Program-made: the position numbers and the translations under genes | Assembly: GCF_018860385.1 (NCBI RefSeq) | Contig: NZ_JAHKPH010000008.1 | Location: forward strand, 62,001 to 126,000 | Reading direction: 5' to 3' | Length of the DNA: 64,000 nt | Source: Reinekea forsetii | GTDB lineage: Bacteria; Pseudomonadota; Gammaproteobacteria; Pseudomonadales; Natronospirillaceae | Shown here: piece by piece, positions 1 to 64,000 of the stretch | Numbering within the stretch: the first letter of the stretch is position 1 | How the letters are laid out: each line of letters starts with the position of its first letter | The notes under the pieces: model-generated | Seen by the model: the letters and a program-made list of their open reading frames with translations, nothing else | What the model was told of the DNA's origin: nothing | The model's database searches: none

Positions 1-948
1 GTCGATTTCGGTGCGGTCACTCGCGACCTTATCTTCCAACTAAGTAAAATGCATGGTTTCGAGTTAATGGTCGGTCATAAAGTGACTGATATTCGAAAGC
101 GTGGCGATAACGGTTGGTCAGTTGAGGCCAATAACTTATACGAAAGTGGCGGTGAATATATTAACGCCAAATTTGTATTTTTAGGTGCTGGTGGTGCATC
201 GTTGAAATTATTGCAAGCCGCTGGTATTGATGAAGGTAACGGTTACGGTGGGTTCCCGGTAAGCGGGCAGTGGTTGGTTTGCCGAAAGCCTGAAATTGTC
301 GAGCAGCATCATGCGAAGGTATATGGTAAGGCGCCCATTGGTGCACCGCCAATGTCAGTGCCTCATTTAGATACTCGTGTCATTGAAGGCGAAAAAGCGT
401 TGTTATTTGGACCTTTTGCTGGCTTTACCATGAAGTTTTTAAAGAAAGGCTCAATCTTAGATTTGATCTCATCTGTACGCTTCAACAACATTGTTCCAAT
501 GATGCAAGTTGGATTGCGAAATATGGATTTAACAAAGTACCTCATTAGCGAAGTACTGCAATCTCATGAAAGCCGTATTGAATCATTGAAACGATACTTC
601 CCTGAAGCTAAATCTGAAGACTGGCATTTATCTTATGCTGGGCAAAGAGTTCAGATAATTAAAAACGATCCAAAAACGGGCGGTAAACTAGAGTTTGGTA
701 CGGAAGTTATTCGTTCGGCCGATAATAGTTTGTGTTGTTTATTAGGTGCCTCACCTGGCGCATCAACGGCCGTACAAACTATGGTTGAAATAATTGAAGC
801 CGCTTTTAAAGACAAGGTTGCAACGCCTGAGTGGCAAGCCAAGCTCAAAGAGATGATTCCATCTTATGGCCAATCTCTGGCTGATAACCCAGAATTGTTA
901 AAGGAAGTTCGTGACTACACTACCTCGACGCTGCATTTAAAACCATAA
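1..948 (+). CDS. mqo: Malate:quinone oxidoreductase, 3' part (5' end outside window)
   Basis: This is the C-terminal 315 residues of a malate:quinone oxidoreductase, the membrane-associated FAD enzyme that oxidises malate to oxaloacetate and passes electrons to the quinone pool. The reading frame is open from base 1, reading VDFGAVTR before the first internal Met at 49, so the gene starts upstream of the window. Visible family features are FVFLGAGGASL (FAD-domain strand), GYGGFPVSGQWL, the ALLFGPFAGF stretch and LLGASPGASTA near the end. Family members are about 490-500 residues, so roughly a third is missing here. It is followed at once by a strong terminator, so it ends its transcript. The family assignment is secure; the start and promoter cannot be seen. 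Confidence 0.95.
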   Translation, partial: VDFGAVTRDLIFQLSKMHGFELMVGHKVTDIRKRGDNGWSVEANNLYESGGEYINAKFVFLGAGGASLKLLQAAGIDEGNGYGGFPVSGQWLVCRKPEIVEQHHAKVYGKAPIGAPPMSVPHLDTRVIEGEKALLFGPFAGFTMKFLKKGSILDLISSVRFNNIVPMMQVGLRNMDLTKYLISEVLQSHESRIESLKRYFPEAKSEDWHLSYAGQRVQIIKNDPKTGGKLEFGTEVIRSADNSLCCLLGASPGASTAVQTMVEIIEAAFKDKVATPEWQAKLKEMIPSYGQSLADNPELLKEVRDYTTSTLHLKP

Positions 949-974
949 ATGTGGTTTTTAAACAGAGGAAATAA

Positions 975-999
975 AAAGGGCGCCTTAGGCGCCTTTTTT
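975..999. terminator. Bidirectional intrinsic terminator between mqo and cytochrome c'
   Basis: A GGCGCC stem (979-984 with 988-993) closes a TTA loop, with an A run before it and six T after it. It therefore works for mqo on the + strand and for the convergent cytochrome gene on the - strand, whose stop codon lies in the T run. Confidence 0.85.
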
Positions 1000-1444
1000 A
1001 TTTCGCTCTAAAGGCCTTATGGCAAGACCCACATGTAGCGGTTACGTCTTTATAAGCCGCAGCAAATTCATCTTGAGCAGTAATTTGGGATAAACTAACT
1101 GCTGCACCGTTTAGATCGGACATTAAGCCAGAAAATTTTTCCCAATCTTGCCAAATTTCAGCCTTAGCATCACTGACCCCTCCTTCAGTGCCCTCAACAA
1201 AGAACTCAAGCGCAGTAGCTTGTGAGTGTTCTGCAATACTGGCCGCTGCACTGGTAACTGTGTCGAGATCAAAATCTGCACGACCACGAGCAATATTAGA
1301 AAGTGATTTATTGGCTTTACCAATGGCAGACATTGCATCCATTCGTTGCTCAACAACGCCAGTAGCACCGTCATGAGCCAATGCTCCGGTAATGAGAGCG
1401 GAGCTGACAATAATACTCATCGTCGTTGAAACTAACTTGTTCAT
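998..1444 (-). CDS. Cytochrome c' / c556 family protein, periplasmic
   Basis: A 148-residue exported c-type cytochrome. The N-terminus is a signal peptide (MNKLVSTTMSIIVSSALITG, probable cleavage after ALA near residue 23). The single haem site is CGSCH close to the C-terminus, as in class II cytochromes c' and c556, and the helix start EQRMDAMSAIGKAN resembles the segment holding the Met or open axial site. An upstream in-frame ATG exists at 1486, but the start at 1444 has an AGGAAAG ribosome site at good spacing and begins a normal signal peptide. Family roles are electron transfer or binding of NO and other small ligands; which applies here cannot be told. It is a single gene convergent with mqo. 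Confidence 0.88.
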   Translation of the reverse strand: MNKLVSTTMSIIVSSALITGALAHDGATGVVEQRMDAMSAIGKANKSLSNIARGRADFDLDTVTSAAASIAEHSQATALEFFVEGTEGGVSDAKAEIWQDWEKFSGLMSDLNGAAVSLSQITAQDEFAAAYKDVTATCGSCHKAFRAK

Positions 1445-1530
1445 ATTTGCTTTCCTTTTATCTGAAGGTGATTGTTGTAGAATCACATAACAACAAAGCC
1501 AAAATCATAGTAAAAAAATAGGGTGCTGAC

Positions 1531-2523
1531 ATGCCAGAGTTTCAATCTTTACGTGTTCATGTAGAAAACGATCACATTGTAAGGCGAATAGAAACACTAA
1601 CCTTAGAAGATTTACCGGACCATGAGGTATTGATTCAAGTTCATTATTCAGGGCTCAATTATAAAGATGCATTGTCTGCGAATGGTCATACGGGCATCAC
1701 TCGTCATTACCCACATACCCCAGGAATCGATGCGTCAGGCATTGTACTGTCTGATACTTCTGAGACATTTGAACCGGGAGAAGCTGTTGTTGTTATTGGT
1801 TTTGATTTAGGAATGAACACCCACGGAGGGTTGAGTGAATACATTCGAGTGCCAAAAGATTGGGTGGTTCGCTTGCCAAAGGGTATTTCCCTCAGTGATG
1901 CCATGCGCATTGGAACAGCGGGTTTAACTGCTGGCTATTGTGTCGAAAAGTTACTTCAAAATGGCTTATCAGGGAAGCAGGCTAACCTGTTGGTGACTGG
2001 GGCCACAGGCGGTGTAGGAAGTTTAGCCATTCATTTATTATCTACCTTGGGGTATCAAGTGACCGCATCTAGCGGAAAGCCAGAGCAAAGCGAGTGGTTA
2101 AAGCAAATTGGCGCTCAAAAGGTTATCGATAGAAATGACTTAAGTTGCGCAAAACCAAAAGCCTTATTACCTGAGTCGTTTGATGCCGCCATAGATACGG
2201 TTGGGCAAGATACCTTAGTTAATATTTTAAAGTCATTAAAGTTTGGCGGGTCCGTCGCGGCTTGCGGTATTGTAGGGGGAACTTCTATTCCTCTCGACAT
2301 TTACCCGTTTATTCTACGCCATGTGAACCTATTAGGAGTGGCCAGTGCCACGGCAACATTGGCCGATAGAACGAGAGTTTTTGCAAAGTTTGCCAGTCAT
2401 TGGCGCTTAAGTTTATTAACAGATTTATGCGAAGAAATTAAGTTGGAAGATGTTTCAGCTCGGATCGATTCCATGTTGTCTGGCAATATTTCACGCAGAG
2501 CGCTGGTGAAGTTATGCAAGTAG
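1531..2523 (+). CDS. acuI: Acrylyl-CoA reductase / YhdH-type quinone oxidoreductase
   Basis: A 330-residue zinc-free medium-chain dehydrogenase/reductase of the YhdH/AcuI group. The GroES-like N-terminal half carries YSGLNYKDALSANG, and the Rossmann half carries the NADPH motif GATGGVGS at about 157-164. Characterised members reduce acryloyl-CoA to propionyl-CoA with NADPH, which detoxifies the acryloyl-CoA formed from DMSP or 3-hydroxypropionate; this suits a marine organism. The gene is 87 bases from the divergent cytochrome start and overlaps the next gene, ung, by 10 bases, so the two are probably co-translated. The subfamily is clear from sequence; the physiological substrate is inferred from the family. 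Confidence 0.87.
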   Translation: MPEFQSLRVHVENDHIVRRIETLTLEDLPDHEVLIQVHYSGLNYKDALSANGHTGITRHYPHTPGIDASGIVLSDTSETFEPGEAVVVIGFDLGMNTHGGLSEYIRVPKDWVVRLPKGISLSDAMRIGTAGLTAGYCVEKLLQNGLSGKQANLLVTGATGGVGSLAIHLLSTLGYQVTASSGKPEQSEWLKQIGAQKVIDRNDLSCAKPKALLPESFDAAIDTVGQDTLVNILKSLKFGGSVAACGIVGGTSIPLDIYPFILRHVNLLGVASATATLADRTRVFAKFASHWRLSLLTDLCEEIKLEDVSARIDSMLSGNISRRALVKLCK

Positions 2524-3227
2524 ACTCGCTGCTGTCTTTGATTACAGAACCGAGCTGGAAAACCGTGCTCGAAGAAAAACTCAGCCCCGAGGCATTTTCA
2601 AAAATGGAATGTTTTTTAAATGATCGCATAAAGCAAGGTGCTGTAGTTTTCCCGCCACAAGCGCAATGGTTTAGAGCAATCAATGATTTACCCTTAGATC
2701 AAGTGAAGGTCGTGATTGTTGGGCAAGACCCTTATCATGGCGAAGGGCAAGCCCAAGGCCTGAGCTTTTCGGTGCCTTCAAATTGTAAAGTGCCGCCCAG
2801 TTTAAGAAATATGTTTAAGGAAATAGCATCCGATTGTGGCGTACACAATCAAACGGGTAATCTTGAGCGTTGGGTTGCACAGGGCGTGTTATTGATAAAC
2901 GCGTCGTTAACCGTTGAAAAGGGGCTTGCGGGCTCACATCAAGAATGCGGCTGGGAAACAATGACCGATGCAATTATTTCAACCGTCAGCCAAAGGCAAT
3001 CACACTGTGTCTTTTTATTGTGGGGAGGCTTTGCTCACAAAAAGGCTCAGCTAATCGATGAATCTCGACATTTAATCCTCCAAGCCCCACATCCTTCGCC
3101 TTTGTCGGCCTATCGAGGCTGGTTTGGCTGCCAACACTTTAGTCGTACTAATGATTACTTAACCCGAAATAATCGCTCGGCTATCGACTGGCGTACCGAT
3201 GAGATGCACCAAGAAGTACTAATCTGA
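2514..3227 (+). CDS. ung: Uracil-DNA glycosylase, family 1
   Basis: Removes uracil from DNA as the first step of base-excision repair. The 237-residue protein has the family-1 catalytic water-activating motif GQDPYHG (70-76, Asp72), the uracil-binding region LLINASLTVEKG in place of the more usual LLLNTVLTV, and the C-terminal HPSPLS loop with catalytic His193. Length is close to the E. coli enzyme (229). Its ATG lies inside the last codons of acuI (10-base overlap in another frame), so it depends on that transcript. No clear terminator follows; the 134 bases to the next gene hold a short hairpin (AGCTGA/TCAGCT at about 3297-3308) without an adjacent T tract. Confidence 0.96.
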   Translation: MQVDSLLSLITEPSWKTVLEEKLSPEAFSKMECFLNDRIKQGAVVFPPQAQWFRAINDLPLDQVKVVIVGQDPYHGEGQAQGLSFSVPSNCKVPPSLRNMFKEIASDCGVHNQTGNLERWVAQGVLLINASLTVEKGLAGSHQECGWETMTDAIISTVSQRQSHCVFLLWGGFAHKKAQLIDESRHLILQAPHPSPLSAYRGWFGCQHFSRTNDYLTRNNRSAIDWRTDEMHQEVLI

Positions 3228-3361
3228 GGAAAAGTAGATCATTTTTGCGACCTACCCCATTTAATCGAAGGGAATTTCTCTTTATGATGTCGGCTTAGCT
3301 GAAATCAGCTGTGCTATTTTTATTGCGCTAGAATGGTGCATCACTTTAAAAAGGAGTCGTT

Positions 3362-5473
3362 ATGAAGAGGAACTTCATACAAACTACGGTCATCGCTGCG
3401 GCGATATCGATAACATCGGTACAAAGCCAAGCGTTAGATTTGTTTGGTTGGTTAAAGGCCGATAAAAACTCAATAGAAAGCATGATGGAATATATTCCAG
3501 CCTCAACGCCACTGTTCTTCGGTTCAATAAGCACCAAGGAAATGGTTGTTATGGGTGATGACATGCTCGAAGGAATGGACCTTCGCACCATGGGTAAAGA
3601 GCTTTCAAGCATGGTGACCGACCTAGATGACGGCCCAACGGCTGAGTTTGTAGCCGCAATTATTGATGATTACTACGCTACCGCCAGTGAAGGCGGCATG
3701 GCGGTCATGGATCGTTACGGTTTAGACCCTGAAGGCGCGTCAGTGGTTTACTTAAATGGCATTTTTCCTGTCATGAGAGTTGCCGTTGAAGATGAATCCG
3801 CCTTTATCGACTACTTAACCTCAGCTGCGCAGGTGTCTAATTTCGAGTTATCTGAAAAGTCCATCAAAGATCAGACGTTGACGACGATTCGAATTGAGAA
3901 TAACGAAGATCAGCTTTTATCTATCGGGTTTCTTGTAGCAGACGGCATTTTAACGATTTCAGCATTCACACATGCCGACAACGATGGCGCGATTGCACTG
4001 CGATTTGGTTTAGACAAGCCCGCGCAAGCGCTTTCTGAAGAAACTTGGGAATCGCTAGAAAAGCAATACGATTATGATGAGTATTTAAGAGGCTATTTAA
4101 GCTTCATTCAAATGGCTGAAGCATTTTTTAATGAGGATTCACTTGCAAAAGCCCAGCTTGAAGCCTTGTCGGGCGAAAGCATTCCTATGGAGCCTTCTTG
4201 GAGTCAATGTAAGCCAGATGTAATGTCATTGGTTGCCGGGGTGCCAAGAGTTGTTTTTGGCGCTCATGAAGTAGAGGCTGAAGATGGCGTATTGTCCGCC
4301 AAACTCAACTACACCACCGAAATAAAGCATTCGAAAACCTTAGATCAATTGACGATGCTTGAAGGCTTTTTACCTAGCTATGTTGTTAACAATGAAAATT
4401 TGGTCGCAGGATTCGCGCTGGGCTTAGACATCAATAAGCTGACGCCTGTGTTAACAGAGCTTTGGACAATGTTTACTACGGCTGAGTTCGAATGTGATGC
4501 ATTAATCGAAATGCAGCAAAATTTGCAGTCTACTAGCCCTGCAATATTGGCCATGTTCACGGGGATGGCTCAAGGGTTGCACGGTTCAAGTATCGGAATA
4601 TTTGATGTTATCGCCGATGATACTCTGCCTATGGGTGGCAGTGTTGATGCTATCGTGACGGTATCTACCGAAAAGCCTGAACTGCTGATTTCTTTGTTAA
4701 CCAGCTATGTTCCTATGTTTCAAGGGTTTGAAATTCCAACCGACGGCACGCCGGTGTCACTAGAAGAGATCGGTATACCCATGCCCGTGTATGTCGCCCT
4801 AAAAGGAAACCACATCGTCGTATACTCTGGTGAGAAAAGCGCTGATGTTGCAACCTCTATCGAATCAGAAGCGCTTGAAAAAAATGGCTTAGCTTCATTT
4901 TCACTCAGCTATCCTGGCGTTGCTGATTTAATGTTGTCTGCGGCTATTCCTTATAGCCAGTATCAAGTAACAATGGGTTCTGGAGAAGAATGTACTGAGC
5001 TTTATACTGCGGCGTTAATGATGGGGCAAATTCCATTGCAGTTGTCGGCAACAGAAGGCTTCACTGAACAAGGCTTTAGTTCGAGTTGGTCAATTAATAT
5101 GGACATGACCAATTTGCAAAGCGCTTATGGTGCCGTAGACGGTGAGTACAGGGTTTCTTATTTGGACTACGATTGCAGTTGGGTTAGCGCTGGTGGCGAA
5201 GTAATCAATAACGATGGGACTGGGCGTTATTTTGATTATGATGAAACCAATAGCTGTGAGTCTACTCAGTTGACTTACAGTTGGGTGCGTCAATTTAATG
5301 CAATTAAGCAAACGGGTGAAGTTTATCAATACCGAGATACCTGCGAAAGCGAGTGGGTTGAAGAAGATCCTTTCGATTTTAACTGCACGATTTTGACAGT
5401 TGATCAAGGTGGCTTCTATTGCTTAGATAACCAAGAAGATGAGCAAACTTTGTATCGCTATAATAGACATTAA
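3362..5473 (+). CDS. Large exported protein of unknown function
   Basis: A 703-residue protein that I do not recognise. It begins with a signal peptide (MKRNFIQTTVIAAAISITSV, probable cleavage near SQA-LD) after a good AAGGAG site at 3351-3356. The body is acidic, with a first half of alternating alpha/beta character (residues 40-600, no transmembrane segment). The last 110 residues are rich in Tyr, Asp and paired Cys (DCSW, SCEST, DTCESEW, FNCTI, FYCLDN), suggesting a disulphide-stabilised beta domain in the periplasm or outside the cell. It stands alone: 134 bases behind ung and closed by a strong terminator at 5517. Nothing around it indicates a role. Composition resembles its neighbours, so recent transfer is not indicated. 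Confidence 0.8.
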   Translation: MKRNFIQTTVIAAAISITSVQSQALDLFGWLKADKNSIESMMEYIPASTPLFFGSISTKEMVVMGDDMLEGMDLRTMGKELSSMVTDLDDGPTAEFVAAIIDDYYATASEGGMAVMDRYGLDPEGASVVYLNGIFPVMRVAVEDESAFIDYLTSAAQVSNFELSEKSIKDQTLTTIRIENNEDQLLSIGFLVADGILTISAFTHADNDGAIALRFGLDKPAQALSEETWESLEKQYDYDEYLRGYLSFIQMAEAFFNEDSLAKAQLEALSGESIPMEPSWSQCKPDVMSLVAGVPRVVFGAHEVEAEDGVLSAKLNYTTEIKHSKTLDQLTMLEGFLPSYVVNNENLVAGFALGLDINKLTPVLTELWTMFTTAEFECDALIEMQQNLQSTSPAILAMFTGMAQGLHGSSIGIFDVIADDTLPMGGSVDAIVTVSTEKPELLISLLTSYVPMFQGFEIPTDGTPVSLEEIGIPMPVYVALKGNHIVVYSGEKSADVATSIESEALEKNGLASFSLSYPGVADLMLSAAIPYSQYQVTMGSGEECTELYTAALMMGQIPLQLSATEGFTEQGFSSSWSINMDMTNLQSAYGAVDGEYRVSYLDYDCSWVSAGGEVINNDGTGRYFDYDETNSCESTQLTYSWVRQFNAIKQTGEVYQYRDTCESEWVEEDPFDFNCTILTVDQGGFYCLDNQEDEQTLYRYNRH

Positions 5474-5516
5474 TTCGATTGTTTTGAGCCGCTAACAATT
5501 AGCAGCCAAACTAAAT

Positions 5517-5548
5517 AGGGAGGGACATTCGTGTCACCTCCCTTTTTT
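5517..5548 (+). terminator. Intrinsic terminator of the orphan exported-protein gene
   Basis: An 11-bp stem (AGGGAGG at 5517-5523 with CCTCCCT at 5537-5543, extended by GACA/TGTC with one bulged A) capped by a TTCG tetraloop, then a run of six T. It insulates the molybdenum operon from the gene before it. Confidence 0.9.
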
Positions 5549-5613
5549 ATGATCTAGGCTTAATTAACAGAAACATCGGCAAAACAGACTTTGTTGATTT
5601 AAAAACATGCATT

Positions 5614-5629
5614 TACCTCTAAAGAGGTA
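5614..5629. repeat. Inverted repeat upstream of the moaA leader
   Basis: TACCTCT (5614-5620) and AGAGGTA (5623-5629) form a perfect 7-bp inverted repeat with a 2-base centre. It lies about 30 bases upstream of a good -10 element (TATACT, 5657-5662), so it may be an operator for the molybdenum operon. It does not look like a ModE site. Function is inferred from position only. Confidence 0.4.
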
Positions 5630-5670
5630 TTAAAGTTAGGGTTAATAGGAGTATTCTATACTGATCAACA

Positions 5671-5778
5671 CCGAGCTATATCACTCTAAGTCCGTTTGAT
5701 ATGAGTCTATAGCCTCGCACTGAGTGCGACAGGGTAATCTGTAGAAATACGGTTGCCTCCCGACAATTGGAAAGGTGA
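5671..5778 (+). ncRNA. Probable molybdenum-cofactor (Moco) riboswitch leader
   Basis: The 110 bases before moaA fold into several short stems: GCTATA/TATAGC (5675-5680 with 5708-5713) around an inner hairpin, CGCAC/GTGCG (5716-5720 with 5724-5728, TGA loop), and ACAG/CTGT (5729-5732 with 5739-5742). They are followed by GGTTGCCTCCC (5751-5761) and GGAAAGG just before the start codon. The order GCCTCGCAC, GTGCG, CAGGG, GGTTGCCTCCC, AAAGG and the position directly before moaA match my memory of the Moco RNA motif of gammaproteobacteria. In that class, ligand binding to the nascent mRNA lowers expression of cofactor-synthesis genes. A covariance-model search was not possible here. Confidence 0.75.
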
Positions 5779-5781
5779 ATA

Positions 5782-6750
5782 ATGTTACAAGATTCCTTTG
5801 GGCGTAGGTTTTATTACTTGCGCTTGTCTATTACCGATGTTTGCAACTTTAGATGCACTTATTGCCTGCCAGAAGGTTATAAAGGCTTACCTGAAGATGC
5901 TTTTCTCAGCGCGCCTGAAATCTCAAAAACAGTTCAAGCCTTCGCAAAATTGGGTACTGAAAAAGTACGCATTACTGGTGGTGAGCCTAGCTTAAGAAAA
6001 GATCTCCCCGACATCATCAGTTCAATTAAGGCAACTTCGGGTATAAAAAAAGTAGCGTTAACGACGAATGGCTATAAATTAGATAAGAATATTCACGATT
6101 GGCATCGAAGCGGTTTAGATCAGTTAAACGTTTCTATTGATTCTTTCGATAAGGAAACATTTAAATCGGTAACAGGTCATGATCGGATAGATGAGATTAT
6201 GGCCGGTATCGAATCTGCCATTTCTTTTGGCATCAAAGTAAAAGTGAATGCCGTATTAATGAAAGGCATGAATGATAACCTGTCTCCTATATTTGCATGG
6301 CTAAAATCAAACCCGGCGACTTTTCGATTTATAGAAGTGATGGAGACGGCCGACCAAGACGTTTTCTTTCGCCAGTACCATCGTAGTGGTGGAGCCATAA
6401 AACAACAACTCCTCGATGACAATTGGCAATCGGTTATTCAAGATCAAGCCGCAGGACCAGCACAAGAATTTTGGCATCCAGATTATAAAGGGCGCATGGG
6501 CTTAATCATGCCTTACAGTAAAGACTTTTGTGCTACTTGTAACCGCCTAAGAGTTTCTAGTTTAGGGAAAATGCATCTGTGTTTATTTGCCGAGCAGGGC
6601 GTAGATTTGCGACCTTTTTTAGCGCCTAATATACCTATTGAGACGCTAATCGACGCTATACAAGGCCATGTCTCCGATAAAAAATTAGGCCACGATTTGT
6701 TGAATCATAACAGTGGCGCGATGCAAAATTTAAGTCAAATTGGCGGTTAA
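5782..6750 (+). CDS. moaA: GTP 3',8-cyclase (radical SAM)
   Basis: Performs the first step of molybdenum-cofactor synthesis, rearranging GTP to 3',8-cyclo-GTP with a radical generated from SAM. The 322-residue protein has the N-terminal [4Fe-4S] motif CNFRCTYC (Cys 21, 25, 28), the SAM-binding GGEP at 66-69, the second cluster ligands Cys250, Cys253 and Cys267, and the C-terminal GG that inserts into the active site. It is the first gene of a nine-gene molybdenum operon and sits directly behind the Moco-type leader, which overlaps its ribosome site. The following mobA begins one base after its stop codon. Confidence 0.98.
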   Translation: MLQDSFGRRFYYLRLSITDVCNFRCTYCLPEGYKGLPEDAFLSAPEISKTVQAFAKLGTEKVRITGGEPSLRKDLPDIISSIKATSGIKKVALTTNGYKLDKNIHDWHRSGLDQLNVSIDSFDKETFKSVTGHDRIDEIMAGIESAISFGIKVKVNAVLMKGMNDNLSPIFAWLKSNPATFRFIEVMETADQDVFFRQYHRSGGAIKQQLLDDNWQSVIQDQAAGPAQEFWHPDYKGRMGLIMPYSKDFCATCNRLRVSSLGKMHLCLFAEQGVDLRPFLAPNIPIETLIDAIQGHVSDKKLGHDLLNHNSGAMQNLSQIGG

Positions 6751-6751
6751 C

Positions 6752-7282
6752 ATGACGCGCGCTGTATTGGTGTTATCCGGTGGGCAAAGCCGACGAATGA
6801 AACAAGATAAAAGCCAATTAATTTATAAAGGACAAACGCTGCTCAATTGGCAAGAAGATCGCTTTAAAGAGGCTGGTTATCCAGTAATAAGCCAACTAAA
6901 AGACAGGTATTCTGGCTATTTAGGTCCTTTAGCAGGCATCGATGCGGCGCTTAACCAACATCAGGCAGTACGTCATTGGGTTGTGATGCCAGTGGATATG
7001 CCAAAGTTACCCATTGAGCTCGTGGCTCAGCTGTTTCATGAAGGTCAAAGGCGAAACGTGCCAGTAGCATTTGATCATGCGCCGTTGCCATTGTATCTGC
7101 AAAATACGGCCAAAGTACGCGATACTTTAACCGAATGGTTACAAAGCAAAAATGGTAAGCGATCGGTATACGCTTTGATTGAAGAGCTTGGCGGTCATTG
7201 GATGCAGGCAACCCATGCAAAGCAAGAACTGAACAATATAAATACCCCGGAAGAATGGCAAAAAGCCATTGCCGATGAATAG
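6752..7282 (+). CDS. mobA: Molybdenum cofactor guanylyltransferase
   Basis: Attaches GMP to Mo-molybdopterin to give the bis-MGD cofactor used by DMSO-reductase family enzymes such as nitrate reductase and formate dehydrogenase. The 176-residue protein has the nucleotidyltransferase start LVLSGGQSRRMKQDKS (a variant of LAGGxxxRMGxxDK), GPLAGIDAAL and the PVDMP metal-binding segment. The ATG at 6752, one base after the moaA stop, is preferred over an in-frame TTG at 6740 inside moaA because it gives the normal family N-terminus. Presence of MobA implies the cell makes molybdenum enzymes of the bis-MGD class. Confidence 0.93.
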   Translation: MTRAVLVLSGGQSRRMKQDKSQLIYKGQTLLNWQEDRFKEAGYPVISQLKDRYSGYLGPLAGIDAALNQHQAVRHWVVMPVDMPKLPIELVAQLFHEGQRRNVPVAFDHAPLPLYLQNTAKVRDTLTEWLQSKNGKRSVYALIEELGGHWMQATHAKQELNNINTPEEWQKAIADE

Positions 7283-7302
7283 ACTGTAAAAAGGAACGCC
7301 AC

Positions 7303-7845
7303 ATGAGTCATGCTGCAAAAGCATTTGAACCATTAAACATTGCCGTTTTAACCGTTTCGGACACACGCGATGAATCGAGTGATACATCAGGAGCATTGCT
7401 AGTTGAGCGCGCGCAAAAAGCTGGACATAAAGTCATAGAACGGCGAATTGAAAAAGATGATGTTTATCAGATTCGCTACCAGGTTTCTAAATGGATCGCT
7501 TCGAGTGATGCTCAGGTCGTGTTGATTACAGGTGGAACTGGGTTTACTGGTCGAGACTCAACGCCAGAGGCTGTAAAGGTTTTACTCGAAAAGCAAGTAG
7601 ATGGTTTTGGCGAACTTTTTCGTCAGCTATCTTATGAAGACATCGGTACCTCTACGGTGCAATCTAGAGCACTAGCGGGTATTACGAATGGCACTTTAGT
7701 TGTTTGCATGCCCGGTTCAACAGGCGCTTGCCGTACGGCTTGGGATGGTATTTTAGAAACTCAATTAGACGCGCGCGCTAAACCGTGTAATTTTGTTATG
7801 CATTTAAAAGACACCAATACCGAATTGTGTGAGACAAGAGCATGA
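7303..7845 (+). CDS. moaB: Molybdopterin adenylyltransferase MoaB
   Basis: MoaB/Mog-family protein of 180 residues that adenylylates molybdopterin before metal insertion. It shows the family core: [18 protein letters not shown] at about 13-30, [18 protein letters not shown] for the pterin site, and [17 protein letters not shown] near the C-terminus. A strong AAGGA ribosome site precedes the ATG. The next gene, moaC, begins with an ATGA overlap. Whether this MoaB is active or stands in for MogA cannot be decided from sequence alone; no mogA or moeA is present in this window. Confidence 0.95.
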
Positions 7846-8321
7846 GTCAGTTTTCGCACGTAAATAAAAGTGGCGAAGCCAATATGGTAGATGTGGCCAA
7901 TAAGGCTTCGAGCGTGAGAGAGGCGCGAGCTGAGGCTTTCGTCTATATGAATGCGGACGCCATTGCACTGATAGAAGCCGGTAATCATCATAAAGGTGAT
8001 ATTTTTGGCGTGTCTCGGGTTGCAGGAATTATGGCGGCAAAAAATACCAGCCAATTGATTCCCTTATGCCACCCATTGCTGCTCAGTAAAGTAGCTGTCG
8101 ATCTAGAGCTGCAATCTGACAAAAACCGAGTTCGTATAGAATCCTATTGCAAGCTTGAAGGCAAAACGGGCGTAGAAATGGAAGCCTTAACGGCAGCATC
8201 TGTTACGTCTTTGACCCTTTTTGATATGTGCAAAGCAGTTGACCCAGGCATGAAGATTGAAGGTTTAAAGGTGCTTGAAAAAATAGGTGGAAAGACAGGT
8301 CATTGGGTAGGCGAATCATGA
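7842..8321 (+). CDS. moaC: Cyclic pyranopterin monophosphate synthase
   Basis: Converts the MoaA product 3',8-cyclo-GTP to cyclic pyranopterin monophosphate. The 159-residue protein contains [11 protein letters not shown] with the active-site His and the [13 protein letters not shown] segment, followed by DMCKAVD and KIGGKTG near the end, all diagnostic. Length matches the family (about 160). It starts within the stop of moaB and its own stop overlaps the moaD ATG, so moaB, moaC and moaD are translationally coupled. Confidence 0.98.
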
Positions 8322-8569
8322 ACTATTTTACCTTAAAATTCTTTGCTAAATTACGTGAAGAAGTTGGCGTCAGCGAGTTAGACATTCCGTGCAGTGAGGT
8401 GACATCACTGTCTACCTTAACTGATTACCTAGTATCAAAGCACCCCCAGTGGGCGCCGTTTTTAGACGGCCAGCTGCTAAAAGCGGTCAATCATCAGATG
8501 GTAAGCGGCGATTTAACCATTAAGCCTGGTGATGAAGTTGCTTTGTTCCCGCCAGTTACAGGTGGTTAG
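8318..8569 (+). CDS. moaD: Molybdopterin synthase small (sulfur carrier) subunit
   Basis: Ubiquitin-like sulfur carrier of 83 residues, which as a C-terminal thiocarboxylate donates sulfur to cyclic pyranopterin monophosphate. The sequence ends in PPVTGG, the required Gly-Gly tail, and has the [11 protein letters not shown] beta-grasp start. The ATG at 8318 overlaps the moaC TGA; an earlier in-frame TTG at 8303 is less likely. The adenylating partner MoeB is not in this window. It is followed one base after its stop by moaE, its enzyme partner. Confidence 0.96.
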
Positions 8570-8570
8570 T

Positions 8571-9032
8571 ATGCGTTGGGTTAGCATTCAAGAAGAAGAC
8601 TTTGTAGTTCAGAAAGAATACGAAAAACTGTGTTCTGATAATGCTCAAGACGGAGCCGTAGTGTTTTTTGTTGGCCGAGTACGGGATGTTAATGAAGGCG
8701 ATGATGTTAAGACCATGACCCTTGAGCATTATCCTGGTATGACAGAAAAAGCCTTGCACCAAATAATTGATAGGGCATGTGCTCAGTGGCAACTGACTCG
8801 AGTTAACGTGGTTCATCGAGTAGGAACTTTAGCGCCTAGTGATCAAATTGTATTTGTAGCCGTATCATCGCCGCATCGTCACGATTCTTTTGATGGCGCA
8901 CAATACATTATGGATTACTTAAAAACCGAAGCCCCTTTTTGGAAAAAAGAACATACCGATCAAGGAGCTCGATGGGTCTCCTCTCGTGACTCCGATAGCG
9001 AAAAAGTGAAGCAATGGCAATCAAAAGAATAA
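8571..9032 (+). CDS. moaE: Molybdopterin synthase catalytic subunit
   Basis: The 153-residue large subunit of molybdopterin synthase. It binds two MoaD tails and inserts two sulfurs into cyclic pyranopterin monophosphate to form the dithiolene. Visible features are VVFFVGRVRD in the first third, LEHYPGM, and the catalytic Lys segment KTEAPFWKKE at about 118-127. The ATG one base after the moaD stop gives the expected length; a start further upstream would lie wholly inside moaD. Its 3' end overlaps modA by 19 bases. Confidence 0.97.
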   Translation: MRWVSIQEEDFVVQKEYEKLCSDNAQDGAVVFFVGRVRDVNEGDDVKTMTLEHYPGMTEKALHQIIDRACAQWQLTRVNVVHRVGTLAPSDQIVFVAVSSPHRHDSFDGAQYIMDYLKTEAPFWKKEHTDQGARWVSSRDSDSEKVKQWQSKE

Positions 9033-9730
9033 CCACTTTATTTTGCCTATTGCTTTTGTTGGCTCAAACTCAAGCAGAGTCTTTGCATATCGCAGTGACC
9101 GCTAGCTTTAGACCTGTGCTAGATGAATTGGCCATTCAATTTGAAAAAGAAACAGGCATAGCGCTCACTATTTCTTCTGCGTCTACTGGTACTTTGTATC
9201 AACAAAGCCTGCATGGTGCACCATTTGATGTCTTCCTGTCTGCCGACAAACAGCGGCCACGAGCATTGCAAGATAAGCTGAAGTTATCTGAAGAGTCGGT
9301 ATTCATCTATGCAAAAGGTGAATTAGTTTTTGTCTCAACTGATCCTGCCTTAAAAAAATTAGAAGATATCCTTCATTCTAATCAAAGAGTAATCATCGCA
9401 AATGCAAAGGTAGCGCCTTTTGGTGTTGCAGCAGAACAAGTGCTCGTGTCGATTAATTATCGTGGTGAAAAAGTATTGGCCAATAATGTGATGCAAGCGC
9501 AGCAATATTTAAATTTAAGACTAGCGCCCACAGGCATCGTGTCAGCATCGGTTGCCCTTAACTTGCCAAGTACACCGATTCCACAATCTTTATACGAACC
9601 CGTAGAGCAGGCTGGCGTGGTTTTAAACGCTACACCCGTTAGCCAAACCTTTGTGAAATACCTTTCATCGCCAAAGGTTTTAGAACTGTATCAAAAGTAT
9701 GGGTATAGTATGGCTGATTCGACTCATTAA
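9014..9730 (+). CDS. modA: Molybdate ABC transporter, periplasmic binding protein
   Basis: A 238-residue periplasmic protein that captures molybdate (or tungstate) for import. The signal peptide is MAIKRITTLFCLLLLLAQTQA, with cleavage before ESLHIAV. The mature part has the ModA pattern of TASFRPVLDELA, a Ser/Thr-rich oxyanion-binding stretch SSASTGTLYQQ, GAPFDVFLSADKQRP and APTGIVSASVAL. It is somewhat shorter than typical ModA proteins (about 250). Coupling to the Moco synthesis genes by the 19-base overlap with moaE ties uptake directly to use. Confidence 0.94.
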   Translation: MAIKRITTLFCLLLLLAQTQAESLHIAVTASFRPVLDELAIQFEKETGIALTISSASTGTLYQQSLHGAPFDVFLSADKQRPRALQDKLKLSEESVFIYAKGELVFVSTDPALKKLEDILHSNQRVIIANAKVAPFGVAAEQVLVSINYRGEKVLANNVMQAQQYLNLRLAPTGIVSASVALNLPSTPIPQSLYEPVEQAGVVLNATPVSQTFVKYLSSPKVLELYQKYGYSMADSTH

Positions 9731-9738
9731 GTACTGAT

Positions 9739-10410
9739 ATGATTATTGATGCCATTTTGCTCACCCTTAAGCTGGCTTTGTTAACAACAGCGGTTTTGTT
9801 GTTAATGTGTTTGCCTTTGTCGCACTGGTTAGCTAAAACCCGCTCGCCTTTCAAACCCATCATAGAAGCGATCGTCGCATTGCCGCTCGTGCTGCCCCCA
9901 ACAGTATTGGGGTTTTACTTGCTCATCTGGATGTCGCCTAATCATACCTTGGGGCGTTGGTGGTTGAACGTGTTTGATCAACCCTTAGCCTTCAGTTTTT
10001 CTGGATTAGTGCTTGGCTCCGTGTTGTATTCACTTCCTTTCGTAGTGCAGCCGCTGCAACGTACCTTTGAAGCGCAATCCAAGCAGGTTCGTGAAGCTGC
10101 TTTTACGTTAGGTGCGAATAGTTGGCAAACATTTTGGGCAATTCAACTCCCTTTAGCTCGTCCCGGTCTTATAGCTGCTTCAGTACTAGGGTTCGCCCAT
10201 ACCGTAGGTGAGTTTGGCGTTGTTTTAATGATCGGCGGTAACATACCAGGGCAAACGCAAGTTTTGTCAATATTGTTATTTGATCAGGTTGAAAGCTCTC
10301 GCATTCAAGAAGCACACTGGTTGGCCGCTGGGTTGGTGGTGACTTCTTTAATTACCTTATTTAGTTTATATCGTTGGAACCGGTTTGCGGCCGTTAAGGT
10401 GGGCATTTAA
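9739..10410 (+). CDS. modB: Molybdate ABC transporter permease
   Basis: Inner-membrane channel subunit of 223 residues with five predicted transmembrane helices (near residues 5-27, 45-67, 84-106, 134-160 and 195-213). The cytoplasmic EAA loop that contacts ModC is AAFTLGANSWQTFWAI with the following LPLARPG. The start is eight bases behind modA, and its TAA overlaps the modC ATG as TAATG. The assignment rests on family pattern and on its place between modA and modC. Confidence 0.94.
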   Translation: MIIDAILLTLKLALLTTAVLLLMCLPLSHWLAKTRSPFKPIIEAIVALPLVLPPTVLGFYLLIWMSPNHTLGRWWLNVFDQPLAFSFSGLVLGSVLYSLPFVVQPLQRTFEAQSKQVREAAFTLGANSWQTFWAIQLPLARPGLIAASVLGFAHTVGEFGVVLMIGGNIPGQTQVLSILLFDQVESSRIQEAHWLAAGLVVTSLITLFSLYRWNRFAAVKVGI

Positions 10411-11441
10411 TGAAGCATTCTGTAACGGGTATACGGGCACAAATGGATGTTGAAATGCAAATTGAATGGCAGGCCAATAGCCGTATTGCATTAGTAGGCA
10501 ACAGTGGTGCGGGTAAAACTACCTTACTGAGATCTATTGCGGGTTTTGAAACTGAGTTAACCGAACAGGGAAGCTTTCACTCATTGTACCCTTGGCAGCG
10601 CTCTTGCAGTTATTTGCATCAACAGCCAGTCGTGTTTGCTCATCAAACTGTGTCACAAAGCTTTGCTTTTGCAGCCGAGCATCGCCACCAAGGGTACACT
10701 AATTTACCCTTCAATGAATGGGTCTCTTGGCTTGGTATTACGGAGCTGCTGAATAAAAAGTGCAGCGAACTTTCAGGCGGACAGCAACAGCGTGTATCGT
10801 TATTAAGGGCGTTGTTTTGCCAGCCTAAATTATTATTGCTGGATGAGTCATTCGCTTCTTTAGATCGAGAGAATGTATTCCAAGCCTGTCGAGTAATAGA
10901 TGACTACTGTCGATTAACGAATTCTGGATTTATTCTGGCCAGCCACCAGGATAAGCCGTTACGAATGTTATGTCGTGAAGTTGTAGTTGTAGAAGATCTT
11001 AAAACGAAAGCAATACAGCCGCTATTTAATGTGTTAAATCAACAGCAAGGGGACCAACTAAAAACAACCCTGACTTGCCATTGTGTCGAACTTGAGCATC
11101 AATTTTTAACCTCGACGCTGGAAGGGCAAACCTTATACGCAGAGCAACCTAAGTTGTGGCAACCTGGTTTGGCGCGTTTTACCTTAGATGCAAACTCCGT
11201 CAGTATTTCGTTGGCCGATCGCGCCCAAACGTCGCTGGTTAATCGGCTCAACGTGTCCATTGATTCTCATCAACAACATGGTAGTGATCATTTTAAAGTT
11301 TGGCTATCGTTAGGTGAATCAGGCTTTTGGGCGATTGTTTCGCATTGGTCTTGGGACCGGCTTGGGTTACACGATGGGCAATCAGTGTTTGCGGAGTTTA
11401 AGGTTGGTGCGTTAGAGTGGTCAGGGCAGTGGTCCCAATAA
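10410..11441 (+). CDS. modC: Molybdate ABC transporter, ATP-binding subunit
   Basis: The ATPase of the molybdate importer, 343 residues. Walker A is GNSGAGKTT at about 31-39, the signature is LSGGQQQR, and Walker B is LLLLDESFASLD, with Ser where Pro is usual but with the catalytic Glu kept. The C-terminal 120 residues fit a TOBE/Mop-like molybdate-sensing domain in weakly conserved form. The nucleotide domain is compact, with a short N-terminus before Walker A. It is last of the clear molybdenum genes; a membrane-protein gene follows after 21 bases with no terminator between them. Confidence 0.92.
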   Translation: MKHSVTGIRAQMDVEMQIEWQANSRIALVGNSGAGKTTLLRSIAGFETELTEQGSFHSLYPWQRSCSYLHQQPVVFAHQTVSQSFAFAAEHRHQGYTNLPFNEWVSWLGITELLNKKCSELSGGQQQRVSLLRALFCQPKLLLLDESFASLDRENVFQACRVIDDYCRLTNSGFILASHQDKPLRMLCREVVVVEDLKTKAIQPLFNVLNQQQGDQLKTTLTCHCVELEHQFLTSTLEGQTLYAEQPKLWQPGLARFTLDANSVSISLADRAQTSLVNRLNVSIDSHQQHGSDHFKVWLSLGESGFWAIVSHWSWDRLGLHDGQSVFAEFKVGALEWSGQWSQ

Positions 11442-11462
11442 TTTAATAATATAGGTCGATTC

Positions 11463-14066
11463 ATGGAAGAGCTCATATTTTTTGTTCTCGGTATCCTCAT
11501 TTTAGTCGCTTGGGGCTTAGCTCTCATCGGTGTCCCATTACTGTTTCGCCGAATTAAAACATTGGAGAGCCGAGTTTTAGAGCTTTCAATAAAGGTTAAA
11601 ACCAGTGCCGAACGCCAAATAGAAAAGCCCATAGCGTCTAATGCTTCCGATAATTCTGAACAAATAAACGAAAGCGCTAACCCTGAAGAATATGAAGAAG
11701 CGTTAACCAATGCATACTCCGAAGAAACCCATCAAGCCAATGAAGTTACCTCTATACCGTCTGAACCCGTTGAACCAGATACGCAAAGCCAACCCGCCGA
11801 TGAAAATATAAAAACACCGGGAAACCCCTCTTGGCTTGAGAGGCAGTTATCCACCCATTTAACGGCGAAAATTGGTGCAATTATTTTAATTTTTGGCGCG
11901 GTATTTCTTGCAAAATACACTGCGGATATTGGGTTGTTCAGTTTAACGGCACGGCTCTGGTCCATGGGGCTCGCAGGCCTTGGCATAGCGCTGCTCGGCG
12001 TAAAGCTTAACCAAAGACGGGCATTGTATGGCCATGTTCTGCAAGGAACAGGGTTTGCGATATGGTTAGCAACCTGGTTTGCAAGCCATGTTATATACGA
12101 ACTGGTTGGCTGGGTTCCGACGTTGATTGCTTGTGTGTTTGCTGTGTTGTTTGTGGGTTATCGTGCGATCAAACAAAATTCGCAGGTGTTAGCTTTTATT
12201 GCATTGCTGGGTGGATTAATCGCCCCATTTATTGCCAGCTCAGAAGCTTCCTCATTGTGGCGCTTGTTCAGCTACCTCTTGGTGCTCAATATCGGTGCCG
12301 CTTGGATTGTTCAAGACAAGCCTTGGAAATGGTTCTTAAGGCTCAGCTATTTAGGCAGTTTAATACTGGTCTCATTGCTAGTAACCGCAGAATATTTACA
12401 GGAGGATTTATCTAATTCTCAAGTACAAACCCCTATGGTGTTATTTATTTTAGGGCTGGTAGTTGTGTATTCCCTATTGGCGGCTAAATGGGTTATCAAA
12501 GGTGCTCCCTTGGTTCAAAAGCTGCTACCTGGGCTAACCATTACGGTGCCGGCTATGGCTGGCTTAGCCATTTACGCAATATTAAAAGATTCGAATTTAA
12601 TCATCGCCGCGGTCTATTTAATTACAGCTTGCTGGTACGGTGTAGTATGGCATCGAACCGCTTACCGTGGCTTTGCTGCTACCGCGATTGTGGCGGCCAG
12701 TTTAGCCGTCCCTTTTGCTTTAAATGACTTGCTGTCAAGTTTAATTTATTCAATTGAAGGCGCGGCATTTTTTGTTTTTGCCGTTCGTCAGCAACGCTGG
12801 CTATACCTAGTATGGGCAAGTTTGATTCAGGTCGCGGGGGCCGTTTTTGCCATTCATTTGTTTACTGATCCTGAAGTGCTTAGTAATAGCAGCTATTTGG
12901 CCTGGCCATTGTTTGGCGCGGTTGTTGCCGCTGGTATGTTCAGCAGTTGGACGCTATACACTCAGCAAGGATTCGAACTGTTTAATGCATGGTTACAAAA
13001 AGGTTTTTTTGCTTGGAGTTTATTTTGGTGGTTATATCTTTGGGGCTTTTACAGTGCCGAAGTCTTTTCAACCACCACATTCGTAACGGTTTGCCTCGGG
13101 GTTATGCCGTTAACATTGGCGCTGATCTCATGGGCCCATTACAAACTTAATTGGTCTACGCTGGTCAGTTTCCATTGGTTATTGACAGCCCTTGCGTTAG
13201 TGGCCGCCGCCGTGTTTTATGCAGAGCTGGGTTCCACTGCAACGTATAGTGATATTAGCTTAGTCTGCATGATTTTGTTGGGCTATTGGACCGGGCGATT
13301 GCTTCTTTCGAAAATTGGCACCAATACAATAAAATACGAAGGCTTGGCGTTATGGTTCGGCTTTCCCTTTGTCTTGGGCTTACTAATAACTCAACTGGGG
13401 CAACTGCAAACAGACTGGCATGTGTTAGGGTTCTTCTTGCCTTTTGTTCTAATGTTCGCGACACATAAAAAAGCGCTTCCATTGTTTTTTGACGATCCAG
13501 CCACCCAAAGAAATATTTTGGCTTGGAGTGTTGGCGTAGTTATGTTGGCCAGCCTTATGACCGTGGCTTCAATCGGGGATTATTCTCCGTGGCCCTTTGT
13601 AGCCATTGTGCATCCTATATCATTGATGATCATGTTATTAGGGTACAGCTTGCTAAAACTCAATAAGATCTTTTCGAACATGATGGTGCCGGTTTTCTTC
13701 TGGTGCGCATTAATGTTAACCATAGAGCTTAATCGTATATTATTTCATTACTACGGAGTTGGTTTTCAACTCGATGCTTGGCTTTCGTCGGCGCTTACCC
13801 AAATGGTTTGGTCGTTGGTTTGGTCAATAGTGGGTGCTTCTTTAATGCTTTTAGGTGCAAAGAGGAGCATGAGTCGCCGGATGTGGTTTAGTGGGGCATC
13901 TGTATTAGGCGTAGTCGTACTCAAATTGTTTATACTGGATTTAAGCAATGTCGATACGTTATTTAGAATCTTATCTTTTATTGGTGTTGGTGGATTATTG
14001 TTAGCGGTGGGCTATTTTGCGCCACTACCGCTATCAAGAGAAAGTGAGCCTCAAACAGAAAGCTAG
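11463..14066 (+). CDS. DUF2339 family polytopic membrane protein
   Basis: An 867-residue inner-membrane protein. After one N-terminal helix (about 4-27) comes an acidic, probably disordered, linker (about 45-120). A conserved entry segment, [19 protein letters not shown], then leads into more than twenty closely packed hydrophobic helices up to the end. This is the layout of DUF2339 proteins, whose function is unknown; roles in envelope or polysaccharide processes have been suggested only from context. It is 21 bases behind modC without a terminator, so it may be carried on the molybdenum transcript, though a link to molybdenum is not otherwise supported. Its stop overlaps the stop of the convergent chemoreceptor gene by 4 bases. 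Confidence 0.85.
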
Positions 14067-15724
14067 TTTACTTTAAAAAAGGCGATCGACTTCACCAAGC
14101 TTTCACTGAGCTCGTTAAGTGACTCGGTTGACTCGAGTGAATGCTTCGCGCGCTCCGTGTTTTCTTCAGTGATTTTATTTACGTCGGAAACAATGGTGGA
14201 AATATTAGCCAGAGTCGTCGTTTGTTCAGTTGAAGCATTGGCGGTTTCATGGGTCCATTGAGTAATCTGCGCTACGGCTTGGTCAAATGCTGAAATTGCT
14301 TGGCCGGCCGCGCTAGCCTTGGCCACCGATTGATCAGATTTTTCATGGCTCCCTTCAATTACGTTAACGGCCAAGCCTGTTTCATTTCTTAAGTCACCCA
14401 ACGTTTGTTGAATTTCTTCCGTCGATGTATGAGTGCGAGCCGCCAAACTTCGAACTTCATCTGCAACTACAGCGAAACCTCGCCCCTGCTCACCGGCACG
14501 CGCCGCTTCGATGGCGGCGTTTAATGCAAGTAGGTTGGTCTGTTCTGCAATAGCCTGGATGGACGTAATGACCGTGGTAATGTTTTCGGCTTGGCTGTCT
14601 AGGTTTTTAATAACAGAGACCGATTTTACAATATCTTCAGCCAAAGACTCGATAGAGGAGACGGTTTCCGACACGGTATCTCGGCCAATTTTTGCAGCAT
14701 CGGAGGCTTCCGATGCGACGGCAAGTGATTCCGTTGCCGCAGAGTTCACTTGGTTGGAATAACCTTCTAATTGCTCAATGGCCGCCGCCAGTTGGTGCAA
14801 GTTGTCCTGTTGATGCTCTGCATCCTTGAGTCTATGTTCGGTGTCATTCAAAATGCCTGCGCTCGAAGATCGCAAGTGTTCCGCGATATTAATAACAGTT
14901 TCCACTATGGTGCGTAATTGCTGGTTCATTTGAATAACGGCCAATTTGACGTTATCCACTTCATCGCCATTTTCATTTGCCGTAACTTGTATTGTCAGAT
15001 CACCATTGGCCAGTTTATTGGTCATCGTTACAATGCTAAGTAAATCTGTTTTTAGTTTGCGCAATACAAAATAAGAAGCCAATAGCGCGGCACCGATAAT
15101 GACTACGATCGCCAGAAGTGTGTTTTGAATCACGGACTGCTGATTTTTAATCAATTCCTGAGTTCTTAAGCTGAACATCTTCCCGAAGTAACTTCGGAAG
15201 CTATTTACGCTGCCGTCCATGGGTTCTATGGCCGCTACAATACCTTTGTCGGCGGCATTTCGTTGATTCCAAGAACCCTTAGTGAGCCAGACTTCCGCGG
15301 CGCTTTCAAACGCTACCACTACTTGTTCCCAGTTTTGATTGTATGCTTCAAGGTAGTTTTCTAGTAAGGCATCCGGGTTGGCTGAATTCCATGTGTTTTC
15401 AATGCTAGTATCGAGCGTGCTAAAATGCGCTGACAGTGCTTGAATCAGGTCATGCCCCTGCTCAACAGCGGCCTGCATTTCTTCTTCTGTTATTTTCTTA
15501 GAGAAAAACTCTGGGCCTAATGCCCTGAGAGCTGTTAAATGATCCTTCGTCACACTCCAATGTTCAGCCAATGCCGTTTCAAATGCTCTTAGCTCAGCAT
15601 CTTGTTGGTTGCCTTGAATGACCCCAGCAAAGCTTGTGATAAAATAGCCAGATAAAAGGAGAAGCGTAACAATTAACGATATTACCAGTAGGCTAATTTT
15701 CACTGTGATGGAAAGTTTTTTCAT
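14063..15724 (-). CDS. Methyl-accepting chemotaxis protein
   Basis: A 553-residue transmembrane chemoreceptor that controls CheA and so flagellar rotation. Transmembrane helices lie at about 8-30 and 198-218, enclosing a mostly helical periplasmic sensor of about 165 residues (four-helix-bundle type, ligand unknown). A HAMP region follows, then the signalling coiled coil with the highly conserved tip [20 protein letters not shown] and [15 protein letters not shown]. There is no C-terminal NWETF-like CheR-docking pentapeptide. A sigma-28-like promoter precedes it (15766-15792), which would place it in the late flagellar regulon. It is a single gene, convergent with the DUF2339 gene. Confidence 0.96.
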
Positions 15725-15765
15725 GGCGCACCTGTCACTACTTTTAATTCACTTTAGTTCAATCT

Positions 15766-15792
15766 TTATCGACCTGCAGGATTAATCCATTA
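15766..15792 (-). promoter_or_regulatory. Candidate sigma-28 (FliA) promoter of the chemoreceptor gene
   Basis: Read on the - strand, TAATGGAT, 11 bases and GTCGATAA. The -10 part matches the sigma-28 consensus GCCGATAA at 7 of 8 positions; the -35 part matches TAAAGTTT at 5 of 8. Spacing is exactly 11. It ends about 42 bases before the ATG. Confidence 0.45.
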
Positions 15793-15937
15793 GGACTTTA
15801 ATCGATGAAAACGACGTTCTGTGAATCCTAAGCATGAATGTCTTATAGTCGAGTGGCTTTTTGAATCGATGCTGATGAAATAATATGCACGGTTTAATGC
15901 CAGCATTGCTCTATAAAATCCGTACAAAGGAATACAA

Positions 15938-16651
15938 ATGTTCGATCTTCACTGGGTAGTAGCCGCCTTCGCTTTGTTTGTCGGTTGTGCAATTCAAACA
16001 GCGATAGGGTTTGGGATGGCGGTTATAGCCGCGCCGATCATTGTGATTTTTAAGCCCGAATGGGTTCCAACCACCTTAACCATGGTTGCACTCGTGTTGA
16101 GTATTCAAAATACATGGAACCAGCGCAGTGGTTTAGCGGTTCGCTTAATTGTACCGGCGATGATTTCGCGCCTCCCGGGAACGGTTCTAGGTGCTTGGAT
16201 ATTGCTTATTATCCCCGTTCAGATGTTACAGACGTTAGTTTCTGTCATGGTGTTTGTGGCGATATTTGTCACTCTGTTTGCAAAGCCGTTTGCCGCAACT
16301 CGTGCAAATTTAAGTGTGGCGGGTTTCGTATCAGGTATCGCAGGAACCACCACCAGTATTGGTGGTCCGCCCATGGCGCTGGTTATGCAACATGGAGATT
16401 CACACACCACTCGGGCTAATTTATCGTTGTATTTCACATTTTCCTGCATAACCTCACTCATCAGCTATCAGGTAGTAGGAATCTTAGATAGGGGGCTTTG
16501 GCTGGCTGGAATGAGCTTTATTCCAGTGGCCTATTTAGGTTTTTTTGTCGGCAAACAACTAAGGCACTGGGTAGATGACCGGTTTAGAGTCATCTTATTG
16601 AGCCTTTGTTCGTTGTCGGCTTTTATCGCGCTTTATGGTGCGGTTTTCTAA
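15938..16651 (+). CDS. TSUP (TauE/SafE) family anion permease
   Basis: A 237-residue inner-membrane protein with seven to eight predicted helices arranged as two similar halves. The first half carries CAIQTAIGFGMAVIAAPI and the second carries GFVSGIAGTTTSIGGPPMAL, the duplicated Gly-rich signature of the TauE/SafE sulfite exporter family. Family members export or import sulfonates, sulfite or other small organic anions; nothing nearby fixes the substrate. A good AAGGA site precedes the ATG. The acyltransferase gene follows in the same direction after 64 AT-rich bases that hold a weak hairpin, so co-transcription is possible. Confidence 0.88.
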   Translation: MFDLHWVVAAFALFVGCAIQTAIGFGMAVIAAPIIVIFKPEWVPTTLTMVALVLSIQNTWNQRSGLAVRLIVPAMISRLPGTVLGAWILLIIPVQMLQTLVSVMVFVAIFVTLFAKPFAATRANLSVAGFVSGIAGTTTSIGGPPMALVMQHGDSHTTRANLSLYFTFSCITSLISYQVVGILDRGLWLAGMSFIPVAYLGFFVGKQLRHWVDDRFRVILLSLCSLSAFIALYGAVF

Positions 16652-16715
16652 TAACTATTTGCCTAAAAAGCAAATTCAATTAAAAATAATAAATTTAGTC
16701 GTGACGGAGTAACTA

Positions 16716-17603
16716 GTGAAGCGTTTTTTTCAAGCCATTTTAGGCTCACTTTCAATATTAATGTTGGTGTTATTTACACTATTTATTGGCATATTTGTCT
16801 TTTTAGCCATTTTATTGCGTGTACTGACACCGCGATCATTGCGCCATAAAATAGCCAGCCCTGTGATGGTGGCGGTGGCTAATTTCTGGATATCCGCCAA
16901 TTTAGTGTGGATGAAGTACGTTTTACGTATCGATTTTCATAACGAAAACCCAGTGCCTTTAACAATGAATCAATGGTCTCTGGTCATTTCTAACCATCGT
17001 AGCTGGGTCGATATTTTCGCGTTGTTCGCTGTATTTCATCGCAAAATTCCTATTTTGAAGTTTTTCATTAAAAAGGAAATGGCCAAGGTTCCGGTCGTTG
17101 GTCAAGCATGGTGGGCATTGGATTACCCCTTTATGCAACGGCACTCTAAATCCTATTTAGCGAAATACCCTGAAAAGGTAAATGATGATTTAAAGGCGAC
17201 AAAGAAGGCTTGCGAAAAATTCAGTTTGCAGCCTACTAGTGTGGTTAATTTTTTAGAAGGCACACGTTTTTCGGAAGAAAAACATGGAAAAACCAAGTCA
17301 CCCTATAAAAATTTGTTAAAGCCCAAAGCCGGTGGCATTGCGTTTACGATTCAAGCATTGGGGCGAAAATTTTCAACCGTCCTCGATGTCACTATCGCGT
17401 ACGGTGGGCAAACCCCTAGTTTTTGGGACATGGCCTGTGGTCGTGTCAATAAAGTGCGCATTCACATTCAACCCACGGACGTCCCAGAGAAATTTCTAGA
17501 AATGGACTATCGTGCAAGCAGTGACATGCGTGTTCAGTTTCAAGAGTGGCTGAATGAACGTTGGAAACTCAAAGACGCCTTACTTGAGCAGATGTCTGAG
17601 TAA
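16716..17603 (+). CDS. Lysophospholipid acyltransferase, YihG/PlsC-like
   Basis: A 295-residue membrane-bound acyltransferase of the PlsC superfamily. A hydrophobic N-terminal helix (about 10-35) is followed by the catalytic box NHRSWVD (His94, Asp99), the glycerophosphate-binding region FLEGTRFSEEK, and PYKNLLKPKAGGIAFTI. The last two blocks are typical of the YihG branch, whose E. coli member acts on lysophosphatidic acid and shapes phospholipid acyl composition. It starts with GTG behind CGGAG. Its 3' end overlaps the convergent rhomboid gene by 24 bases. The family is clear; acyl donor and acceptor are inferred. Confidence 0.88.
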   Translation: MKRFFQAILGSLSILMLVLFTLFIGIFVFLAILLRVLTPRSLRHKIASPVMVAVANFWISANLVWMKYVLRIDFHNENPVPLTMNQWSLVISNHRSWVDIFALFAVFHRKIPILKFFIKKEMAKVPVVGQAWWALDYPFMQRHSKSYLAKYPEKVNDDLKATKKACEKFSLQPTSVVNFLEGTRFSEEKHGKTKSPYKNLLKPKAGGIAFTIQALGRKFSTVLDVTIAYGGQTPSFWDMACGRVNKVRIHIQPTDVPEKFLEMDYRASSDMRVQFQEWLNERWKLKDALLEQMSE

Positions 17604-18197
17604 ACGCTTTTTGATGACAGGAAGCGAGGCGTACCCCAACGCTATGCCTGAAACTAAGCCGCCTATATGGGCGGCATTATCAACCGGTAGAAATAATCCC
17701 ATCAACAGGTTGATCCCTAATATCATCGCGATGTTTTTACCCCAGACCTTTGACAATTCAGGTTGAATTAGCTTACCAAGCAACACGGCTATAAAAACGC
17801 CAAATAACCCAAAGATAGCCCCAGATGCTCCTGCGCTAAGCACCCCTTGATTAAAGAAGTAACTTGCGGTGCTTCCTGCAATGCCCGTCAGTAGATAGAT
17901 AGCTATAAATAAGCCAGAGCCAACCAAGGGTTCAATAAAGCGGCCCAGAATGACCAAAGAGACCGAATTGAAGAGCAGGTGCATTAAACCGAGGTGCAAA
18001 AAAATACTGCTGACCAACCGCCATACCTGGCCCGCTTCGACAAGTTTTGAGTAGTTAGCGCCGAATTTTAATAGTGTAATCGGGTGAAAGGCATCTAACG
18101 ACCGGCTAACTACCACTAAGGCAAGAAATATTGCACAGTTTAAGATAAGTATAATAGGCGTTGCTATATAGCCTTGGCGAGGAACGAAATAATTCAT
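17580..18197 (-). CDS. Rhomboid family intramembrane serine protease
   Basis: A 205-residue polytopic protein with six predicted helices. It has the rhomboid catalytic dyad: Ser125 in GASGAIFG and His177 in AAHIGG, plus the oxyanion-stabilising HLLFN (Asn77) and the WR motif in loop 1 (WRLVSS at 59-64). Rhomboids cut single-span membrane proteins within the bilayer; the substrate here is unknown. The ATG at 18197 is chosen over an in-frame GTG two codons upstream. The coding end runs 24 bases into the acyltransferase gene on the other strand, so the last residues of both are encoded by the same DNA. Confidence 0.92.
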   Translation of the reverse strand: MNYFVPRQGYIATPIILILNCAIFLALVVVSRSLDAFHPITLLKFGANYSKLVEAGQVWRLVSSIFLHLGLMHLLFNSVSLVILGRFIEPLVGSGLFIAIYLLTGIAGSTASYFFNQGVLSAGASGAIFGLFGVFIAVLLGKLIQPELSKVWGKNIAMILGINLLMGLFLPVDNAAHIGGLVSGIALGYASLPVIKKRLLRHLLK

Positions 18198-18370
18198 AAC
18201 CACTTAATTTTATTGAAAAAAACCAACTTAGTTGAAGACGGTAATGGGTGCAAGGATTTATACTTTTTCATGATCTTATCTGTAAACTTTTTAAACAAGT
18301 GTGGCTGCAAGTTCGAAATTTAACCAAGCATTCGCTATACTCATCGGTCTATTTCAAGTTAGATATTATT

Positions 18371-18691
18371 ATGAAATTGCGGGTTACCTCTAAAAAAGAC
18401 ATTCGAGAAGATCTTGATGCCGAAGTCAATGCATTCTTAAGGCACGGCGGGAACATTAATGAAGTAGAAAGAGGTAAGAGCGGCTTAGATCATGCTAAGC
18501 CCTGGATAAACCCATTTAAATCGTCTGATTCTGAAAAGGCACAGTCTCGAACACCGGTTCCTGAGGTTGTTGCCGCGATAGATCAGCGCAAGAAAACAAA
18601 AAATAAAAAGACAACCCGATCTAAGCGAGCTGAAAAGCGTTGGATATATGATGATTTTGGTGAGCCAATTCGTTGGGAATGGGTTGAATAA
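18371..18691 (+). CDS. Small basic protein of unknown function
   Basis: A 106-residue soluble protein that I do not recognise with confidence. The N-terminal part (KKDIREDLDAEVNAFLRHGG, then NINEVERGKSG) has the look of a small helical domain found in short DNA- or RNA-associated proteins of gammaproteobacteria. The middle and end are Lys/Arg-rich (RKKTKNKKTTRSKRAEKR) and the tail is aromatic (WIYDDFGEPIRWEWVE). The start at 18371 is chosen because the frame upstream, although open, has no similar character. It lies divergent from the rhomboid gene. A nucleic-acid-related role is only a guess from charge. Confidence 0.65.
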   Translation: MKLRVTSKKDIREDLDAEVNAFLRHGGNINEVERGKSGLDHAKPWINPFKSSDSEKAQSRTPVPEVVAAIDQRKKTKNKKTTRSKRAEKRWIYDDFGEPIRWEWVE

Positions 18692-18734
18692 CCCAAGAAA
18701 TAAAACAAGTTATTAGTCGAAAGAATTAAAAACC

Positions 18735-18759
18735 CTGAGTGGATCAATAATTCACTCAG
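18735..18759. repeat. Hairpin behind the small basic protein gene
   Basis: CTGAGTG (18735-18741) pairs with CACTCAG (18753-18759). There is no T run on the + side, so it is a poor terminator for the gene before it, but an A run at 18728-18732 would make it a terminator for antisense transcription. It directly abuts the candidate Pho box. Confidence 0.4.
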
Positions 18760-18777
18760 TTGTCATAAATATTTCAT
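18760..18777 (+). promoter_or_regulatory. Candidate Pho box before the 5'-nucleotidase gene
   Basis: TTGTCAT, AAAT, ATTTCAT: the 7+4+7 layout of a PhoB-binding site. The first half matches CTGTCAT at 6 of 7, the second at 5 of 7. It ends 91 bases before the start codon. Short hairpins (18796-18817 and 18823-18837) follow in the leader. Confidence 0.42.
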
Positions 18778-18868
18778 AGAATCAGTTGAAATTCACTACC
18801 TAGGCGCAGTAAGGTAGCGGAGCGATCTGACCAATCGGACAAAAACAATACCTCATTGGGAGATGAAG

Positions 18869-20461
18869 ATGAAAAAATGGACTCTAGCCAACACATCGGT
18901 AGGGCTTTTAGCCGTCAGTGTTCTACTGGCCGGTTGTGCCACTGGACCAACCTACGAGCAAGATAAAGAATACAAGCTGACTATATTGCACACGAACGAC
19001 CATCATGGTCGCTTTTGGCAAAGCAGCCGTGGCGAATACGGCATGGCTGCACGAAAAACCCTCATAGACAACATCCGAATGGAAGTTGAAAGTGAAGGTG
19101 GTGCCGTTATGCTGCTATCTGGTGGCGATATTAACACGGGTGTTCCTGAGTCAGACTTGCAAGATGCCGAGCCTGATTTCAAAGGCATGAACATGCTGGA
19201 ATATGATGCAATGGCGCTCGGGAATCATGAATTCGACAACCCAAGAGAAGTCTTGCTACAGCAAGCAGAGTGGGCTGGATTCCCATTCTTATCGGCTAAC
19301 ATTTATAAGGGAAACAGTACTTTATTCCCTGCTTATGAAATGTTTGAAGTTCAGGGCAACCGAGTGGCGGTCGTTGGTTTTACCACGGCAGATACCGTAA
19401 AAATTGGTAACCCAGAATACATGAGTGACTTAACGTTTAAAACGCCGGTTGAAGTCGCTGAGAAGTTAATTCCGAAGCTTAACAAAAAGGCCGATCTCGT
19501 TGTCGCTGTTACTCACATGGGCCACTATGCCGATGGTAAATCTGGCGGAAATTCACCAGGCGATGTAACGCTTGCACGTTCTGTTTCTGGAATTGATGTC
19601 ATTGTAGGGGGCCACAGCCAAAATCCATTATTTGAGCCAGATGTTCAAAACGGAACTCTGATCTTACAAGCCCACGAGTGGGGCAAATATGTTGGACGTT
19701 TAGACTTGACTGTCAAAAACGGTGAGATTACCGATTATGACTACCGTCTTATTCCTGTAAATTTAAAAGATCGTGTTAAAGACGCTGAAGGCAATAGCAC
19801 CTATGTGTTGAAAGAAGCTGAGATTGCACAAGATCTTGAAATGTTGGCGATGCTGTCTCCTTACCAAAAAATTGGTGCTGAGAAACTAAACGTTGTGATT
19901 GGCAGCTCAAACGGTGACTTTATTGGTGACCGAGCCGTTGTTCGTAACCAACCAACTAACCTTGGCGTGTTAGTAGCGCGTGCTCAGAAAGAAAAAGCTA
20001 AGGCCGATTTAGCTGTTATGAACTCTGGTGGTATTCGTGCTGACTTAGAAGGCGGTGAAATCACTTATAAAGACGTGTTAACGGTACAGCCGTTTGGCAA
20101 TATTTTGTCTTATGTAGATTTAACCGGTGCTGAGTTGTTGGATTACTTAGCCGTTGCTATGAGTAAAGAAGCCGGCAGTGGTGCTTTTGCGCAATTTGAT
20201 GGCGTAGAAATTATGTCAACGGACGGCGTGATCAACGCGGCTTATATTGATGATCGCCCAATTGATATGGATAAAATGTATCGCCTGGCGATAAACTCCT
20301 ACATGGCTTCAGGTGGCGATGGTTATCCTAAAATGAGTGATCACCCTAATTACGTAAATACAGGTTTTGTAGATGCGGACGTTATGGTTGAATTCATTGA
20401 GAACAATAGCCCGCTTGATATTGCAGATTTTGATCCTGGCTACACGATCGATCGCATGTAA
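18869..20461 (+). CDS. 5'-nucleotidase / UDP-sugar hydrolase lipoprotein (UshA-like)
   Basis: A 530-residue exported lipoprotein with lipobox LLAGC (Cys23). The N-terminal metallophosphatase domain shows LHTNDHHGRFW, GGDINTG, GNHEFD and GGHSQNP, which bind the dinuclear metal site. The C-terminal nucleotide-binding domain has AVMNSGGIRADLEGG and TVQPFGN. Such enzymes strip phosphate from extracellular nucleotides and UDP-sugars so that nucleosides and phosphate can be taken up. The ATG at 18869 is preferred to one two codons earlier because GGGAG (18858-18862) then has 6-base spacing. A Pho-box-like site upstream fits a phosphate-scavenging role. A strong terminator follows. Confidence 0.93.
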   Translation: MKKWTLANTSVGLLAVSVLLAGCATGPTYEQDKEYKLTILHTNDHHGRFWQSSRGEYGMAARKTLIDNIRMEVESEGGAVMLLSGGDINTGVPESDLQDAEPDFKGMNMLEYDAMALGNHEFDNPREVLLQQAEWAGFPFLSANIYKGNSTLFPAYEMFEVQGNRVAVVGFTTADTVKIGNPEYMSDLTFKTPVEVAEKLIPKLNKKADLVVAVTHMGHYADGKSGGNSPGDVTLARSVSGIDVIVGGHSQNPLFEPDVQNGTLILQAHEWGKYVGRLDLTVKNGEITDYDYRLIPVNLKDRVKDAEGNSTYVLKEAEIAQDLEMLAMLSPYQKIGAEKLNVVIGSSNGDFIGDRAVVRNQPTNLGVLVARAQKEKAKADLAVMNSGGIRADLEGGEITYKDVLTVQPFGNILSYVDLTGAELLDYLAVAMSKEAGSGAFAQFDGVEIMSTDGVINAAYIDDRPIDMDKMYRLAINSYMASGGDGYPKMSDHPNYVNTGFVDADVMVEFIENNSPLDIADFDPGYTIDRM

Positions 20462-20478
20462 GATAACTTAATAATATA

Positions 20479-20505
20479 AAAGCCAAGCTCTGCTTGGCTT
20501 TTTTT
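20479..20505 (+). terminator. Intrinsic terminator of the nucleotidase gene
   Basis: AGCCAAGC (20481-20488) pairs with GCTTGGCT (20492-20499) around a TCT loop and runs into a T tract to 20505. Confidence 0.9.
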
Positions 20506-20602
20506 ATACCTTTAAAAAATAACAGATCGTTCTGGAAGTCAGCTTAAACCGGGCGTAATATGGAACCTCGGTGCTTATGTTTAAACTTGAATCGAGGACA
20601 GT

Positions 20603-20962
20603 ATGGCCAGACCGACACATGATGAAATGATAGCAAAACTTACCTTTACCGAATGTTACCCGCATTATGTGACTAAGGTTGAAAAAAAAGGCCGCTCCAT
20701 TGAAGAACTTCATCAAGTTATAAGTTGGTTAACGGGTTTTGATGAGCCACAGTTGCAGGAGTTTATTAATAATGAAACAAGCTTTAACGACTTTTTTAAC
20801 CTAGCCACACTGCACCCCAACGCACATTTAATAAAAGGCGTAATATGTGGTTATCGCGTAGAAGAAATTGAAAACCCGCTGTCTCAACGAGTGCGTTATT
20901 TGGATAAGTTAGTCGATGAACTTGCAAAAGGAAAAAAGCTCGAGAAAATTTTAAGAGCCTAA
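20603..20962 (+). CDS. DUF2200 family protein
   Basis: A 119-residue cytoplasmic protein beginning MARPTHDEMIAKLTF, with KGRSIEELHQVISWLTGFD, NPLSQRVRYLDKLVDELAKG and a short basic end. This is the DUF2200 pattern, in which a helical core of about 110 residues makes up the whole protein; function is unknown. A GAGGACAG ribosome site lies just before the ATG. It is transcribed alone, between the nucleotidase terminator and a convergent small membrane-protein gene that it overlaps by 12 bases. Confidence 0.82.
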   Translation: MARPTHDEMIAKLTFTECYPHYVTKVEKKGRSIEELHQVISWLTGFDEPQLQEFINNETSFNDFFNLATLHPNAHLIKGVICGYRVEEIENPLSQRVRYLDKLVDELAKGKKLEKILRA

Positions 20963-21283
20963 TGCCTTTGTTTTAAGATAGCGAAAGCGAAAGACCAACC
21001 ATATGGCGAATACTGGATTTCCAAGCGTTGGAAGCGTCAGTGTAATGAGTACTTTCACCCAAATATTAGCCTCAAATAACCAAATCAAACACAGCCCAAG
21101 AAAAAAACCAGCGTAAAGATCAATGAGTGAAATAACTCCCCATTCCATACTCATCAGTTCCTGCCCTTGAGCGCTAAAAGTTGACCATGGAGAGGTTCCA
21201 ATCAATAAAAAGCTGAGCCAAAGCGATAAGGCCAGCCCTACCCATAAGCAAATTTTAGCCATCAATGTCATTTTAATTCTCAT
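20951..21283 (-). CDS. Small membrane protein, DUF1475-like
   Basis: A 110-residue inner-membrane protein with three hydrophobic helices (about 8-27, 46-68, 72-92). The segment SLIDLYAGFFLGLCLIWLFE followed by a PTLGN-containing helix resembles bacterial DUF1475 proteins. No function is known. It lies behind ectR on the same strand (127 bases apart), and two EctR-box-like palindromes (21284-21301 and 21381-21398) sit in that gap, so it may be controlled with ectoine synthesis. Other in-frame ATG codons at 21271 and 21262 are possible starts; no strong ribosome site decides between them. Confidence 0.72.
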   Translation of the reverse strand: MRIKMTLMAKICLWVGLALSLWLSFLLIGTSPWSTFSAQGQELMSMEWGVISLIDLYAGFFLGLCLIWLFEANIWVKVLITLTLPTLGNPVFAIWLVFRFRYLKTKALGS

Positions 21284-21301
21284 CTATAGGTGTACTGATA
21301 G
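21284..21301. promoter_or_regulatory. EctR-box-like palindrome C at the start of the small membrane gene
   Basis: CTATAGGT-GT-ACTGATAG has 8-base half-sites around a central GT. It shares the GGT/AGT-GT-ACT core and flanking ATAG symmetry with the site before ectA. It abuts the start codon at 21283. This is the weakest of the three copies. Confidence 0.35.
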
Positions 21302-21380
21302 CATTTACTTACGCGAATTTTGGCAAATTGGATGACTCGCATTAAACAATTATCCAGATTGTCTTTATGATCGAAGTTTA

Positions 21381-21398
21381 TTGTTAGTGTACTAATTA
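21381..21398. promoter_or_regulatory. EctR-box-like palindrome B between ectR and the small membrane gene
   Basis: TTGTTAGT-GT-ACTAATTA contains the perfect core TTAGT-GT-ACTAA. It shares eleven consecutive bases (TTAGTGTACTA) with the site upstream of ectA. It lies 12 bases beyond the ectR stop codon and about 98 bases before the small membrane gene. Confidence 0.5.
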
Positions 21399-21410
21399 TA
21401 GTGTCATTTT

Positions 21411-21956
21411 TTAATTTGTAGGTTTCTCAATGGCAGGGTGGTGCCTGTCTAGTAATCCTACATCGAGAACCGGTGATGCATCGATGTGCTGCGCATTCAT
21501 CATTTGGGCGACGCGCTGCAAGGAGGCAATAATCATTGTTTGTTCCCAATCTTCTAAATCCGAAAACTGTTTTGCAAATGAATCTTGCAGGGGTGTTGGG
21601 GCGTCTTTAAGAACTTCGATGCCTTGCTCTGACAAGTGCGCGTGTACTTTTCGTTTATCCGTTGTTGAGCGTTCTCGATAGACCAAGGATCGTTTTTCGA
21701 GTCGATCGATAATCGTTGTGACCGTGGCCTGGCTTAAATTCATGTTGTTTGCAATCTCGCCAATGGTCACGTTGCCGAGAGTGCGAATGGTTTGCAAAAG
21801 CAAAATTTGCGGTGCGGTGAGCCCTGTAGTTTTGGCTAGATGTTTCGAGTGTAAATCAGTCGCTCGAATAACGCGTCTTAAGGCAACCAGCACTTCATCT
21901 ATCTTTTTCACGTCCAATTCTTCCAGATCATAGGGTGTATAGGAAAAATTATACAT
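21411..21956 (-). CDS. ectR: MarR-type regulator of ectoine synthesis (EctR)
   Basis: A 181-residue winged-helix protein of the MarR family. The reading head is APQILLLQTIRTLGNVTIGE followed by the recognition helix NMNLSQATVTTIIDRLEKR and the wing LVYRERSTTDKRKVHAHLSE. It is divergent from ectA, 232 bases apart, the position of EctR1 in halophilic methylotrophs, where it represses ectABC-ask. The shared intergenic region holds a near-exact EctR-type operator, which supports the name. The ATG at 21956 has GGAG at 8-base spacing. The long N-terminal extension (about 35 residues before the MarR fold) is also seen in EctR proteins. Autoregulation is likely from site position. Confidence 0.87.
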   Translation of the reverse strand: MYNFSYTPYDLEELDVKKIDEVLVALRRVIRATDLHSKHLAKTTGLTAPQILLLQTIRTLGNVTIGEIANNMNLSQATVTTIIDRLEKRSLVYRERSTTDKRKVHAHLSEQGIEVLKDAPTPLQDSFAKQFSDLEDWEQTMIIASLQRVAQMMNAQHIDASPVLDVGLLDRHHPAIEKPTN

Positions 21957-22066
21957 TCAGTCGCTCCAAATAGCCTTAATTCAATAAAGCCAGTCCTAAT
22001 AAATTTCTGTGAATCACTTCTAATTCTAATGAAAAAAGCTCTAAAAATGGGTCTTTATAAATTATT

Positions 22067-22084
22067 TATTTAGTGTACTATACA
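22067..22084. promoter_or_regulatory. EctR operator (site A) in the ectR-ectA promoter region
   Basis: TATTTAGT-GT-ACTATACA. The EctR1 site I recall from Methylomicrobium is TATTTAGT-GT-ACTATATA, a match at 17 of 18 positions. It lies 104 bases before the ectA ATG and 110 bases before the ectR ATG, within AT-rich DNA that could contain -10 elements for either gene. The rest of the 232-base intergenic region shows no other gene. Confidence 0.8.
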
Positions 22085-22188
22085 TAAAAATTAAATGAGA
22101 GTCCTAAATAAGCGTGTTTAAAAGAATTGTAGGGTATTTATCTTTTAAATATGATTAGAGGGCTAAATATTCGTACAGAGAATTAAAT

Positions 22189-22680
22189 ATGTCTAAAGAA
22201 ATTGAGTTGAAAGCACCTGAAAGCCGTGATGGTAATGCTGTGCACCAGCTTATCGCTCGCTGCAAGCCATTGGATGAAAACTCGGTGTATTGCAATTTAC
22301 TTCAATGTGATCATTTTGCGAGCACTTCAGTTGTCGCGAAAAGGGATGAGGCTGTGGTTGGTTTTGTTAGTGGGTATCGAATCCCAAGCCGAATGAATAC
22401 CTTATTTGTATGGCAAGTAGCGGTAGACAGTGGCGAACGAGGCACTGGATTAGCCTCAAAGATGTTAGGCCATCTACTTGAGCGAGGTTCAATGAATGGT
22501 GTGTCAATGTTAGAGACCACGATCACTAAAGATAACGATGCCTCTTGGGCGCTGTTCAATCGGTTAGCAAAACGTATGGATGCTCCGCTTGAAAAGTCCC
22601 CTCATTATGAGGCCGATGCGCATTTCAATGGCGCACATGACACAGAATGGTTGGTTCGTATTGGACCATTTAACAGTTAA
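22189..22680 (+). CDS. ectA: L-2,4-diaminobutyrate N-gamma-acetyltransferase
   Basis: Acetylates L-2,4-diaminobutyrate with acetyl-CoA, the second step of ectoine synthesis. The 163-residue GNAT-fold enzyme shows VWQVAVDSGERGTGLASKML, the acetyl-CoA pyrophosphate-binding motif (RGTGLA) and TTITKDNDASWALFNRLA, both typical of EctA. It is the first gene of the ectABC-ask operon and stands behind the EctR operator. A short 21-base gap separates it from ectB. Together the operon makes the compatible solute ectoine, which balances external salt. Confidence 0.97.
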   Translation: MSKEIELKAPESRDGNAVHQLIARCKPLDENSVYCNLLQCDHFASTSVVAKRDEAVVGFVSGYRIPSRMNTLFVWQVAVDSGERGTGLASKMLGHLLERGSMNGVSMLETTITKDNDASWALFNRLAKRMDAPLEKSPHYEADAHFNGAHDTEWLVRIGPFNS

Positions 22681-22701
22681 ATTATTTAGTTGGAGATTAC
22701 G

Positions 22702-24027
22702 ATGAAAGTTTTTGAAAATTTTGAGTCAGAAGTACAGTCTTATGCTCGTTCATTCCCTGTTGTTTTTCATAAAGCGCAAGGCGAGAACTTATTTGGTGAA
22801 GACGGTAAAGAATATTTAGACTTCTTAGCTGGTGCAGGCACCTTGAATTATGGCCATAACAATAAACACATCAAGGGCGCATTGGTCGATTATATCGCCG
22901 AAGATGGTGTAACTCATGGCTTAGATATGCACACCAAAGCAAAAGGCGAGTTCTTGCAGGCGTTTAATGACATTATTTTAGCGCCGCGAGATTTAAATTA
23001 TGTCATGCAGTTTACAGGACCAACAGGTACCAATGCCGTTGAAGCGGCGCTAAAACTGGCGCGAAATGTGACTGGGCGCGAAAATATTATTTCTTTCACC
23101 AATGGGTTTCACGGCGTAAGCATGGGTGCGCTCGCTGCCACCGGTAACTCTCATCATCGTGGCGCTGCTGGTACCAGTCTTTCTGGTGTAAGCCGAATGC
23201 CTTTTGATGGTTACCTTGGTGATGATGTAGATACGAACGCTTACCTAGATAAGGTGCTCAGTGACTCAAGCAGCGGAATTGATAAGCCAGCGGCCGTTAT
23301 TGTCGAAACGGTTCAGGGTGAAGGTGGTGTGAACGCTGCCAGCGTAGAGTGGTTGCAAGGCTTGCAGGCCGTTTGTAATAAGCATGATGTGCTGATGATC
23401 GTTGATGATATTCAAGCAGGCTGTGGTCGTACCGGAACCTTTTTCAGTTTTGAAGAAGCAGGCATTAAGCCAGATATCGTCACTTTATCTAAATCATTGA
23501 GTGGGTATGGTTTGCCTTTTGCGGTTGTGCTCATGAAGCCAGAGTTAGACCAATGGAAGCCAGGCGAACATAACGGAACATTCCGAGGTAATAACCTAGC
23601 GTTTGTGACAGCGACAGCCACCTTAGAACATTACTGGCGTACCGATGCCTTTGCAAAAGATATTCAAAATAAAGGCAAATATGTAAACAAGCGTTTAACG
23701 GCTATGGTGGAGAAATATAGCGAAGGAAAGTTTGATGCTCGTGGTCGCGGTATGTTCCAAGGTATCAACTGCATTGACGGAGAAATAGCGTCAAAAATCA
23801 CGAAAGAAGCGTTTAAAAATGGAATGATCATTGAAACCAGTGGTGCAGATGATCAAGTCGTGAAAGTGTTTTGCCCATTGACGATCAGCGAAGGCAATTT
23901 AAAGCGTGGCATGGATATTCTTGAGAAGGCAGTAGAGCGTGTTTGTTTGCAAGAAGACGTGATACCTAATGAATCTGACTACTTTGATAACGTGCAAGTA
24001 GACGACGACGTGAAGTGGGTTGGTTAA
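22702..24027 (+). CDS. ectB: Diaminobutyrate--2-oxoglutarate aminotransferase
   Basis: Class III pyridoxal-phosphate aminotransferase of 441 residues that converts aspartate semialdehyde and glutamate to L-2,4-diaminobutyrate, the committed step of ectoine synthesis. It has [18 protein letters not shown], the Asp-containing [19 protein letters not shown], and the PLP-binding Lys in [12 protein letters not shown]. The ATG at 22702 has TGGAG at 6-base spacing and is preferred to a TTG four codons upstream. The length matches EctB (about 420-440), with an acidic C-terminal tail. Confidence 0.98.
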
Positions 24028-24093
24028 GTCCTATTTGTGTCAGATTTTAGTCCAAAATTATCTTTATAAGTTGATGAATTTAAGAGGTAGAAC

Positions 24094-24495
24094 ATGATTT
24101 TTAGAACGTTAGAAAGTGCCGAAAAAGAAGGGCGTAAAATTGTATCCCCCGATGGAAACTGGGACAGCACTCGTATGTTGTTGAAAGATGACAACATGGG
24201 ATTTTCATTCCACATTACCACCATTTATAAGGGTGCTGACTTTCAAATGCATTATCAAAATCACTTGGAGTCGGTTTATTGTGTCAGTGGCCGAGGTGAA
24301 GTGGAGACGCTCGCCGATGGTAAAAAATACAGCATTGAGCCAGGCAGTTTATACATTTTAGATAAGCACGATAAACACGTTTTGAGAGCATTTGAAGAAA
24401 TGAAGATGGCTTGCGTGTTCAACCCGCCATTAAATGGTAAAGAGGTGCATAATAAAGAAGGTGCCTATGAGCTAGAGGCCGATACGATTGATTAA
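24094..24495 (+). CDS. ectC: L-ectoine synthase
   Basis: A 133-residue cupin enzyme that closes N-gamma-acetyl-diaminobutyrate to ectoine. Recognisable blocks are [20 protein letters not shown], the metal-binding cupin stretch [16 protein letters not shown], and [16 protein letters not shown]. The Fe-ligand residues Glu, Tyr and His of the family are present. No ectD (ectoine hydroxylase) follows, so the end product appears to be ectoine and not hydroxyectoine, at least from this locus. A perfect hairpin separates it from the aspartokinase gene. Confidence 0.98.
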
Positions 24496-24515
24496 TGGAG
24501 GCTGAAATCAAGCAA

Positions 24516-24541
24516 CTCGCTATAAATTAGTTTATAGCGAG
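24516..24541. repeat. Perfect 11-bp hairpin between ectC and ask
   Basis: CTCGCTATAAA (24516-24526) and TTTATAGCGAG (24531-24541) with a TTAG loop. There is no T run, so it is not an ordinary terminator. It may be an mRNA-stabilising or processing element that sets the ratio of ectABC to ask expression. Confidence 0.6.
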
Positions 24542-24576
24542 CCATTACATTAATTTGAATAGAGAACGGGATTAGC

Positions 24577-26016
24577 ATGCATACCATAGAAAAAATTGGT
24601 GGAACGTCGATGAACGACTATGAGTCGGTTCGCGATAACATTATTTTTAAACCCAGTCAGCCAGGAAATTTTTACAATCGAGTATTTGTTGTATCGGCCT
24701 ACGGCGGCATAACAGACCGGCTTTTAGAGCATAAAAAAAGCGCGCAGCCCGGAGTTTTTAAATTGTTTTCCAGTGCAATGGAAGATGACAGTTGGTTAAA
24801 GGCACTGAGTGAATTACGCAGTCAAATGCATCAAATAAACAGCGAATTATTTGCTGAAGATGATCCTCAGTTAAGTATTGCCAATGAGTTTGTGAATGAA
24901 CGAATTGTCGATGCTCAAAAGTGTTTGCTAGACTTGCAAAGCCTTTGTCGTCACGGCCATTTCGCATTAGAGGCACACTTGCACACAGTACGAGAAATGT
25001 TAGCCAGTATTGGAGAAGCGCACAGTGCGTGGAATATGGCAACCTTATTGCGCCGCGATGGGATCAATGCCCGCTTTGTTGATTTAACGGGATGGCGCAC
25101 TCAAACCCATCTGACGCTCGATGAGCGAATTTCACAAGCATTCAGTGAACTCGATTTAAGCAAGGAAATGCCGATCGTAACCGGTTATGCGCATACGGAT
25201 GATGGATTAATGTCGACATTCGATCGTGGTTACAGCGAGATGACCTTCAGTCGCTTGGCCGTTCTCACGGAAGCCAATGAAGCCGTGATTCACAAGGAGT
25301 TTCATCTCTCCAGTGCCGACCCGCGATTAGTTGGAGAAGAAAACGCAGTCCCAATTGGCCGGACAAACTACGATGTTGCGGATCAACTGGCAAACTTAGG
25401 TATGGAGGCAATTCACCCGAAAGCTGCAAAAGGCCTGCGTCAAAGTGATATCGCATTGCGAGTAATGAATACCTTTGAGCCAGAACATAAAGGCACGCTC
25501 ATTACTGGAGATTATGTCAGTGAGTCGCCATGCGTAGAAATTATAGCAGGCAAAAAGGGTGTATATGCCATTGAGCTTTTTGACCAAGATATGGCTGGGT
25601 TGTTTCATATATATGATCCAAAAATTGTATCTGTGATTAAAGAGTTTAAAGCTCAAATCGTGTCTAAAGATATTAATGCTAATACGGTCACGCATTATTT
25701 ATCGACTAATTTAAAAACCATTAAACGCATTCGTAAGAAGTTGGAATCGCTATTTCCACAAGCGGAGCTTGACCAACGCAAAGTCGCGATTGTTTCGGCC
25801 ATTGGCAGTGACCTAGCCATCAAAGGTTTATTAGCGAAAACTTCTAAAGCAATTGCTGATGCCGATGTGGGTGTATTAGCCATACATCAATGCATGCGCC
25901 AGGTTGATATCCAGTTTATTGTTGAAGAAGAAGATTACGAAAAGACAATAAAAGCGCTACACTCTGCTTTAGTTGAAATTTATGATCACGGAAGGGCAAT
26001 ATGTTTAGCATCATGA
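24577..26016 (+). CDS. ask: Aspartate kinase of the ectoine pathway (Ask_Ect)
   Basis: Phosphorylates aspartate to feed aspartate semialdehyde into ectoine synthesis. The 479-residue protein starts HTIEKIGGTSM, the variant of KFGGTS typical of the ectoine-linked aspartokinase subgroup, with SAYGGITDRLLEHK and a central VTGYAHTDDGLMSTFDRGYS. The C-terminal third holds two ACT-type regulatory units (VAIVSAIGSDLAIKGLLAK is recognisable). These enzymes are thought to escape feedback inhibition by lysine and threonine, which suits stress-induced ectoine production. The last 16 bases overlap the next gene, which is therefore probably co-translated. Confidence 0.95.
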   Translation: MHTIEKIGGTSMNDYESVRDNIIFKPSQPGNFYNRVFVVSAYGGITDRLLEHKKSAQPGVFKLFSSAMEDDSWLKALSELRSQMHQINSELFAEDDPQLSIANEFVNERIVDAQKCLLDLQSLCRHGHFALEAHLHTVREMLASIGEAHSAWNMATLLRRDGINARFVDLTGWRTQTHLTLDERISQAFSELDLSKEMPIVTGYAHTDDGLMSTFDRGYSEMTFSRLAVLTEANEAVIHKEFHLSSADPRLVGEENAVPIGRTNYDVADQLANLGMEAIHPKAAKGLRQSDIALRVMNTFEPEHKGTLITGDYVSESPCVEIIAGKKGVYAIELFDQDMAGLFHIYDPKIVSVIKEFKAQIVSKDINANTVTHYLSTNLKTIKRIRKKLESLFPQAELDQRKVAIVSAIGSDLAIKGLLAKTSKAIADADVGVLAIHQCMRQVDIQFIVEEEDYEKTIKALHSALVEIYDHGRAICLAS

Positions 26017-26927
26017 CTAGAGTTGGCGTAGCTTTATTAGTAATACTGTCTGCTTTTGCCAACGCAGAGACGGGTGTCACAGAATCAAGCGAAGCCAATA
26101 CTGGAAATGATAAGCTTCCCGCAAATACAGAGCAGGTGATCAATTCGCTCGATGAGCCGCTGTATAAGCCGTTCATCGAGCGTTATATTTTGGATGAGCT
26201 CAAGCAATTGAGATCAGAAATGGCGGCCCAGAAGCATGAATTGATGCAGCAAGTGATTGACCGAGAGCATCGCTCGGTCGATCGAGGTGTTGCTTATGCA
26301 ACGGATACTATTACCTATTTCTTCTACCTGATTGCTGCTGCGAGTTCGATCCTAGTTATTGTTGGCTGGACGTCAATTCGCGAGATTAAAGAGCGCGTAC
26401 ATAGTTACGCTAACGATGAAATTACAAAGTTGGTCTCTGAATATGAGAGCCGATTGGAAAAAATTGAGCGTCAAATTTTAGTTAAAACTCAAGATATCGA
26501 AGAGAACACTAAAGAGATTGAGGTTACTCGTGAGGTGCAATCGCTGTGGATGCGATCTCAACAAGAGTTTAATGCCTCTAGTAAGATCCGAATATACGAC
26601 CAAATTATTGCGATTAATCCAGAAGATGTAGAAGCCTATACCTATAAGGCCGATGCAGTGTTAGAAATGCAAGAACCTCAGTGGGCTATTAACCTATGTC
26701 AGCAAGCATTAGAGAAAGATCCTAACAATGCCCATGCTTTTTTCCAGCTCGCCTGTGCGCATGCCGCACTGGATAATTTAGAAGAGTCATTGCGTTATAC
26801 GTGTGAGGCTTACAATTGTGACGATAATTACCGAGAAGAGATTCTAAAAGAAGAGTTGTTAGCGCCAATTAGAAATATGGCGGAGTTTAAAATTAAGTTT
26901 TCTATTGAAGATGACACCGCTGAATAA
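26001..26927 (+). CDS. TPR-containing membrane protein coupled to ask
   Basis: A 308-residue protein with a signal-like N-terminus (MFSIMTRVGVALLVILSAFA), a periplasmic or flexible stretch to about 100, one transmembrane helix at 103-123, and a charged coiled coil at about 127-185. Two to three tetratricopeptide units (about 193-275) then follow in the cytoplasm (INPEDVEAYTYKADAVLEMQ and KDPNNAHAFFQLACAHAALD). The start lies inside ask behind GGAAGGG, and a terminator follows, so it is the last gene of the ectoine transcript. I know of no described role. A scaffold or membrane sensor in the osmotic response is an inference from the linkage alone. Confidence 0.82.
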   Translation: MFSIMTRVGVALLVILSAFANAETGVTESSEANTGNDKLPANTEQVINSLDEPLYKPFIERYILDELKQLRSEMAAQKHELMQQVIDREHRSVDRGVAYATDTITYFFYLIAAASSILVIVGWTSIREIKERVHSYANDEITKLVSEYESRLEKIERQILVKTQDIEENTKEIEVTREVQSLWMRSQQEFNASSKIRIYDQIIAINPEDVEAYTYKADAVLEMQEPQWAINLCQQALEKDPNNAHAFFQLACAHAALDNLEESLRYTCEAYNCDDNYREEILKEELLAPIRNMAEFKIKFSIEDDTAE

Positions 26928-26933
26928 ATACTA

Positions 26934-26963
26934 GGCGAGCTTAAAGTAGCTCGCCCATTTTTT
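26934..26963 (+). terminator. Intrinsic terminator of the ectoine operon
   Basis: GGCGAGCT (26934-26941) pairs with AGCTCGCC (26948-26955) around a 6-base loop, followed by CA and six T (26958-26963). Confidence 0.88.
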
Positions 26964-26964
26964 G

Positions 26965-27498
26965 TTAGCTTGCTACAAAGCGTTCTACTTGTTCAATCGG
27001 CATATGGTCACTGGTGTCTTTTCCATACCAAACCTGCTCAATTTTTCCTGTTTTTCCAATAAGAAAGTCGGCTGGCACTAATTTGACGTGTGGGTTGGGT
27101 TGAGGGTAGCCGCCTTTTATCATACCTTTGATTATTCTTGGTAACTTAAAAAATAATGCTTTGAATAGGGCAGACGTGCTGTGTTCAACGCCATATCGAT
27201 TGTAAATATCTAAATCTGCATCACTGACGAGCTTAAAAGGTCTAGGATGCTTTGCGACATACTTGCGCACTTCATCTGCCGGTGAACTGAAAACGGCAAT
27301 TATTTCTAGATTAGAATCTTGCCAAACTTTGTATTTATGGGTTAGCTCATAAACGCGTAAATTACAAAAGGGGCATGCTGCATCTCTAAAAAACGCTAAC
27401 ATCACTTTCTTACCTTGATAATCGCTGAGTTGAATGGGCTTTCCAAAAACATCGGTCGTTGAAAAGTCGATACTTGGGCAAGGCGGCGATAATCGCAT
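26965..27498 (-). CDS. Peroxiredoxin-like (AhpC/TSA) thioredoxin-fold protein
   Basis: A 177-residue soluble protein with a thioredoxin-fold AhpC/TSA domain (FGKPIQLSDYQGKKVMLAFF, FRDAACPFCNLRVYEL). The active site is CPFC (Cys42, Cys45), a disulphide-type pair in place of the single peroxidatic Cys of classical peroxiredoxins. VFSSPADEVRKYV and DFLIGKTGKIEQVWYGKD fit the peroxiredoxin-like group that takes its electrons by an unknown route. No signal peptide, so it is cytoplasmic. It is convergent with the ectoine operon and stands alone. Peroxide reduction or thiol exchange are the likely activities. Confidence 0.8.
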   Translation of the reverse strand: MRLSPPCPSIDFSTTDVFGKPIQLSDYQGKKVMLAFFRDAACPFCNLRVYELTHKYKVWQDSNLEIIAVFSSPADEVRKYVAKHPRPFKLVSDADLDIYNRYGVEHSTSALFKALFFKLPRIIKGMIKGGYPQPNPHVKLVPADFLIGKTGKIEQVWYGKDTSDHMPIEQVERFVAS

Positions 27499-27668
27499 AT
27501 TTTTCTCAATTGGTTTGAATTAATTAATACATACGTAAAGGAAGAGTAGTTGGATCACATATTGATTTGGCTTTTTGAATTTCCTGCTATAAAGTTTGAG
27601 CGAACCAGTCTAAAGTTATGTTATTAAGGCATTTTTAGTGTCGATTTTGGTCATTGCGGGAGTTTTCA

Positions 27669-28142
27669 GTGGAGTCATTGTTATCTATAGAGCCGTTTAG
27701 TTGGGGTTCTGTGTTCGGCGCTATTTTGTGTGGGTGTATCATCGGGTTGGAGCGTCAATTGCGCGGAAAACCCGTTGGCATCAGGACATCTTCTTTAATT
27801 GTGCTGGGGACCTATGTTTTTATTACTTCTGCCATGGCTGTAGCAACGGATGTTTCTGATCCCTCTAGGATCATTGGTCAAGTTGTTACGGGCGTAGGGT
27901 TCTTAGGTGCGGGCGTTATGATGGCTAAAGGGGGGATGGTTATAGGTGTGACATCGGCGGCTGCCATTTGGACGCTGGCCGCGATAGGGGTGTGCATAGC
28001 CGTCATAGATATGATTACAGCCATTAAGTTATCGGTGATCGTAGTCAGTATTCTCTATGGTGTGGACCTTTTAGAGGATTACTCTGCGGCATTTACGCGA
28101 GGGGCGCATAAAAAAATTCGTGGTTGGCGAAAAAGGCCTTAA
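27669..28142 (+). CDS. MgtC/SapB family membrane protein
   Basis: A 157-residue inner-membrane protein with four to five helices covering most of its length. Family motifs are GLERQLRGKPVGIRT (about residues 25-39) and VVTGVGFLGAGVMMAKGG, which are strongly conserved in MgtC. MgtC proteins are linked to growth at low Mg2+ and to control of the F-type ATPase; this short form lacks the ACT-like C-terminal domain of Salmonella MgtC and resembles SapB/YhiD types. A GTG start at 27669 with GGGAG at 6-base spacing is preferred over a TTG at 27654 that overlaps that ribosome site. Confidence 0.87.
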   Translation: MESLLSIEPFSWGSVFGAILCGCIIGLERQLRGKPVGIRTSSLIVLGTYVFITSAMAVATDVSDPSRIIGQVVTGVGFLGAGVMMAKGGMVIGVTSAAAIWTLAAIGVCIAVIDMITAIKLSVIVVSILYGVDLLEDYSAAFTRGAHKKIRGWRKRP

Positions 28143-28151
28143 ATGTAACAA

Positions 28152-28195
28152 GTAAGGTAAATCGATGCGCTCGATTTACCTTACCATCCGTTTTT
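28152..28195. terminator. Long hairpin, probable bidirectional terminator between mgtC-type gene and ychF
   Basis: A perfect 14-bp stem (28152-28165 with 28171-28184) and a TGCGC loop. A T run at 28191-28195 lies six bases past the stem on the + side. It separates two convergent genes. Confidence 0.6.
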
Positions 28196-29285
28196 AAACG
28201 TTAAAACGGAAGTGCATTACATCACCGTCTTTGACAATGTATTCTTTACCTTCAAGGCGCCACTTTCCAGCGTCTTTTGCACCAGATTCACCGTTAAATT
28301 CGATGAAATCATTGTAGGCAACCGTTTCAGCACGAATAAAACCTTTTTCAAAGTCAGTATGGATAACACCTGCGGCATTAGGAGCCGTTGCGCCTACTTT
28401 TACTGTCCAAGCGCGAACTTCTTGTACACCAGCCGTAAAGAAGGTTTGTAAGCCTAGTAATTTGTAAGAGGCTCGAATAACTTTGTTTAAGCCGGGTTCA
28501 TCCATGCCTAAATCACTTAAGAATTCGATTTTTTCGTCATCTTCTAATTCTGCAATTTCAGACTCTAACTTATTGCATATCACCACCACTTCCGCGTTTT
28601 CAGCGGCCGCAATTTCACGTACTTTATCTAAATACGGATTGTCTTCAAAACCATCTTCATTGACGTTGGCTATGTATAGCGTCGGCTTGGTCGTCAACAA
28701 GTGGAACTGATGGAGTTCTTTCTTTTCATCATCACTTAGATCGACAGCGCGCACTGGCATGGCTTGATCAAGTGTCGGCTTAATCTTTTCCAAAAGAGCA
28801 ACTAAACGAATGGCCTCTTTATCTTGGCCTTTGGCTTTTTTAAGTAGCTTATGCAGCTGTTTTTCAACAGCATCGAGATCAGACAGTGCTAGCTCAGTAT
28901 TGATCACTTCAATGTCAGACGCTGGGTCTACTTTGTTGGCGACGTGAATGACGTTTTCGTTATCAAAGCAACGAACCACGTGTGCAATGGCATCGGTTTC
29001 TCGAATGTTGGCTAAAAACTGATTGCCAAGACCTTCACCTTTAGAGGCTCCAGCTACTAATCCAGCAATGTCAACGAACTCCATTGTGGTTGGAATAGTG
29101 CGCTTTGGACTTACAATAGCTGCGATTTTATCTTGTCGAGGATCCGGCACCGGTACAACACCGGTATTTGGCTCAATCGTACAAAAAGGAAAGTTTTCTG
29201 CATCAATGCCTGCTTGTGTTAAGGCATTAAATAAAGTGGATTTACCGACGTTTGGTAAGCCAACGATGCCGCATTTGATACCCAT
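28194..29285 (-). CDS. ychF: Ribosome-binding ATPase YchF (OBG family)
   Basis: A 363-residue P-loop protein of the OBG/HflX family, equal in length to E. coli YchF, which hydrolyses ATP and binds the 70S ribosome and 50S subunit. The N-terminus has [18 protein letters not shown] (Walker A) and [20 protein letters not shown] (G3). NKLE at about 237-240 replaces the NKxD guanine-specifying motif, which explains ATP preference. The C-terminal TGS domain ends in [15 protein letters not shown]. It lies 18 bases behind pth, the usual pth-ychF pair, and shares its transcript. Confidence 0.97.
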
Positions 29286-29303
29286 ATTCGGATCTCCAGT
29301 TGG

Positions 29304-29894
29304 TTATTCAGGTTTAAAGCTGTGTAGATTGTTCATAGCTTTTGACCAGTTTCCGGCAAAAGCGAGTTCTGTTTGTTCTATTGCGCAATCGTATGCGCGT
29401 TCCAAGTTAATTCTATCGTCTACTGGCGCTTTCGATAAGACAAAATCGGCCACTTCTTTTGCGTGACCTGGGTGACCAATGCCTAATCGTAATCGATAAA
29501 AGTTACGATTATTGGCCAGCGCAGCAATAATATCTCGCAGACCATTGTGTCCACCATGACCGCCGCCTTGCTTAAATCTTGCGGTGCCTGGTTCAATATC
29601 TAGCTCATCGTGAGCGACTAAGATGTTTTCTACTGGGATTTTATAAAAGTTAGAAAACGCGCCAACGGCTTGGCCGCTGCGATTCATAAAACTCATGGGT
29701 TTTATCAACCAAATTTTGTTGGCATTAATTAATACTGAACAAATTTCTGCGCCATATTTAGACTCGAATTTCCAGCTGCCGCCGTATTTACGGGCAAGTG
29801 CATCGATATAATCAAAGCCTGCATTGTGGCGAGTATTCTCATATTGTGCGCCCGGGTTTCCGAGGCCGACAACCAATTGAATTGAATCTTTCAT
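29304..29894 (-). CDS. pth: Peptidyl-tRNA hydrolase
   Basis: Releases peptides from peptidyl-tRNA that has dropped off the ribosome. The 196-residue protein has [19 protein letters not shown] with the catalytic His in [21 protein letters not shown], the catalytic Asp in VAHDELDI, and [14 protein letters not shown]. Length and all active-site residues are standard. It lies between rplY and ychF, the conserved order in gammaproteobacteria; a terminator between rplY and pth means much of its transcription may depend on read-through or a local promoter. Confidence 0.98.
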
Positions 29895-29917
29895 AGGATA
29901 ATGTACTTTTTAGCTAT

Positions 29918-29941
29918 AAAAAAAGGGCCATAAAGGCCCTT
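29918..29941 (-). terminator. Intrinsic terminator behind rplY
   Basis: AAGGGCC/GGCCCTT stem (29923-29929 with 29935-29941) with an ATAAA loop. On the - strand it runs into seven T (29918-29924). It lies between rplY and pth. Confidence 0.85.
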
Positions 29942-29959
29942 CAATCAGTGCCGCTAAGA

Positions 29960-30583
29960 TTACTCAGCGTCACCTTCTTCAGTCGTTTCATCTTCATCTT
30001 CAGAAACGCCTGCAGGCTTCATGATAGAAACAACTGGCATATCGTGAGATTCGCCTTTGTTTAATTCTACCAAAGTAATGCCTTTAGAAAGTTTCAGTTC
30101 AGACAAGTGAACTACTTGGCCTGGCTCTAAACCAGCAAGATCAACTTCGATGAACTGTGGTAGATCACCGATCTTACAGGATACTTCAACTTCAGTTGCA
30201 ACGTGTTGAACCTTGTTACCTGCTTTAACGATTGGTGCTTCGTTTAAGAAGTGTAGAGGTACGCGCTTACGAACAACAGATGACTTAGTTACACGCTCAA
30301 AGTCGATGTGAACAGGGAAGTCAGTTGCTGGGTGACGTTGTAGGTCGATCAGAACAGCTTGCTCTTCTTTACCATCGACATTCACAGTCAGTACTTGTGA
30401 ATAGAACGCTTCGTTTTCAAGTGCTTTAACCAGTTCTTTAAGCTCTAGAGTTAAGCTAGCAGGCTTACGGTTTTTTGCACCGCCATAAATTACGCCAGGT
30501 ACTTTATTTTCACGACGCAGGCGGCGGCTCGCACCTTTCCCTGTTTCCGTACGTACGGTGGCATTAATTTCAAAAGTTGACAT
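29960..30583 (-). CDS. rplY: 50S ribosomal protein L25, CTC form
   Basis: 5S-rRNA-binding ribosomal protein. At 207 residues it is the long (CTC/TL5-like) form: the N-terminal L25 domain (about 1-95, with GKGASRRLRRENKVPGVIYG) is followed by a beta-rich C-terminal domain (FLNEAPIVKAGNKVQHVATE, LPQFIEVDLAGLEPGQVVHL) and an acidic tail. Long forms in other bacteria are stress associated. A GGAGCAAC ribosome site precedes the ATG. It lies 110 bases behind prs, the usual order prs-rplY-pth-ychF. Confidence 0.97.
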   Translation of the reverse strand: MSTFEINATVRTETGKGASRRLRRENKVPGVIYGGAKNRKPASLTLELKELVKALENEAFYSQVLTVNVDGKEEQAVLIDLQRHPATDFPVHIDFERVTKSSVVRKRVPLHFLNEAPIVKAGNKVQHVATEVEVSCKIGDLPQFIEVDLAGLEPGQVVHLSELKLSKGITLVELNKGESHDMPVVSIMKPAGVSEDEDETTEEGDAE

Positions 30584-30693
30584 TTTGTTGCTCCAAAATT
30601 TACGTTACCCCAGATATCGCGACCATATCTGAAGCAGTTAATAGTGAGTCAGTAGTTAGGAATTAGCGCTAACTTGCTGCTAAATGATCCGAA

Positions 30694-31632
30694 TTATCGG
30701 AACATTGCACTGATTGACTCTTCGTTGCTTACCCGGCGCATCGCTTCTGCAAGGATGCCTGCCATCGAAAGCTGGCGGATACTATCACAGCTTTGCGCTT
30801 CAGGCGAGAGCGGAATCGTATCCGATACGACTAATTCGATAGAAGAATCGGTAATTCGTTGTACGGCTGGGCCGCTCAGTACAGGGTGAGTGGCGTAAGC
30901 AACCACTTTGGTGGCGCCGAACTCAATAAGCGCTTCGGCGGCTTGGCAAAGTGTGCCGGCGGTATCCACCATGTCGTCGACCAATATGCAGGTGCGGCCA
31001 CTCACATCACCAATGATGTTCATGATTTCAAGTTCATTGGCCTTTGGGCGTCGTTTATCGATGATGGCAAGGTCAGCACCTAGCTGTTTTGCGATGGCTC
31101 TTGCGCGAACTACTCCACCTACGTCAGGAGAAACCACGACCATATCTTGGTAATTCTGCTTTTGAATGTCATCAAGCAAAATAGGGGAGCCATAGATGTT
31201 GTCTACGGGGATGTTAAAAAAGCCTTGGATTTGTTCAGCGTGTAAATCGACCGTGAGTATTCTGTCTATACCAACGACCGTTAACATGTCGGCGACCGCT
31301 TTTGAAGAAATCGGCGTGCGCGAACTTCTAGGGCGTCGATCTTGGCGAGCATAACCAAAGTAGGGGATAACGGCCGTGATTCGTCCAGCAGAGGCACGCT
31401 TTAGTGCATCGGCCATGAAAAGTATTTCCATGAGGTTATCATTTGTTGGCTGACAGGTTGGCTGGATAATGAATACATCAGCGCCTCGAACATTATCAGT
31501 AACTTCAATGGCAACTTCACCATCGCTGAACTTACTGACTTCAACGTCACCGAGCGGAATACCTAAGCGATCGACGACACTTTGGGCGAGAGTAGGGTTC
31601 GCATTACCGCTGAAAACCATCATTTTTGACAC
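30694..31632 (-). CDS. prs: Ribose-phosphate pyrophosphokinase
   Basis: Makes PRPP from ribose 5-phosphate and ATP for nucleotide, His and Trp synthesis. The 312-residue protein has the class I features [23 protein letters not shown], the flexible-loop DKRRP, and the PRPP-binding loop [13 protein letters not shown]. It begins with GTG; the N-terminus [12 protein letters not shown] and an AGGTGG site at 7 bases support that start. It sits between ispE and rplY, the gammaproteobacterial order. I looked for the tRNA-Gln found in this gap in some relatives and saw none in the 91 bases. Confidence 0.98.
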
Positions 31633-31723
31633 GTTTAATCCACCTTTGGTTGGCTTATGCTTAAAAAGTTAAGTTAAACGGCTGTGCGCAACCGATTAAC
31701 CGAAGAAATTGGCTTAATTTGGG

Positions 31724-32575
31724 TTACGTTTGTATATTTAATTGGTTGTGAACGGGCGAGGAGTCGAGGCCCTTTGCTATATAGGTCGTTAATTCTGGGT
31801 TTGTTTGATTCAGTCTTGCTTTCACGATATTGGCTGCTGATTCTGAGTCGGTTGCAATAAAAATACAAGATCCTGATCCAGTGAGCTTCGCCTCTGCGAT
31901 TGGCTGGCAAGCGTTGAAAATATCATCTATATCAGGATGCAGCTTTCTGACTAGCGGTTCAAAATCATTGTGTCCGAGTGCCGCTAAATCGGTGCGTATT
32001 GTGCTCTTCGCGGTATCCCGTGTCAATTCTGGATGAGCAAACAACAGTGCCGTTGAAACATGCACCTTAGGGTGAATTATGACGTACCATTTTTCGGGGA
32101 GAGCAACGGGCGTCAATTGCTCACCAACGCCTTCGGCCCAAGCGCTTCGGCCACGAATAAACACTGGGATATCCGCGCCTAATGACAAGCCAATATCAGC
32201 GAGTTCGTCAATGGTTAGCTGGCACTGCCAAAGATGATTTAATGCTAATAATGCGCTGGCCGCATCTGAGCTGCCCCCACCGATACCACCACCCATAGGC
32301 AGCTTTTTATTGAGATGAATACGAGCGCCTACCTTTAGTTGACAGTGTTTTTGCAGCGCTTTTGCCGCTTTCACTACCAAATTATCGGGTGATTCGATCT
32401 CTGGATCTGAACAGCTAAATCCAATTGAGTTATGTGTGTGCAGGCTCAAGCTCAGTTCATCGTGTAGATCAACTAATTGGAAAATACTTTGTAACTGATG
32501 ATACCCGTTGGACGTTCGCCCGACGATATGAAGAAATAGATTTAACTTAGCTGGAGCGCTGACAGTAAGCGGCAT
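31724..32575 (-). CDS. ispE: 4-diphosphocytidyl-2-C-methyl-D-erythritol kinase
   Basis: GHMP-family kinase of 283 residues that phosphorylates CDP-methylerythritol in the MEP route to isoprenoids. The N-terminus APAKLNLFLHIVGRTSNGYH carries the catalytic Lys, the glycine-rich ATP loop is PMGGGIGGGSSDAASALLAL, and LTGSGSCIFIA is the third GHMP motif. It lies 28 bases behind lolB and upstream of prs, so lolB-ispE-prs may be one transcript. Length matches E. coli (283). Confidence 0.97.
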   Translation of the reverse strand: MPLTVSAPAKLNLFLHIVGRTSNGYHQLQSIFQLVDLHDELSLSLHTHNSIGFSCSDPEIESPDNLVVKAAKALQKHCQLKVGARIHLNKKLPMGGGIGGGSSDAASALLALNHLWQCQLTIDELADIGLSLGADIPVFIRGRSAWAEGVGEQLTPVALPEKWYVIIHPKVHVSTALLFAHPELTRDTAKSTIRTDLAALGHNDFEPLVRKLHPDIDDIFNACQPIAEAKLTGSGSCIFIATDSESAANIVKARLNQTNPELTTYIAKGLDSSPVHNQLNIQT

Positions 32576-32603
32576 AGATCACGACGTAGTTGTAAAATCG
32601 TGG

Positions 32604-33164
32604 CTATTGTAACAAGCTCCACTCCCGAATGACGAGCTTTCCGCTGCGATCTTCTCTAGAAAAACTGAGTTTTGTGGGCATAAATGGTGGACTATCTTGG
32701 TATCGAGAGTACTGAACCGTCCAGCCGGCCTGTGTTAACTCGTTTATAAAGCCGCTTGTTTCATTTAGTTGCTGTTTAAATGGTTCATTCGGTTTAGGTA
32801 AAGCCCTAACCCAATACCTTAAATAGTCCAGCGGTAGAGAGATTTGTTGTAGGTCCCACAATAGGTCTTCCAAATTGTTGGCTGTCCATTGGTCTTTGCC
32901 TTGCACCAATGTGGCAGACGCTTGGTCGCCATATACATTTATGCGGCCTTGACCGAGAGGACCGCTCAGTTCGATATCAAATGCACTGGCTTCCTGGCGC
33001 CAGATAACGTTAAAGCTGCTGGCCTCGACACTATTTTTAACCGCCATTTTGCCTTTGAACGCCCAATCGATATTTTCATCGTGGGATAGGTTGGAAAAGC
33101 TAGCACAGCCAACCAACACTAAACTCAATGTCATTGCAGCAAAGCGAGTAACTAGGTTATTCAT
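32604..33164 (-). CDS. lolB: Outer-membrane lipoprotein receptor LolB
   Basis: Accepts lipoproteins from periplasmic LolA and inserts them in the outer membrane. The 186-residue precursor has a lipobox ending LVLVGC (Cys20) and then a LolB domain with DWAFKGKMAVKN, SFNVIWRQEASAFDIELSGPLG and the mid-region DYLRYWVRALPKP. Its ATG overlaps the stop of the TPR lipoprotein gene by 8 bases, a frequent partner in gammaproteobacteria. With the separate LolA/LolCDE-like set at 56.7 kb it shows that this genome contains a canonical Lol route as well as the paralogous one. Confidence 0.94.
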   Translation of the reverse strand: MNNLVTRFAAMTLSLVLVGCASFSNLSHDENIDWAFKGKMAVKNSVEASSFNVIWRQEASAFDIELSGPLGQGRINVYGDQASATLVQGKDQWTANNLEDLLWDLQQISLPLDYLRYWVRALPKPNEPFKQQLNETSGFINELTQAGWTVQYSRYQDSPPFMPTKLSFSREDRSGKLVIREWSLLQ

Positions 33165-34878
33165 TGAACAGCTTATCTAACCTCTCTAAAAAGGGGCTTT
33201 CTGGGTTGAGTTCAACGACCCGTTGGTAATAATGTTGAGCTTGCTCTTGATCATTAATGTACCAATACACTTCAGCGATGTGAGCCGCTACTTCGTCAAT
33301 TTTTAATTGCTGATAAGCTTTGGTTAACCAATCGAGCGCTTTTTTTGGTTCGCCCAGTCGATACAATAGCCAGCCTTTTGAGTCCATAAACGCCGGGTTG
33401 TTTGGTTGCTCCTTTAGCGCCTTGTCGATATAGCGTTGGGCTTGAGGTAGGTTTTTATTTAGGTCAGCCCAGGTATAACCGAGCGCATTCATGGCGTTTA
33501 CATTGGCTGGATCAAGTGTGAGCACTTTTTCTAAATTGTCTTCTAAGCCCGCGAAATTTTCTATGGAAGCAAATAAAAGCGCCTGCTCATACAATAGGTC
33601 TGTGTTGTTTGGGGATTCTTCTAAAGCCTGGGTATACACCTTGATGGCTCTATCTAGGTGCCCCAGTTGTTGTTCATAGCCCGCTTCTATTTTCCAGTAC
33701 AGGGTTTCTTGCCCTGCATCTTTCTCTTTAGCCTGAGCCAGTGCCATAAAAAGAAGGTTACGGTCTTCTTCACGGCCCAATTGTGCCCATTCTGCTAATG
33801 CTGATGCGAGGTACGGCGGGGCTTGTACTTGCTCAAAGTGGCTGGCCGCAATGCTGGGTTGATTGTTCTCAAGGTGAATTAAGCCCAAGAAATAGTGGCC
33901 TTCATCAACAAAACCTTGCTCCAGTAAGTGTTGGAAAATGGCAGCAGCGGTGTCTAAATCGTTTTGTTCAAATGCAACCCGTGCATAGGTTCGAGCGATA
34001 ATGGGTTCATTCGAAAAGCGTGTATGCAGTACTTGCAGCTCGCCAACATTTGCTCGATCGTAGCGATAAAGGTGGCGTGCGTAACTCACGGCTACTTCCA
34101 CATCGGTTGGGTGTCTTTTAACCAGTGCTTTAATGAGCTTAGTCGCCTGCTTGATTTGTTCTGTTTTGATAAGAACCTGATATTTAAATAAGTGATAGGT
34201 CAGTGCCGGTTCGAGTTGTATGGCTTGCTCCACGTAGGCTTCTGATTGTGCAATATCGTTTTTTAAGAAATATAAGCGTGCGAGCGAGAACTGCAGTGAG
34301 TGTGACGCAGGGTAGGTTTTGAGTAACGATTCGAAAAGGCTGATGAGTTCGTTCGTTTGATCAGCCTGCAATTGGCTGGAATGAGGCAATGCAAGATTCA
34401 CGTTTGCATTTGCATCAATTGTCAGCCATTGCTCAATGTGGCCTTTAGCGGCTTCGTAGTCACCTAAGTTCAACGTCGCTATCGCGAGAGATTGCCAGGG
34501 GCCAGCCGCTTCAGGTTCTATGGTTGACCATTGAATGCCTAATAACCGCACCGACTCATAGTGTCCGATACTCTGATTCAGCGCGACAGCCCGTTCAAAA
34601 ACAGAGGGGTCGGATTCATGCTCGCTGATTAATCGGTAGATTGAGGCCGCACTGCCTAAATCTCCTCTATTGATGGCAATTTCCGCAAGCAGTAATTCAA
34701 AAAAAGTTTGGCCAGTGAGTGGCTTTGGGTTGTTCGCCTTTAAAATTTTGCTCTCTGATTCAGCAGAATCCTTAAGATCGGCATTACCTTCGCCTTGTGT
34801 CGCAGTTGTGGAGCAAGCAAGCAGCAAAGCAGCGGCAAGAAATGAGCTGAAGCGTTTTAATAAGTGTGTGTATGGCAT
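33157..34878 (-). CDS. Tetratricopeptide-repeat lipoprotein
   Basis: A 573-residue protein with a lipoprotein-type N-terminus (KRFSSFLAAALLLAC, Cys22) followed by a low-complexity linker and about ten TPR or TPR-like helical pairs spanning residues 55-570. Clear units include ESPNNTDLLYEQALLFASIE, DPANVNAMNALGYTWADLNK and EQPNNPAFMDSKGWLLYRLG. Proteins of this type upstream of lolB are common in gammaproteobacteria and their role is not established; scaffolding of envelope assembly is plausible. It overlaps lolB by 8 bases and is divergent from hemA (131 bases). Confidence 0.9.
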   Translation of the reverse strand: MPYTHLLKRFSSFLAAALLLACSTTATQGEGNADLKDSAESESKILKANNPKPLTGQTFFELLLAEIAINRGDLGSAASIYRLISEHESDPSVFERAVALNQSIGHYESVRLLGIQWSTIEPEAAGPWQSLAIATLNLGDYEAAKGHIEQWLTIDANANVNLALPHSSQLQADQTNELISLFESLLKTYPASHSLQFSLARLYFLKNDIAQSEAYVEQAIQLEPALTYHLFKYQVLIKTEQIKQATKLIKALVKRHPTDVEVAVSYARHLYRYDRANVGELQVLHTRFSNEPIIARTYARVAFEQNDLDTAAAIFQHLLEQGFVDEGHYFLGLIHLENNQPSIAASHFEQVQAPPYLASALAEWAQLGREEDRNLLFMALAQAKEKDAGQETLYWKIEAGYEQQLGHLDRAIKVYTQALEESPNNTDLLYEQALLFASIENFAGLEDNLEKVLTLDPANVNAMNALGYTWADLNKNLPQAQRYIDKALKEQPNNPAFMDSKGWLLYRLGEPKKALDWLTKAYQQLKIDEVAAHIAEVYWYINDQEQAQHYYQRVVELNPESPFLERLDKLFNE

Positions 34879-35028
34879 AGTTAACCTAAAATCACCCGAA
34901 CAGAGGTTTAAAAAGTGCTAAATAATGTAAATTTACGAATAGTTAAGAATATTAGCACAGGCGTTATCGCCTAATTTAGGTAAAGTCGTTAGAATACGGC
35001 GTTTTTACAAATGAGGCACCACCAAGGC

Positions 35029-36288
35029 ATGTCATTATTGGCCATTGGTATCAATCACAATACAGCATCTGTTGAAGTTCGCGAAAAAGTGAGCTTTATG
35101 CCTGAAACCATGTCTGTATCGTTGCAGTCTATTCAACAATTGCCCGGTATCTCTGAAACCGTCATTTTATCCACTTGTAATCGGTCGGAGATTTATTGTT
35201 ATGTCGAACAAGCCGAGCAATCGGCTCAAGCGGTAGTCAAGTGGTTGGCTGACACGCATCATCTTGACCCAGTGTCCTTACAGAAATGCACCTATGTACA
35301 TACCGATCAACAAGCCGTTGGGCACATCAGTAAAGTCGCTTCTGGCTTAGACAGTATGGTGTTGGGTGAACCTCAAATTTTAGGCCAGCTAAAATCGGCT
35401 TATGCCGTTGCTAAAGAGTACAAAACTGTAGGATCCATGCTGAACTTTGTCTTTCAGCACAGTTTTAAAGTAGCCAAACAGGTACGCACTGAAACGGCCA
35501 TTGGTGAGAATGCCGTGAGTGTCGCATTCGCAGCCGTTAGTTTAAGTACTCGTATTTTTGAAGATTTATCTAAATGTTCGGCACTGTTGGTTGGTGCTGG
35601 AGAAACGATCGACTTAGTTGCTAGACACTTACGTGAAAAAGGGTTGACGAACCTCACGGTGGCTAACCGAACGTTAGCGCGTGCCGAAAACCTGGCCAAA
35701 GAATTTAGTGCGCGAGCGTGTTTGCTGTCTGACATTCCTGAAGAACTGCCTAAGGCTGATATTGTAATTTCCTCTACCGCCAGCCAGTTACCTTTAATTG
35801 GAAAAGGAATGGTAGAGCGTGCGCTTAAACAGCGTAAACACAAACCCATGTTTATGGTCGATATAGCGGTACCTCGTGATATTGAACACGAAGTGGGTGA
35901 TTTAAACGATGTGTTTTTATACACGGTAGATGACTTGCGCTCTGTGATAGAAGATAATCGCCGATCTAGACAAGTAGCCGCGCAAGAAGCAGAACGCATC
36001 ATAGAGCGTCAAACACGCTCGTTTGTTTCGCAGGTTAATGTGCGCGAATCAGGTCAGCTGATCCGTACCATGCGAGATAACGCGCAACAAGTTAAACAAA
36101 GCGAATTAGAAAAAGCTAAAAAGGCGATCGCTTCGGGCGAAGACCCTGAAGCTGTTATGCAGTTGTTAGCTCATAACATTACTAATAAACTCATGCACAG
36201 TCCTACCATTGCGTTGCGTAAAGCCTTTGAAGAAGGCGACCCGCAAGCCAGTGACTGGGCGATAAAATTATCTGATATAAAACCTTAG
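35029..36288 (+). CDS. hemA: Glutamyl-tRNA reductase
   Basis: First enzyme of C5 tetrapyrrole synthesis, reducing glutamyl-tRNA(Glu) to glutamate-1-semialdehyde. The 419-residue protein has the catalytic Cys in VILSTCNRSEIYCY, GEPQILGQLKSAY, and the NADPH domain LLVGAGETIDLVARHL, then a helical dimerisation tail. The start at 35029 gives the family N-terminus MSLLAIGINHNTA; an in-frame ATG at 35011 has no better ribosome site. It is the first gene of hemA-prfA-prmC. Confidence 0.97.
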   Translation: MSLLAIGINHNTASVEVREKVSFMPETMSVSLQSIQQLPGISETVILSTCNRSEIYCYVEQAEQSAQAVVKWLADTHHLDPVSLQKCTYVHTDQQAVGHISKVASGLDSMVLGEPQILGQLKSAYAVAKEYKTVGSMLNFVFQHSFKVAKQVRTETAIGENAVSVAFAAVSLSTRIFEDLSKCSALLVGAGETIDLVARHLREKGLTNLTVANRTLARAENLAKEFSARACLLSDIPEELPKADIVISSTASQLPLIGKGMVERALKQRKHKPMFMVDIAVPRDIEHEVGDLNDVFLYTVDDLRSVIEDNRRSRQVAAQEAERIIERQTRSFVSQVNVRESGQLIRTMRDNAQQVKQSELEKAKKAIASGEDPEAVMQLLAHNITNKLMHSPTIALRKAFEEGDPQASDWAIKLSDIKP

Positions 36289-36294
36289 GTTTCC

Positions 36295-37380
36295 ATGAAA
36301 GAGTCGATACGTTTTAAAATTGAAGAATTATCAGAGCGCTATGAAGAGTTGGGCATGCTGTTGTCTCAGCCAGATGTTATTTCGAATCAAGATGCGTTTC
36401 GTAAGTATTCGCAAGAGTACTCCGATTTAGAAGGCGTTGTTAAATGCTTCGCAGATTATCAAGCCAGCGAAAGCGACTTAGAAGAAGCAAAAGTACTGCT
36501 TGACGATTCCGACCCTGACATGCGAGAAATGGGAAAGGAAGAGTTTAAATCGGCGCAAGAACGCATCGAAAAGTTGGATGAGCAGCTGCAAATATTGTTA
36601 TTGCCAAAAGACCCTAACGATGGCAAAAACGTCTTTTTAGAAATACGCGCAGGCACCGGCGGTGATGAGGCCGCGATATTTTCTGGTGATTTATTCAGAA
36701 TGTATTCTCGTTTTGCTGAGAAATCGGGTTGGAAAATCGAAGTTGTTTCAACAAATGAAGGCGAGCATGGCGGCTTTAAAGAGATTATTGCACGCGTTAC
36801 CGGCGCCAATGTTTATTCGCAACTCAAGTTTGAATCGGGTGCGCATCGCGTTCAGCGTGTTCCTGAAACCGAAAGCCAAGGTCGTATCCATACGTCGGCC
36901 TGTACCGTAGCTGTGATGCCAGAAGCTGATGAGCTAGAAACTATTGAAATTGATAAAAATGATTTGCGAGTAGACACTTTCCGCGCCTCCGGCGCCGGTG
37001 GTCAGCACGTGAACAAAACCGATTCAGCGATACGCTTAACGCATTTACCTACGGGAATGGTCGTTGAGTGTCAGGATGAGCGATCACAACATAAAAACAA
37101 AGCCCGTGCGATGTCTTTGCTTGCGGCTAAGTTAAAAGATTCTCAGCAATCAGCGGCAGCAGCCGAACAAGCCGAGCAACGTAAGTCTTTGGTCGGCAGT
37201 GGTGACCGATCTGAACGTATACGCACCTATAACTACCCACAAGGGCGTGTATCAGATCACCGCATTAACCTGACCTTGTATAAACTAGATGAAATAATGC
37301 AAGGGCAGTTGGACTTTATCATTGATCCGCTGGTGCTTGAGCATCAAGCGCAATTATTTGCAGATATGGGTCAATCGTGA
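36295..37380 (+). CDS. prfA: Peptide chain release factor 1
   Basis: Releases finished peptides at UAA and UAG. The 361-residue protein has the GGQ catalytic motif in [20 protein letters not shown] and the PxT stop-recognition tripeptide as PET in [15 protein letters not shown] (E. coli has PAT). Length equals the family norm (360). It lies between hemA and prmC, the methylase for its GGQ glutamine, six bases after the hemA stop. The RF1 identity, as opposed to RF2, follows from the PxT motif and the neighbours. Confidence 0.98.
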
Positions 37381-38195
37381 CCCTTACGATTGGCGACGCG
37401 TTAAGTCTTGCTCGTGAAACTGATGTTGAAAAACGCGATGCCGAAATTTTGTTATGCCATGTCTTGGGCAAAGCAAGAACTTACATTATGGCGTTTGCAG
37501 AACAAAGTTTAAGTGCCGCACAATCGGAAGATTACCAAGAAAAACTCGCTCGTAGAAAAGCCGGTGAGCCAATTGCTTACATTATTGGCGAACGTGAATT
37601 TTGGTCGTTACCCATTAAAACAACACCGGCCACGCTAATCCCACGCCCAGATACTGAAGTGCTTGTAGAGACCGTACTTAACCAGTGCTCTAAGCAATCA
37701 CTATCAGTCGTAGATTTAGGGACGGGCACCGGTGCCATAGCCTTGGCATTAAAGTCAGAGCGTCCAATGTGGTCATTGTTGGGTGTTGATCGTATCGAAG
37801 AGGCCGTAAGTTTGGCCCGTGAAAACGCCGAGTGCTTATCGTTAGACGTGTGCTTTCAGTTATCCTCATGGTGCGAAGGGCTCGAATCCAAGGCGTTTGA
37901 TGTGATCGTTAGCAATCCGCCTTATATAGATATTAACGATCATCACTTGAATGAAGGCGATGTTAGGTTCGAGCCTAAAAGTGCATTGGTGGCCAATGAT
38001 CAAGGGCTCGCAGATATTAGGGCCATAACCGAGCAAGCTTTAAGATGTTTGAAGCCAGCAGGGCGCTTGTTTTTTGAACATGGCTGGCTTCAAGGGACGG
38101 CCGTGGCAGCTATTTTAGATCATGCCGGATTTAAGCAAGTTACTACTGTAAAAGACTACGCAGGCAACGACCGCGTAACTTTTGGCCAGCTTTAA
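37377..38195 (+). CDS. prmC: Release-factor glutamine N5-methyltransferase
   Basis: Methylates the Gln of the GGQ motif of RF1 and RF2 using SAM. The 272-residue protein has the SAM-binding [15 protein letters not shown] at about 114-128 and the substrate-binding SNPPYID that defines this methylase family, plus [14 protein letters not shown] in the N-terminal helical domain. It starts with GTG, overlapping the prfA stop (GTGA). Its own stop overlaps the convergent MaoC-type gene by 4 bases. Confidence 0.97.
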
Positions 38196-38881
38196 TATAC
38201 CAAAAGTAAAAGTGTTTGCGCCACACAGGCTGGTCGTCGGCAGTTTTCAATCTCAACGGTTATTTCCTCAGTGACTTCTAACCCACGCCTAACCGGCGTA
38301 ACAGAGATGATTTTCTTTGTGGCTCTGATGTTTGCACCGGCTTTCAATGGGTAAGGAAAACGCACCTGATTCAAACCCATATTGACGACCATCTTTGCGC
38401 CTGGGTATGGCGGGCGCTCAGGGTCTACCGCATTGGTGAGTTTTGGCAACAAGGATAGCGTAAGAAAGCCATGAGCAATTGTGCTTTTAAAAGGCGATTC
38501 AGCTTGCGCTCGCTCTGGGTCAGTGTGAATCCACTGTTGGTCTTCGGTAACTTCTGCAAATTGGTTAATACGATCTTGCTCAACGCTCATCCAGTTTCCT
38601 GTGTAGATGACCGAGCCAAGTGAGTTCGATAAGTTCTTAAGCATAGCAACAGCGTTATCGTTGCTTTCATGAATCCAGCGATCACTTTGAGTGGTGGCCG
38701 TATCAGAGCCAGACGTTAATAGCTTTTGGTCGAGTGACCAATTTACCCACGGATTATTGCGGGCAGACTGAAAGATCTCATTGAAATATCCGCGCAGCTG
38801 AGGCTGGATCAATTCAACAATCTCATCTTTGTTCTTGGCAAGCCGATCGCTTTTCTCTTTTAAAAAATCAATGACGCTCAT
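38192..38881 (-). CDS. MaoC-like (R)-hydratase family protein
   Basis: A 229-residue protein. The C-terminal 150 residues are a MaoC hot-dog domain with the catalytic segment DQQWIHTDPERA (the hydratase D-x4-H pattern) and FKSTIAHGFLTLSLLP. The N-terminal 75 residues form a helical extension (FLKEKSDRLAKNKDEIVELI). Family members hydrate enoyl-CoA, act in beta-oxidation bypasses or supply (R)-3-hydroxyacyl-CoA for PHA. The start at 38881 has AGGAA at suitable spacing; an in-frame ATG 24 bases earlier does not. It is a lone gene, so the substrate cannot be inferred. Confidence 0.85.
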   Translation of the reverse strand: MSVIDFLKEKSDRLAKNKDEIVELIQPQLRGYFNEIFQSARNNPWVNWSLDQKLLTSGSDTATTQSDRWIHESNDNAVAMLKNLSNSLGSVIYTGNWMSVEQDRINQFAEVTEDQQWIHTDPERAQAESPFKSTIAHGFLTLSLLPKLTNAVDPERPPYPGAKMVVNMGLNQVRFPYPLKAGANIRATKKIISVTPVRRGLEVTEEITVEIENCRRPACVAQTLLLLVY

Positions 38882-39028
38882 AGGGTTCCTTTTTTGGCCA
38901 TTCACTCTTCAATCGCTAAAATGGGGTTGGCTATTAATATGGTGAGCTATTGTAATCCTTACAAAAAAGAGTTGAAAGGTGGTGAAAATTAATATACGGC
39001 TGTACTTTAAATGCGTTTGAAATCACTC

Positions 39029-39991
39029 TTAACCAGCGGACGCAATATTTTCGATCGGTTTTTGCTCTAAAAAGTATTGGATTTTCTGAGAAATTTGATC
39101 CAATAAGTTTTGCATGGAATCATCTGCAGCCCAAGCAACATGAGGGGTTAGGATGACATTGTTGAGCTTTTCAAGTTGCCAAATGGTATCAATCTCGGCA
39201 GGAGGTTCTTGCGTGGCCACATCAAGACCTGCAGCTAATATTTGCTTATTTGTGAGCGAGACTAACAAATCTTTTTCATTAATGAGGCCACCTCGGCCTG
39301 TATTGATGAGAATACAACTGGGTTTTAATAGCGCAAGGGTGGCTTTGTTTATTAAATGCTTGGTTTGTGGCGTTAGCGGGCAATGCAGGCTAAGTACATC
39401 AGCTTGTTGCAGTGCGTCATTAAATGGGGTGTATCCATCTCTTATGCTGTTACTGTGTTGGTGCTCTGCGAAAAGTATATTCATCCCGATGGCTTGCGCA
39501 CGTTGAGCAACGGCAAGTCCAAGAACTCCTTTGCCTATAATAGTTAATGTTTTACCCGTCAGAGACTGCATTCTGCCCGCATAGTGATAAAAATAAGGGC
39601 TTTTTGACCATTGTTTCGAACGATGACTATCTAAATATCGTGGTAGGTTGCGCGCCAGCGCCAACATTAACATAAGGGTATGTTCAGCGACCGAAGCCGC
39701 ACCGTAGTTCACCGCATTCACGACTTGCACCTTTTTTTTGAAGCATGCCTCTAAATCAACGTTGTTAGTGCCAGTGGCCATGATGCAAATCAGTTTTAAC
39801 TTTGGCAGTAGATTTATGGTATCTTCAGTGAGCTCTACTTTATTGGTTAAAATAATATCAGCATCGCTACAGAACTGAATAATGTCTTGAGTAGGCAAGT
39901 TATCAAAGGTGACCCAATCAGAAATTTGTTTGGGTACTGTTAGGTTTACATGGCTCGGAAAAGTCGCTCGATCTAAAAATATAGCTTTCAT
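39029..39991 (-). CDS. D-2-hydroxyacid dehydrogenase (hydroxypyruvate reductase-like)
   Basis: A 320-residue NAD(P)-dependent enzyme. It has ATGTNNVDLEACFKKKVQVV, the Rossmann motif IGKGVLGLAVAQRA, and the catalytic triad Arg in INTGRGGLI, Glu in VATQEPPAE and His in LTPHVAWA. The pattern fits glycerate dehydrogenase / hydroxypyruvate reductase proteins, which reduce hydroxypyruvate or glyoxylate. It is transcribed alone and upstream of the MaoC-type gene on the same strand, 147 bases apart. Cofactor preference cannot be read with certainty. Confidence 0.88.
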   Translation of the reverse strand: MKAIFLDRATFPSHVNLTVPKQISDWVTFDNLPTQDIIQFCSDADIILTNKVELTEDTINLLPKLKLICIMATGTNNVDLEACFKKKVQVVNAVNYGAASVAEHTLMLMLALARNLPRYLDSHRSKQWSKSPYFYHYAGRMQSLTGKTLTIIGKGVLGLAVAQRAQAIGMNILFAEHQHSNSIRDGYTPFNDALQQADVLSLHCPLTPQTKHLINKATLALLKPSCILINTGRGGLINEKDLLVSLTNKQILAAGLDVATQEPPAEIDTIWQLEKLNNVILTPHVAWAADDSMQNLLDQISQKIQYFLEQKPIENIASAG

Positions 39992-40060
39992 ACACAGTCT
40001 CGTATTGATTTGTTACACTTTAACTGGTCAAATTGATGTTTATTTTTTGAGGTTTAAATT

Positions 40061-40690
40061 ATGCACTTAATGGTGTTTGATTTGGATGCAGCTTTGTGTC
40101 CTACAAATACCATGGATGGTCTTGCCTTGTCGAAGGCTTTACAGGATGTAACCAGTCAGATTGTTAACCCAGAACTTCTGATGAATAGTGCGGATTTTCG
40201 CAAACTGTTTGTGAATACCATGCAGCGGTTTCCCACTCGTGATGAATTATTCGATTTTCGGGCGCAATATAACGTCTACTTAAAGCAGCAATTTATAATT
40301 CGCCCAAGCTTTATTCCTGCAAACTATGCCCTGATTGAACAAGCCAATGCTTTACAACACAGAAAAGATACGCTGGTGGCAATCATTACGTCACGTACGT
40401 TGTCTGCATTAAAAATAAAGTCTGCAAAACTTGGACTAATGAGTGATTTAATGCCAGTGGCCAGTTGTGAAGATGCAGATTCTTATTCCGGGATACTATC
40501 AGCGTTGACCAAGCGAGTTCGACGAAGCTTTGGCTTGCAATATGATCAGGCATCCTTGGTTTCTGTTGAGGCGAACCGTGAATGCGCGGCCAACAATGAT
40601 ATGTCGTTGATTTTAGAAAGTGATTTTAATGAATCTCTATATGGCCATCTATTTGAGTGGTCAGAACAGTCTTTAGCGATTGTCGATTAA
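40061..40690 (+). CDS. HAD-like protein, probably divergent
   Basis: A 209-residue soluble protein that starts MHLMVFDLDAALCPT, resembling HAD motif I (DxDxT/V) with FDLDAAL in place of DLDGTL, so both Asp are present but the usual Thr/Val is changed. IITSRTLSALKIKSAKLGLM could be motif II and its following helix. The expected motif III Lys and motif IV acidic pair are not obvious. A phosphatase-like fold is therefore likely and activity uncertain. It has a GAGG ribosome site, stands alone between convergent and divergent neighbours, and ends in a paired hairpin. Confidence 0.65.
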   Translation: MHLMVFDLDAALCPTNTMDGLALSKALQDVTSQIVNPELLMNSADFRKLFVNTMQRFPTRDELFDFRAQYNVYLKQQFIIRPSFIPANYALIEQANALQHRKDTLVAIITSRTLSALKIKSAKLGLMSDLMPVASCEDADSYSGILSALTKRVRRSFGLQYDQASLVSVEANRECAANNDMSLILESDFNESLYGHLFEWSEQSLAIVD

Positions 40691-40729
40691 GTGACAATCG
40701 AGGCGAAGGCATGAATCTCCTTCGTCTCG
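40677..40729. repeat. Two consecutive hairpins between the HAD-like gene and pta
   Basis: CGATTGTC/GACAATCG (40677-40684 with 40693-40700) encloses the stop codon. CGAG-G-CGAAGG pairs with CCTTCG-T-CTCG (40699-40709 with 40719-40729). There is no T run, so terminator function for the convergent pair is possible but not typical. Confidence 0.4.
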
Positions 40730-40746
40730 TCTATCAGATAGTATCG

Positions 40747-42897
40747 TTAAGATTGACTCTCGATTTGCCCAGCTTGAATCGCCGTTAGCGCAATGGTGTA
40801 GACAATGTCTTCGACCAAAGCACCACGCGATAAATCATTCACGGGCTTCCGTAGGCCCTGTAACATCGGTCCAATAGACACCACATTGGCACTGCGTTGA
40901 ACCGCCTTGTAAGTTGTATTCCCAGTGTTTAAATCGGGAAAAACAAAGACAGTCGCCTTGCCTGCAACTGGGCTATTGGGTGCTTTGCTGGCCGCTACAC
41001 TTGGCGTGCTGGCTGCATCATATTGCAGAGGTCCATCAATAAGTAAGTCGGGTCGGCGCTCTTTAGCAATGCGTGTTGCTTCACGCACTTTTTCTACATC
41101 ACTGCCACTGCCTGATTTCCCCGTAGAATAACTGATCATCGCAATTCTAGGCTCAATCCCAAAGGCTTTTGCAGAGTCACCCGACTGTATGGCGATATCG
41201 GCAAGTTGCTCGGCATTTGGGTCTGGGTTAATGGCGCAATCACCGTAGACTACCGCTTGATCTGGTAGCAGCATAAAGAATACCGAGGATACTAAGCTGG
41301 CGTCGGGCCTTGTTTTAATGAGCTGGAGTGCTGGGCGTACGGTGTTGGCTGTCGTGCTAACCGCGCCTGAAACAAGCCCATCAACATCATCTTCGGCCAA
41401 CATCATCGTTCCTAACACAATGGGGTCTTCAAGCTGAGCTTCGGCCATTGGGTTGGTTAACCCTTTGTGTTGTCGAAGTTTAACCATTGGCTCAATATAA
41501 GGTTGTAAAGCTTGCCTTGGGTTGATTATCTCTAGAGTTTCCGGCAGCACGATATCGTGGCTGGCGGCGACGCGTAAAATTTCTTCTTTGTCCCCTAGTA
41601 AAACGCAACTGGCAATACCTTTCTCTTGGCAAATGGCTGCGGCGCGTATTGTTCTTGGTTCATTGCCCTCTGGTAAAATTATACGTTTGTTGGCGAGTCG
41701 TGCTTGTTGCACCAGTAAATGTCGGAAAGCAGGCGGTGACAAGCGTCGCTCTTCAACAACTTCAGCTTTTTGGGCTAAATAAGTTGCATTAATTGAGCTA
41801 GCAACCGCATCCATAACACTCTCCATCCGATCCACATCATCGGCTGGCACTTCAGTGCTCATGCTGTTGAGTAATTGTGCGGTGCCGAATGTATTATTCT
41901 TTACCGAGATCACTGGCAGTCCGGTTGCAAAGGCTGAGCGGCACATATCAAGGACAGGAGCACCGGGCATTAAATCACCCGTAAAAACGATACCGGCCAA
42001 CGGCACACCATTGAGTGCAGCCATACAGGCCGCAATTAAAATATCGTCTCTGTCACCTGGTGTCACAACCAAAGTGCCCGATTTAAGCGTATGAAGCATA
42101 TTTTGCATGGTTCGGGCGCAAACGGTAATGCTTTGAACTCGGCGCGATTCAATGTGCCCCTCATTAATTACGCTAGCTTGTAAGTGATGACTCACATCGA
42201 GCGTTCGAGGCGCTACCAGCAGTGGGTTCCAATGCACTAGACCTATGAGCTCAAATTTAGATGGCGAAAAAACAGGCATGCTTTGGATAACTTGCTCACT
42301 GGATATTTCTTCCGCTTGACGTTGCTCGGGGATTTCTTCTGCAACCACTTGCTGGTTATCTGGGTTGGGTGCACCGACTTTATTTAGGATGCAACCAATC
42401 ACTTTTTTATGATCAATACCGCCATAAATACTGGCAGACATTTTTATACGTTCATTTAATTGAGCGGTGCTGTCATTGTTTTTAGCCGCCACCAGAATGA
42501 CGTCAGCGTCCATCGCTTTTGCCATGTTTCGGTTGAGTTCAGCGATGTAGTTTTCATCGATCACAGGCACAAGGCCTTCAACAATTAAAACGTCTGCTTC
42601 TTCTACCGATGCTTGAGAGATTGAGATGACTTCTTCCATGAGCCTATCAGACTGACCCAACGCGAGTTGTTGTTGGGCATAAGCGAGCGTCACTGGCTTG
42701 GCGGGGTTTAAGCCAAGTGTTTTATTGATCAAATGAGTCGAACGTTCAGGTCCGCTATCGAGATTGCTCTGTTGAGCAATGGGCTTACAAAACGCGACTC
42801 TAACCCCTAATTGTTCTAGTGCACGTACTAAACCTAAGCATACAGATGTGAGACCAACGCCTGCGCTGGTGGCGCTCATAAAATAGGTATATTTCAA
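40747..42897 (-). CDS. pta: Phosphate acetyltransferase
   Basis: Interconverts acetyl-CoA and acetyl phosphate. The 716-residue protein is the long enterobacterial-type form: an N-terminal BioD-like P-loop domain (ATSAGVGLTSVCLGLVRALE), a central DRTGG domain (about 215-335) and the C-terminal PTA domain (about 380-700, with ILPEGNEPRTIRAAAIC and SYSTGKSGSGSDVEKVREA). It begins with TTG at 42897: aligning with E. coli Pta, the residues KYTYFM form the first beta strand before the P-loop, so the internal ATG at 42879 is too late. AAGGA sits 8 bases upstream. It is 12 bases behind ackA. Confidence 0.95.
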   Translation of the reverse strand: MKYTYFMSATSAGVGLTSVCLGLVRALEQLGVRVAFCKPIAQQSNLDSGPERSTHLINKTLGLNPAKPVTLAYAQQQLALGQSDRLMEEVISISQASVEEADVLIVEGLVPVIDENYIAELNRNMAKAMDADVILVAAKNNDSTAQLNERIKMSASIYGGIDHKKVIGCILNKVGAPNPDNQQVVAEEIPEQRQAEEISSEQVIQSMPVFSPSKFELIGLVHWNPLLVAPRTLDVSHHLQASVINEGHIESRRVQSITVCARTMQNMLHTLKSGTLVVTPGDRDDILIAACMAALNGVPLAGIVFTGDLMPGAPVLDMCRSAFATGLPVISVKNNTFGTAQLLNSMSTEVPADDVDRMESVMDAVASSINATYLAQKAEVVEERRLSPPAFRHLLVQQARLANKRIILPEGNEPRTIRAAAICQEKGIASCVLLGDKEEILRVAASHDIVLPETLEIINPRQALQPYIEPMVKLRQHKGLTNPMAEAQLEDPIVLGTMMLAEDDVDGLVSGAVSTTANTVRPALQLIKTRPDASLVSSVFFMLLPDQAVVYGDCAINPDPNAEQLADIAIQSGDSAKAFGIEPRIAMISYSTGKSGSGSDVEKVREATRIAKERRPDLLIDGPLQYDAASTPSVAASKAPNSPVAGKATVFVFPDLNTGNTTYKAVQRSANVVSIGPMLQGLRKPVNDLSRGALVEDIVYTIALTAIQAGQIESQS

Positions 42898-42909
42898 CGT
42901 TTTATCCTT

Positions 42910-44097
42910 TTAATCCTCTGAGATTAGAGTGAATGTCTGCTGAGCTATCATCCATTCTTCTTGTGTTCTGATGACCAGCATTGGCGCACTGTTCGTGTCA
43001 GAAATACGACCCATAGAATCAGCCATAGATTCATTCAAGGCGTTATCAATTTTGCAGCCTAAAATGCCTAGGTGTGAGGCCACTTGTGACCGAATAAAGG
43101 CTGAGTTTTCGCCAATGCCGCCGGTAAAAATAATGCCATCGAGGCGGTTTAACGACATGGCAAGCGCACCAATTTGCCGCGCTAAACGAAAGCAAAATAC
43201 ATCAATGGCCAAACGCGCGCGCTGATGTCCTGTTTCTGCGGCTTCTATCAATGTCCGCATGTCATTTGAAAGCCCAGACAAGCCTTGTAAACCGCTGTCT
43301 TTATTGAACATGGCAGTAATCTCTTCAATACTCCAGCCTTTAGTATGTGCAAGGAATTCATGTAGGCCTGGATCAACATCACCTGAACGTGTCCCCATTA
43401 CCAGACCTTCAAGTGGCGTCATGCCCATTGTTGTATCAACGGATAATCCATTTTTAACGGCGCAAGCGCTGCAGCCATTACCTAGGTGTATGGTTATAAG
43501 ACCGTAGTCATTGTCCAGCGATAATCGTTGCCTTGCTTGTTCCGCCACAAATTGATGGCTAGTGCCATGAAAACCATAGCGGCGAACAGAGTGCTGTTCA
43601 TACAGTTCATAAGGAATGGCGTATAAATAAGCGTGCGGTGCCATCGTTTGATGGAAGGCTGTATCAAAAACAGCCACTTGTGGTAAATCTGGATAAAGCT
43701 CAGCTATTGATTCAATACCCGCGATATTTGCAGGGTTGTGCAAAGGGGCTAATGAACTGCAGGCTTTTATTTCTGTTAGAACGTGTTGGCTGATTTTAAC
43801 GCATTCACTAAAAGATTCTCCACCATGCACGACACGGTGACCCACGGCTATCGGCAGGTTGTCTAACAAGTTAGCCTGTTTTAATTGTTCAATTATATAA
43901 ACCAGCGTACTTTGATAATCACTGGAGACTAAGGCATGGTGGCTAGTCGAAGAAAGCGTCGAGATGGAAAGCTGTGCGTCAGGGTTTCCTAGTCTTTGTG
44001 CTAGGCCTTTGGCTAGCTCTTGGCCATCGTCCATATTAAACAATGAGAATTTAATAGAGGAGCTGCCTGCATTTATCACTAAAATCGTATTGGACAT
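42910..44097 (-). CDS. ackA: Acetate kinase
   Basis: A 395-residue ASKHA-fold kinase that converts acetyl phosphate and ADP to acetate and ATP, or the reverse. Markers are VINAGSSSIKFSLF at the N-terminus, AVGHRVVHGGESF, VAVFDTAFHQTM, YGFHGTSHQFV and FTGGIGENSAFIR. All residues of the active site seem to be present. It is first in the ackA-pta operon, giving acetate overflow and re-assimilation as well as acetyl-phosphate signalling. Upstream of it lie 113 AT-rich bases shared with the divergent peptidase gene. Confidence 0.97.
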   Translation of the reverse strand: MSNTILVINAGSSSIKFSLFNMDDGQELAKGLAQRLGNPDAQLSISTLSSTSHHALVSSDYQSTLVYIIEQLKQANLLDNLPIAVGHRVVHGGESFSECVKISQHVLTEIKACSSLAPLHNPANIAGIESIAELYPDLPQVAVFDTAFHQTMAPHAYLYAIPYELYEQHSVRRYGFHGTSHQFVAEQARQRLSLDNDYGLITIHLGNGCSACAVKNGLSVDTTMGMTPLEGLVMGTRSGDVDPGLHEFLAHTKGWSIEEITAMFNKDSGLQGLSGLSNDMRTLIEAAETGHQRARLAIDVFCFRLARQIGALAMSLNRLDGIIFTGGIGENSAFIRSQVASHLGILGCKIDNALNESMADSMGRISDTNSAPMLVIRTQEEWMIAQQTFTLISED

Positions 44098-44210
44098 TCA
44101 GTAGCCTGTATTGCATTTTTAGTTGAGTGGTTAAATAAAACGAATAGGGTTATTGCATATTCGTCTCATCTTAACGAAAGTATCAACTTAGTGTAGAGGA
44201 ACTTTGGATA

Positions 44211-45158
44211 TTGTGTGTGACTAAGATCAAGAGACCGTCAGTAGTTACAGTCGTTTTTACAATTGTGGTTGGCTTGTTCAGTGGCGGAGTGACAGGGCAG
44301 TCCATTATTGTAGAATCCGCCAGATTAGTCAGTGGTGGTTATTTAATTGGTAAAGTTCCACTAGAAACGACAGTAAGTTTTAATGAAAAGTCAGTTCCAG
44401 TTGATAAAGAAGGGTACTTTATTATTGGCTTTTCACGAGAACAGGCCGGGTTACATGAAATTGTGGCGAAGAAACCCGATGGCGAGCTTTCAGTAGAAGC
44501 CATCTGGATAGAGCTGCGCGAATTCGATGAGCAACGCATAGTCGGAGTGGATCAATCTAAAATTACTCCGCCTAAATCTGTGTTAGATCGTATCAGTCGA
44601 GAATATCAGCTCGTCGTGAATGCAAAAAACAAAGTTACCGATGCCATAGCCTGGCGAGAAGAGTTTTTTGTGTGGCCCATTTTTAGCCGGAAAACAGGGC
44701 ATTATGGAAGTCAACGATTCTACAATGGCCAAGCTGGTAACCCGCATTGGGGCGTTGATCTGGCTGCAAAAACCGGGACGCCAGTCTACGCGCCCGCTTC
44801 AGGCCGGGTGACTTTAGCTGAAACAGACCTCTATTTTAGTGGCGGTACTGTAATCATCGATCATGGTCAGAAATTGACCAGCAGTTTTCTGCATTTATCA
44901 AAGTTGAGTGTGAGGACGGGTCAATGGATCCGTCAAGGTGACCTATTGGGCTATGTTGGTTCAACAGGCCGTTCGACAGGACCTCACCTAGATTGGCGGA
45001 TGAGTATGAGGGGAGTGCGAATCGACGCTGAGTTGTGGGTACCCGATTTAGCCACGCTTTGCATAGATAGCAACAGTGCCTGCGAGCCGCCAGTGGGAGT
45101 GTCGGAAACGGAGCTAGTGCGTTGGCGCTACAATCGTGAGGCATTGCTTAGTCGGTAA
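44211..45158 (+). CDS. M23 family metallopeptidase
   Basis: A 315-residue exported protein with a signal-like N-terminus (about 10-30), a beta-rich middle (about 35-110) and an M23/LytM peptidase domain (about 150-290). Zinc ligands are in GNPHWGVDLAA (His, Asp). The C-terminal motif is GPHLDWRM, where the more usual HxH is HxD, so the third metal ligand is probably Asp. Family members cut peptidoglycan cross-links. The start is uncertain: TTG at 44211 has GAGGA at 10 bases, while GTG at 44217 is also in frame. Transcribed alone. Confidence 0.85.
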   Translation: MCVTKIKRPSVVTVVFTIVVGLFSGGVTGQSIIVESARLVSGGYLIGKVPLETTVSFNEKSVPVDKEGYFIIGFSREQAGLHEIVAKKPDGELSVEAIWIELREFDEQRIVGVDQSKITPPKSVLDRISREYQLVVNAKNKVTDAIAWREEFFVWPIFSRKTGHYGSQRFYNGQAGNPHWGVDLAAKTGTPVYAPASGRVTLAETDLYFSGGTVIIDHGQKLTSSFLHLSKLSVRTGQWIRQGDLLGYVGSTGRSTGPHLDWRMSMRGVRIDAELWVPDLATLCIDSNSACEPPVGVSETELVRWRYNREALLSR

Positions 45159-45295
45159 AATACTAACTTGAACCTAAAATGAACACGAAACCCTAAAACA
45201 GCAATAAAAGCCGCCTTTTAACTTGTTTTTTTTCTTAAAAGTACGCACCATGATAGTGTCCCACGGGCCATAGAAAAATTATAAGAGAGATCAAA

Positions 45296-46489
45296 ATGAA
45301 TAAAAAATTAATATTAAGTACAGCAATTGCTGCTGCATCATTAATGGGTACTGCTCAAGCTGAAGTTAAAATCGGGTTCTTAGGTGGTTTTACTGGACCA
45401 ATCGAAAGCCTTACACCGCCAATTTTTGCGGGTGCAAAACTAGCTGTAGCGCAAATTAACGTTGAAGGTGGTCTATTTTCAAGCGGTGAAATTTTAGAAA
45501 TGCCAAGTGCAGACACAACTTGTGTTGATGCTTCGGCGGCTTCTAACGGTGCCGACCGTCTAATAAACTCTGATGGCGTTATTGCTATTGTTGGTGCGCT
45601 TTGCTCAGGTTCAACGATTGCCGCTTCTAACAATGTCGCTGTGCCTGCTGGCGTTCCGATGATTTCACCTGCGTCTACATCGCCTGCTGTAACGGGTCTT
45701 GACGATAACGACCTAGTTTTCCGTACGGCACCTTCAGATGCTTACCAAGGTGAAATGCTGGCCAAGCTTCTTGAAGCTAAAGGTATTGACGATATCGCAA
45801 TCACCTACGTAAACAACGATTATGGTAAAGGCTTAGCCGATGCTCTAGTGGGTGCCTTTAACGGCAACGTAGCAGCAAATGAAGCGCATGAAGATGGTAA
45901 AGCTGATTACCGTGCTGAGCTTGGTTCTTTAGCATCAACGGGTGCAGAGACATTAGTTGTACTTGCATACGCAGACGGATCGGGTCAGACGATATTACGC
46001 CAAGCTTATGAAAGCGGTGATTTCGGACGCTTTGTGGGTGGTGATGGCATGGTTGGTCAAAACCTAATCGATGCTGTAGGTGCAGACGTGTTAGACGGTA
46101 TGATCGCGACTAAACCTGGCATACCTGAAATTGCAGGCCAGTCTGTATACGCTGATGCCATGACGTCATTGGGTCAAGATCCAAGTGCCGTATTCGCAGG
46201 TCAAGCCTATGATGCGGCATTTATCTTAGCCCTAGCAATAGAGTCTAAAGGCTCAACCGATACGGAAGGTTTATCTGAAGCCATTCGAATGGTATCTACG
46301 GCACCAGGTGAAGTTATTCTTCCAGGTGAGTGGGCTAAAGCGAAAGCTGCGCTTGCTGCAGGTAAAGATATCAATTACGAAGGCGCATCAGGTAACCATG
46401 AGTTCGATGCCAATGGCGACGTACCAGGTATGATCGTTGAAATGGTCGTTGAAAACGGTGCATTCGTTCAGAAGTCTATACTTAAGTAA
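45296..46489 (+). CDS. ABC transporter substrate-binding protein, branched-chain amino-acid type
   Basis: A 397-residue periplasmic type I binding protein of the LivJ/LivK family. The signal peptide is MNKKLILSTAIAAASLMGTA, with the mature start near EVKIGFLGGFTGPIE. It shows GVIAIVGALCSGSTIAA, a conserved Ser-rich ligand-contact region, SPASTSPAVT, and YVNNDYGKGLADAL. It probably serves the livGFHM genes 1.4 kb away on the opposite strand, since those have no binding-protein gene of their own. The ligand might be a branched-chain amino acid or another hydrophobic amino acid or amide. Confidence 0.92.
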   Translation: MNKKLILSTAIAAASLMGTAQAEVKIGFLGGFTGPIESLTPPIFAGAKLAVAQINVEGGLFSSGEILEMPSADTTCVDASAASNGADRLINSDGVIAIVGALCSGSTIAASNNVAVPAGVPMISPASTSPAVTGLDDNDLVFRTAPSDAYQGEMLAKLLEAKGIDDIAITYVNNDYGKGLADALVGAFNGNVAANEAHEDGKADYRAELGSLASTGAETLVVLAYADGSGQTILRQAYESGDFGRFVGGDGMVGQNLIDAVGADVLDGMIATKPGIPEIAGQSVYADAMTSLGQDPSAVFAGQAYDAAFILALAIESKGSTDTEGLSEAIRMVSTAPGEVILPGEWAKAKAALAAGKDINYEGASGNHEFDANGDVPGMIVEMVVENGAFVQKSILK

Positions 46490-46504
46490 TTAGATTTTTG
46501 AGAT

Positions 46505-46532
46505 AAAAACGCGGCCTAGCCGCGTTTTTTTT
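46505..46532. terminator. Bidirectional terminator between the LivJ-like and SBP genes
   Basis: CGCGGC (46510-46515) pairs with GCCGCG (46519-46524) around CTA, with five A before the stem and eight T after it. Confidence 0.9.
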
Positions 46533-46539
46533 GCCTCGG

Positions 46540-47241
46540 TTAAAGTGGCACGGCCACCAGTTTAACGACCGATTGTTTCTTAAGATAGGCAGCTAGGGCT
46601 TCGGCGAGAGGGTGCTTTTTATTGACATAGAAACTTAGCATTGAAAAAGAAGATAAGGCCGCTGTATCGGCTATAATCTCGTTTTCGATGCCCAGCTCTT
46701 TTGCAACCTCGATTATGCTTAGGTCTATGCCAACAATAAAATCAAGACGTTCCGCCATGAGCATTTTTAATCCTGACGTAAAATTCGGAATGATCGTTAC
46801 ATCAGCACCAGCTTCATTAAATGCGTCTAAATAGGCGCTACCTGAGTTCAAATTTAAGTAACCAATAGACTTCGACTTTAAATCTTTCCAATTAAATTGG
46901 GCGGGACTGCGTTGAAACAGTTTGTAGTGCAATGACTTTTCTAGCTCTTCATAACGTACATGATCTGAGTGATTCTCAACGGGTGGTAAAAAGGTAATTA
47001 AATGCTGGCCTTCAGATGCGCGAATTTGTGCCCGGGCCGGAGGAGCAATGTAAAAGTGAAAGGGCTGTTGAAAACCAGACAATATTTTTATGATTAAACT
47101 AGATGAGTAGCCCTTTTCTGTATTGTCGGCATAGACGAAGGGTGGGTAGGGCGTAGCGATGATCTCGAATGCTTTATCATTTGCCGTTTCCTCCGCGGAA
47201 ACAAATGACAGCAGGCCTAACAGAAGTACAAAAGCTCCCAT
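46540..47241 (-). CDS. Periplasmic solute-binding-like protein (SBP_bac_3 type)
   Basis: A 233-residue exported protein with a type II periplasmic-binding fold. After a signal peptide (MGAFVLLLGLLSFVSA) it shows FEIIATPYPPFVYADNTEKG and GLKMLMAERLDFIVGIDLS, features of the amino-acid-binding family 3 that also includes many orphan sensors. No transport genes adjoin it on its strand, so it may be a solitary binding or signalling protein. Start choice is uncertain: the frame is open back to 47364 with other ATG codons, but 47241 begins a typical signal peptide. It converges with the LivJ-like gene. Confidence 0.75.
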   Translation of the reverse strand: MGAFVLLLGLLSFVSAEETANDKAFEIIATPYPPFVYADNTEKGYSSSLIIKILSGFQQPFHFYIAPPARAQIRASEGQHLITFLPPVENHSDHVRYEELEKSLHYKLFQRSPAQFNWKDLKSKSIGYLNLNSGSAYLDAFNEAGADVTIIPNFTSGLKMLMAERLDFIVGIDLSIIEVAKELGIENEIIADTAALSSFSMLSFYVNKKHPLAEALAAYLKKQSVVKLVAVPL

Positions 47242-47485
47242 ATTAGCTTTCTGTTTTAAAAAGGTCGTCGAAGGGTAACTTAAAGTGAAAAGGTAAATTC
47301 TCAATCCGTTCTCCAGGGTTCGCATCTCTATAAAAAGGCATAGGCCTTGTGCATCGTTCGGCACGGTATGTGTCTATTCTTAGAAGAGTGCAGTTAGAAA
47401 TTGCAATCAGTATAGTTCATATTGATCGCGATACTAGGACGATATGTGAAGGGGTAGGAAGTATTATTTGGATACAGTGAGAAGT

Positions 47486-47522
47486 GTTGAAATTGGCCAA
47501 CTGGTTGTTTGCCAATTTCAAC
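47486..47522. repeat. Perfect 12-bp inverted repeat between the SBP gene and the DUF3185-like gene
   Basis: GTTGAAATTGGC (47486-47497) and GCCAATTTCAAC (47511-47522) with a 13-base loop. No T run follows on either strand. It lies 40 bases past the stop of the DUF3185-like gene, so a terminator or RNA-processing role is possible. Confidence 0.55.
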
Positions 47523-47561
47523 AGAGCAGTAGGGCTATCATTATTAATGTAGCGAAATCTG

Positions 47562-47831
47562 TTATTTTGATTTTCCTAATATAACCCAGCCAACAATAAG
47601 ATCTGCAAGCCCAGCTGCGGCTAGAATAAGACCCAGAGTATAACTAGATCGAACTTCAGTTCCGACCATATTGCTAAGGCTACTTACTATGCCCCCTAGA
47701 GATTCATCGACATTTTTAACGGACTGATTGTAATCATAAACCTGATACAAGTCATAACCGCCAAAGGCCAAGATGGCAAGCCCAGTTAAACATAAAATAC
47801 TGCCAATAAGTTTTTTTTGAGCGTTGTTCAT
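47562..47831 (-). CDS. Small membrane protein, DUF3185-like
   Basis: An 89-residue protein with two transmembrane helices (about 9-28 and 63-86) joined by a polar segment, SVKNVDESLGGIVSSLSNMV. This arrangement is like DUF3185 proteins, whose function is unknown. It follows livM on the same strand, but a terminator (47848-47872) lies between them and it has its own GGAGA site, so it may be only partly linked to the transporter. Rated as a real gene because of its ribosome site, helix layout and typical composition. Confidence 0.72.
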   Translation of the reverse strand: MNNAQKKLIGSILCLTGLAILAFGGYDLYQVYDYNQSVKNVDESLGGIVSSLSNMVGTEVRSSYTLGLILAAAGLADLIVGWVILGKSK

Positions 47832-47847
47832 ATAATCTCCTGGTAAG

Positions 47848-47872
47848 AAAAAAGCGGCTGACTCGCCGCTTT
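47848..47872 (-). terminator. Intrinsic terminator of the livGFHM operon
   Basis: AAAGCGGC (47851-47858) pairs with GCCGCTTT (47865-47872). Read on the - strand it enters a run of six T (complement of 47848-47853). Confidence 0.85.
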
Positions 47873-47886
47873 AACGTATTAAATGT

Positions 47887-49155
47887 TTATTGGTGGTGGG
47901 CTATTCGTTCAGGAATAATGCCCTTTGGCGCGTACCTTAGCACCAAGGTAATGGTTAGTCCGATCACAAATACCCGAGCTTGCAAGGCTCGACTGTCTAG
48001 ATCTGATGGTGCTTCCCAATTGAACCAAAGTTCGCCAAGCTGTCGAATAACATCAAATGCATAGAGTGCAACTGGCTCAGACATCGTCCAAATAATATAA
48101 ACGAAGACGGCACCAAATAAAGTTCCTAAATTGTTGCCCGCACCCCCTAGAATAACCATCACCCAAATTAAAAAAGTATGGTTAAGCGGTATGTAACCAG
48201 AGGGATCGAATATGCCATTAAAAGTGGTCAGTACCGCGCCACCGACACCCATTAAAAATGAGCCAATGACAAAGACTTCCAAGCGACGCTTATTTACATC
48301 TTTACCCATCGCAAGAGATGAGGTTTCGTTGTCACGAATCGCTCGTAACATACGTCCCCATGGCGCATTGTAAGCACGTGTGAGCAAGAAGAAAATGCCA
48401 GCAATCATTAAGGCTGTAACCGATAAGTAAGCGGCTCGAGCAAGTTCAAACCCTAAATCAGCCGGACCCGGCACTGGCCACTTCATGGGTGAAACGGTTA
48501 AGGTTCCGTGCGTGAGCCAGTCTGCATTCTTTAGAAATGCTTTAATGATTTCAGCAATACCTAAGGTCGCAATTGCCAAGTAGTCACTGCGTAGGCCTAA
48601 GCATATATGACCCACGAAATAGGCAATCAAACCTGCGACAGCGCCGCCCGCAACCCATCCAAACCAAACCGGTAAACCAAAGCCACCTATAAAGCCATGT
48701 TCTTTTTCAATAGCTGAGGCCACTGGATCTAACTGTGCCATGAAAATGATGTACACAATGGCAATTAATAAAATGGTTATAAATCGTTGCCATTTTTGCG
48801 TGACGCCGAATTTTCCTAGCTTAACGGAAGCAACAATCAGAGCAATGCCAATCAGTAATTTGAAAAACACAGAGCCTAAATCGCTCGGTAAATCGGATGC
48901 CCAAAATTCTTCGTTCGCAGGAAAAGAAAACAGCATGGTCATGAATCCGCCCATGGCTAAAAAACCCATGATTCCGGCGTTAAATAAACCTGCGTAACCC
49001 CACTGTATGGTTAAGCCTAATGCAATGATGGCATAGCAAGATGCTTCTACAAGCATACGTAAGCTGTAGGCGGTGCCCATAAATGCCATGATGGTTAAAA
49101 TAATAACGAGCAGACCTGAAAACAGAACGGCTTCTTTTTTATAATTCGCTAACAT
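47887..49155 (-). CDS. livM: Branched-chain amino-acid ABC transporter permease LivM
   Basis: A 422-residue inner-membrane permease with about ten helices. It contains the family stretches GLTIQWGYAGLFNAGIMGF, SDYLAIATLGIAEIIKAFL, and the cytoplasmic EAA-like loop RAIRDNETSSLAMGKDV, ending with APKGIIPER. It is the partner of LivH in hydrophobic amino-acid importers. The ATG overlaps the livH stop by one base. It is somewhat longer than average because of an insertion between helices at about residues 70-140 (ANEEFWASDLPSDLGSV). Confidence 0.93.
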   Translation of the reverse strand: MLANYKKEAVLFSGLLVIILTIMAFMGTAYSLRMLVEASCYAIIALGLTIQWGYAGLFNAGIMGFLAMGGFMTMLFSFPANEEFWASDLPSDLGSVFFKLLIGIALIVASVKLGKFGVTQKWQRFITILLIAIVYIIFMAQLDPVASAIEKEHGFIGGFGLPVWFGWVAGGAVAGLIAYFVGHICLGLRSDYLAIATLGIAEIIKAFLKNADWLTHGTLTVSPMKWPVPGPADLGFELARAAYLSVTALMIAGIFFLLTRAYNAPWGRMLRAIRDNETSSLAMGKDVNKRRLEVFVIGSFLMGVGGAVLTTFNGIFDPSGYIPLNHTFLIWVMVILGGAGNNLGTLFGAVFVYIIWTMSEPVALYAFDVIRQLGELWFNWEAPSDLDSRALQARVFVIGLTITLVLRYAPKGIIPERIAHHQ

Positions 49156-50153
49156 TAGATCACCTTCCCTTTCAAGATACCGGTCGGCTTAAGTACCAAA
49201 ATGGCGATGAGGATAAAAAATGGCACCGTAATTTTATATTCTGTTGGCACTAAGGCTAAGTTATTGGGTAAATCCCAGCCCATCGCGTTTTCTAATGGGC
49301 GTAACAAAATCGCCCAATTGAATACGGCCAGCGTTTCCGACATGCCCACTACAAACCCACCAATGACCGCACCATAAGGGTGGCCTACACCACCAACGAT
49401 AGCCGCCGCGAAGATGGGTAAAAGCAAAATAAAGCTTAAATCAGGTTTCAAAGAAACATCCAACGATAATAGCGTTCCTGCCGCGGTGGCTAATGAACCG
49501 GCAATTACCCACGTAACGATGACAACCATATTTACGTTTATGCCTGAAATTCGAGCAAGGTCAGCGTTATCTGACATAGCTCGCATCGCTTTTCCTAAAC
49601 GTGATTTCGTTAAGAAAAAGTGCAACGCCACAACCGCCGCAATGGTGAAGACAAATAATAGAATTTGAGGTTCTGTAATGACCAATTTGCGTGATGCAAG
49701 TTCCCAAGGGAGTTCTAGACGAAAAATTTCTTTGCGATCATCAATAAACATATTGCGTGAATTGGTGCCAAAGAATAATCGGATTACGCCTTGTAACATT
49801 AAGGTCACGCCGATAGATGCCATCACAAGTACAATGGGTTTAACGTTGTTTTCACGCAGTGGCTTATAAAACGCTTTATCCATACCTATGGCGAGAACAC
49901 TGGTGATAACCATAGCCACAGGCAGCATGACAAAGGCTGTTGGTAGTCCAATGGCCTGGCCAGCGGCTGGGAAAAGTGCCGTTAGGAAAAAGGTAATAAA
50001 TGCCCCTAAGGTCATTAAATCACCGTGTGCGAAATGGGCAAAGCGAAGAATACTGAAAATCAGTGTAATACCGATTGCGCCCATAGCATAAATAGAGCCA
50101 ATTACCGCTCCAGAAATAACTACTTTATTAATAAAAAAGACGAGTTCGTTCAC
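49155..50153 (-). CDS. livH: Branched-chain amino-acid ABC transporter permease LivH
   Basis: A 332-residue permease with eight or nine helices. It has GAIGITLIFSILRFAHFAHG near the N-terminus and the ATPase-contact segment AMRAMSDNADLARISGINV. It begins with GTG at 50153, with GGAG at about 8 bases. A PYGAVIGGFVVGMSETL block towards the C-terminus is also typical. It lies 14 bases behind livF and overlaps livM, so the four genes livG, livF, livH and livM form one tightly packed operon. Confidence 0.94.
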   Translation of the reverse strand: MNELVFFINKVVISGAVIGSIYAMGAIGITLIFSILRFAHFAHGDLMTLGAFITFFLTALFPAAGQAIGLPTAFVMLPVAMVITSVLAIGMDKAFYKPLRENNVKPIVLVMASIGVTLMLQGVIRLFFGTNSRNMFIDDRKEIFRLELPWELASRKLVITEPQILLFVFTIAAVVALHFFLTKSRLGKAMRAMSDNADLARISGINVNMVVIVTWVIAGSLATAAGTLLSLDVSLKPDLSFILLLPIFAAAIVGGVGHPYGAVIGGFVVGMSETLAVFNWAILLRPLENAMGWDLPNNLALVPTEYKITVPFFILIAILVLKPTGILKGKVI

Positions 50154-50167
50154 AATTACACTCCAGT

Positions 50168-50875
50168 TTAGTGGCCGCCAAGGAAGCTTTTGGCTACTTC
50201 CGGATCATTTAACAAATTTTCACCTGTGTCGGTGAAGCTGTTTCGGCCTGCGGCCAGTACAAAACCTTTGTGCGCGATTCGTAGCGCTTGTTTTGCATTT
50301 TGTTCAACCATAAGAATGCCAACGCCTTCTTTATTAATTGCTTCGACGCGATCAAAAATTTCATTCATATAAAGAGGGGATAAGCCAGCGGTCGGTTCAT
50401 CTAGCAGTAAAACTTTAGGCTCGATCATCAATGCACGACCCATGGCCACCATTTGCCGTTGACCACCAGAAAGTTCGCCCGCAGGTTGGTTGCGTTTGTC
50501 TTTCAAATCTGGAAAGTAATGGTAAACCGATTCCAATGTGTTTCGAAAATTCCCTTTGCGTAAGTAAGCACCCATTTCTAAGTTTTCTTCAACGGTCATG
50601 CTTACAAAGACGTTTTTTTCTTGAGGTACAAACGACATTCCGTGGCTGACTAATACATGCGGCTCAGCGTTGGTGATATCGACTCCGTTTAACTCAATTG
50701 AACCTTCGGTGACATTAAGTAAGCCGAAAATTGCCTTCAGTGAGGTCGATTTTCCGGCACCGTTAGGGCCGATAATGACCCCAATTTCATTGGCATCAAC
50801 CGACATATTGACACCGTTTAAAATATTCATGCCGCCGTAGCCACCATGAATGTTTTTTGTTTCTAAAATAGCCAT
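50168..50875 (-). CDS. livF: Branched-chain amino-acid ABC transporter ATPase LivF
   Basis: A 235-residue ATP-binding subunit. Walker A is GPNGAGKST, the signature LSGGQRQMVAMGRALM, and Walker B LLLDEPTAGLSP followed by the H-loop replacement EQN typical of LivF (MVEQNAKQAL). It lacks the longer loop of LivG. It lies 12 bases behind livG, and a GGAG ribosome site precedes its start. It pairs with LivG to energise LivHM. Confidence 0.95.
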   Translation of the reverse strand: MAILETKNIHGGYGGMNILNGVNMSVDANEIGVIIGPNGAGKSTSLKAIFGLLNVTEGSIELNGVDITNAEPHVLVSHGMSFVPQEKNVFVSMTVEENLEMGAYLRKGNFRNTLESVYHYFPDLKDKRNQPAGELSGGQRQMVAMGRALMIEPKVLLLDEPTAGLSPLYMNEIFDRVEAINKEGVGILMVEQNAKQALRIAHKGFVLAAGRNSFTDTGENLLNDPEVAKSFLGGH

Positions 50876-50887
50876 GATTTCTCCAAA

Positions 50888-51658
50888 TTAAGCGGCGTCG
50901 TTACCAAAGTAAGCTTCGACAACTTTTTGATTGTTACGAATATCTTCAATAGCGCCTTCAACCATGACGCTGCCTTGTGCAAGAACTATTACGGGGTCGC
51001 ACAGCTTGGCGATCATGTCCATATCGTGTTCAATAACCAAAAAGGTAATGCCTAATTCGCGATTCATGCGCAAAATATTATCTGTTAAATCTTTAAGTAG
51101 AGTACGGTTAACACCAGCGGCTACTTCATCGAGTAGAACGACTTTGGCGTCTGTCATCATGGTTCGACCGAGCTCTAATAACTTTTTTTGCCCGCCAGAT
51201 AAGTTGCCAGCCAGTTCATTTTTTACATGGTCCAAGCCTATGTATTGAATGACCTCTTGTGCTTTTTGACGAACTTCGAGCTCTTGCGCCATAACCTGCT
51301 TTGGCTTTAGCCACGTATTGAAGATGTTTTCACCCAGTTGATTGGGCGGCACCATCATCAAATTCTCTAGAGCCGTCATTTGCGAAAACTCATGCGCAAT
51401 TTGAAACGTTCTGAGTAAACCTTGATTAAAAAGCTGGTTGGCTGTGAGTGAAGAGACATCTTCACCGTCTAATAGAATTTGTCCAGAATCTAGCGGGATG
51501 GTACCGGCAATGATATTAAAAATTGTCGATTTACCTGCCCCGTTTGGACCGATCATGCCCGTTATTGACCCTTTTTCGATGTCAAAACTGCAATCATTAA
51601 TTACTTTCAGGTGCCCGAACGATTTCTCGACGTGCTTAACCTCGATCATGGATGACAT
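50888..51658 (-). CDS. livG: Branched-chain amino-acid ABC transporter ATPase LivG
   Basis: A 256-residue ATP-binding subunit with Walker A GPNGAGKSTIFNIIAG, signature NLSGGQKKLLELGRTMM and Walker B VVLLDEVAAGVN, with Val-Ala where Pro-Thr/Ala is usual but the catalytic Glu kept. The H-loop is VIEHDMDMIAKLCD. The ATG at 51658 is chosen for GGAG at 8 bases; the frame is open 15 codons further upstream, without a better site. It is the promoter-proximal gene of the operon. The 225 bases upstream contain two AGCGCTAAT direct repeats (51784-51792 and 51811-51819). Confidence 0.94.
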   Translation of the reverse strand: MSSMIEVKHVEKSFGHLKVINDCSFDIEKGSITGMIGPNGAGKSTIFNIIAGTIPLDSGQILLDGEDVSSLTANQLFNQGLLRTFQIAHEFSQMTALENLMMVPPNQLGENIFNTWLKPKQVMAQELEVRQKAQEVIQYIGLDHVKNELAGNLSGGQKKLLELGRTMMTDAKVVLLDEVAAGVNRTLLKDLTDNILRMNRELGITFLVIEHDMDMIAKLCDPVIVLAQGSVMVEGAIEDIRNNQKVVEAYFGNDAA

Positions 51659-51783
51659 TGACTTCTCCAGTGTGGCTTTTAGCCTTTCTCTTTTTGTAAG
51701 CACATCAGCATCAAGGATTGCCTGTTGTCTGTGTGCTTTTGTTATTGCGTTGTGGACGGGTTAAAAACAATCAAACTGCTAAG

Positions 51784-51819
51784 AGCGCTAATAAGTTGAT
51801 GATTCTCAGTAGCGCTAAT
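51784..51819. repeat. Two AGCGCTAAT direct repeats before livG
   Basis: AGCGCTAAT occurs at 51784-51792 and 51811-51819, 27 bases apart start to start. Each begins with the palindrome AGCGCT. They lie 126-161 bases upstream of the livG start in the gap between livG and lnt and could be regulator sites. Apart from this, the gap shows no gene. Confidence 0.3.
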
Positions 51820-51928
51820 CCATTGTTTTTAGGGCGTCACACCCGCTTATTTTGATAACGGCGTAGTTTACCTATTCTTGGAGGCTAGGTCAGCCGCAAT
51901 AAGCGATATTCAACACGGATAGGTCGCA

Positions 51929-53461
51929 TTATTGGTATTTTTTTGTATATCTGTAATGCCGCAGCAGTAAAATGACCAATATAATAGTTGCAATAATGGG
52001 CAGTGTAGCGCTTGGGTAACGTTGAAACGGCGTTAGCCCAGATCGCAGCGTTAACTCACCTATTAACTGTGCTTCTGTAAATTGCTCTGAAACTTTTAGA
52101 AGCTTACCCTGGGCATTCATTAGCGCAGAAAGACCATTTTGAGTGGCACGTGCCATATCTCGGCCATTTTCAATTGAGCGCATTCGAGTTATTTGTAGAT
52201 GTTGATGAGGTGCAATGGAATCTCCAAACCATGCATCATTACTAACGGTTGTGAGTAATTGTGATTCTTTGGCTAATTTACGAACAATATCTGGATAAGC
52301 GGCTTCATAACAAATTACCGGTGCAAGAAAAATTGGCTCGCCTTTTAAGCTAGTGACCAGGGGTGTTTGCGGTTTTAGCGCGGGTGACATACCCGAAATT
52401 GAAATGTTGAAAAAGCCGATTAGATTACGCAGGTGTGGATCAAAAGGAACATACTCTCCAAATGGTACTAAGTGTTGTTTACGGTACTCTTCACCTTGTG
52501 CCATACCATAGCCCTGAACGGCATTAAAATAGCGAGGTCCTTCTTTCGTAACCACGCCTGTTAATAACGTCTGGTCTCTTTGACTCATAATAGATTGTAC
52601 TTGTGCCATGAAATTAGGGATTTGATCGGCACGCCGAGTCATAGCGGCTTCTGGCCACAACATAATATCGACATCGGGTAAGGTTTCTATTTGCTCGCCA
52701 TAAAACTGTAAAGTTGCTAGTTGTTGAGATGATTTCCATTTGTCTTGTTGAGCAATGTTACTTTGAATTGCGGCGACTTTGACTGTTGATTGCGCTTGCG
52801 TCCAATAATCTGCGGGCAACCACAATCCTGCAATGTTTAACAACAACAGTACAAGCAAAGATCCGGCAAAGGGCCGAACCGCCGATTTGAACCCTGTTTG
52901 CTGCCAACGTAAAACAGCCAATAGCAGCAGTGCACTTATAAAGGCTAGAATTAAAGAAAGTCCGTACACCCCTATTATTGCAGCAAGTTGTGCCATGGGT
53001 AGATCGATGACAGCATAACCTGTAAATAACCAGGGCATGCCCGTCAAAAACCATTCGCGGAGCCATTCAAAAAATAGCCAGCTCAATGGGCTAGCCAGTA
53101 ATAAGCTCAGCTTCAGCTTTTGGAGAAAGCGAACATGAAACCACAGCTGTATGGCTGTTAAAAACGCGAGCGCTCCGCAAAATGCGGCCGTGAGTAAGAA
53201 TGAAAGAGCGACAGGGGTGTCTACCGTGCGCATACTGCCATAGACCCAAGATACCCCGAGTCCAAAAAAGCCAATGCCAACTACCCAGCCTAGCCAAAAG
53301 GCGGCTTTAGGTTGATCAATGACTGATTGCAGCCAGAAAAACCCAGCGATACCGACCAACGCCAGTGGCCAAATATTGAAAGGGGCTAAAGACAAAGGGA
53401 TGCAAAGACCAATAGCAAAGGCAACGACTATTTTTACGGCGAGCGGTTTTGAGGTGAACAT
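51929..53461 (-). CDS. lnt: Apolipoprotein N-acyltransferase
   Basis: Adds the third acyl chain to bacterial lipoproteins in the inner membrane. The 510-residue protein has about six N-terminal helices (to about residue 215) and then a nitrilase-like periplasmic domain. The catalytic triad can be placed as Glu271 (LWPEAAMTRR), Lys328 (YRKQHLVPFGEY) and Cys384 (PVICYEAAYPDI). Length matches E. coli (512). The ATG at 53461 is the likely start; an in-frame TTG seven codons upstream has no ribosome site. The frequent neighbour corC/ybeX is not seen here. Confidence 0.96.
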   Translation of the reverse strand: MFTSKPLAVKIVVAFAIGLCIPLSLAPFNIWPLALVGIAGFFWLQSVIDQPKAAFWLGWVVGIGFFGLGVSWVYGSMRTVDTPVALSFLLTAAFCGALAFLTAIQLWFHVRFLQKLKLSLLLASPLSWLFFEWLREWFLTGMPWLFTGYAVIDLPMAQLAAIIGVYGLSLILAFISALLLLAVLRWQQTGFKSAVRPFAGSLLVLLLLNIAGLWLPADYWTQAQSTVKVAAIQSNIAQQDKWKSSQQLATLQFYGEQIETLPDVDIMLWPEAAMTRRADQIPNFMAQVQSIMSQRDQTLLTGVVTKEGPRYFNAVQGYGMAQGEEYRKQHLVPFGEYVPFDPHLRNLIGFFNISISGMSPALKPQTPLVTSLKGEPIFLAPVICYEAAYPDIVRKLAKESQLLTTVSNDAWFGDSIAPHQHLQITRMRSIENGRDMARATQNGLSALMNAQGKLLKVSEQFTEAQLIGELTLRSGLTPFQRYPSATLPIIATIILVILLLRHYRYTKKYQ

Positions 53462-53590
53462 ATAAATAAGGAGATCCTTCAAGAAGTCTGCTGCACTTTA
53501 ACCTGTCGCACATAGGTCGACAAGCATTGGCCTTATTGACTAACTGTGGCAAGCGCATCAGACTAAGTAAAAACCATTGAGTGAAACAGC

Positions 53591-53983
53591 ATGGAAATAC
53601 AGGAAGATCGTGAATATCAAACACAGGCCATTAAGTTACTTGATCAAGAGCTTAAAAATTGTGCTTGGGATTCAAAAATTGATAAAAAACGCATCTTGGC
53701 GCTATACGCTGAAGCCAACTTAATTGTCCAAAATAGCAGTAGCCATAAAAAGCTGGTGGCTCTAGCTCAAACTTTGATCGATTCACTGGCGCGTATCGTT
53801 CGTTGTGTAGCAATTGAGGAGGAAGCCGCAAAGCGTACCCTTATTAAGGGGCGGGAAGTAGAGCTAGAAGCCGAAGTGCTGTTTTACAACACAGACAATG
53901 AAGTTAAGGAAATGCGAAAATTTGCCGGAAAAATGAAGCGGCATAACGCCAAACCCCGGGCCGATACTCGGTTTAAGCGTTAA
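53591..53983 (+). CDS. Small charged protein of unknown function
   Basis: A 130-residue soluble protein, strongly charged and predicted mostly helical. Residues 1-70 hold heptad-like leucines (ALYAEANLIVQN, KLVALAQTLIDSLARIV) and residues 75-130 are Lys/Arg/Glu-rich (EEEAAKRTLIKGREVELEAE) with a basic tail. I do not recognise a family. It is 14 bases upstream of an acyltransferase gene and divergent from lnt, so it may be translated with the acyltransferase. It is judged a real gene from codon style and spacing; no function is proposed. Confidence 0.65.
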   Translation: MEIQEDREYQTQAIKLLDQELKNCAWDSKIDKKRILALYAEANLIVQNSSSHKKLVALAQTLIDSLARIVRCVAIEEEAAKRTLIKGREVELEAEVLFYNTDNEVKEMRKFAGKMKRHNAKPRADTRFKR

Positions 53984-53997
53984 ATAAAAGCCAAAAC

Positions 53998-55284
53998 ATG
54001 ACTTTCAAAACAATAACAAAAATAGTACCTGTTCAAAGTCTAAAATCATTACTTCAACCTCATCCAAAAGAGGACACCTTAGTTGATGGTTTGCGTGGAC
54101 TGTCAGCGATAATGATCGTGATTTTTCACGCCATGTTCGCTGTATACTTTCTGTTTAAAAATCGTCCGGAACTTTTTCAACTCTATATAGAACGGTTTGA
54201 TTTACCGTTACGATTCCTTTTTGGCTTCGATAAAGCGGTTGATATTTTCTTCATGATCAGCGCTTATTTACTGGGCAGGCAATTAATTGGGCAAGCCCGG
54301 AATAAGGGCGTACAAGCTCGACGCTTTTACCTAAATCGCCTTTTTCGAATTTACCCGTTATTTGTAATCGCGCTTATCTTATATAGTCTAGGCAGTTGGC
54401 ACCTATTTGAGCGCGATTTTTGGTTTAATTTAATCTTTATCGATAACTTTATGCACAATACGATCATTCCTGTCGGATGGTCACTTTCGGTAGAGATGCA
54501 ATGCTATTTAGCGTTGCCTCTCGTTATTGTTTTGTCTGAAAAATCTAAATACCCGGTTTGCTTTATAGCAATTTTGTTGTTGCTCTCTGTCGGCTTACGA
54601 GGGTGGGTGGCGCTCACGCATCCGGAAGTCTATCAAGTACCTTTTCATTCGATTTTTATGAATCCAAGCATCGATTATCAATATATGAATCAGATGTATT
54701 ACGCAACCCCTAGCCGGTTAAGTAGTTTTATTGTTGGCTTGCTGTGGGCTGCAATTGTGATGCATGAGAAGTTTCAACATTATTATAAGCGCATTTCTCA
54801 AAATAACTGGTTCGCAAGACCGCTCTTTCTATTGTGTGCCATTGTGATGTTCGTTAGTTTATTTTTTCCAATTTACGATGCAAAGTTTTGGCAGCATTGG
54901 CCTGTTCTCGAATCGTTAAATCTGTATTTAGTTGTTTTCCACCGTGTTGCATTTGCAATGGCGCTGATGGTTATTATTTTATTGGTTAGAAAGCCCACAA
55001 GCCTATTCGTGCGATTTCTATCTTGGCGCGTGCTGCGCGTTTATTCCAAGTTAGCCTTCCCGGTGTATCTGTTTCATTTCCCAGCGCTGGCGGTTTCGTG
55101 GCTGCTGGTATTGCAAACGACTAACTTAAAGTCGATAGAGGTAGTTTCACCGCTGCAAACCGCTGCGGCAGCGCTTATAGCCTTAATTTTAGTGGCCTGG
55201 GTCGCGCTGCCATTACACTTTTTAATTGAACAAAAAGGAATACGATTCGGGCAGCGACTGAACCAAAAGCTGTCCACTCAATAG
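53998..55284 (+). CDS. Acyltransferase 3 family membrane protein (OafA/YrhL type)
   Basis: A 428-residue inner-membrane protein with about ten helices. The family signature near the N-terminus is VDGLRGLSAIMIVIFHAMF, with the catalytic His, followed by AVDIFFMISAYLLGRQL and FYLNRLFRIYPLFVIALILY (FRIYP motif). Members O-acetylate or otherwise acylate cell-surface sugars (O-antigen, exopolysaccharide, peptidoglycan). No glycosyltransferase cluster lies nearby, so the target is not apparent. Its stop is immediately next to that of the convergent thiolase gene. Confidence 0.9.
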   Translation: MTFKTITKIVPVQSLKSLLQPHPKEDTLVDGLRGLSAIMIVIFHAMFAVYFLFKNRPELFQLYIERFDLPLRFLFGFDKAVDIFFMISAYLLGRQLIGQARNKGVQARRFYLNRLFRIYPLFVIALILYSLGSWHLFERDFWFNLIFIDNFMHNTIIPVGWSLSVEMQCYLALPLVIVLSEKSKYPVCFIAILLLLSVGLRGWVALTHPEVYQVPFHSIFMNPSIDYQYMNQMYYATPSRLSSFIVGLLWAAIVMHEKFQHYYKRISQNNWFARPLFLLCAIVMFVSLFFPIYDAKFWQHWPVLESLNLYLVVFHRVAFAMALMVIILLVRKPTSLFVRFLSWRVLRVYSKLAFPVYLFHFPALAVSWLLVLQTTNLKSIEVVSPLQTAAAALIALILVAWVALPLHFLIEQKGIRFGQRLNQKLSTQ

Positions 55285-56466
55285 TCACGACCGCTTCTGT
55301 TTTTGGTAAAGGGTCACCACGGCTGCACCACCTAACCCTAGGTTATGTTGCAAGCCAATCTTTGCATCTTTAACTTGGCGAGCGCCTGCGTTGCCACGTA
55401 GCTGTTGAGTGAGCTCAAAACATTGAGCCAACCCAGTAGCGCCCACGGGGTGGCCTTTTGACATAAGCCCGCCGGATGGATTCACGACAGTTTGGCCACC
55501 ATAGGTATTGTCTTTGTTTTCTACAAACTCGGTAGCGCCGCCGGCAGGGCAAAGCCTCAAGCCTTCATAACTAATCACTTCGTTAGGGACAAAACAATCG
55601 TGTAATTCGACAACATCTATATCCAGTGGGTTTACGCCAGTTTGCTGATAAACTTGGTCTGCCGCTCTTTGGGTCATGTCTGCGCCGACTAGATTTCTGG
55701 CATTATCCCAAGAGGTTGGCGTATCAGTCGTCATCGCCTGCCCAGTAATGGCGACACTGGCGTCTATACCGTGTTTTTTAGCAAAAGCCTCACTGCAAAT
55801 AACGGTCGCTGCAGCACCACAGGTGGGCGGGCAGCACATAAAGCGGGTGAGGTAATTCATGTATACGATTGGAGAATCTAAAACATCAGCTTCAGTTAAA
55901 GGCGTGTTGAGTAAAGCAAATGAATTGTTTAACGCATGGGTTCTGGTTTTTACCGCCACTTTTGCATACAAAGACGGATCTGCATCATAGGTGCTTAGAT
56001 AATCGTGGCCTGCAGCGCCGAAAGCTCTCAGTGCAATAGGCGCTTCGGGGTAGCCCATTTGATCTAGCTTGGTGTGGAAGATGTCAAAGGGTGATTCGCG
56101 GTCTTGCCAGTGTGACCCTAACGCACCTTTCTGCATTTCCTCAAAGCCAAACGCTAAGACACAATCTACAGCACCACTGGCGACGGCTTGTCGTGCTAAG
56201 AATATGGCTGTAGAGCCAGAGGAGCAGTTATTGTTTACGTTGATAAACGGGATTCCGATCATAAAGGCATCGTAAAGTGCGTGCTGACCGCAGGTTGAAT
56301 CGCCATAGATATAGCTGCCATACGCTTGTTGAATCGCCTTTGGTTCAAGCCCCGCATCGGCGAGAGCGCCCTGAATTGCTTGAGCGGCCATTATGCGAAA
56401 GGGCTGTTGTTGGCCAGGTTTGCTAAATTTAATCATGCTAACGCCAGCAACGATAACTTTATTCAT
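55285..56466 (-). CDS. Thiolase family protein (SCP-x/lipid-transfer type)
   Basis: A 393-residue thiolase-fold enzyme. The nucleophile is Cys81 in NVNNNCSSGSTAIFLAR, and the second catalytic block GLMSKGHPVGATGLAQCFEL is near the C-terminus. The sequence NNNCSSG and the VELHDCFVPNEVISYE block place it with sterol-carrier-type thiolases that act in fatty acid, steroid or lipid side-chain breakdown. The ATG at 56466 is preferred to a TTG four codons earlier. The intergenic region upstream contains a perfect FNR/Anr palindrome. Confidence 0.9.
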   Translation of the reverse strand: MNKVIVAGVSMIKFSKPGQQQPFRIMAAQAIQGALADAGLEPKAIQQAYGSYIYGDSTCGQHALYDAFMIGIPFINVNNNCSSGSTAIFLARQAVASGAVDCVLAFGFEEMQKGALGSHWQDRESPFDIFHTKLDQMGYPEAPIALRAFGAAGHDYLSTYDADPSLYAKVAVKTRTHALNNSFALLNTPLTEADVLDSPIVYMNYLTRFMCCPPTCGAAATVICSEAFAKKHGIDASVAITGQAMTTDTPTSWDNARNLVGADMTQRAADQVYQQTGVNPLDIDVVELHDCFVPNEVISYEGLRLCPAGGATEFVENKDNTYGGQTVVNPSGGLMSKGHPVGATGLAQCFELTQQLRGNAGARQVKDAKIGLQHNLGLGGAAVVTLYQKQKRS

Positions 56467-56564
56467 ATGGACACCCAAAAGTTGTATTTAGGCGATTGAG
56501 TTTATCGGCTCTTAGTCACTATGTCATGGTTCCATAGTTGGAGAGTCATGCAACTTATACACAA

Positions 56565-56578
56565 TTGATTTAAATCAA
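56565..56578. promoter_or_regulatory. Perfect FNR/Anr-type palindrome between thiolase and LolA-like operon
   Basis: TTGAT-TTAA-ATCAA matches the FNR/Anr consensus TTGATnnnnATCAA at all ten fixed positions. It lies 99 bases upstream of the thiolase gene and 110 bases upstream of the LolA-like gene, at a plausible distance for either promoter. Confidence 0.68.
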
Positions 56579-56688
56579 GCCGTTATCAAATAATCTCACT
56601 CTCATCAATTTGTGAATCTAAGCAGTTTTAAATCACTATTTAAAGGAGTAGAGTGAAGTTAATCCTTCCTGCTTAACTGGGTGAGACG

Positions 56689-57438
56689 ATGCGGAAAACA
56701 TTTCGGTCATTTTTGTTCAATGCGAGCTTATTAATTACAGCCTCCTTTACATGGTCAAACGAAGTGCCTTCGGCGACCGAGTTACTTATTAAAGTCGACA
56801 AACTTTATCATCAAGATAACGCCTACGCTAAATTAACGATGGAGATTCAAACTCCCGATTATCAGCGGACTATGAGTATGGAGTCATGGTCCATTGGGTT
56901 GGATTATTCGCTCATGCGTGTTTTGACGCCCAAAAAAGAACAAGGCGTCGCCACACTGAAGCGTGAAAACGAAATGTGGAACTATTTACCTAAAATTCGT
57001 AAAACCATCAAAGTACCGCCTTCTATGATGATGGGTAGCTGGATGGGCTCAGACTTTACTAATGATGATTTAATGAGAGAAGGTTCTTGGGTTGAAGAGT
57101 TTGAAGTGGATCTAAAGGCCGAGAATGGCCAGTATATTCTTGATCTTGTCTCCAAAGAAAACACCGTCACCGTTTGGGGGGCCATGCAGATTGTCATTGA
57201 TCAAGAGACTTTATTACCGATTAAACAAATATACCTAGATGAAGACGGTTCCGCCGTACGAGAGATGGTTTTTAGTGATATAAAAACTTTTGATGGTGTT
57301 ACCCTACCCTCAGTAATGACACTAACGCCTTTAACCAAAGAAGGGCATTTAACCCGCGTAACTTACGATGAACTTAGCTTTAACGTTGAGATAGACAGTG
57401 ATTTTTTTACTTTGCAAAATTTACAACGACGCCGATAA
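56689..57438 (+). CDS. Outer-membrane lipoprotein-sorting (LolA-like) protein
   Basis: A 249-residue periplasmic protein with a signal peptide (MRKTFRSFLFNASLLITASF, cleavage near WSNE) and a LolA/LolB-type beta fold. The sequence TMEIQTPDYQRTMSMESWSI, MRVLTPKKEQGVATLKREN, MWNYLPKIRKTIKVPPSMMM and GSWMGSDFTNDDLMREGSWV is the pattern of a LolA-like group distinct from canonical LolA. It is the first gene of a five-gene operon with two permeases, an ATPase and a beta-barrel. A shuttle for a hydrophobic cargo across the periplasm is the natural inference. Confidence 0.87.
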   Translation: MRKTFRSFLFNASLLITASFTWSNEVPSATELLIKVDKLYHQDNAYAKLTMEIQTPDYQRTMSMESWSIGLDYSLMRVLTPKKEQGVATLKRENEMWNYLPKIRKTIKVPPSMMMGSWMGSDFTNDDLMREGSWVEEFEVDLKAENGQYILDLVSKENTVTVWGAMQIVIDQETLLPIKQIYLDEDGSAVREMVFSDIKTFDGVTLPSVMTLTPLTKEGHLTRVTYDELSFNVEIDSDFFTLQNLQRRR

Positions 57439-57451
57439 GTAGGGTGATTCA

Positions 57452-58687
57452 ATGTTAATGATTAAACTGGCGTTTCGAAATATTTTAAGGAATAAGCGCC
57501 GTACCATTTTGACGATGCTCAGTATGTTTGGCGGATACACCTTGCTGGTGTTATCGATATCCGTTCAAAGCGGCTCTTACGATCAGGTGATCGACTTTTT
57601 TACTCAAGACTCGACAGGCCATGCCCAGGTTTTTTCACCGGGATACTTAGAGAAACCGACACTCTATAAAACGGTTCCTGAAACAGAAGAATTTTACCAG
57701 CAAATAAAGAGCTTAAACCGTGTGACCCATGCCGTGCCCCGAATTGTGAGTGGCGCAATAGCCTATGGTGAAACAAAAAGCTTTCCGGTACAGGTTATTG
57801 GAGTCGATGCGATCAAAGAGCGTGAAATGTCTTTTTTAGAAGACAAGGTTAAGCAAGGACTTTATTTTACCGATCTGCCTACGCGGGATGGCCTTTTCGA
57901 TGCCATGATCGGTGCCGCCGTTGCGCGTCAATTATCTTTGGCCGTCGGCGATGAGCTTATTCTCATTTCGCAAGCAAGTGACGGGTCTTTAGCGAATGAC
58001 ATATACAATGTGAGAGCCATTATAGGTGACCAAAAAGGAGCCGAAGCTCGGTCTGTATATTTGCCAATTGCAGCAGCGCAGTCATTTTACGTTATGGAAT
58101 CGCAAGCACACTATTGGGCCGTGCTTTCAGACGATGTAGGTTACAGTGATAAACTGGCGGCGGATTTAAATAGCTGGTTGCAGCAAAGTGCCTTTTCAAA
58201 TTTACAGTCGCAAAGTTGGAAGGTAGTAGCAAAAGACTTTTATGCCGCCATGACTGCTGATATAGAAGGTGGTTACATCTCCTACTATATTATTGTGCTA
58301 TTAATTGGCATTGGCGTATTGAATACGGTGCTGATGTCGGTATTGGAACGTACAGGAGAATTCGGGGTTCTAAAAGCCATCGGCACGTCACCAAAGCGTT
58401 TGTTCACGTTGATCGTGCTTGAAACGTTAATGTTGGCCGTATTGAGTTGCATGATTGGGTTTTTAGTGTCCTTGCCCATCAATTATTTTTTAGCCCATGT
58501 AGGCATAAGCTTACCCGATCCAGTGGAGTTCTCCGGTGTAACGATGTCGCATATGCAGGGTTTATGGAACGTATCGGTGTTTGCAGAGCCAGCCTTGATC
58601 ATTATATCCGCTGCGGCGTTAATATCTCTGTTTCCGGCAAGAAGGGCTGCAAGAATAGTCCCTGTCGAGGCTATGAGGAGCTTATGA
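57452..58687 (+). CDS. ABC transporter permease, LolC/LolE/FtsX type (first)
   Basis: A 411-residue permease with the four-helix layout of the LolC/E and MacB group: one helix at about 20-40, a large periplasmic MacB-type domain (about 45-260), then three helices (about 275-300, 322-350, 380-400). Key segments are LAFRNILRNKRRTILTMLSM at the N-terminus and VLERTGEFGVLKAIGTSPKR, the coupling-helix region that contacts the ATPase. It starts 13 bases behind the LolA-like gene and is followed with no gap by a second, related permease. The two most likely form a heterodimer, as LolC and LolE do. Confidence 0.9.
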   Translation: MLMIKLAFRNILRNKRRTILTMLSMFGGYTLLVLSISVQSGSYDQVIDFFTQDSTGHAQVFSPGYLEKPTLYKTVPETEEFYQQIKSLNRVTHAVPRIVSGAIAYGETKSFPVQVIGVDAIKEREMSFLEDKVKQGLYFTDLPTRDGLFDAMIGAAVARQLSLAVGDELILISQASDGSLANDIYNVRAIIGDQKGAEARSVYLPIAAAQSFYVMESQAHYWAVLSDDVGYSDKLAADLNSWLQQSAFSNLQSQSWKVVAKDFYAAMTADIEGGYISYYIIVLLIGIGVLNTVLMSVLERTGEFGVLKAIGTSPKRLFTLIVLETLMLAVLSCMIGFLVSLPINYFLAHVGISLPDPVEFSGVTMSHMQGLWNVSVFAEPALIIISAAALISLFPARRAARIVPVEAMRSL

Positions 58688-59917
58688 ATGAGTATTAACT
58701 GGACGCTCGCCTTACGCAATATTATGCGTAATAAACGCCGCACCTTATTAACGTTGTTATTAATCAGCGCCACGCTCAGTGTGCTTATTTTTACGGATGG
58801 TTTTATGCGAGGAATGACGGATGTCATGATTCGCTCTGCCACTCGACTGTATCCAGGTGACGGTCAAATTCACCACTCAGAGTATCTTGCCGATCGTGAT
58901 GGGGCAAAATTTATTGCCAATATTTCAGAAACCGTTGAGAAAATAAAAAATCAGCCGTTGATAGAAAGCTATACGTTACGGGCAAATGATTTTGGTATGG
59001 TTTCAAGTACCGCCAATAATTTACCGGTTCAAGTTGTGGGGATAGATGCCGAGCTAGAAGCAACGGTTTCTAAACTTAAACTCAGCATGATACGAGGAGA
59101 TTATTTAGACAATAGCGGAGTGAATTCGCAAATCTTGATTGGGGAACCTTTGGCTGAATTGCTTGAGGTGAGCCTGGGTGATCGTTTGGTGGTATCCGTG
59201 AACAACTACCAAACAGAATCGATAGAGCAGCGATTGTTTCGAGTCAGTGGCGTATTTAAGATGAACTCAAAATTTTTTGACGAAGGGCTGGTGTTTATTC
59301 AACTGCCATTGGCGCAAGAAATGATGGGCATTGATAATGGAGTGCATGAGTTAGCGTTCAATTTCTACGATGAATCACAATCCAGTAACACTGAACTTGA
59401 GCTTTGGAGTGATTTATCTTCAAGTTCTATAAAAGCTCAAGGCTGGGTGCAATTGATGCCCGACCTTGCCGCAATAATAGGCATGATGGATTACAGTATG
59501 TTTGTTATTGGCAGTATTTTGTTCATGGTTGCAATTTTAGGTGTCGTAAACGCCATGTTCATGTCTATTTATGAGCGTACCTACGAGTTTGGCGTTATTT
59601 TGGCTATTGGTACTCGTCGCAGCCAGGTATTTCGCTTGATTTTAATTGAAGGCTTGATGCTCAGTCTTGTTTCAATTGTTGTCGGCTCGCTACTGGGTGC
59701 GATCTTAAACTTCACTGTTGGGCACATCGGAATTGACTACAGTTCAATGGATATATCTGGAGTGGCTTTGGCCGAAGTTATCAGAACCGATTTAAATTGG
59801 AACCAGTTTACGGTATTACCGCTGTCGGTATTGGCCATGGTGATCATTGCAAGCCTTTACCCAGCGATACACGCGGCCAGAATTGTTCCTGCGAAAGCAT
59901 TGCATAAAAGTTTATAG
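58688..59917 (+). CDS. ABC transporter permease, LolC/LolE/FtsX type (second)
   Basis: A 409-residue permease with the same four-helix plan as the gene before it. The N-terminus reads [20 protein letters not shown], and the coupling segment is [20 protein letters not shown]. Its closest relative in the window is its neighbour, so the pair arose by duplication. Its ATG directly follows the TGA of the first permease, so the two are co-translated. The periplasmic domain (about 45-260) has lower similarity to the partner and would determine cargo. Confidence 0.9.
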
Positions 59918-59928
59918 GAAAGATTACT

Positions 59929-60615
59929 ATGAAAGCAGTAATAGAAACCCGTGGGTTAAGCCGACATTATGGTGAGGGCGACACCTTAGTGAAAGCCTTA
60001 GATTCTGTTGATGTCACTATTGAAGCTGGAGAGTTTACGGCCATTGTTGGTCCTTCGGGTTCTGGCAAGTCTACTTTGTTACAGCTCATGGGTGGTTTAG
60101 ATAATCCAAGTGAGGGTGAGGTATTGCTTGCCCAAAATAATATTTCCAGTATGGCCAGTCAGGCGTTGTCGGATTTTAGGCGTGATCACATTGGTTTTAT
60201 ATTTCAGGCTTACAATTTGATTCCCGTTTTGAATGCTGCAGAAAACTGCGAATACATTATGTTGTTGCAAGGCGTTCCTGAGGCTGAACGAAAAGAGCGT
60301 GTATACAATATTTTAAAACGTGTTGGCTTAGATGGAAAAGAAAAACGCCTGCCAAGTGAACTTTCTGGTGGTCAACAGCAACGAGTTGCAGTGGCTCGTG
60401 CGATGGCCAGTAACCCTGACATCATATTGGCCGATGAGCCAACGGCGAATTTAGATTCAAAAACGGGCACTGAATTATTAGATATGATGCATGAGCTTAA
60501 CAAAAGTGAGGGCATGACCTTTGTATTTTCCACTCATGATCCAAAGATAATGGAGCGCGCGAGTCGGCTTGTCCACATAGAAGATGGCAGGATAATAAAC
60601 GATGAACGCCGTTAA
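59929..60615 (+). CDS. ABC transporter ATPase, LolD-like
   Basis: A 228-residue ATP-binding subunit of the MacB/LolD family. It has the A-loop Tyr (SRHYGEG), Walker [11 protein letters not shown]-loop [18 protein letters not shown], signature [16 protein letters not shown], Walker [13 protein letters not shown] and the H-loop STHDP. It has a standard length and the full catalytic set. It starts 11 bases behind the second permease (AGGAAAG ribosome site) and its 3' end overlaps the outer-membrane protein gene by 14 bases. It would drive the two permeases. Confidence 0.94.
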
Positions 60616-61759
60616 TTGTTGTTTGTGTTTTGGTATAGTCGCGGCCTGTTCAAATGCAGTAATGGCCGCTGATTTTGATTCAAATGTCGATGTGAATCTA
60701 GCCGCGTCTGTTTTTCAATTGCCAGATACCGACGAGTGGCAACCTTTCTCAACTGTTTCTACCAAATTGAACGCTTGGCTTTACCCCAGTGAGAATACTG
60801 AAATTTCTATTCGCTACGGACTTACAGCCAATGGTGCCGAGTCTGAAAGTTTTCTACAGCAAATGACGCTCAGCAGCGACAGCCGAGCTGACTACTTAAT
60901 CGGTGACAACCGTTCAGTACTGTGGCAAAACAGCCGCCAAACATTGTCATTATCGCACCAGCTCGAACAATTGCTAGCAACATTTTGGTTTGAAGATGTC
61001 AGTGTTAACGTCGGTCGGCAGGCCATCAGCTTGGGCACCTCAAAAGTATTTTCTCCCGCCGATGTGATAGCGCCTTCTAGTTTTGATTTTAGCTTTTCAG
61101 GGTATCGTATGGGGGTCGATGCAGTTCGCCTGACTTGGTACGTTGGCCCGACCAGCGAGCTTGATGCCGGTCTTATTCAAGGTCAAGACAGCGCAGTTTT
61201 TGCGCGATTTAAAACCAATGCCCATGCATTCGATGTGGATGTCACCGCTATACAATTAGATGAGAGTTTGGGTTTACTTTCCATCGGGTTCATTGGAGGC
61301 GTGGGAACAATTGGTTTGTGGCAAGAAAGTGCGCTTTACAGTGAAGGGGGTGATTGGTCTGTCAGAAGCTCCCTCGGCGCAGATACGACTTTATTCGATG
61401 ATTTGTATGTAATGGCAGAGTATCACTTTAATGGGCTTGGAATGCCTTCGGGTGAATATTACCAGCGCTTCGAGTCTCAATATTACCGCCAAGGGTCGAT
61501 ACAACCTGCAGGTCGCCATTATCTTTCGATGATAGCCACTAAACCGATAAACGCATTGCTGACGGGTCAAGTAAACTGGGTGACTAATATGGAAGATTTA
61601 TCGGGTGTGGCACTTTTAGGTGGTACCTTAAGTGTTAGTGATAACGCTACCGCCGCGCTCAACGCATCGATTCCCTACAGCAACAGCAGTGATGCCAATA
61701 CATTTGAATATGGTGCTTTTCCATTAGGAATAAACGCCAGCCTGAATTGGGTGTTTTAA
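60602..61759 (+). CDS. Predicted outer-membrane beta-barrel protein
   Basis: A 385-residue exported protein, signal peptide [20 protein letters not shown] with cleavage near MAA. The mature part alternates polar and hydrophobic residues in strand-sized blocks. It ends in NASLNWVF, with the terminal Phe used by BAM for barrel insertion. [20 protein letters not shown] (about 139-158) resembles the conserved plug or strand region of porin-like DUF1302-type barrels found with LolA-like/ABC clusters. Its start overlaps the ATPase gene by 14 bases, linking it firmly to the operon. It is the likely outer-membrane terminus of the pathway. Confidence 0.83.
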
Positions 61760-62112
61760 ATATCGGTGTAGGCTTTACGCACTTTATCGTAAGCTGTTTT
61801 TGTTTCCGTCGGGGAAAACCCTTCAGGCACTTCATTGCGCGCAAAAAAAGCGAAAGCTAACACACTGGCAACCCATTCAAAGAGCTCTGGTGGTATAGCC
61901 TGGCCTACATCGAGTTGGGCCAATACATTCACAAGGTCTTCATCTTCATAAACCGGTATGCGGTGTTCTTTTGCGAGTTTTATGATCGCTTCGGCTTGTT
62001 CATTGTGACCAAATGCGGAAACAATAGGCGTTTGCCGGCCTTTGTACTTTAAAGTCGCCGCCTGCGTGTTGGTTTGCTCCGGCTGTTCATCCGTACGGCT
62101 GTGATCGCTCAT
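61756..62112 (-). CDS. Stand-alone FlhB C-terminal-domain protein
   Basis: A 118-residue soluble protein similar to the cytoplasmic domain of FlhB/YscU export-switch proteins. It spans LKYKGRQTPIVSAFGHNEQA, AKEHRIPVYEDEDLVNVLAQ and DVGQAIPPELFEWVASVLAF, the region that follows the NPTH autocleavage site in FlhB; the membrane part and NPTH itself are absent. Similar proteins are encoded next to fliK in many gammaproteobacteria. It probably tunes substrate switching in flagellar export, perhaps by substituting for the cleaved FlhB fragment. Its ATG overlaps the fliK stop (ATGA), so the pair is co-translated. Confidence 0.88.
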   Translation of the reverse strand: MSDHSRTDEQPEQTNTQAATLKYKGRQTPIVSAFGHNEQAEAIIKLAKEHRIPVYEDEDLVNVLAQLDVGQAIPPELFEWVASVLAFAFFARNEVPEGFSPTETKTAYDKVRKAYTDI

Positions 62113-64000
62113 GTTTTAATATCCACTAAGTGGTGATTGGTTTGCTGCAATTGTTGTTTGCTGACTTTTTTTGGCATTCCGTGCCGAGTTTGTATCACAC
62201 TTTCATCACTGAGCCCTTGAGTCCAACTGGTTAAAGTGGGTATGAGTTGATTGAGGTGCGATAACGTTGCGGCATCTTCTGACCAAAAAACAAGCTGGGT
62301 GTCATTGCTATGCCAATCAATATCGGCACAAAATTCTGAAAGCGGGTCTACGTTAAGGTAGATTCGCATGCGCCAGCGGCGATCTCTTTCTTCTTTTTCT
62401 TGGCTGGCTTGATTCTTCTTTTTCTCTTGCCACCATTCTATATCGGCCCAGGATGTTAATCCCAACCATATGAGAGGCAGTTGAAGCTGTTGTACTGGCG
62501 GCAATTCGGGTAACTGCCATTGTGTTGCTGCAGACTGAACCGCCTGATGAAAAACCTTTGCCTGAGCCGATTCTAACCAACTTCTTAACTGGCTTAATGG
62601 ATCGTCTTTAGTTGCCTGTGACTGGAGCAGTTTTGGATCAATTTGAATTTTTTCTGCGGCACTTTGACCTTCGTTAATTAGAGCCATCGCTTTAGATTTT
62701 AATAGCTGGGAGAGGTCGGCTTGAGTTTTAGTTTGTGTTTGCTCAATCAGCCCAATCCATTGGCTTAATTTAACCTCTATTAAATCAGTAACTGGCTTTG
62801 GTAAGATCGATTGAGAAGGTTTTAGCGGGTGAGATTGCGTTGAAAACAAGTCACTCGAGATCTGTTTAAAGACTGTAAAAGCTGAGCTCCGTACATTAGT
62901 TTGTTGGGTTGGGCTTGGTAGGCTTGCCGTTAAGGCTTGAGCGCTATTACCTAAAACCTCATTAGCTCCCTTGGGTGTACCTGGAGCTTGCGTGGCTTGC
63001 TGCGTAAATGTTGGCGCGCTGGTTATGTTAGGCGATAGCACTAATTGAGCTATATTTGTGGGCAGGGCTTTCGCGTTAAGACCAATCATCGGCGTGAGTT
63101 GTTTGGCTCGAAATACCGCCGATTGTATTGATTCGTTGCGATTCAATAACGGGGTTTCTTTTGAATTTGTAAGTGTAGGCTTAGTGTTTTTTACGGCTGT
63201 ATCGGCATGCGCTCCAAAAGTTATTTTTCCTATCAGCGTCAATATTGGGTGTTTTACCGGAGGTTGTTGTATTTGCTCTGGCGCTAAACGGGTTGTGGGT
63301 TGCGCAGTAAAAGCAGTGGACGTTGTTAACGGCTGCAGTGGCGCATTGCTATGAGCGCCTGTCGTGACGGGTTGTGTCGGTTGCGCTGGCTGAAATAAAT
63401 TCGACCCTAATGAGCTGTTAGGTATTTTAGCTGTACTGTTATGAGGGGCAGTGCCGCTATGACCTGAAGTACTTGAGGTTGCTAAGTTAAACGCTTTACT
63501 TGAAGGCGCTGTAGTATTTTCTCTAAGTACGCTCAAAGGGCTGAATTCTTGCAGCCATTTTTGAATTTGCTGGCCCGTCAGCTGGCTGGGTCTTTGAGTG
63601 AGCCATTGAACCAGTGGTTTGAGTTCAGGGTAGTTTTTTGCCAATACTTCTAATGCTTGAGCACTGGGGAGTGTAGGCGAAGTTTTTACCGCAGCTTTCG
63701 GGTAGAGGTGTGCCTGCCAAAACTCTAACTCCAATGTGACCAGCTTTGTGATTTGCGCTTGGGTTAAACGGTCGGCCGGCTGGTATTGGCCATTCTCATC
63801 GAGCTCAACAAGCAGTGGGGTACCTAGCTTTATATTTGAATCGGCGACCACTTTAATTGGCGGTTCACTCTTAGGGTCGTTTTGTAGAATGAGCTGAAAC
63901 AGCCCGCCTTTTTGCCCTTCGATAATGGGTATCGATTGCAACACGATGGTCGCTAAAGGGTTGGGTGGCGGACGATTGGATGAATTAACCGTTCGTTCAG
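62109..64000 (-). CDS. fliK: Flagellar hook-length control protein FliK (N-terminus outside window)
   Basis: A secreted molecular ruler that sets flagellar hook length and triggers the export-substrate switch. The readable part is at least 629 residues: a long low-complexity, Gln/Pro/Thr/Ser-rich ruler region (about 150-400 from the window edge) and a C-terminal globular FliK_C-type domain with WRMRIYLNVDPLSEFCADID and DAATLSHLNQLIPTLTSW. A GTG at 63944 could be a start, but the frame stays open to the window edge without a stop (TVNSSNRPPPNPLATIVLQS) and no good ribosome site precedes the GTG, so the gene probably starts beyond it. It is co-translated with the FlhB-like gene. Confidence 0.87.
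   Translation of the reverse strand, partial: ERTVNSSNRPPPNPLATIVLQSIPIIEGQKGGLFQLILQNDPKSEPPIKVVADSNIKLGTPLLVELDENGQYQPADRLTQAQITKLVTLELEFWQAHLYPKAAVKTSPTLPSAQALEVLAKNYPELKPLVQWLTQRPSQLTGQQIQKWLQEFSPLSVLRENTTAPSSKAFNLATSSTSGHSGTAPHNSTAKIPNSSLGSNLFQPAQPTQPVTTGAHSNAPLQPLTTSTAFTAQPTTRLAPEQIQQPPVKHPILTLIGKITFGAHADTAVKNTKPTLTNSKETPLLNRNESIQSAVFRAKQLTPMIGLNAKALPTNIAQLVLSPNITSAPTFTQQATQAPGTPKGANEVLGNSAQALTASLPSPTQQTNVRSSAFTVFKQISSDLFSTQSHPLKPSQSILPKPVTDLIEVKLSQWIGLIEQTQTKTQADLSQLLKSKAMALINEGQSAAEKIQIDPKLLQSQATKDDPLSQLRSWLESAQAKVFHQAVQSAATQWQLPELPPVQQLQLPLIWLGLTSWADIEWWQEKKKNQASQEKEERDRRWRMRIYLNVDPLSEFCADIDWHSNDTQLVFWSEDAATLSHLNQLIPTLTSWTQGLSDESVIQTRHGMPKKVSKQQLQQTNHHLVDIKT

Follow-up and report, generated by a model that had tools for sequence, protein, structure and literature searches.

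A five-gene cassette of Reinekea forsetii combining a type VII ABC motor with a LolA-fold carrier and a predicted outer-membrane barrel

Introduction

It is only partly understood how bacteria deliver lipids and other hydrophobic molecules to the outer membrane. Several described gene sets pair proteins of the LolA superfamily with outer-membrane barrels and RND pumps: deletion of AmeABCD is described as lowering monoterpene tolerance (PMC6394551); the Pseudomonas putida DUF1302/DUF1329 pair PP_0765/0766 is reported to be essential for growth on Tween 20, with fitness that correlates with that of the RND-type pair PP_2018/2019 (PMC10866462); and TOL_3187/3188 of Thalassolituus are described as induced by the n-C28 alkane (PMC6304351). 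The Tween 20 result possibly reflects uptake rather than export. These RND parallels concern apolar compounds and count in favour of the exporter reading proposed below, as does the placing of LolA2/LolB2 of Flavobacterium within a flexirubin pigment operon (PMC11885536). Porphyromonas gingivalis LolA3 is described as lacking the LolA arginine, with the LolB leucine also missing and only weak binding to LolB (PMC13103446). An ABC-driven set, the seven-gene BBJ23-29 cluster, is reported by its authors only in Borrelia (PMC13078400). No description of the five-gene ABC form was recognised in open-licence full texts, judged mostly by title and the start of the abstract, and subscription papers may hold one.

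Results and discussion

Gene order and the separate Lol system

The window (the whole stretch of DNA analysed, 64,000 nucleotides) contains five open reading frames, all on the plus strand, in the order carrier, permease, permease, ATPase, barrel, with spacings of 13, 0 and 11 bases followed by one 14-base overlap between the ATPase and barrel frames; the ORF list reproduced every order, coordinate, gap and overlap given in the original prediction, and its view of the five genes as one trans-envelope route is supported by the analyses below. A thiolase-like gene adjoins the cassette.

A canonical lolB lies outside the cassette (32604..33164, minus strand; TIGR00548 82.1 bits, cut-off 59.6), and the genome encodes alongside it a LolA, which is its single PF03548 match (C17:109540, outside the cassette), a LolF-type permease (475 bits on the lolCE model TIGR02212, cut-off 362) and a LolD. 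The separate standard Lol system that had been predicted from lolB is therefore present, and the cassette is not the only LolCDE-type set in this genome.

Recurrence and shared history

Searching the named collection with the barrel alone returned 72 loci, 53 of which carry all five genes in the window order, and these complete cassettes occur in at least five phyla. The query consisted of 11 closer sequences (the set of 27 was too diverse); the named set is biased to barrels with two conserved motifs, and the phylum counts are therefore lower bounds. The other 19 loci comprise 14 cut by contig ends, one with fused permeases (L069), one with permease A as two ORFs (L109) and three (L077, L093 and L104, the second of which contains 400 N) that are not cut and yet have an incomplete set. 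Because the same gene set recurs in distant taxa, the cassette is more than a chance arrangement; similar clusters had been mentioned for other marine gammaproteobacteria, and the set extends beyond that group.

Within the order, the barrel was found in 29 of 244 genomes and, at the sensitivity used, not detected in 215. An ATPase or permease gene lies directly upstream in 26 of the 29 barrel-positive genomes, the window's included; in three genomes, all from a single genus, the barrel match stands without the cassette. From the carrier side, 60 PF17131 carriers of the order were sampled (the odd-numbered of 125 PF17131 rows, minus partial rows 117, 123 and 125), nine of which scored 200-348 bits on the cassette-carrier HMM and the other 51 only 18-79. 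Each of the nine high-scoring carriers has at least one adjacent permease, and the eight in loci untouched by contig ends are all accompanied by the barrel, so that barrel and transporter are tied in relatives from both sides, as the original prediction required. The five proteins also share a history, as their pairwise distances across 54 systems correlate at 0.77-0.96 (none of these values reached in 999 permutations), a correlation that is partly species kinship.

The carrier and its RND-associated relatives

The carrier (56689..57438, plus strand; 249 aa) is a periplasmic protein of the PF17131 LolA_like family (E 7e-46) with an N-terminal signal peptide, identified by inspection, and no lipobox; the lipobox pattern was likewise found in 0 of 53 related carriers, whose start codons were picked by a hydrophobicity heuristic. 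Its AF2 model, folded from an alignment of the window protein with 38 of the 53 carriers, had a pLDDT of 91.1 and two tied best PDB matches, P. gingivalis LolA3 (9tp6; Z 26.0, 2.3 A over 219) and 4z48 (Z 26.0, 2.1 A over 217). The term 'LolA-like carrier' thus holds for the fold but not for the LolA family, since PF03548 was not among the window-carrier matches at E <= 0.1.

In 36 of the 60 sampled PF17131 contexts the carrier adjoins an RND pump, four of these being fused to it, while a barrel match is absent in 16 of the 60. The R. forsetii genome itself contains one RND (HAE3/MmpL-type) cluster with a PF17131 carrier and a barrel (C12), and this carrier family is common to that cluster and the window cassette.

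Permeases and ATPase

Permease A (57452..58687, plus strand; 411 aa; MacB_PCD 6e-15, FtsX 8e-14) is an inner-membrane protein of the type VII ABC class, and permease B (58688..59917, plus strand; 409 aa; FtsX 1.5e-15, MacB_PCD 9e-10) is its inner-membrane neighbour. The nearest NCBIfam model of both is lolCE, but on that model they fall far below the cut-off of 362 bits (permease A 108.5, permease B 133.5). In a tree of the window and a random draw of 24 of the 53 complete systems, permease A falls in the permA clade (SH-aLRT 94), permease B groups with the other permB rows, and the cassette permeases are separate from LolC/E/F. In LolC a hook hairpin recruits LolA; in the region of this hairpin E. 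coli LolC has 4-5 residues more than either window permease, and also more than the 10 related pairs that were aligned. The motif DGS[ILMV][AG] occupies the hook position in 47 of 54 permA and 0 of 54 permB sequences. This loop and the conserved stretch SWMGSDFTNDDL are candidate docking contacts for the carrier.

The permeases are fused at L069 and L180, which suggests that they form a heterodimer; L183, an uncut cassette, has one permease gene only, and a heterodimer would therefore not be universal.

The ATPase (59929..60615, plus strand; 228 aa; ABC_tran 1.1e-36) is of the LolD/MacB type, with LolD as its best NCBIfam model (230.6 bits, cut-off 307.75); the canonical LolD of the genome also scores below that cut-off, at 295. 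Walker A and LSGGQ are each conserved in 53 of 54 family members and Walker B in 54 of 54.

The outer-membrane barrel

The fifth protein (60602..61759, plus strand; 385 aa) had no Pfam or NCBIfam match at E <= 0.1, and its AF2 model (pLDDT 86.2, pTM 0.82; 27-row alignment) is a porin-type barrel, in keeping with the outer-membrane barrel originally predicted. The predicted 18 strands were counted manually from the DSSP list, excluding a short strand at 104-109. The barrel alignment (A1) took in 26 of the 29 related loci, including L028 and L029, whose barrels stand without ABC neighbours. A loop at about residues 138-174 is conserved (GRQ...P.D...P...YR.GVDA).

Foldseek of the model returned porin-fold matches with AlgE first (E 1e-11, TM 0.59, 9% identity) and other porins close behind. 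Kinship with AlgE was not adopted, the match being one of fold only; no alginate-export family is among the Pfam matches of the 27 barrel-family members at E <= 0.5. Sequence matches of the barrel to solved structures are at chance level.

Distant relation to DUF1302 emerged from profiles. At E <= 0.5, DUF1302 is matched by nine of the 27 family members, with 3.5e-5 as the best value, but not by the window protein, and hhalign aligned the cassette barrels with the RND-cluster barrels at 99.3% (E 8.7e-21) versus 0.2% for an OprD control, for which 9 of 10 matches were used and whose diversity is lower than that of the barrel sets. The RND-cluster profile was made from the 17 of 34 C12-barrel-HMM matches scoring at least 45 bits, and 13 of these 17 match DUF1302 at E <= 0.01; 14 of the 34 were also found by the cassette-barrel HMM at E <= 0.01. 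Compared directly, the window and C12 barrels show no relation (best E 0.80), their kinship being revealed by profiles alone, and the C12 barrel matches neither DUF1302 nor the cassette-barrel HMM. The nearest parallel to the cassette's carrier and barrel is the RND/LolA-superfamily/DUF1302 clusters rather than Lol.

Function and possible cargo

We consider it reasonably probable that the cassette encodes a five-part carrier-barrel exporter in which a type VII ABC motor replaces the RND pump, the cargo probably being a lipid-like amphiphile. The permeases would pass cargo to the soluble LolA-fold carrier, which would cross the periplasm and dock beneath the DUF1302-related 18-strand barrel, and the cargo would then get to the outer-membrane surface through or beside the barrel. 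The inner-membrane motor looks exchangeable, because the carrier-barrel module pairs elsewhere, and also in this genome, with an RND (HAE3/MmpL) pump.

No shared partner and no cargo gene travelling with the cassette emerged when 769 flanking ORFs were clustered and Pfam families were tallied for 82 upstream and 77 downstream genes, chosen among the one or two closest to the cassette at a subset of loci, the window included; the largest families had seven members upstream (TetR) and six downstream (short-chain dehydrogenase). Wax esters were also set aside as cargo: this genome has no WS/DGAT match at E <= 1e-10, and wax-ester synthase is unassociated with the barrel (12 of 29 barrel-positive versus 82 of 215 other genomes of the order).

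It is unlikely that the cassette is instead a second dedicated lipoprotein route, in which some triacylated lipoproteins would be extracted by the permeases, shuttled by the carrier and inserted or exposed at the surface by the barrel. The lolCE and LolD models nearest to the motor and the LolA fold of the carrier are what such a route would lead one to expect, and a nearby lnt accompanies the window cassette and those of four Saccharospirillaceae loci (BLAST of the window lnt against the 769 neighbours), but that linkage is confined to one family and no lipoprotein family is among the 25 commonest families of the scanned neighbours. The carrier family, moreover, adjoins RND pumps rather than a Lol motor in the 36 contexts noted above, its solved relative LolA3 is described without the arginine and leucine of the LolA-LolB pair and as a weak LolB binder, and the hook region is shortened.

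A MacAB-like role in the efflux of toxic hydrophobic compounds, instead of the export of a cell-made lipid, is quite improbable: MacB is among the relatives of the motor, AmeABCD loss reduces monoterpene tolerance as cited above and TetR_N occurs in seven of the 82 upstream neighbours, but most loci have no TetR neighbour, the five proteins include no MacA-type adaptor or TolC, and a soluble LolA-fold shuttle would be better suited to lipids than to small drugs. Uptake or retrograde transport, in which the barrel would admit a hydrophobic nutrient or return lipids and the carrier would move them inward, is very improbable, since the type VII ABC motors known to us (LolCDE, MacB) are exporters and catabolic genes are not common beside the cassette among the scanned neighbours, despite the Tween 20 phenotype and RND-correlated fitness of the P. 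putida pair, the n-C28-induced parallel in Thalassolituus and the thiolase-like neighbour.

To return to the carrier-barrel exporter, we propose only tentatively, at somewhat less than even chances, that it represents a widely distributed class of outer-membrane lipid exporters powered by ATP, in which an ancient module of LolA-fold carrier and DUF1302-type barrel is combined with a type VII ABC motor as a counterpart of the RND-driven forms. Were this so, the cassette would form an anterograde route for lipids in which the shuttle is soluble and the barrel belongs to the system itself, and the exchange of motors would parallel what tripartite efflux pumps are known to do. With motor, carrier and likely exit all encoded by five adjacent genes, the cassette is compact and a tractable system, and the module common with RND clusters offers a testable annotation rule for genes that now carry the name DUF1302 or 'outer membrane lipoprotein-sorting protein', with caution against taking genes so labelled for Lol parts.

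Comparison with known systems

The Lol system (LolCDE/LolFD, LolA, LolB) likewise joins a type VII ABC motor to a LolA-fold soluble carrier, but the cassette differs in its carrier family, separate permease clades and shortened hook region, has a barrel where Lol has LolB, and stands in a genome with a full Lol set elsewhere. LolA3 of P. gingivalis, the nearest solved fold together with 4z48, resembles the cassette carrier in standing apart from the LolA-LolB pair. MacAB-TolC shares the MacB_PCD and FtsX permease domains, whereas the cassette has a separate ATPase and two permeases, and no MacA adaptor or TolC-type duct. The Borrelia BBJ23-29 cluster is described as likewise bringing together a MacB-like permease, an ATPase, a LolA-like protein and an outer-membrane barrel, with as its own features a barrel of the Omp85 family, a permease for which a homodimer is proposed, two chaperone-like proteins and a further protein of unknown function (PMC13078400). 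The RND (HAE3)-LolA-superfamily-DUF1302 sets share with the cassette a LolA-superfamily periplasmic protein and a DUF1302-type barrel (assigned in the cassette by profile only); the papers on AmeB and PP_0766 assign these proteins to DUF1329, whereas the cassette carrier matches PF17131, AmeC of the Castellaniella AmeABCD system has no counterpart in the cassette, and the cassette motor, in place of an RND pump, is an ABC ATPase with FtsX permeases.

Gene content and relation to the Lol system

ORF calling on the window reproduced exactly the five ORFs, gaps and overlap of the original prediction, namely carrier, permease A, permease B, ATPase and barrel (window 56689-61759, +). A Pfam search of the window proteins assigned the carrier to PF17131 (LolA_like), both permeases to MacB_PCD plus FtsX and the ATPase to ABC_tran, with no family match for the barrel protein. 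The closest NCBIfam models were LolD for the ATPase and lolCE for the permeases, whose scores of 108 and 133 bits lay far below the cut-off of 362 bits. In the genome, an assembly of 3.42 Mb in 21 contigs with 98.5% completeness, a single lolCE match exceeded this cut-off (475 bits, C1:145406-146632), with a LolD gene next after it; PF03548 LolA gave one match (C17:109540) and lolB sits inside the window, bearing out the separate standard Lol system that had been proposed. The canonical Lol route thus appears to be complete, its permease being encoded by one gene of the LolF type, and the five-gene cassette is additional to it; judged by sequence, the cassette itself fails the tests for a Lol system.

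Just upstream (window 53998-56478) are two genes, one for an acyltransferase (PF01757), the other thiolase-like but divergent (PF22691). Downstream and convergent with the barrel gene, window 61756-63944 (-) encodes two proteins: one of 118 aa that resembles the FlhB C-terminus and stands alone, and one whose match to FliK is weak and below the cut-off. The apolipoprotein N-acyltransferase gene lnt (window 51929-53482) lies near the cassette here and in four Saccharospirillaceae loci (L042-L045, 49–53% identity), which is probably family-level synteny.

Conservation and shared history

The window barrel had a match at E ≤ 0.001 in 29 of 244 genomes of the same order (own genome counted), and an ATPase or permease gene was directly upstream in 26 of these, the exceptions (G016, G091, G145) all belonging to one genus; the association of barrel and transporter thus held in relatives. 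Scanning GTDB species genomes with a barrel alignment yielded 72 named loci, where cassette genes were recognised by home-made HMMs. The unbroken carrier-permease-permease-ATPase-barrel order was found in 53, while 14 of the other 19 had a contig end at or near the start, inside the cassette. Both permeases were fused in one 820-aa ORF at L069, and permease A was split into two ORFs at L109; three loci were without the set: L077 (barrel alone), L104 (carrier and barrel alone) and L093 (a weak ATPase match alone, in a record containing 400 N). The complete loci came from Pseudomonadota (29), Thermodesulfobacteriota (8), Myxococcota (7), Bdellovibrionota (4) and Cloacimonadota (2), with three lacking a phylum label (one being SAR324); cut, split or incomplete loci added Hydrogenedentota, Acidobacteriota, Aminicenantes and Poribacteria, and a barrel-only locus represented Kiritimatiellota, although many loci are metagenome bins, so that the assignment to any one phylum may be wrong. 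Reinekea blandensis was the closest named relative by both permeases (71% and 66%). At some loci (L069, L110 and others) TetR-family genes lie directly upstream in the carrier's direction; a scan of 82 upstream neighbours detected TetR_N in 7.

Across 54 systems (the 53 complete loci and the window), pairwise distances of the five proteins correlated at 0.77 to 0.96, and 0 of 999 permutations reached any observed value, which shows that the genes were inherited as a unit, function and kinship being inseparable by this measure. A quick tree compared 50 cassette permeases with four references; its MacB-like outgroup has a long branch, and support is weak for 17 of the 51 inner branches. In this tree the A rows formed one clade (SH-aLRT 94) and the B rows required two label changes. 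This clade, the separation of LolC, LolE, LolF and the MacB-like row from the cassette permeases (97), and the similar branching order within A and B point to an old duplication preceding the cassette's spread.

Among 115 genomes from the order, 68 contained PF17131, with 125 rows in all, and 60 genomic contexts were fetched: 12 carriers neighboured ABC permeases, 36 an RND pump (fused to it in four) and 12 neither within reach, with a barrel match at E ≤ 0.01 in 44 of the 60. The cassette-carrier HMM split these carriers into nine scoring 200–348 bits and 51 scoring 18–79; at least one permease adjoined all nine, and a barrel was present at all eight of their loci free of a contig-end cut. 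Two of the nine are variants: L180 has fused permeases (834 aa) in the order carrier-ATPase-permease-barrel, and L183 has a carrier, single permease gene, ATPase and barrel, its motor possibly being homodimeric; the set is therefore largely kept even with altered order or permease number. At L203 and L204 the genes of an ABC system are ordered differently (ATPase-permease-permease-carrier-barrel), the first permease is longer and the carrier is a distant one; an ABC motor may have been recruited independently here. L173, L175, L181 and L185 encode RND pumps of 1050–1100 aa with a LolA-like domain in frame and a barrel gene next.

Structural features of carrier, permeases and barrel

The listed carrier N-termini resemble Sec signals except at L056, whose upstream part is masked, and 0 of 53 related carriers, with starts picked by a hydrophobicity heuristic, had a lipobox. 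The carrier model (pLDDT 91.1, pTM 0.84) best matched Porphyromonas gingivalis LolA3, 4z48, 3bk5 and 3buu (Z 24.8–26.0), followed by LolB and LolA proteins (Z ≤ 14.2); the LolA-LolC structure 6f3z was also listed. LolA3, a solved relative, is reported to be without the arginine of LolA and to bind LolB only weakly (PMC13103446), and in Flavobacterium johnsoniae a protein that bears the name LolA3 could be deleted with no resulting phenotype (PMC11885536). The most conserved stretch of the carrier alignment was WNYLP...VPPSMMMGSWMGSDFTNDDL, and WMGS[DH] was kept in 54/54 carriers. At the position of the LolC hook, both permeases are 4–5 residues shorter. Permease A has a DGS[ILMV][AG] motif there, a pattern present in 47/54 A rows and 0/54 B rows, and this motif is a putative docking site of the carrier.

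Counted manually, the barrel model has 18 strands, and strand 5 is followed by a conserved loop in the place of the inward-folded loop 3 of porins; Foldseek returned porins generally, with AlgE on top. DUF1302 matched 9 of 27 family members at E ≤ 0.5 (best 3.5e-5) and 13 of 17 RND-cluster barrels at E ≤ 0.01, the C12 barrel being among those without a match at this threshold. That barrel belongs to a second PF17131 cluster of the window genome (G000:C12:253009-257640; L205:3010-7641, -), comprising an HAE3/HpnN-like RND pump, a PF17131 LolA-like carrier and the barrel. Profile comparison related cassette barrels to RND-cluster barrels at 99.3% (E 8.7e-21, 252 columns), against 0.2% and 0.7% for OprD control proteins, which also have 18 strands. 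This relation, together with PF17131 in both, indicates that ABC and RND clusters have related carriers and related barrels but unrelated motors.

Cargo and comparison with known systems

Flanking-gene scans of a chosen part of the neighbours found no cargo gene travelling with the cassette. A wax-ester cargo was unsupported by a wax-ester comparison. An apolar or amphiphilic small molecule is favoured over a lipoprotein as cargo because RND-kind systems are reported to be linked to monoterpene tolerance (AmeABCD; PMC6394551), growth on Tween 20 (PP_0765/0766; PMC10866462) and induction by the n-C28 alkane (TOL_3187/3188; PMC6304351).

Full-text literature searches found no description of the ABC-driven five-gene form. 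The closest ABC-motor cluster found described, Borrelia BBJ23-29, has an Omp85 barrel, unlike the cassette (PMC13078400). The RND clusters share a related carrier and barrel with the cassette, yet with an RND rather than an ABC motor, so that the cassette, while resembling them in these two components, is distinct from them.
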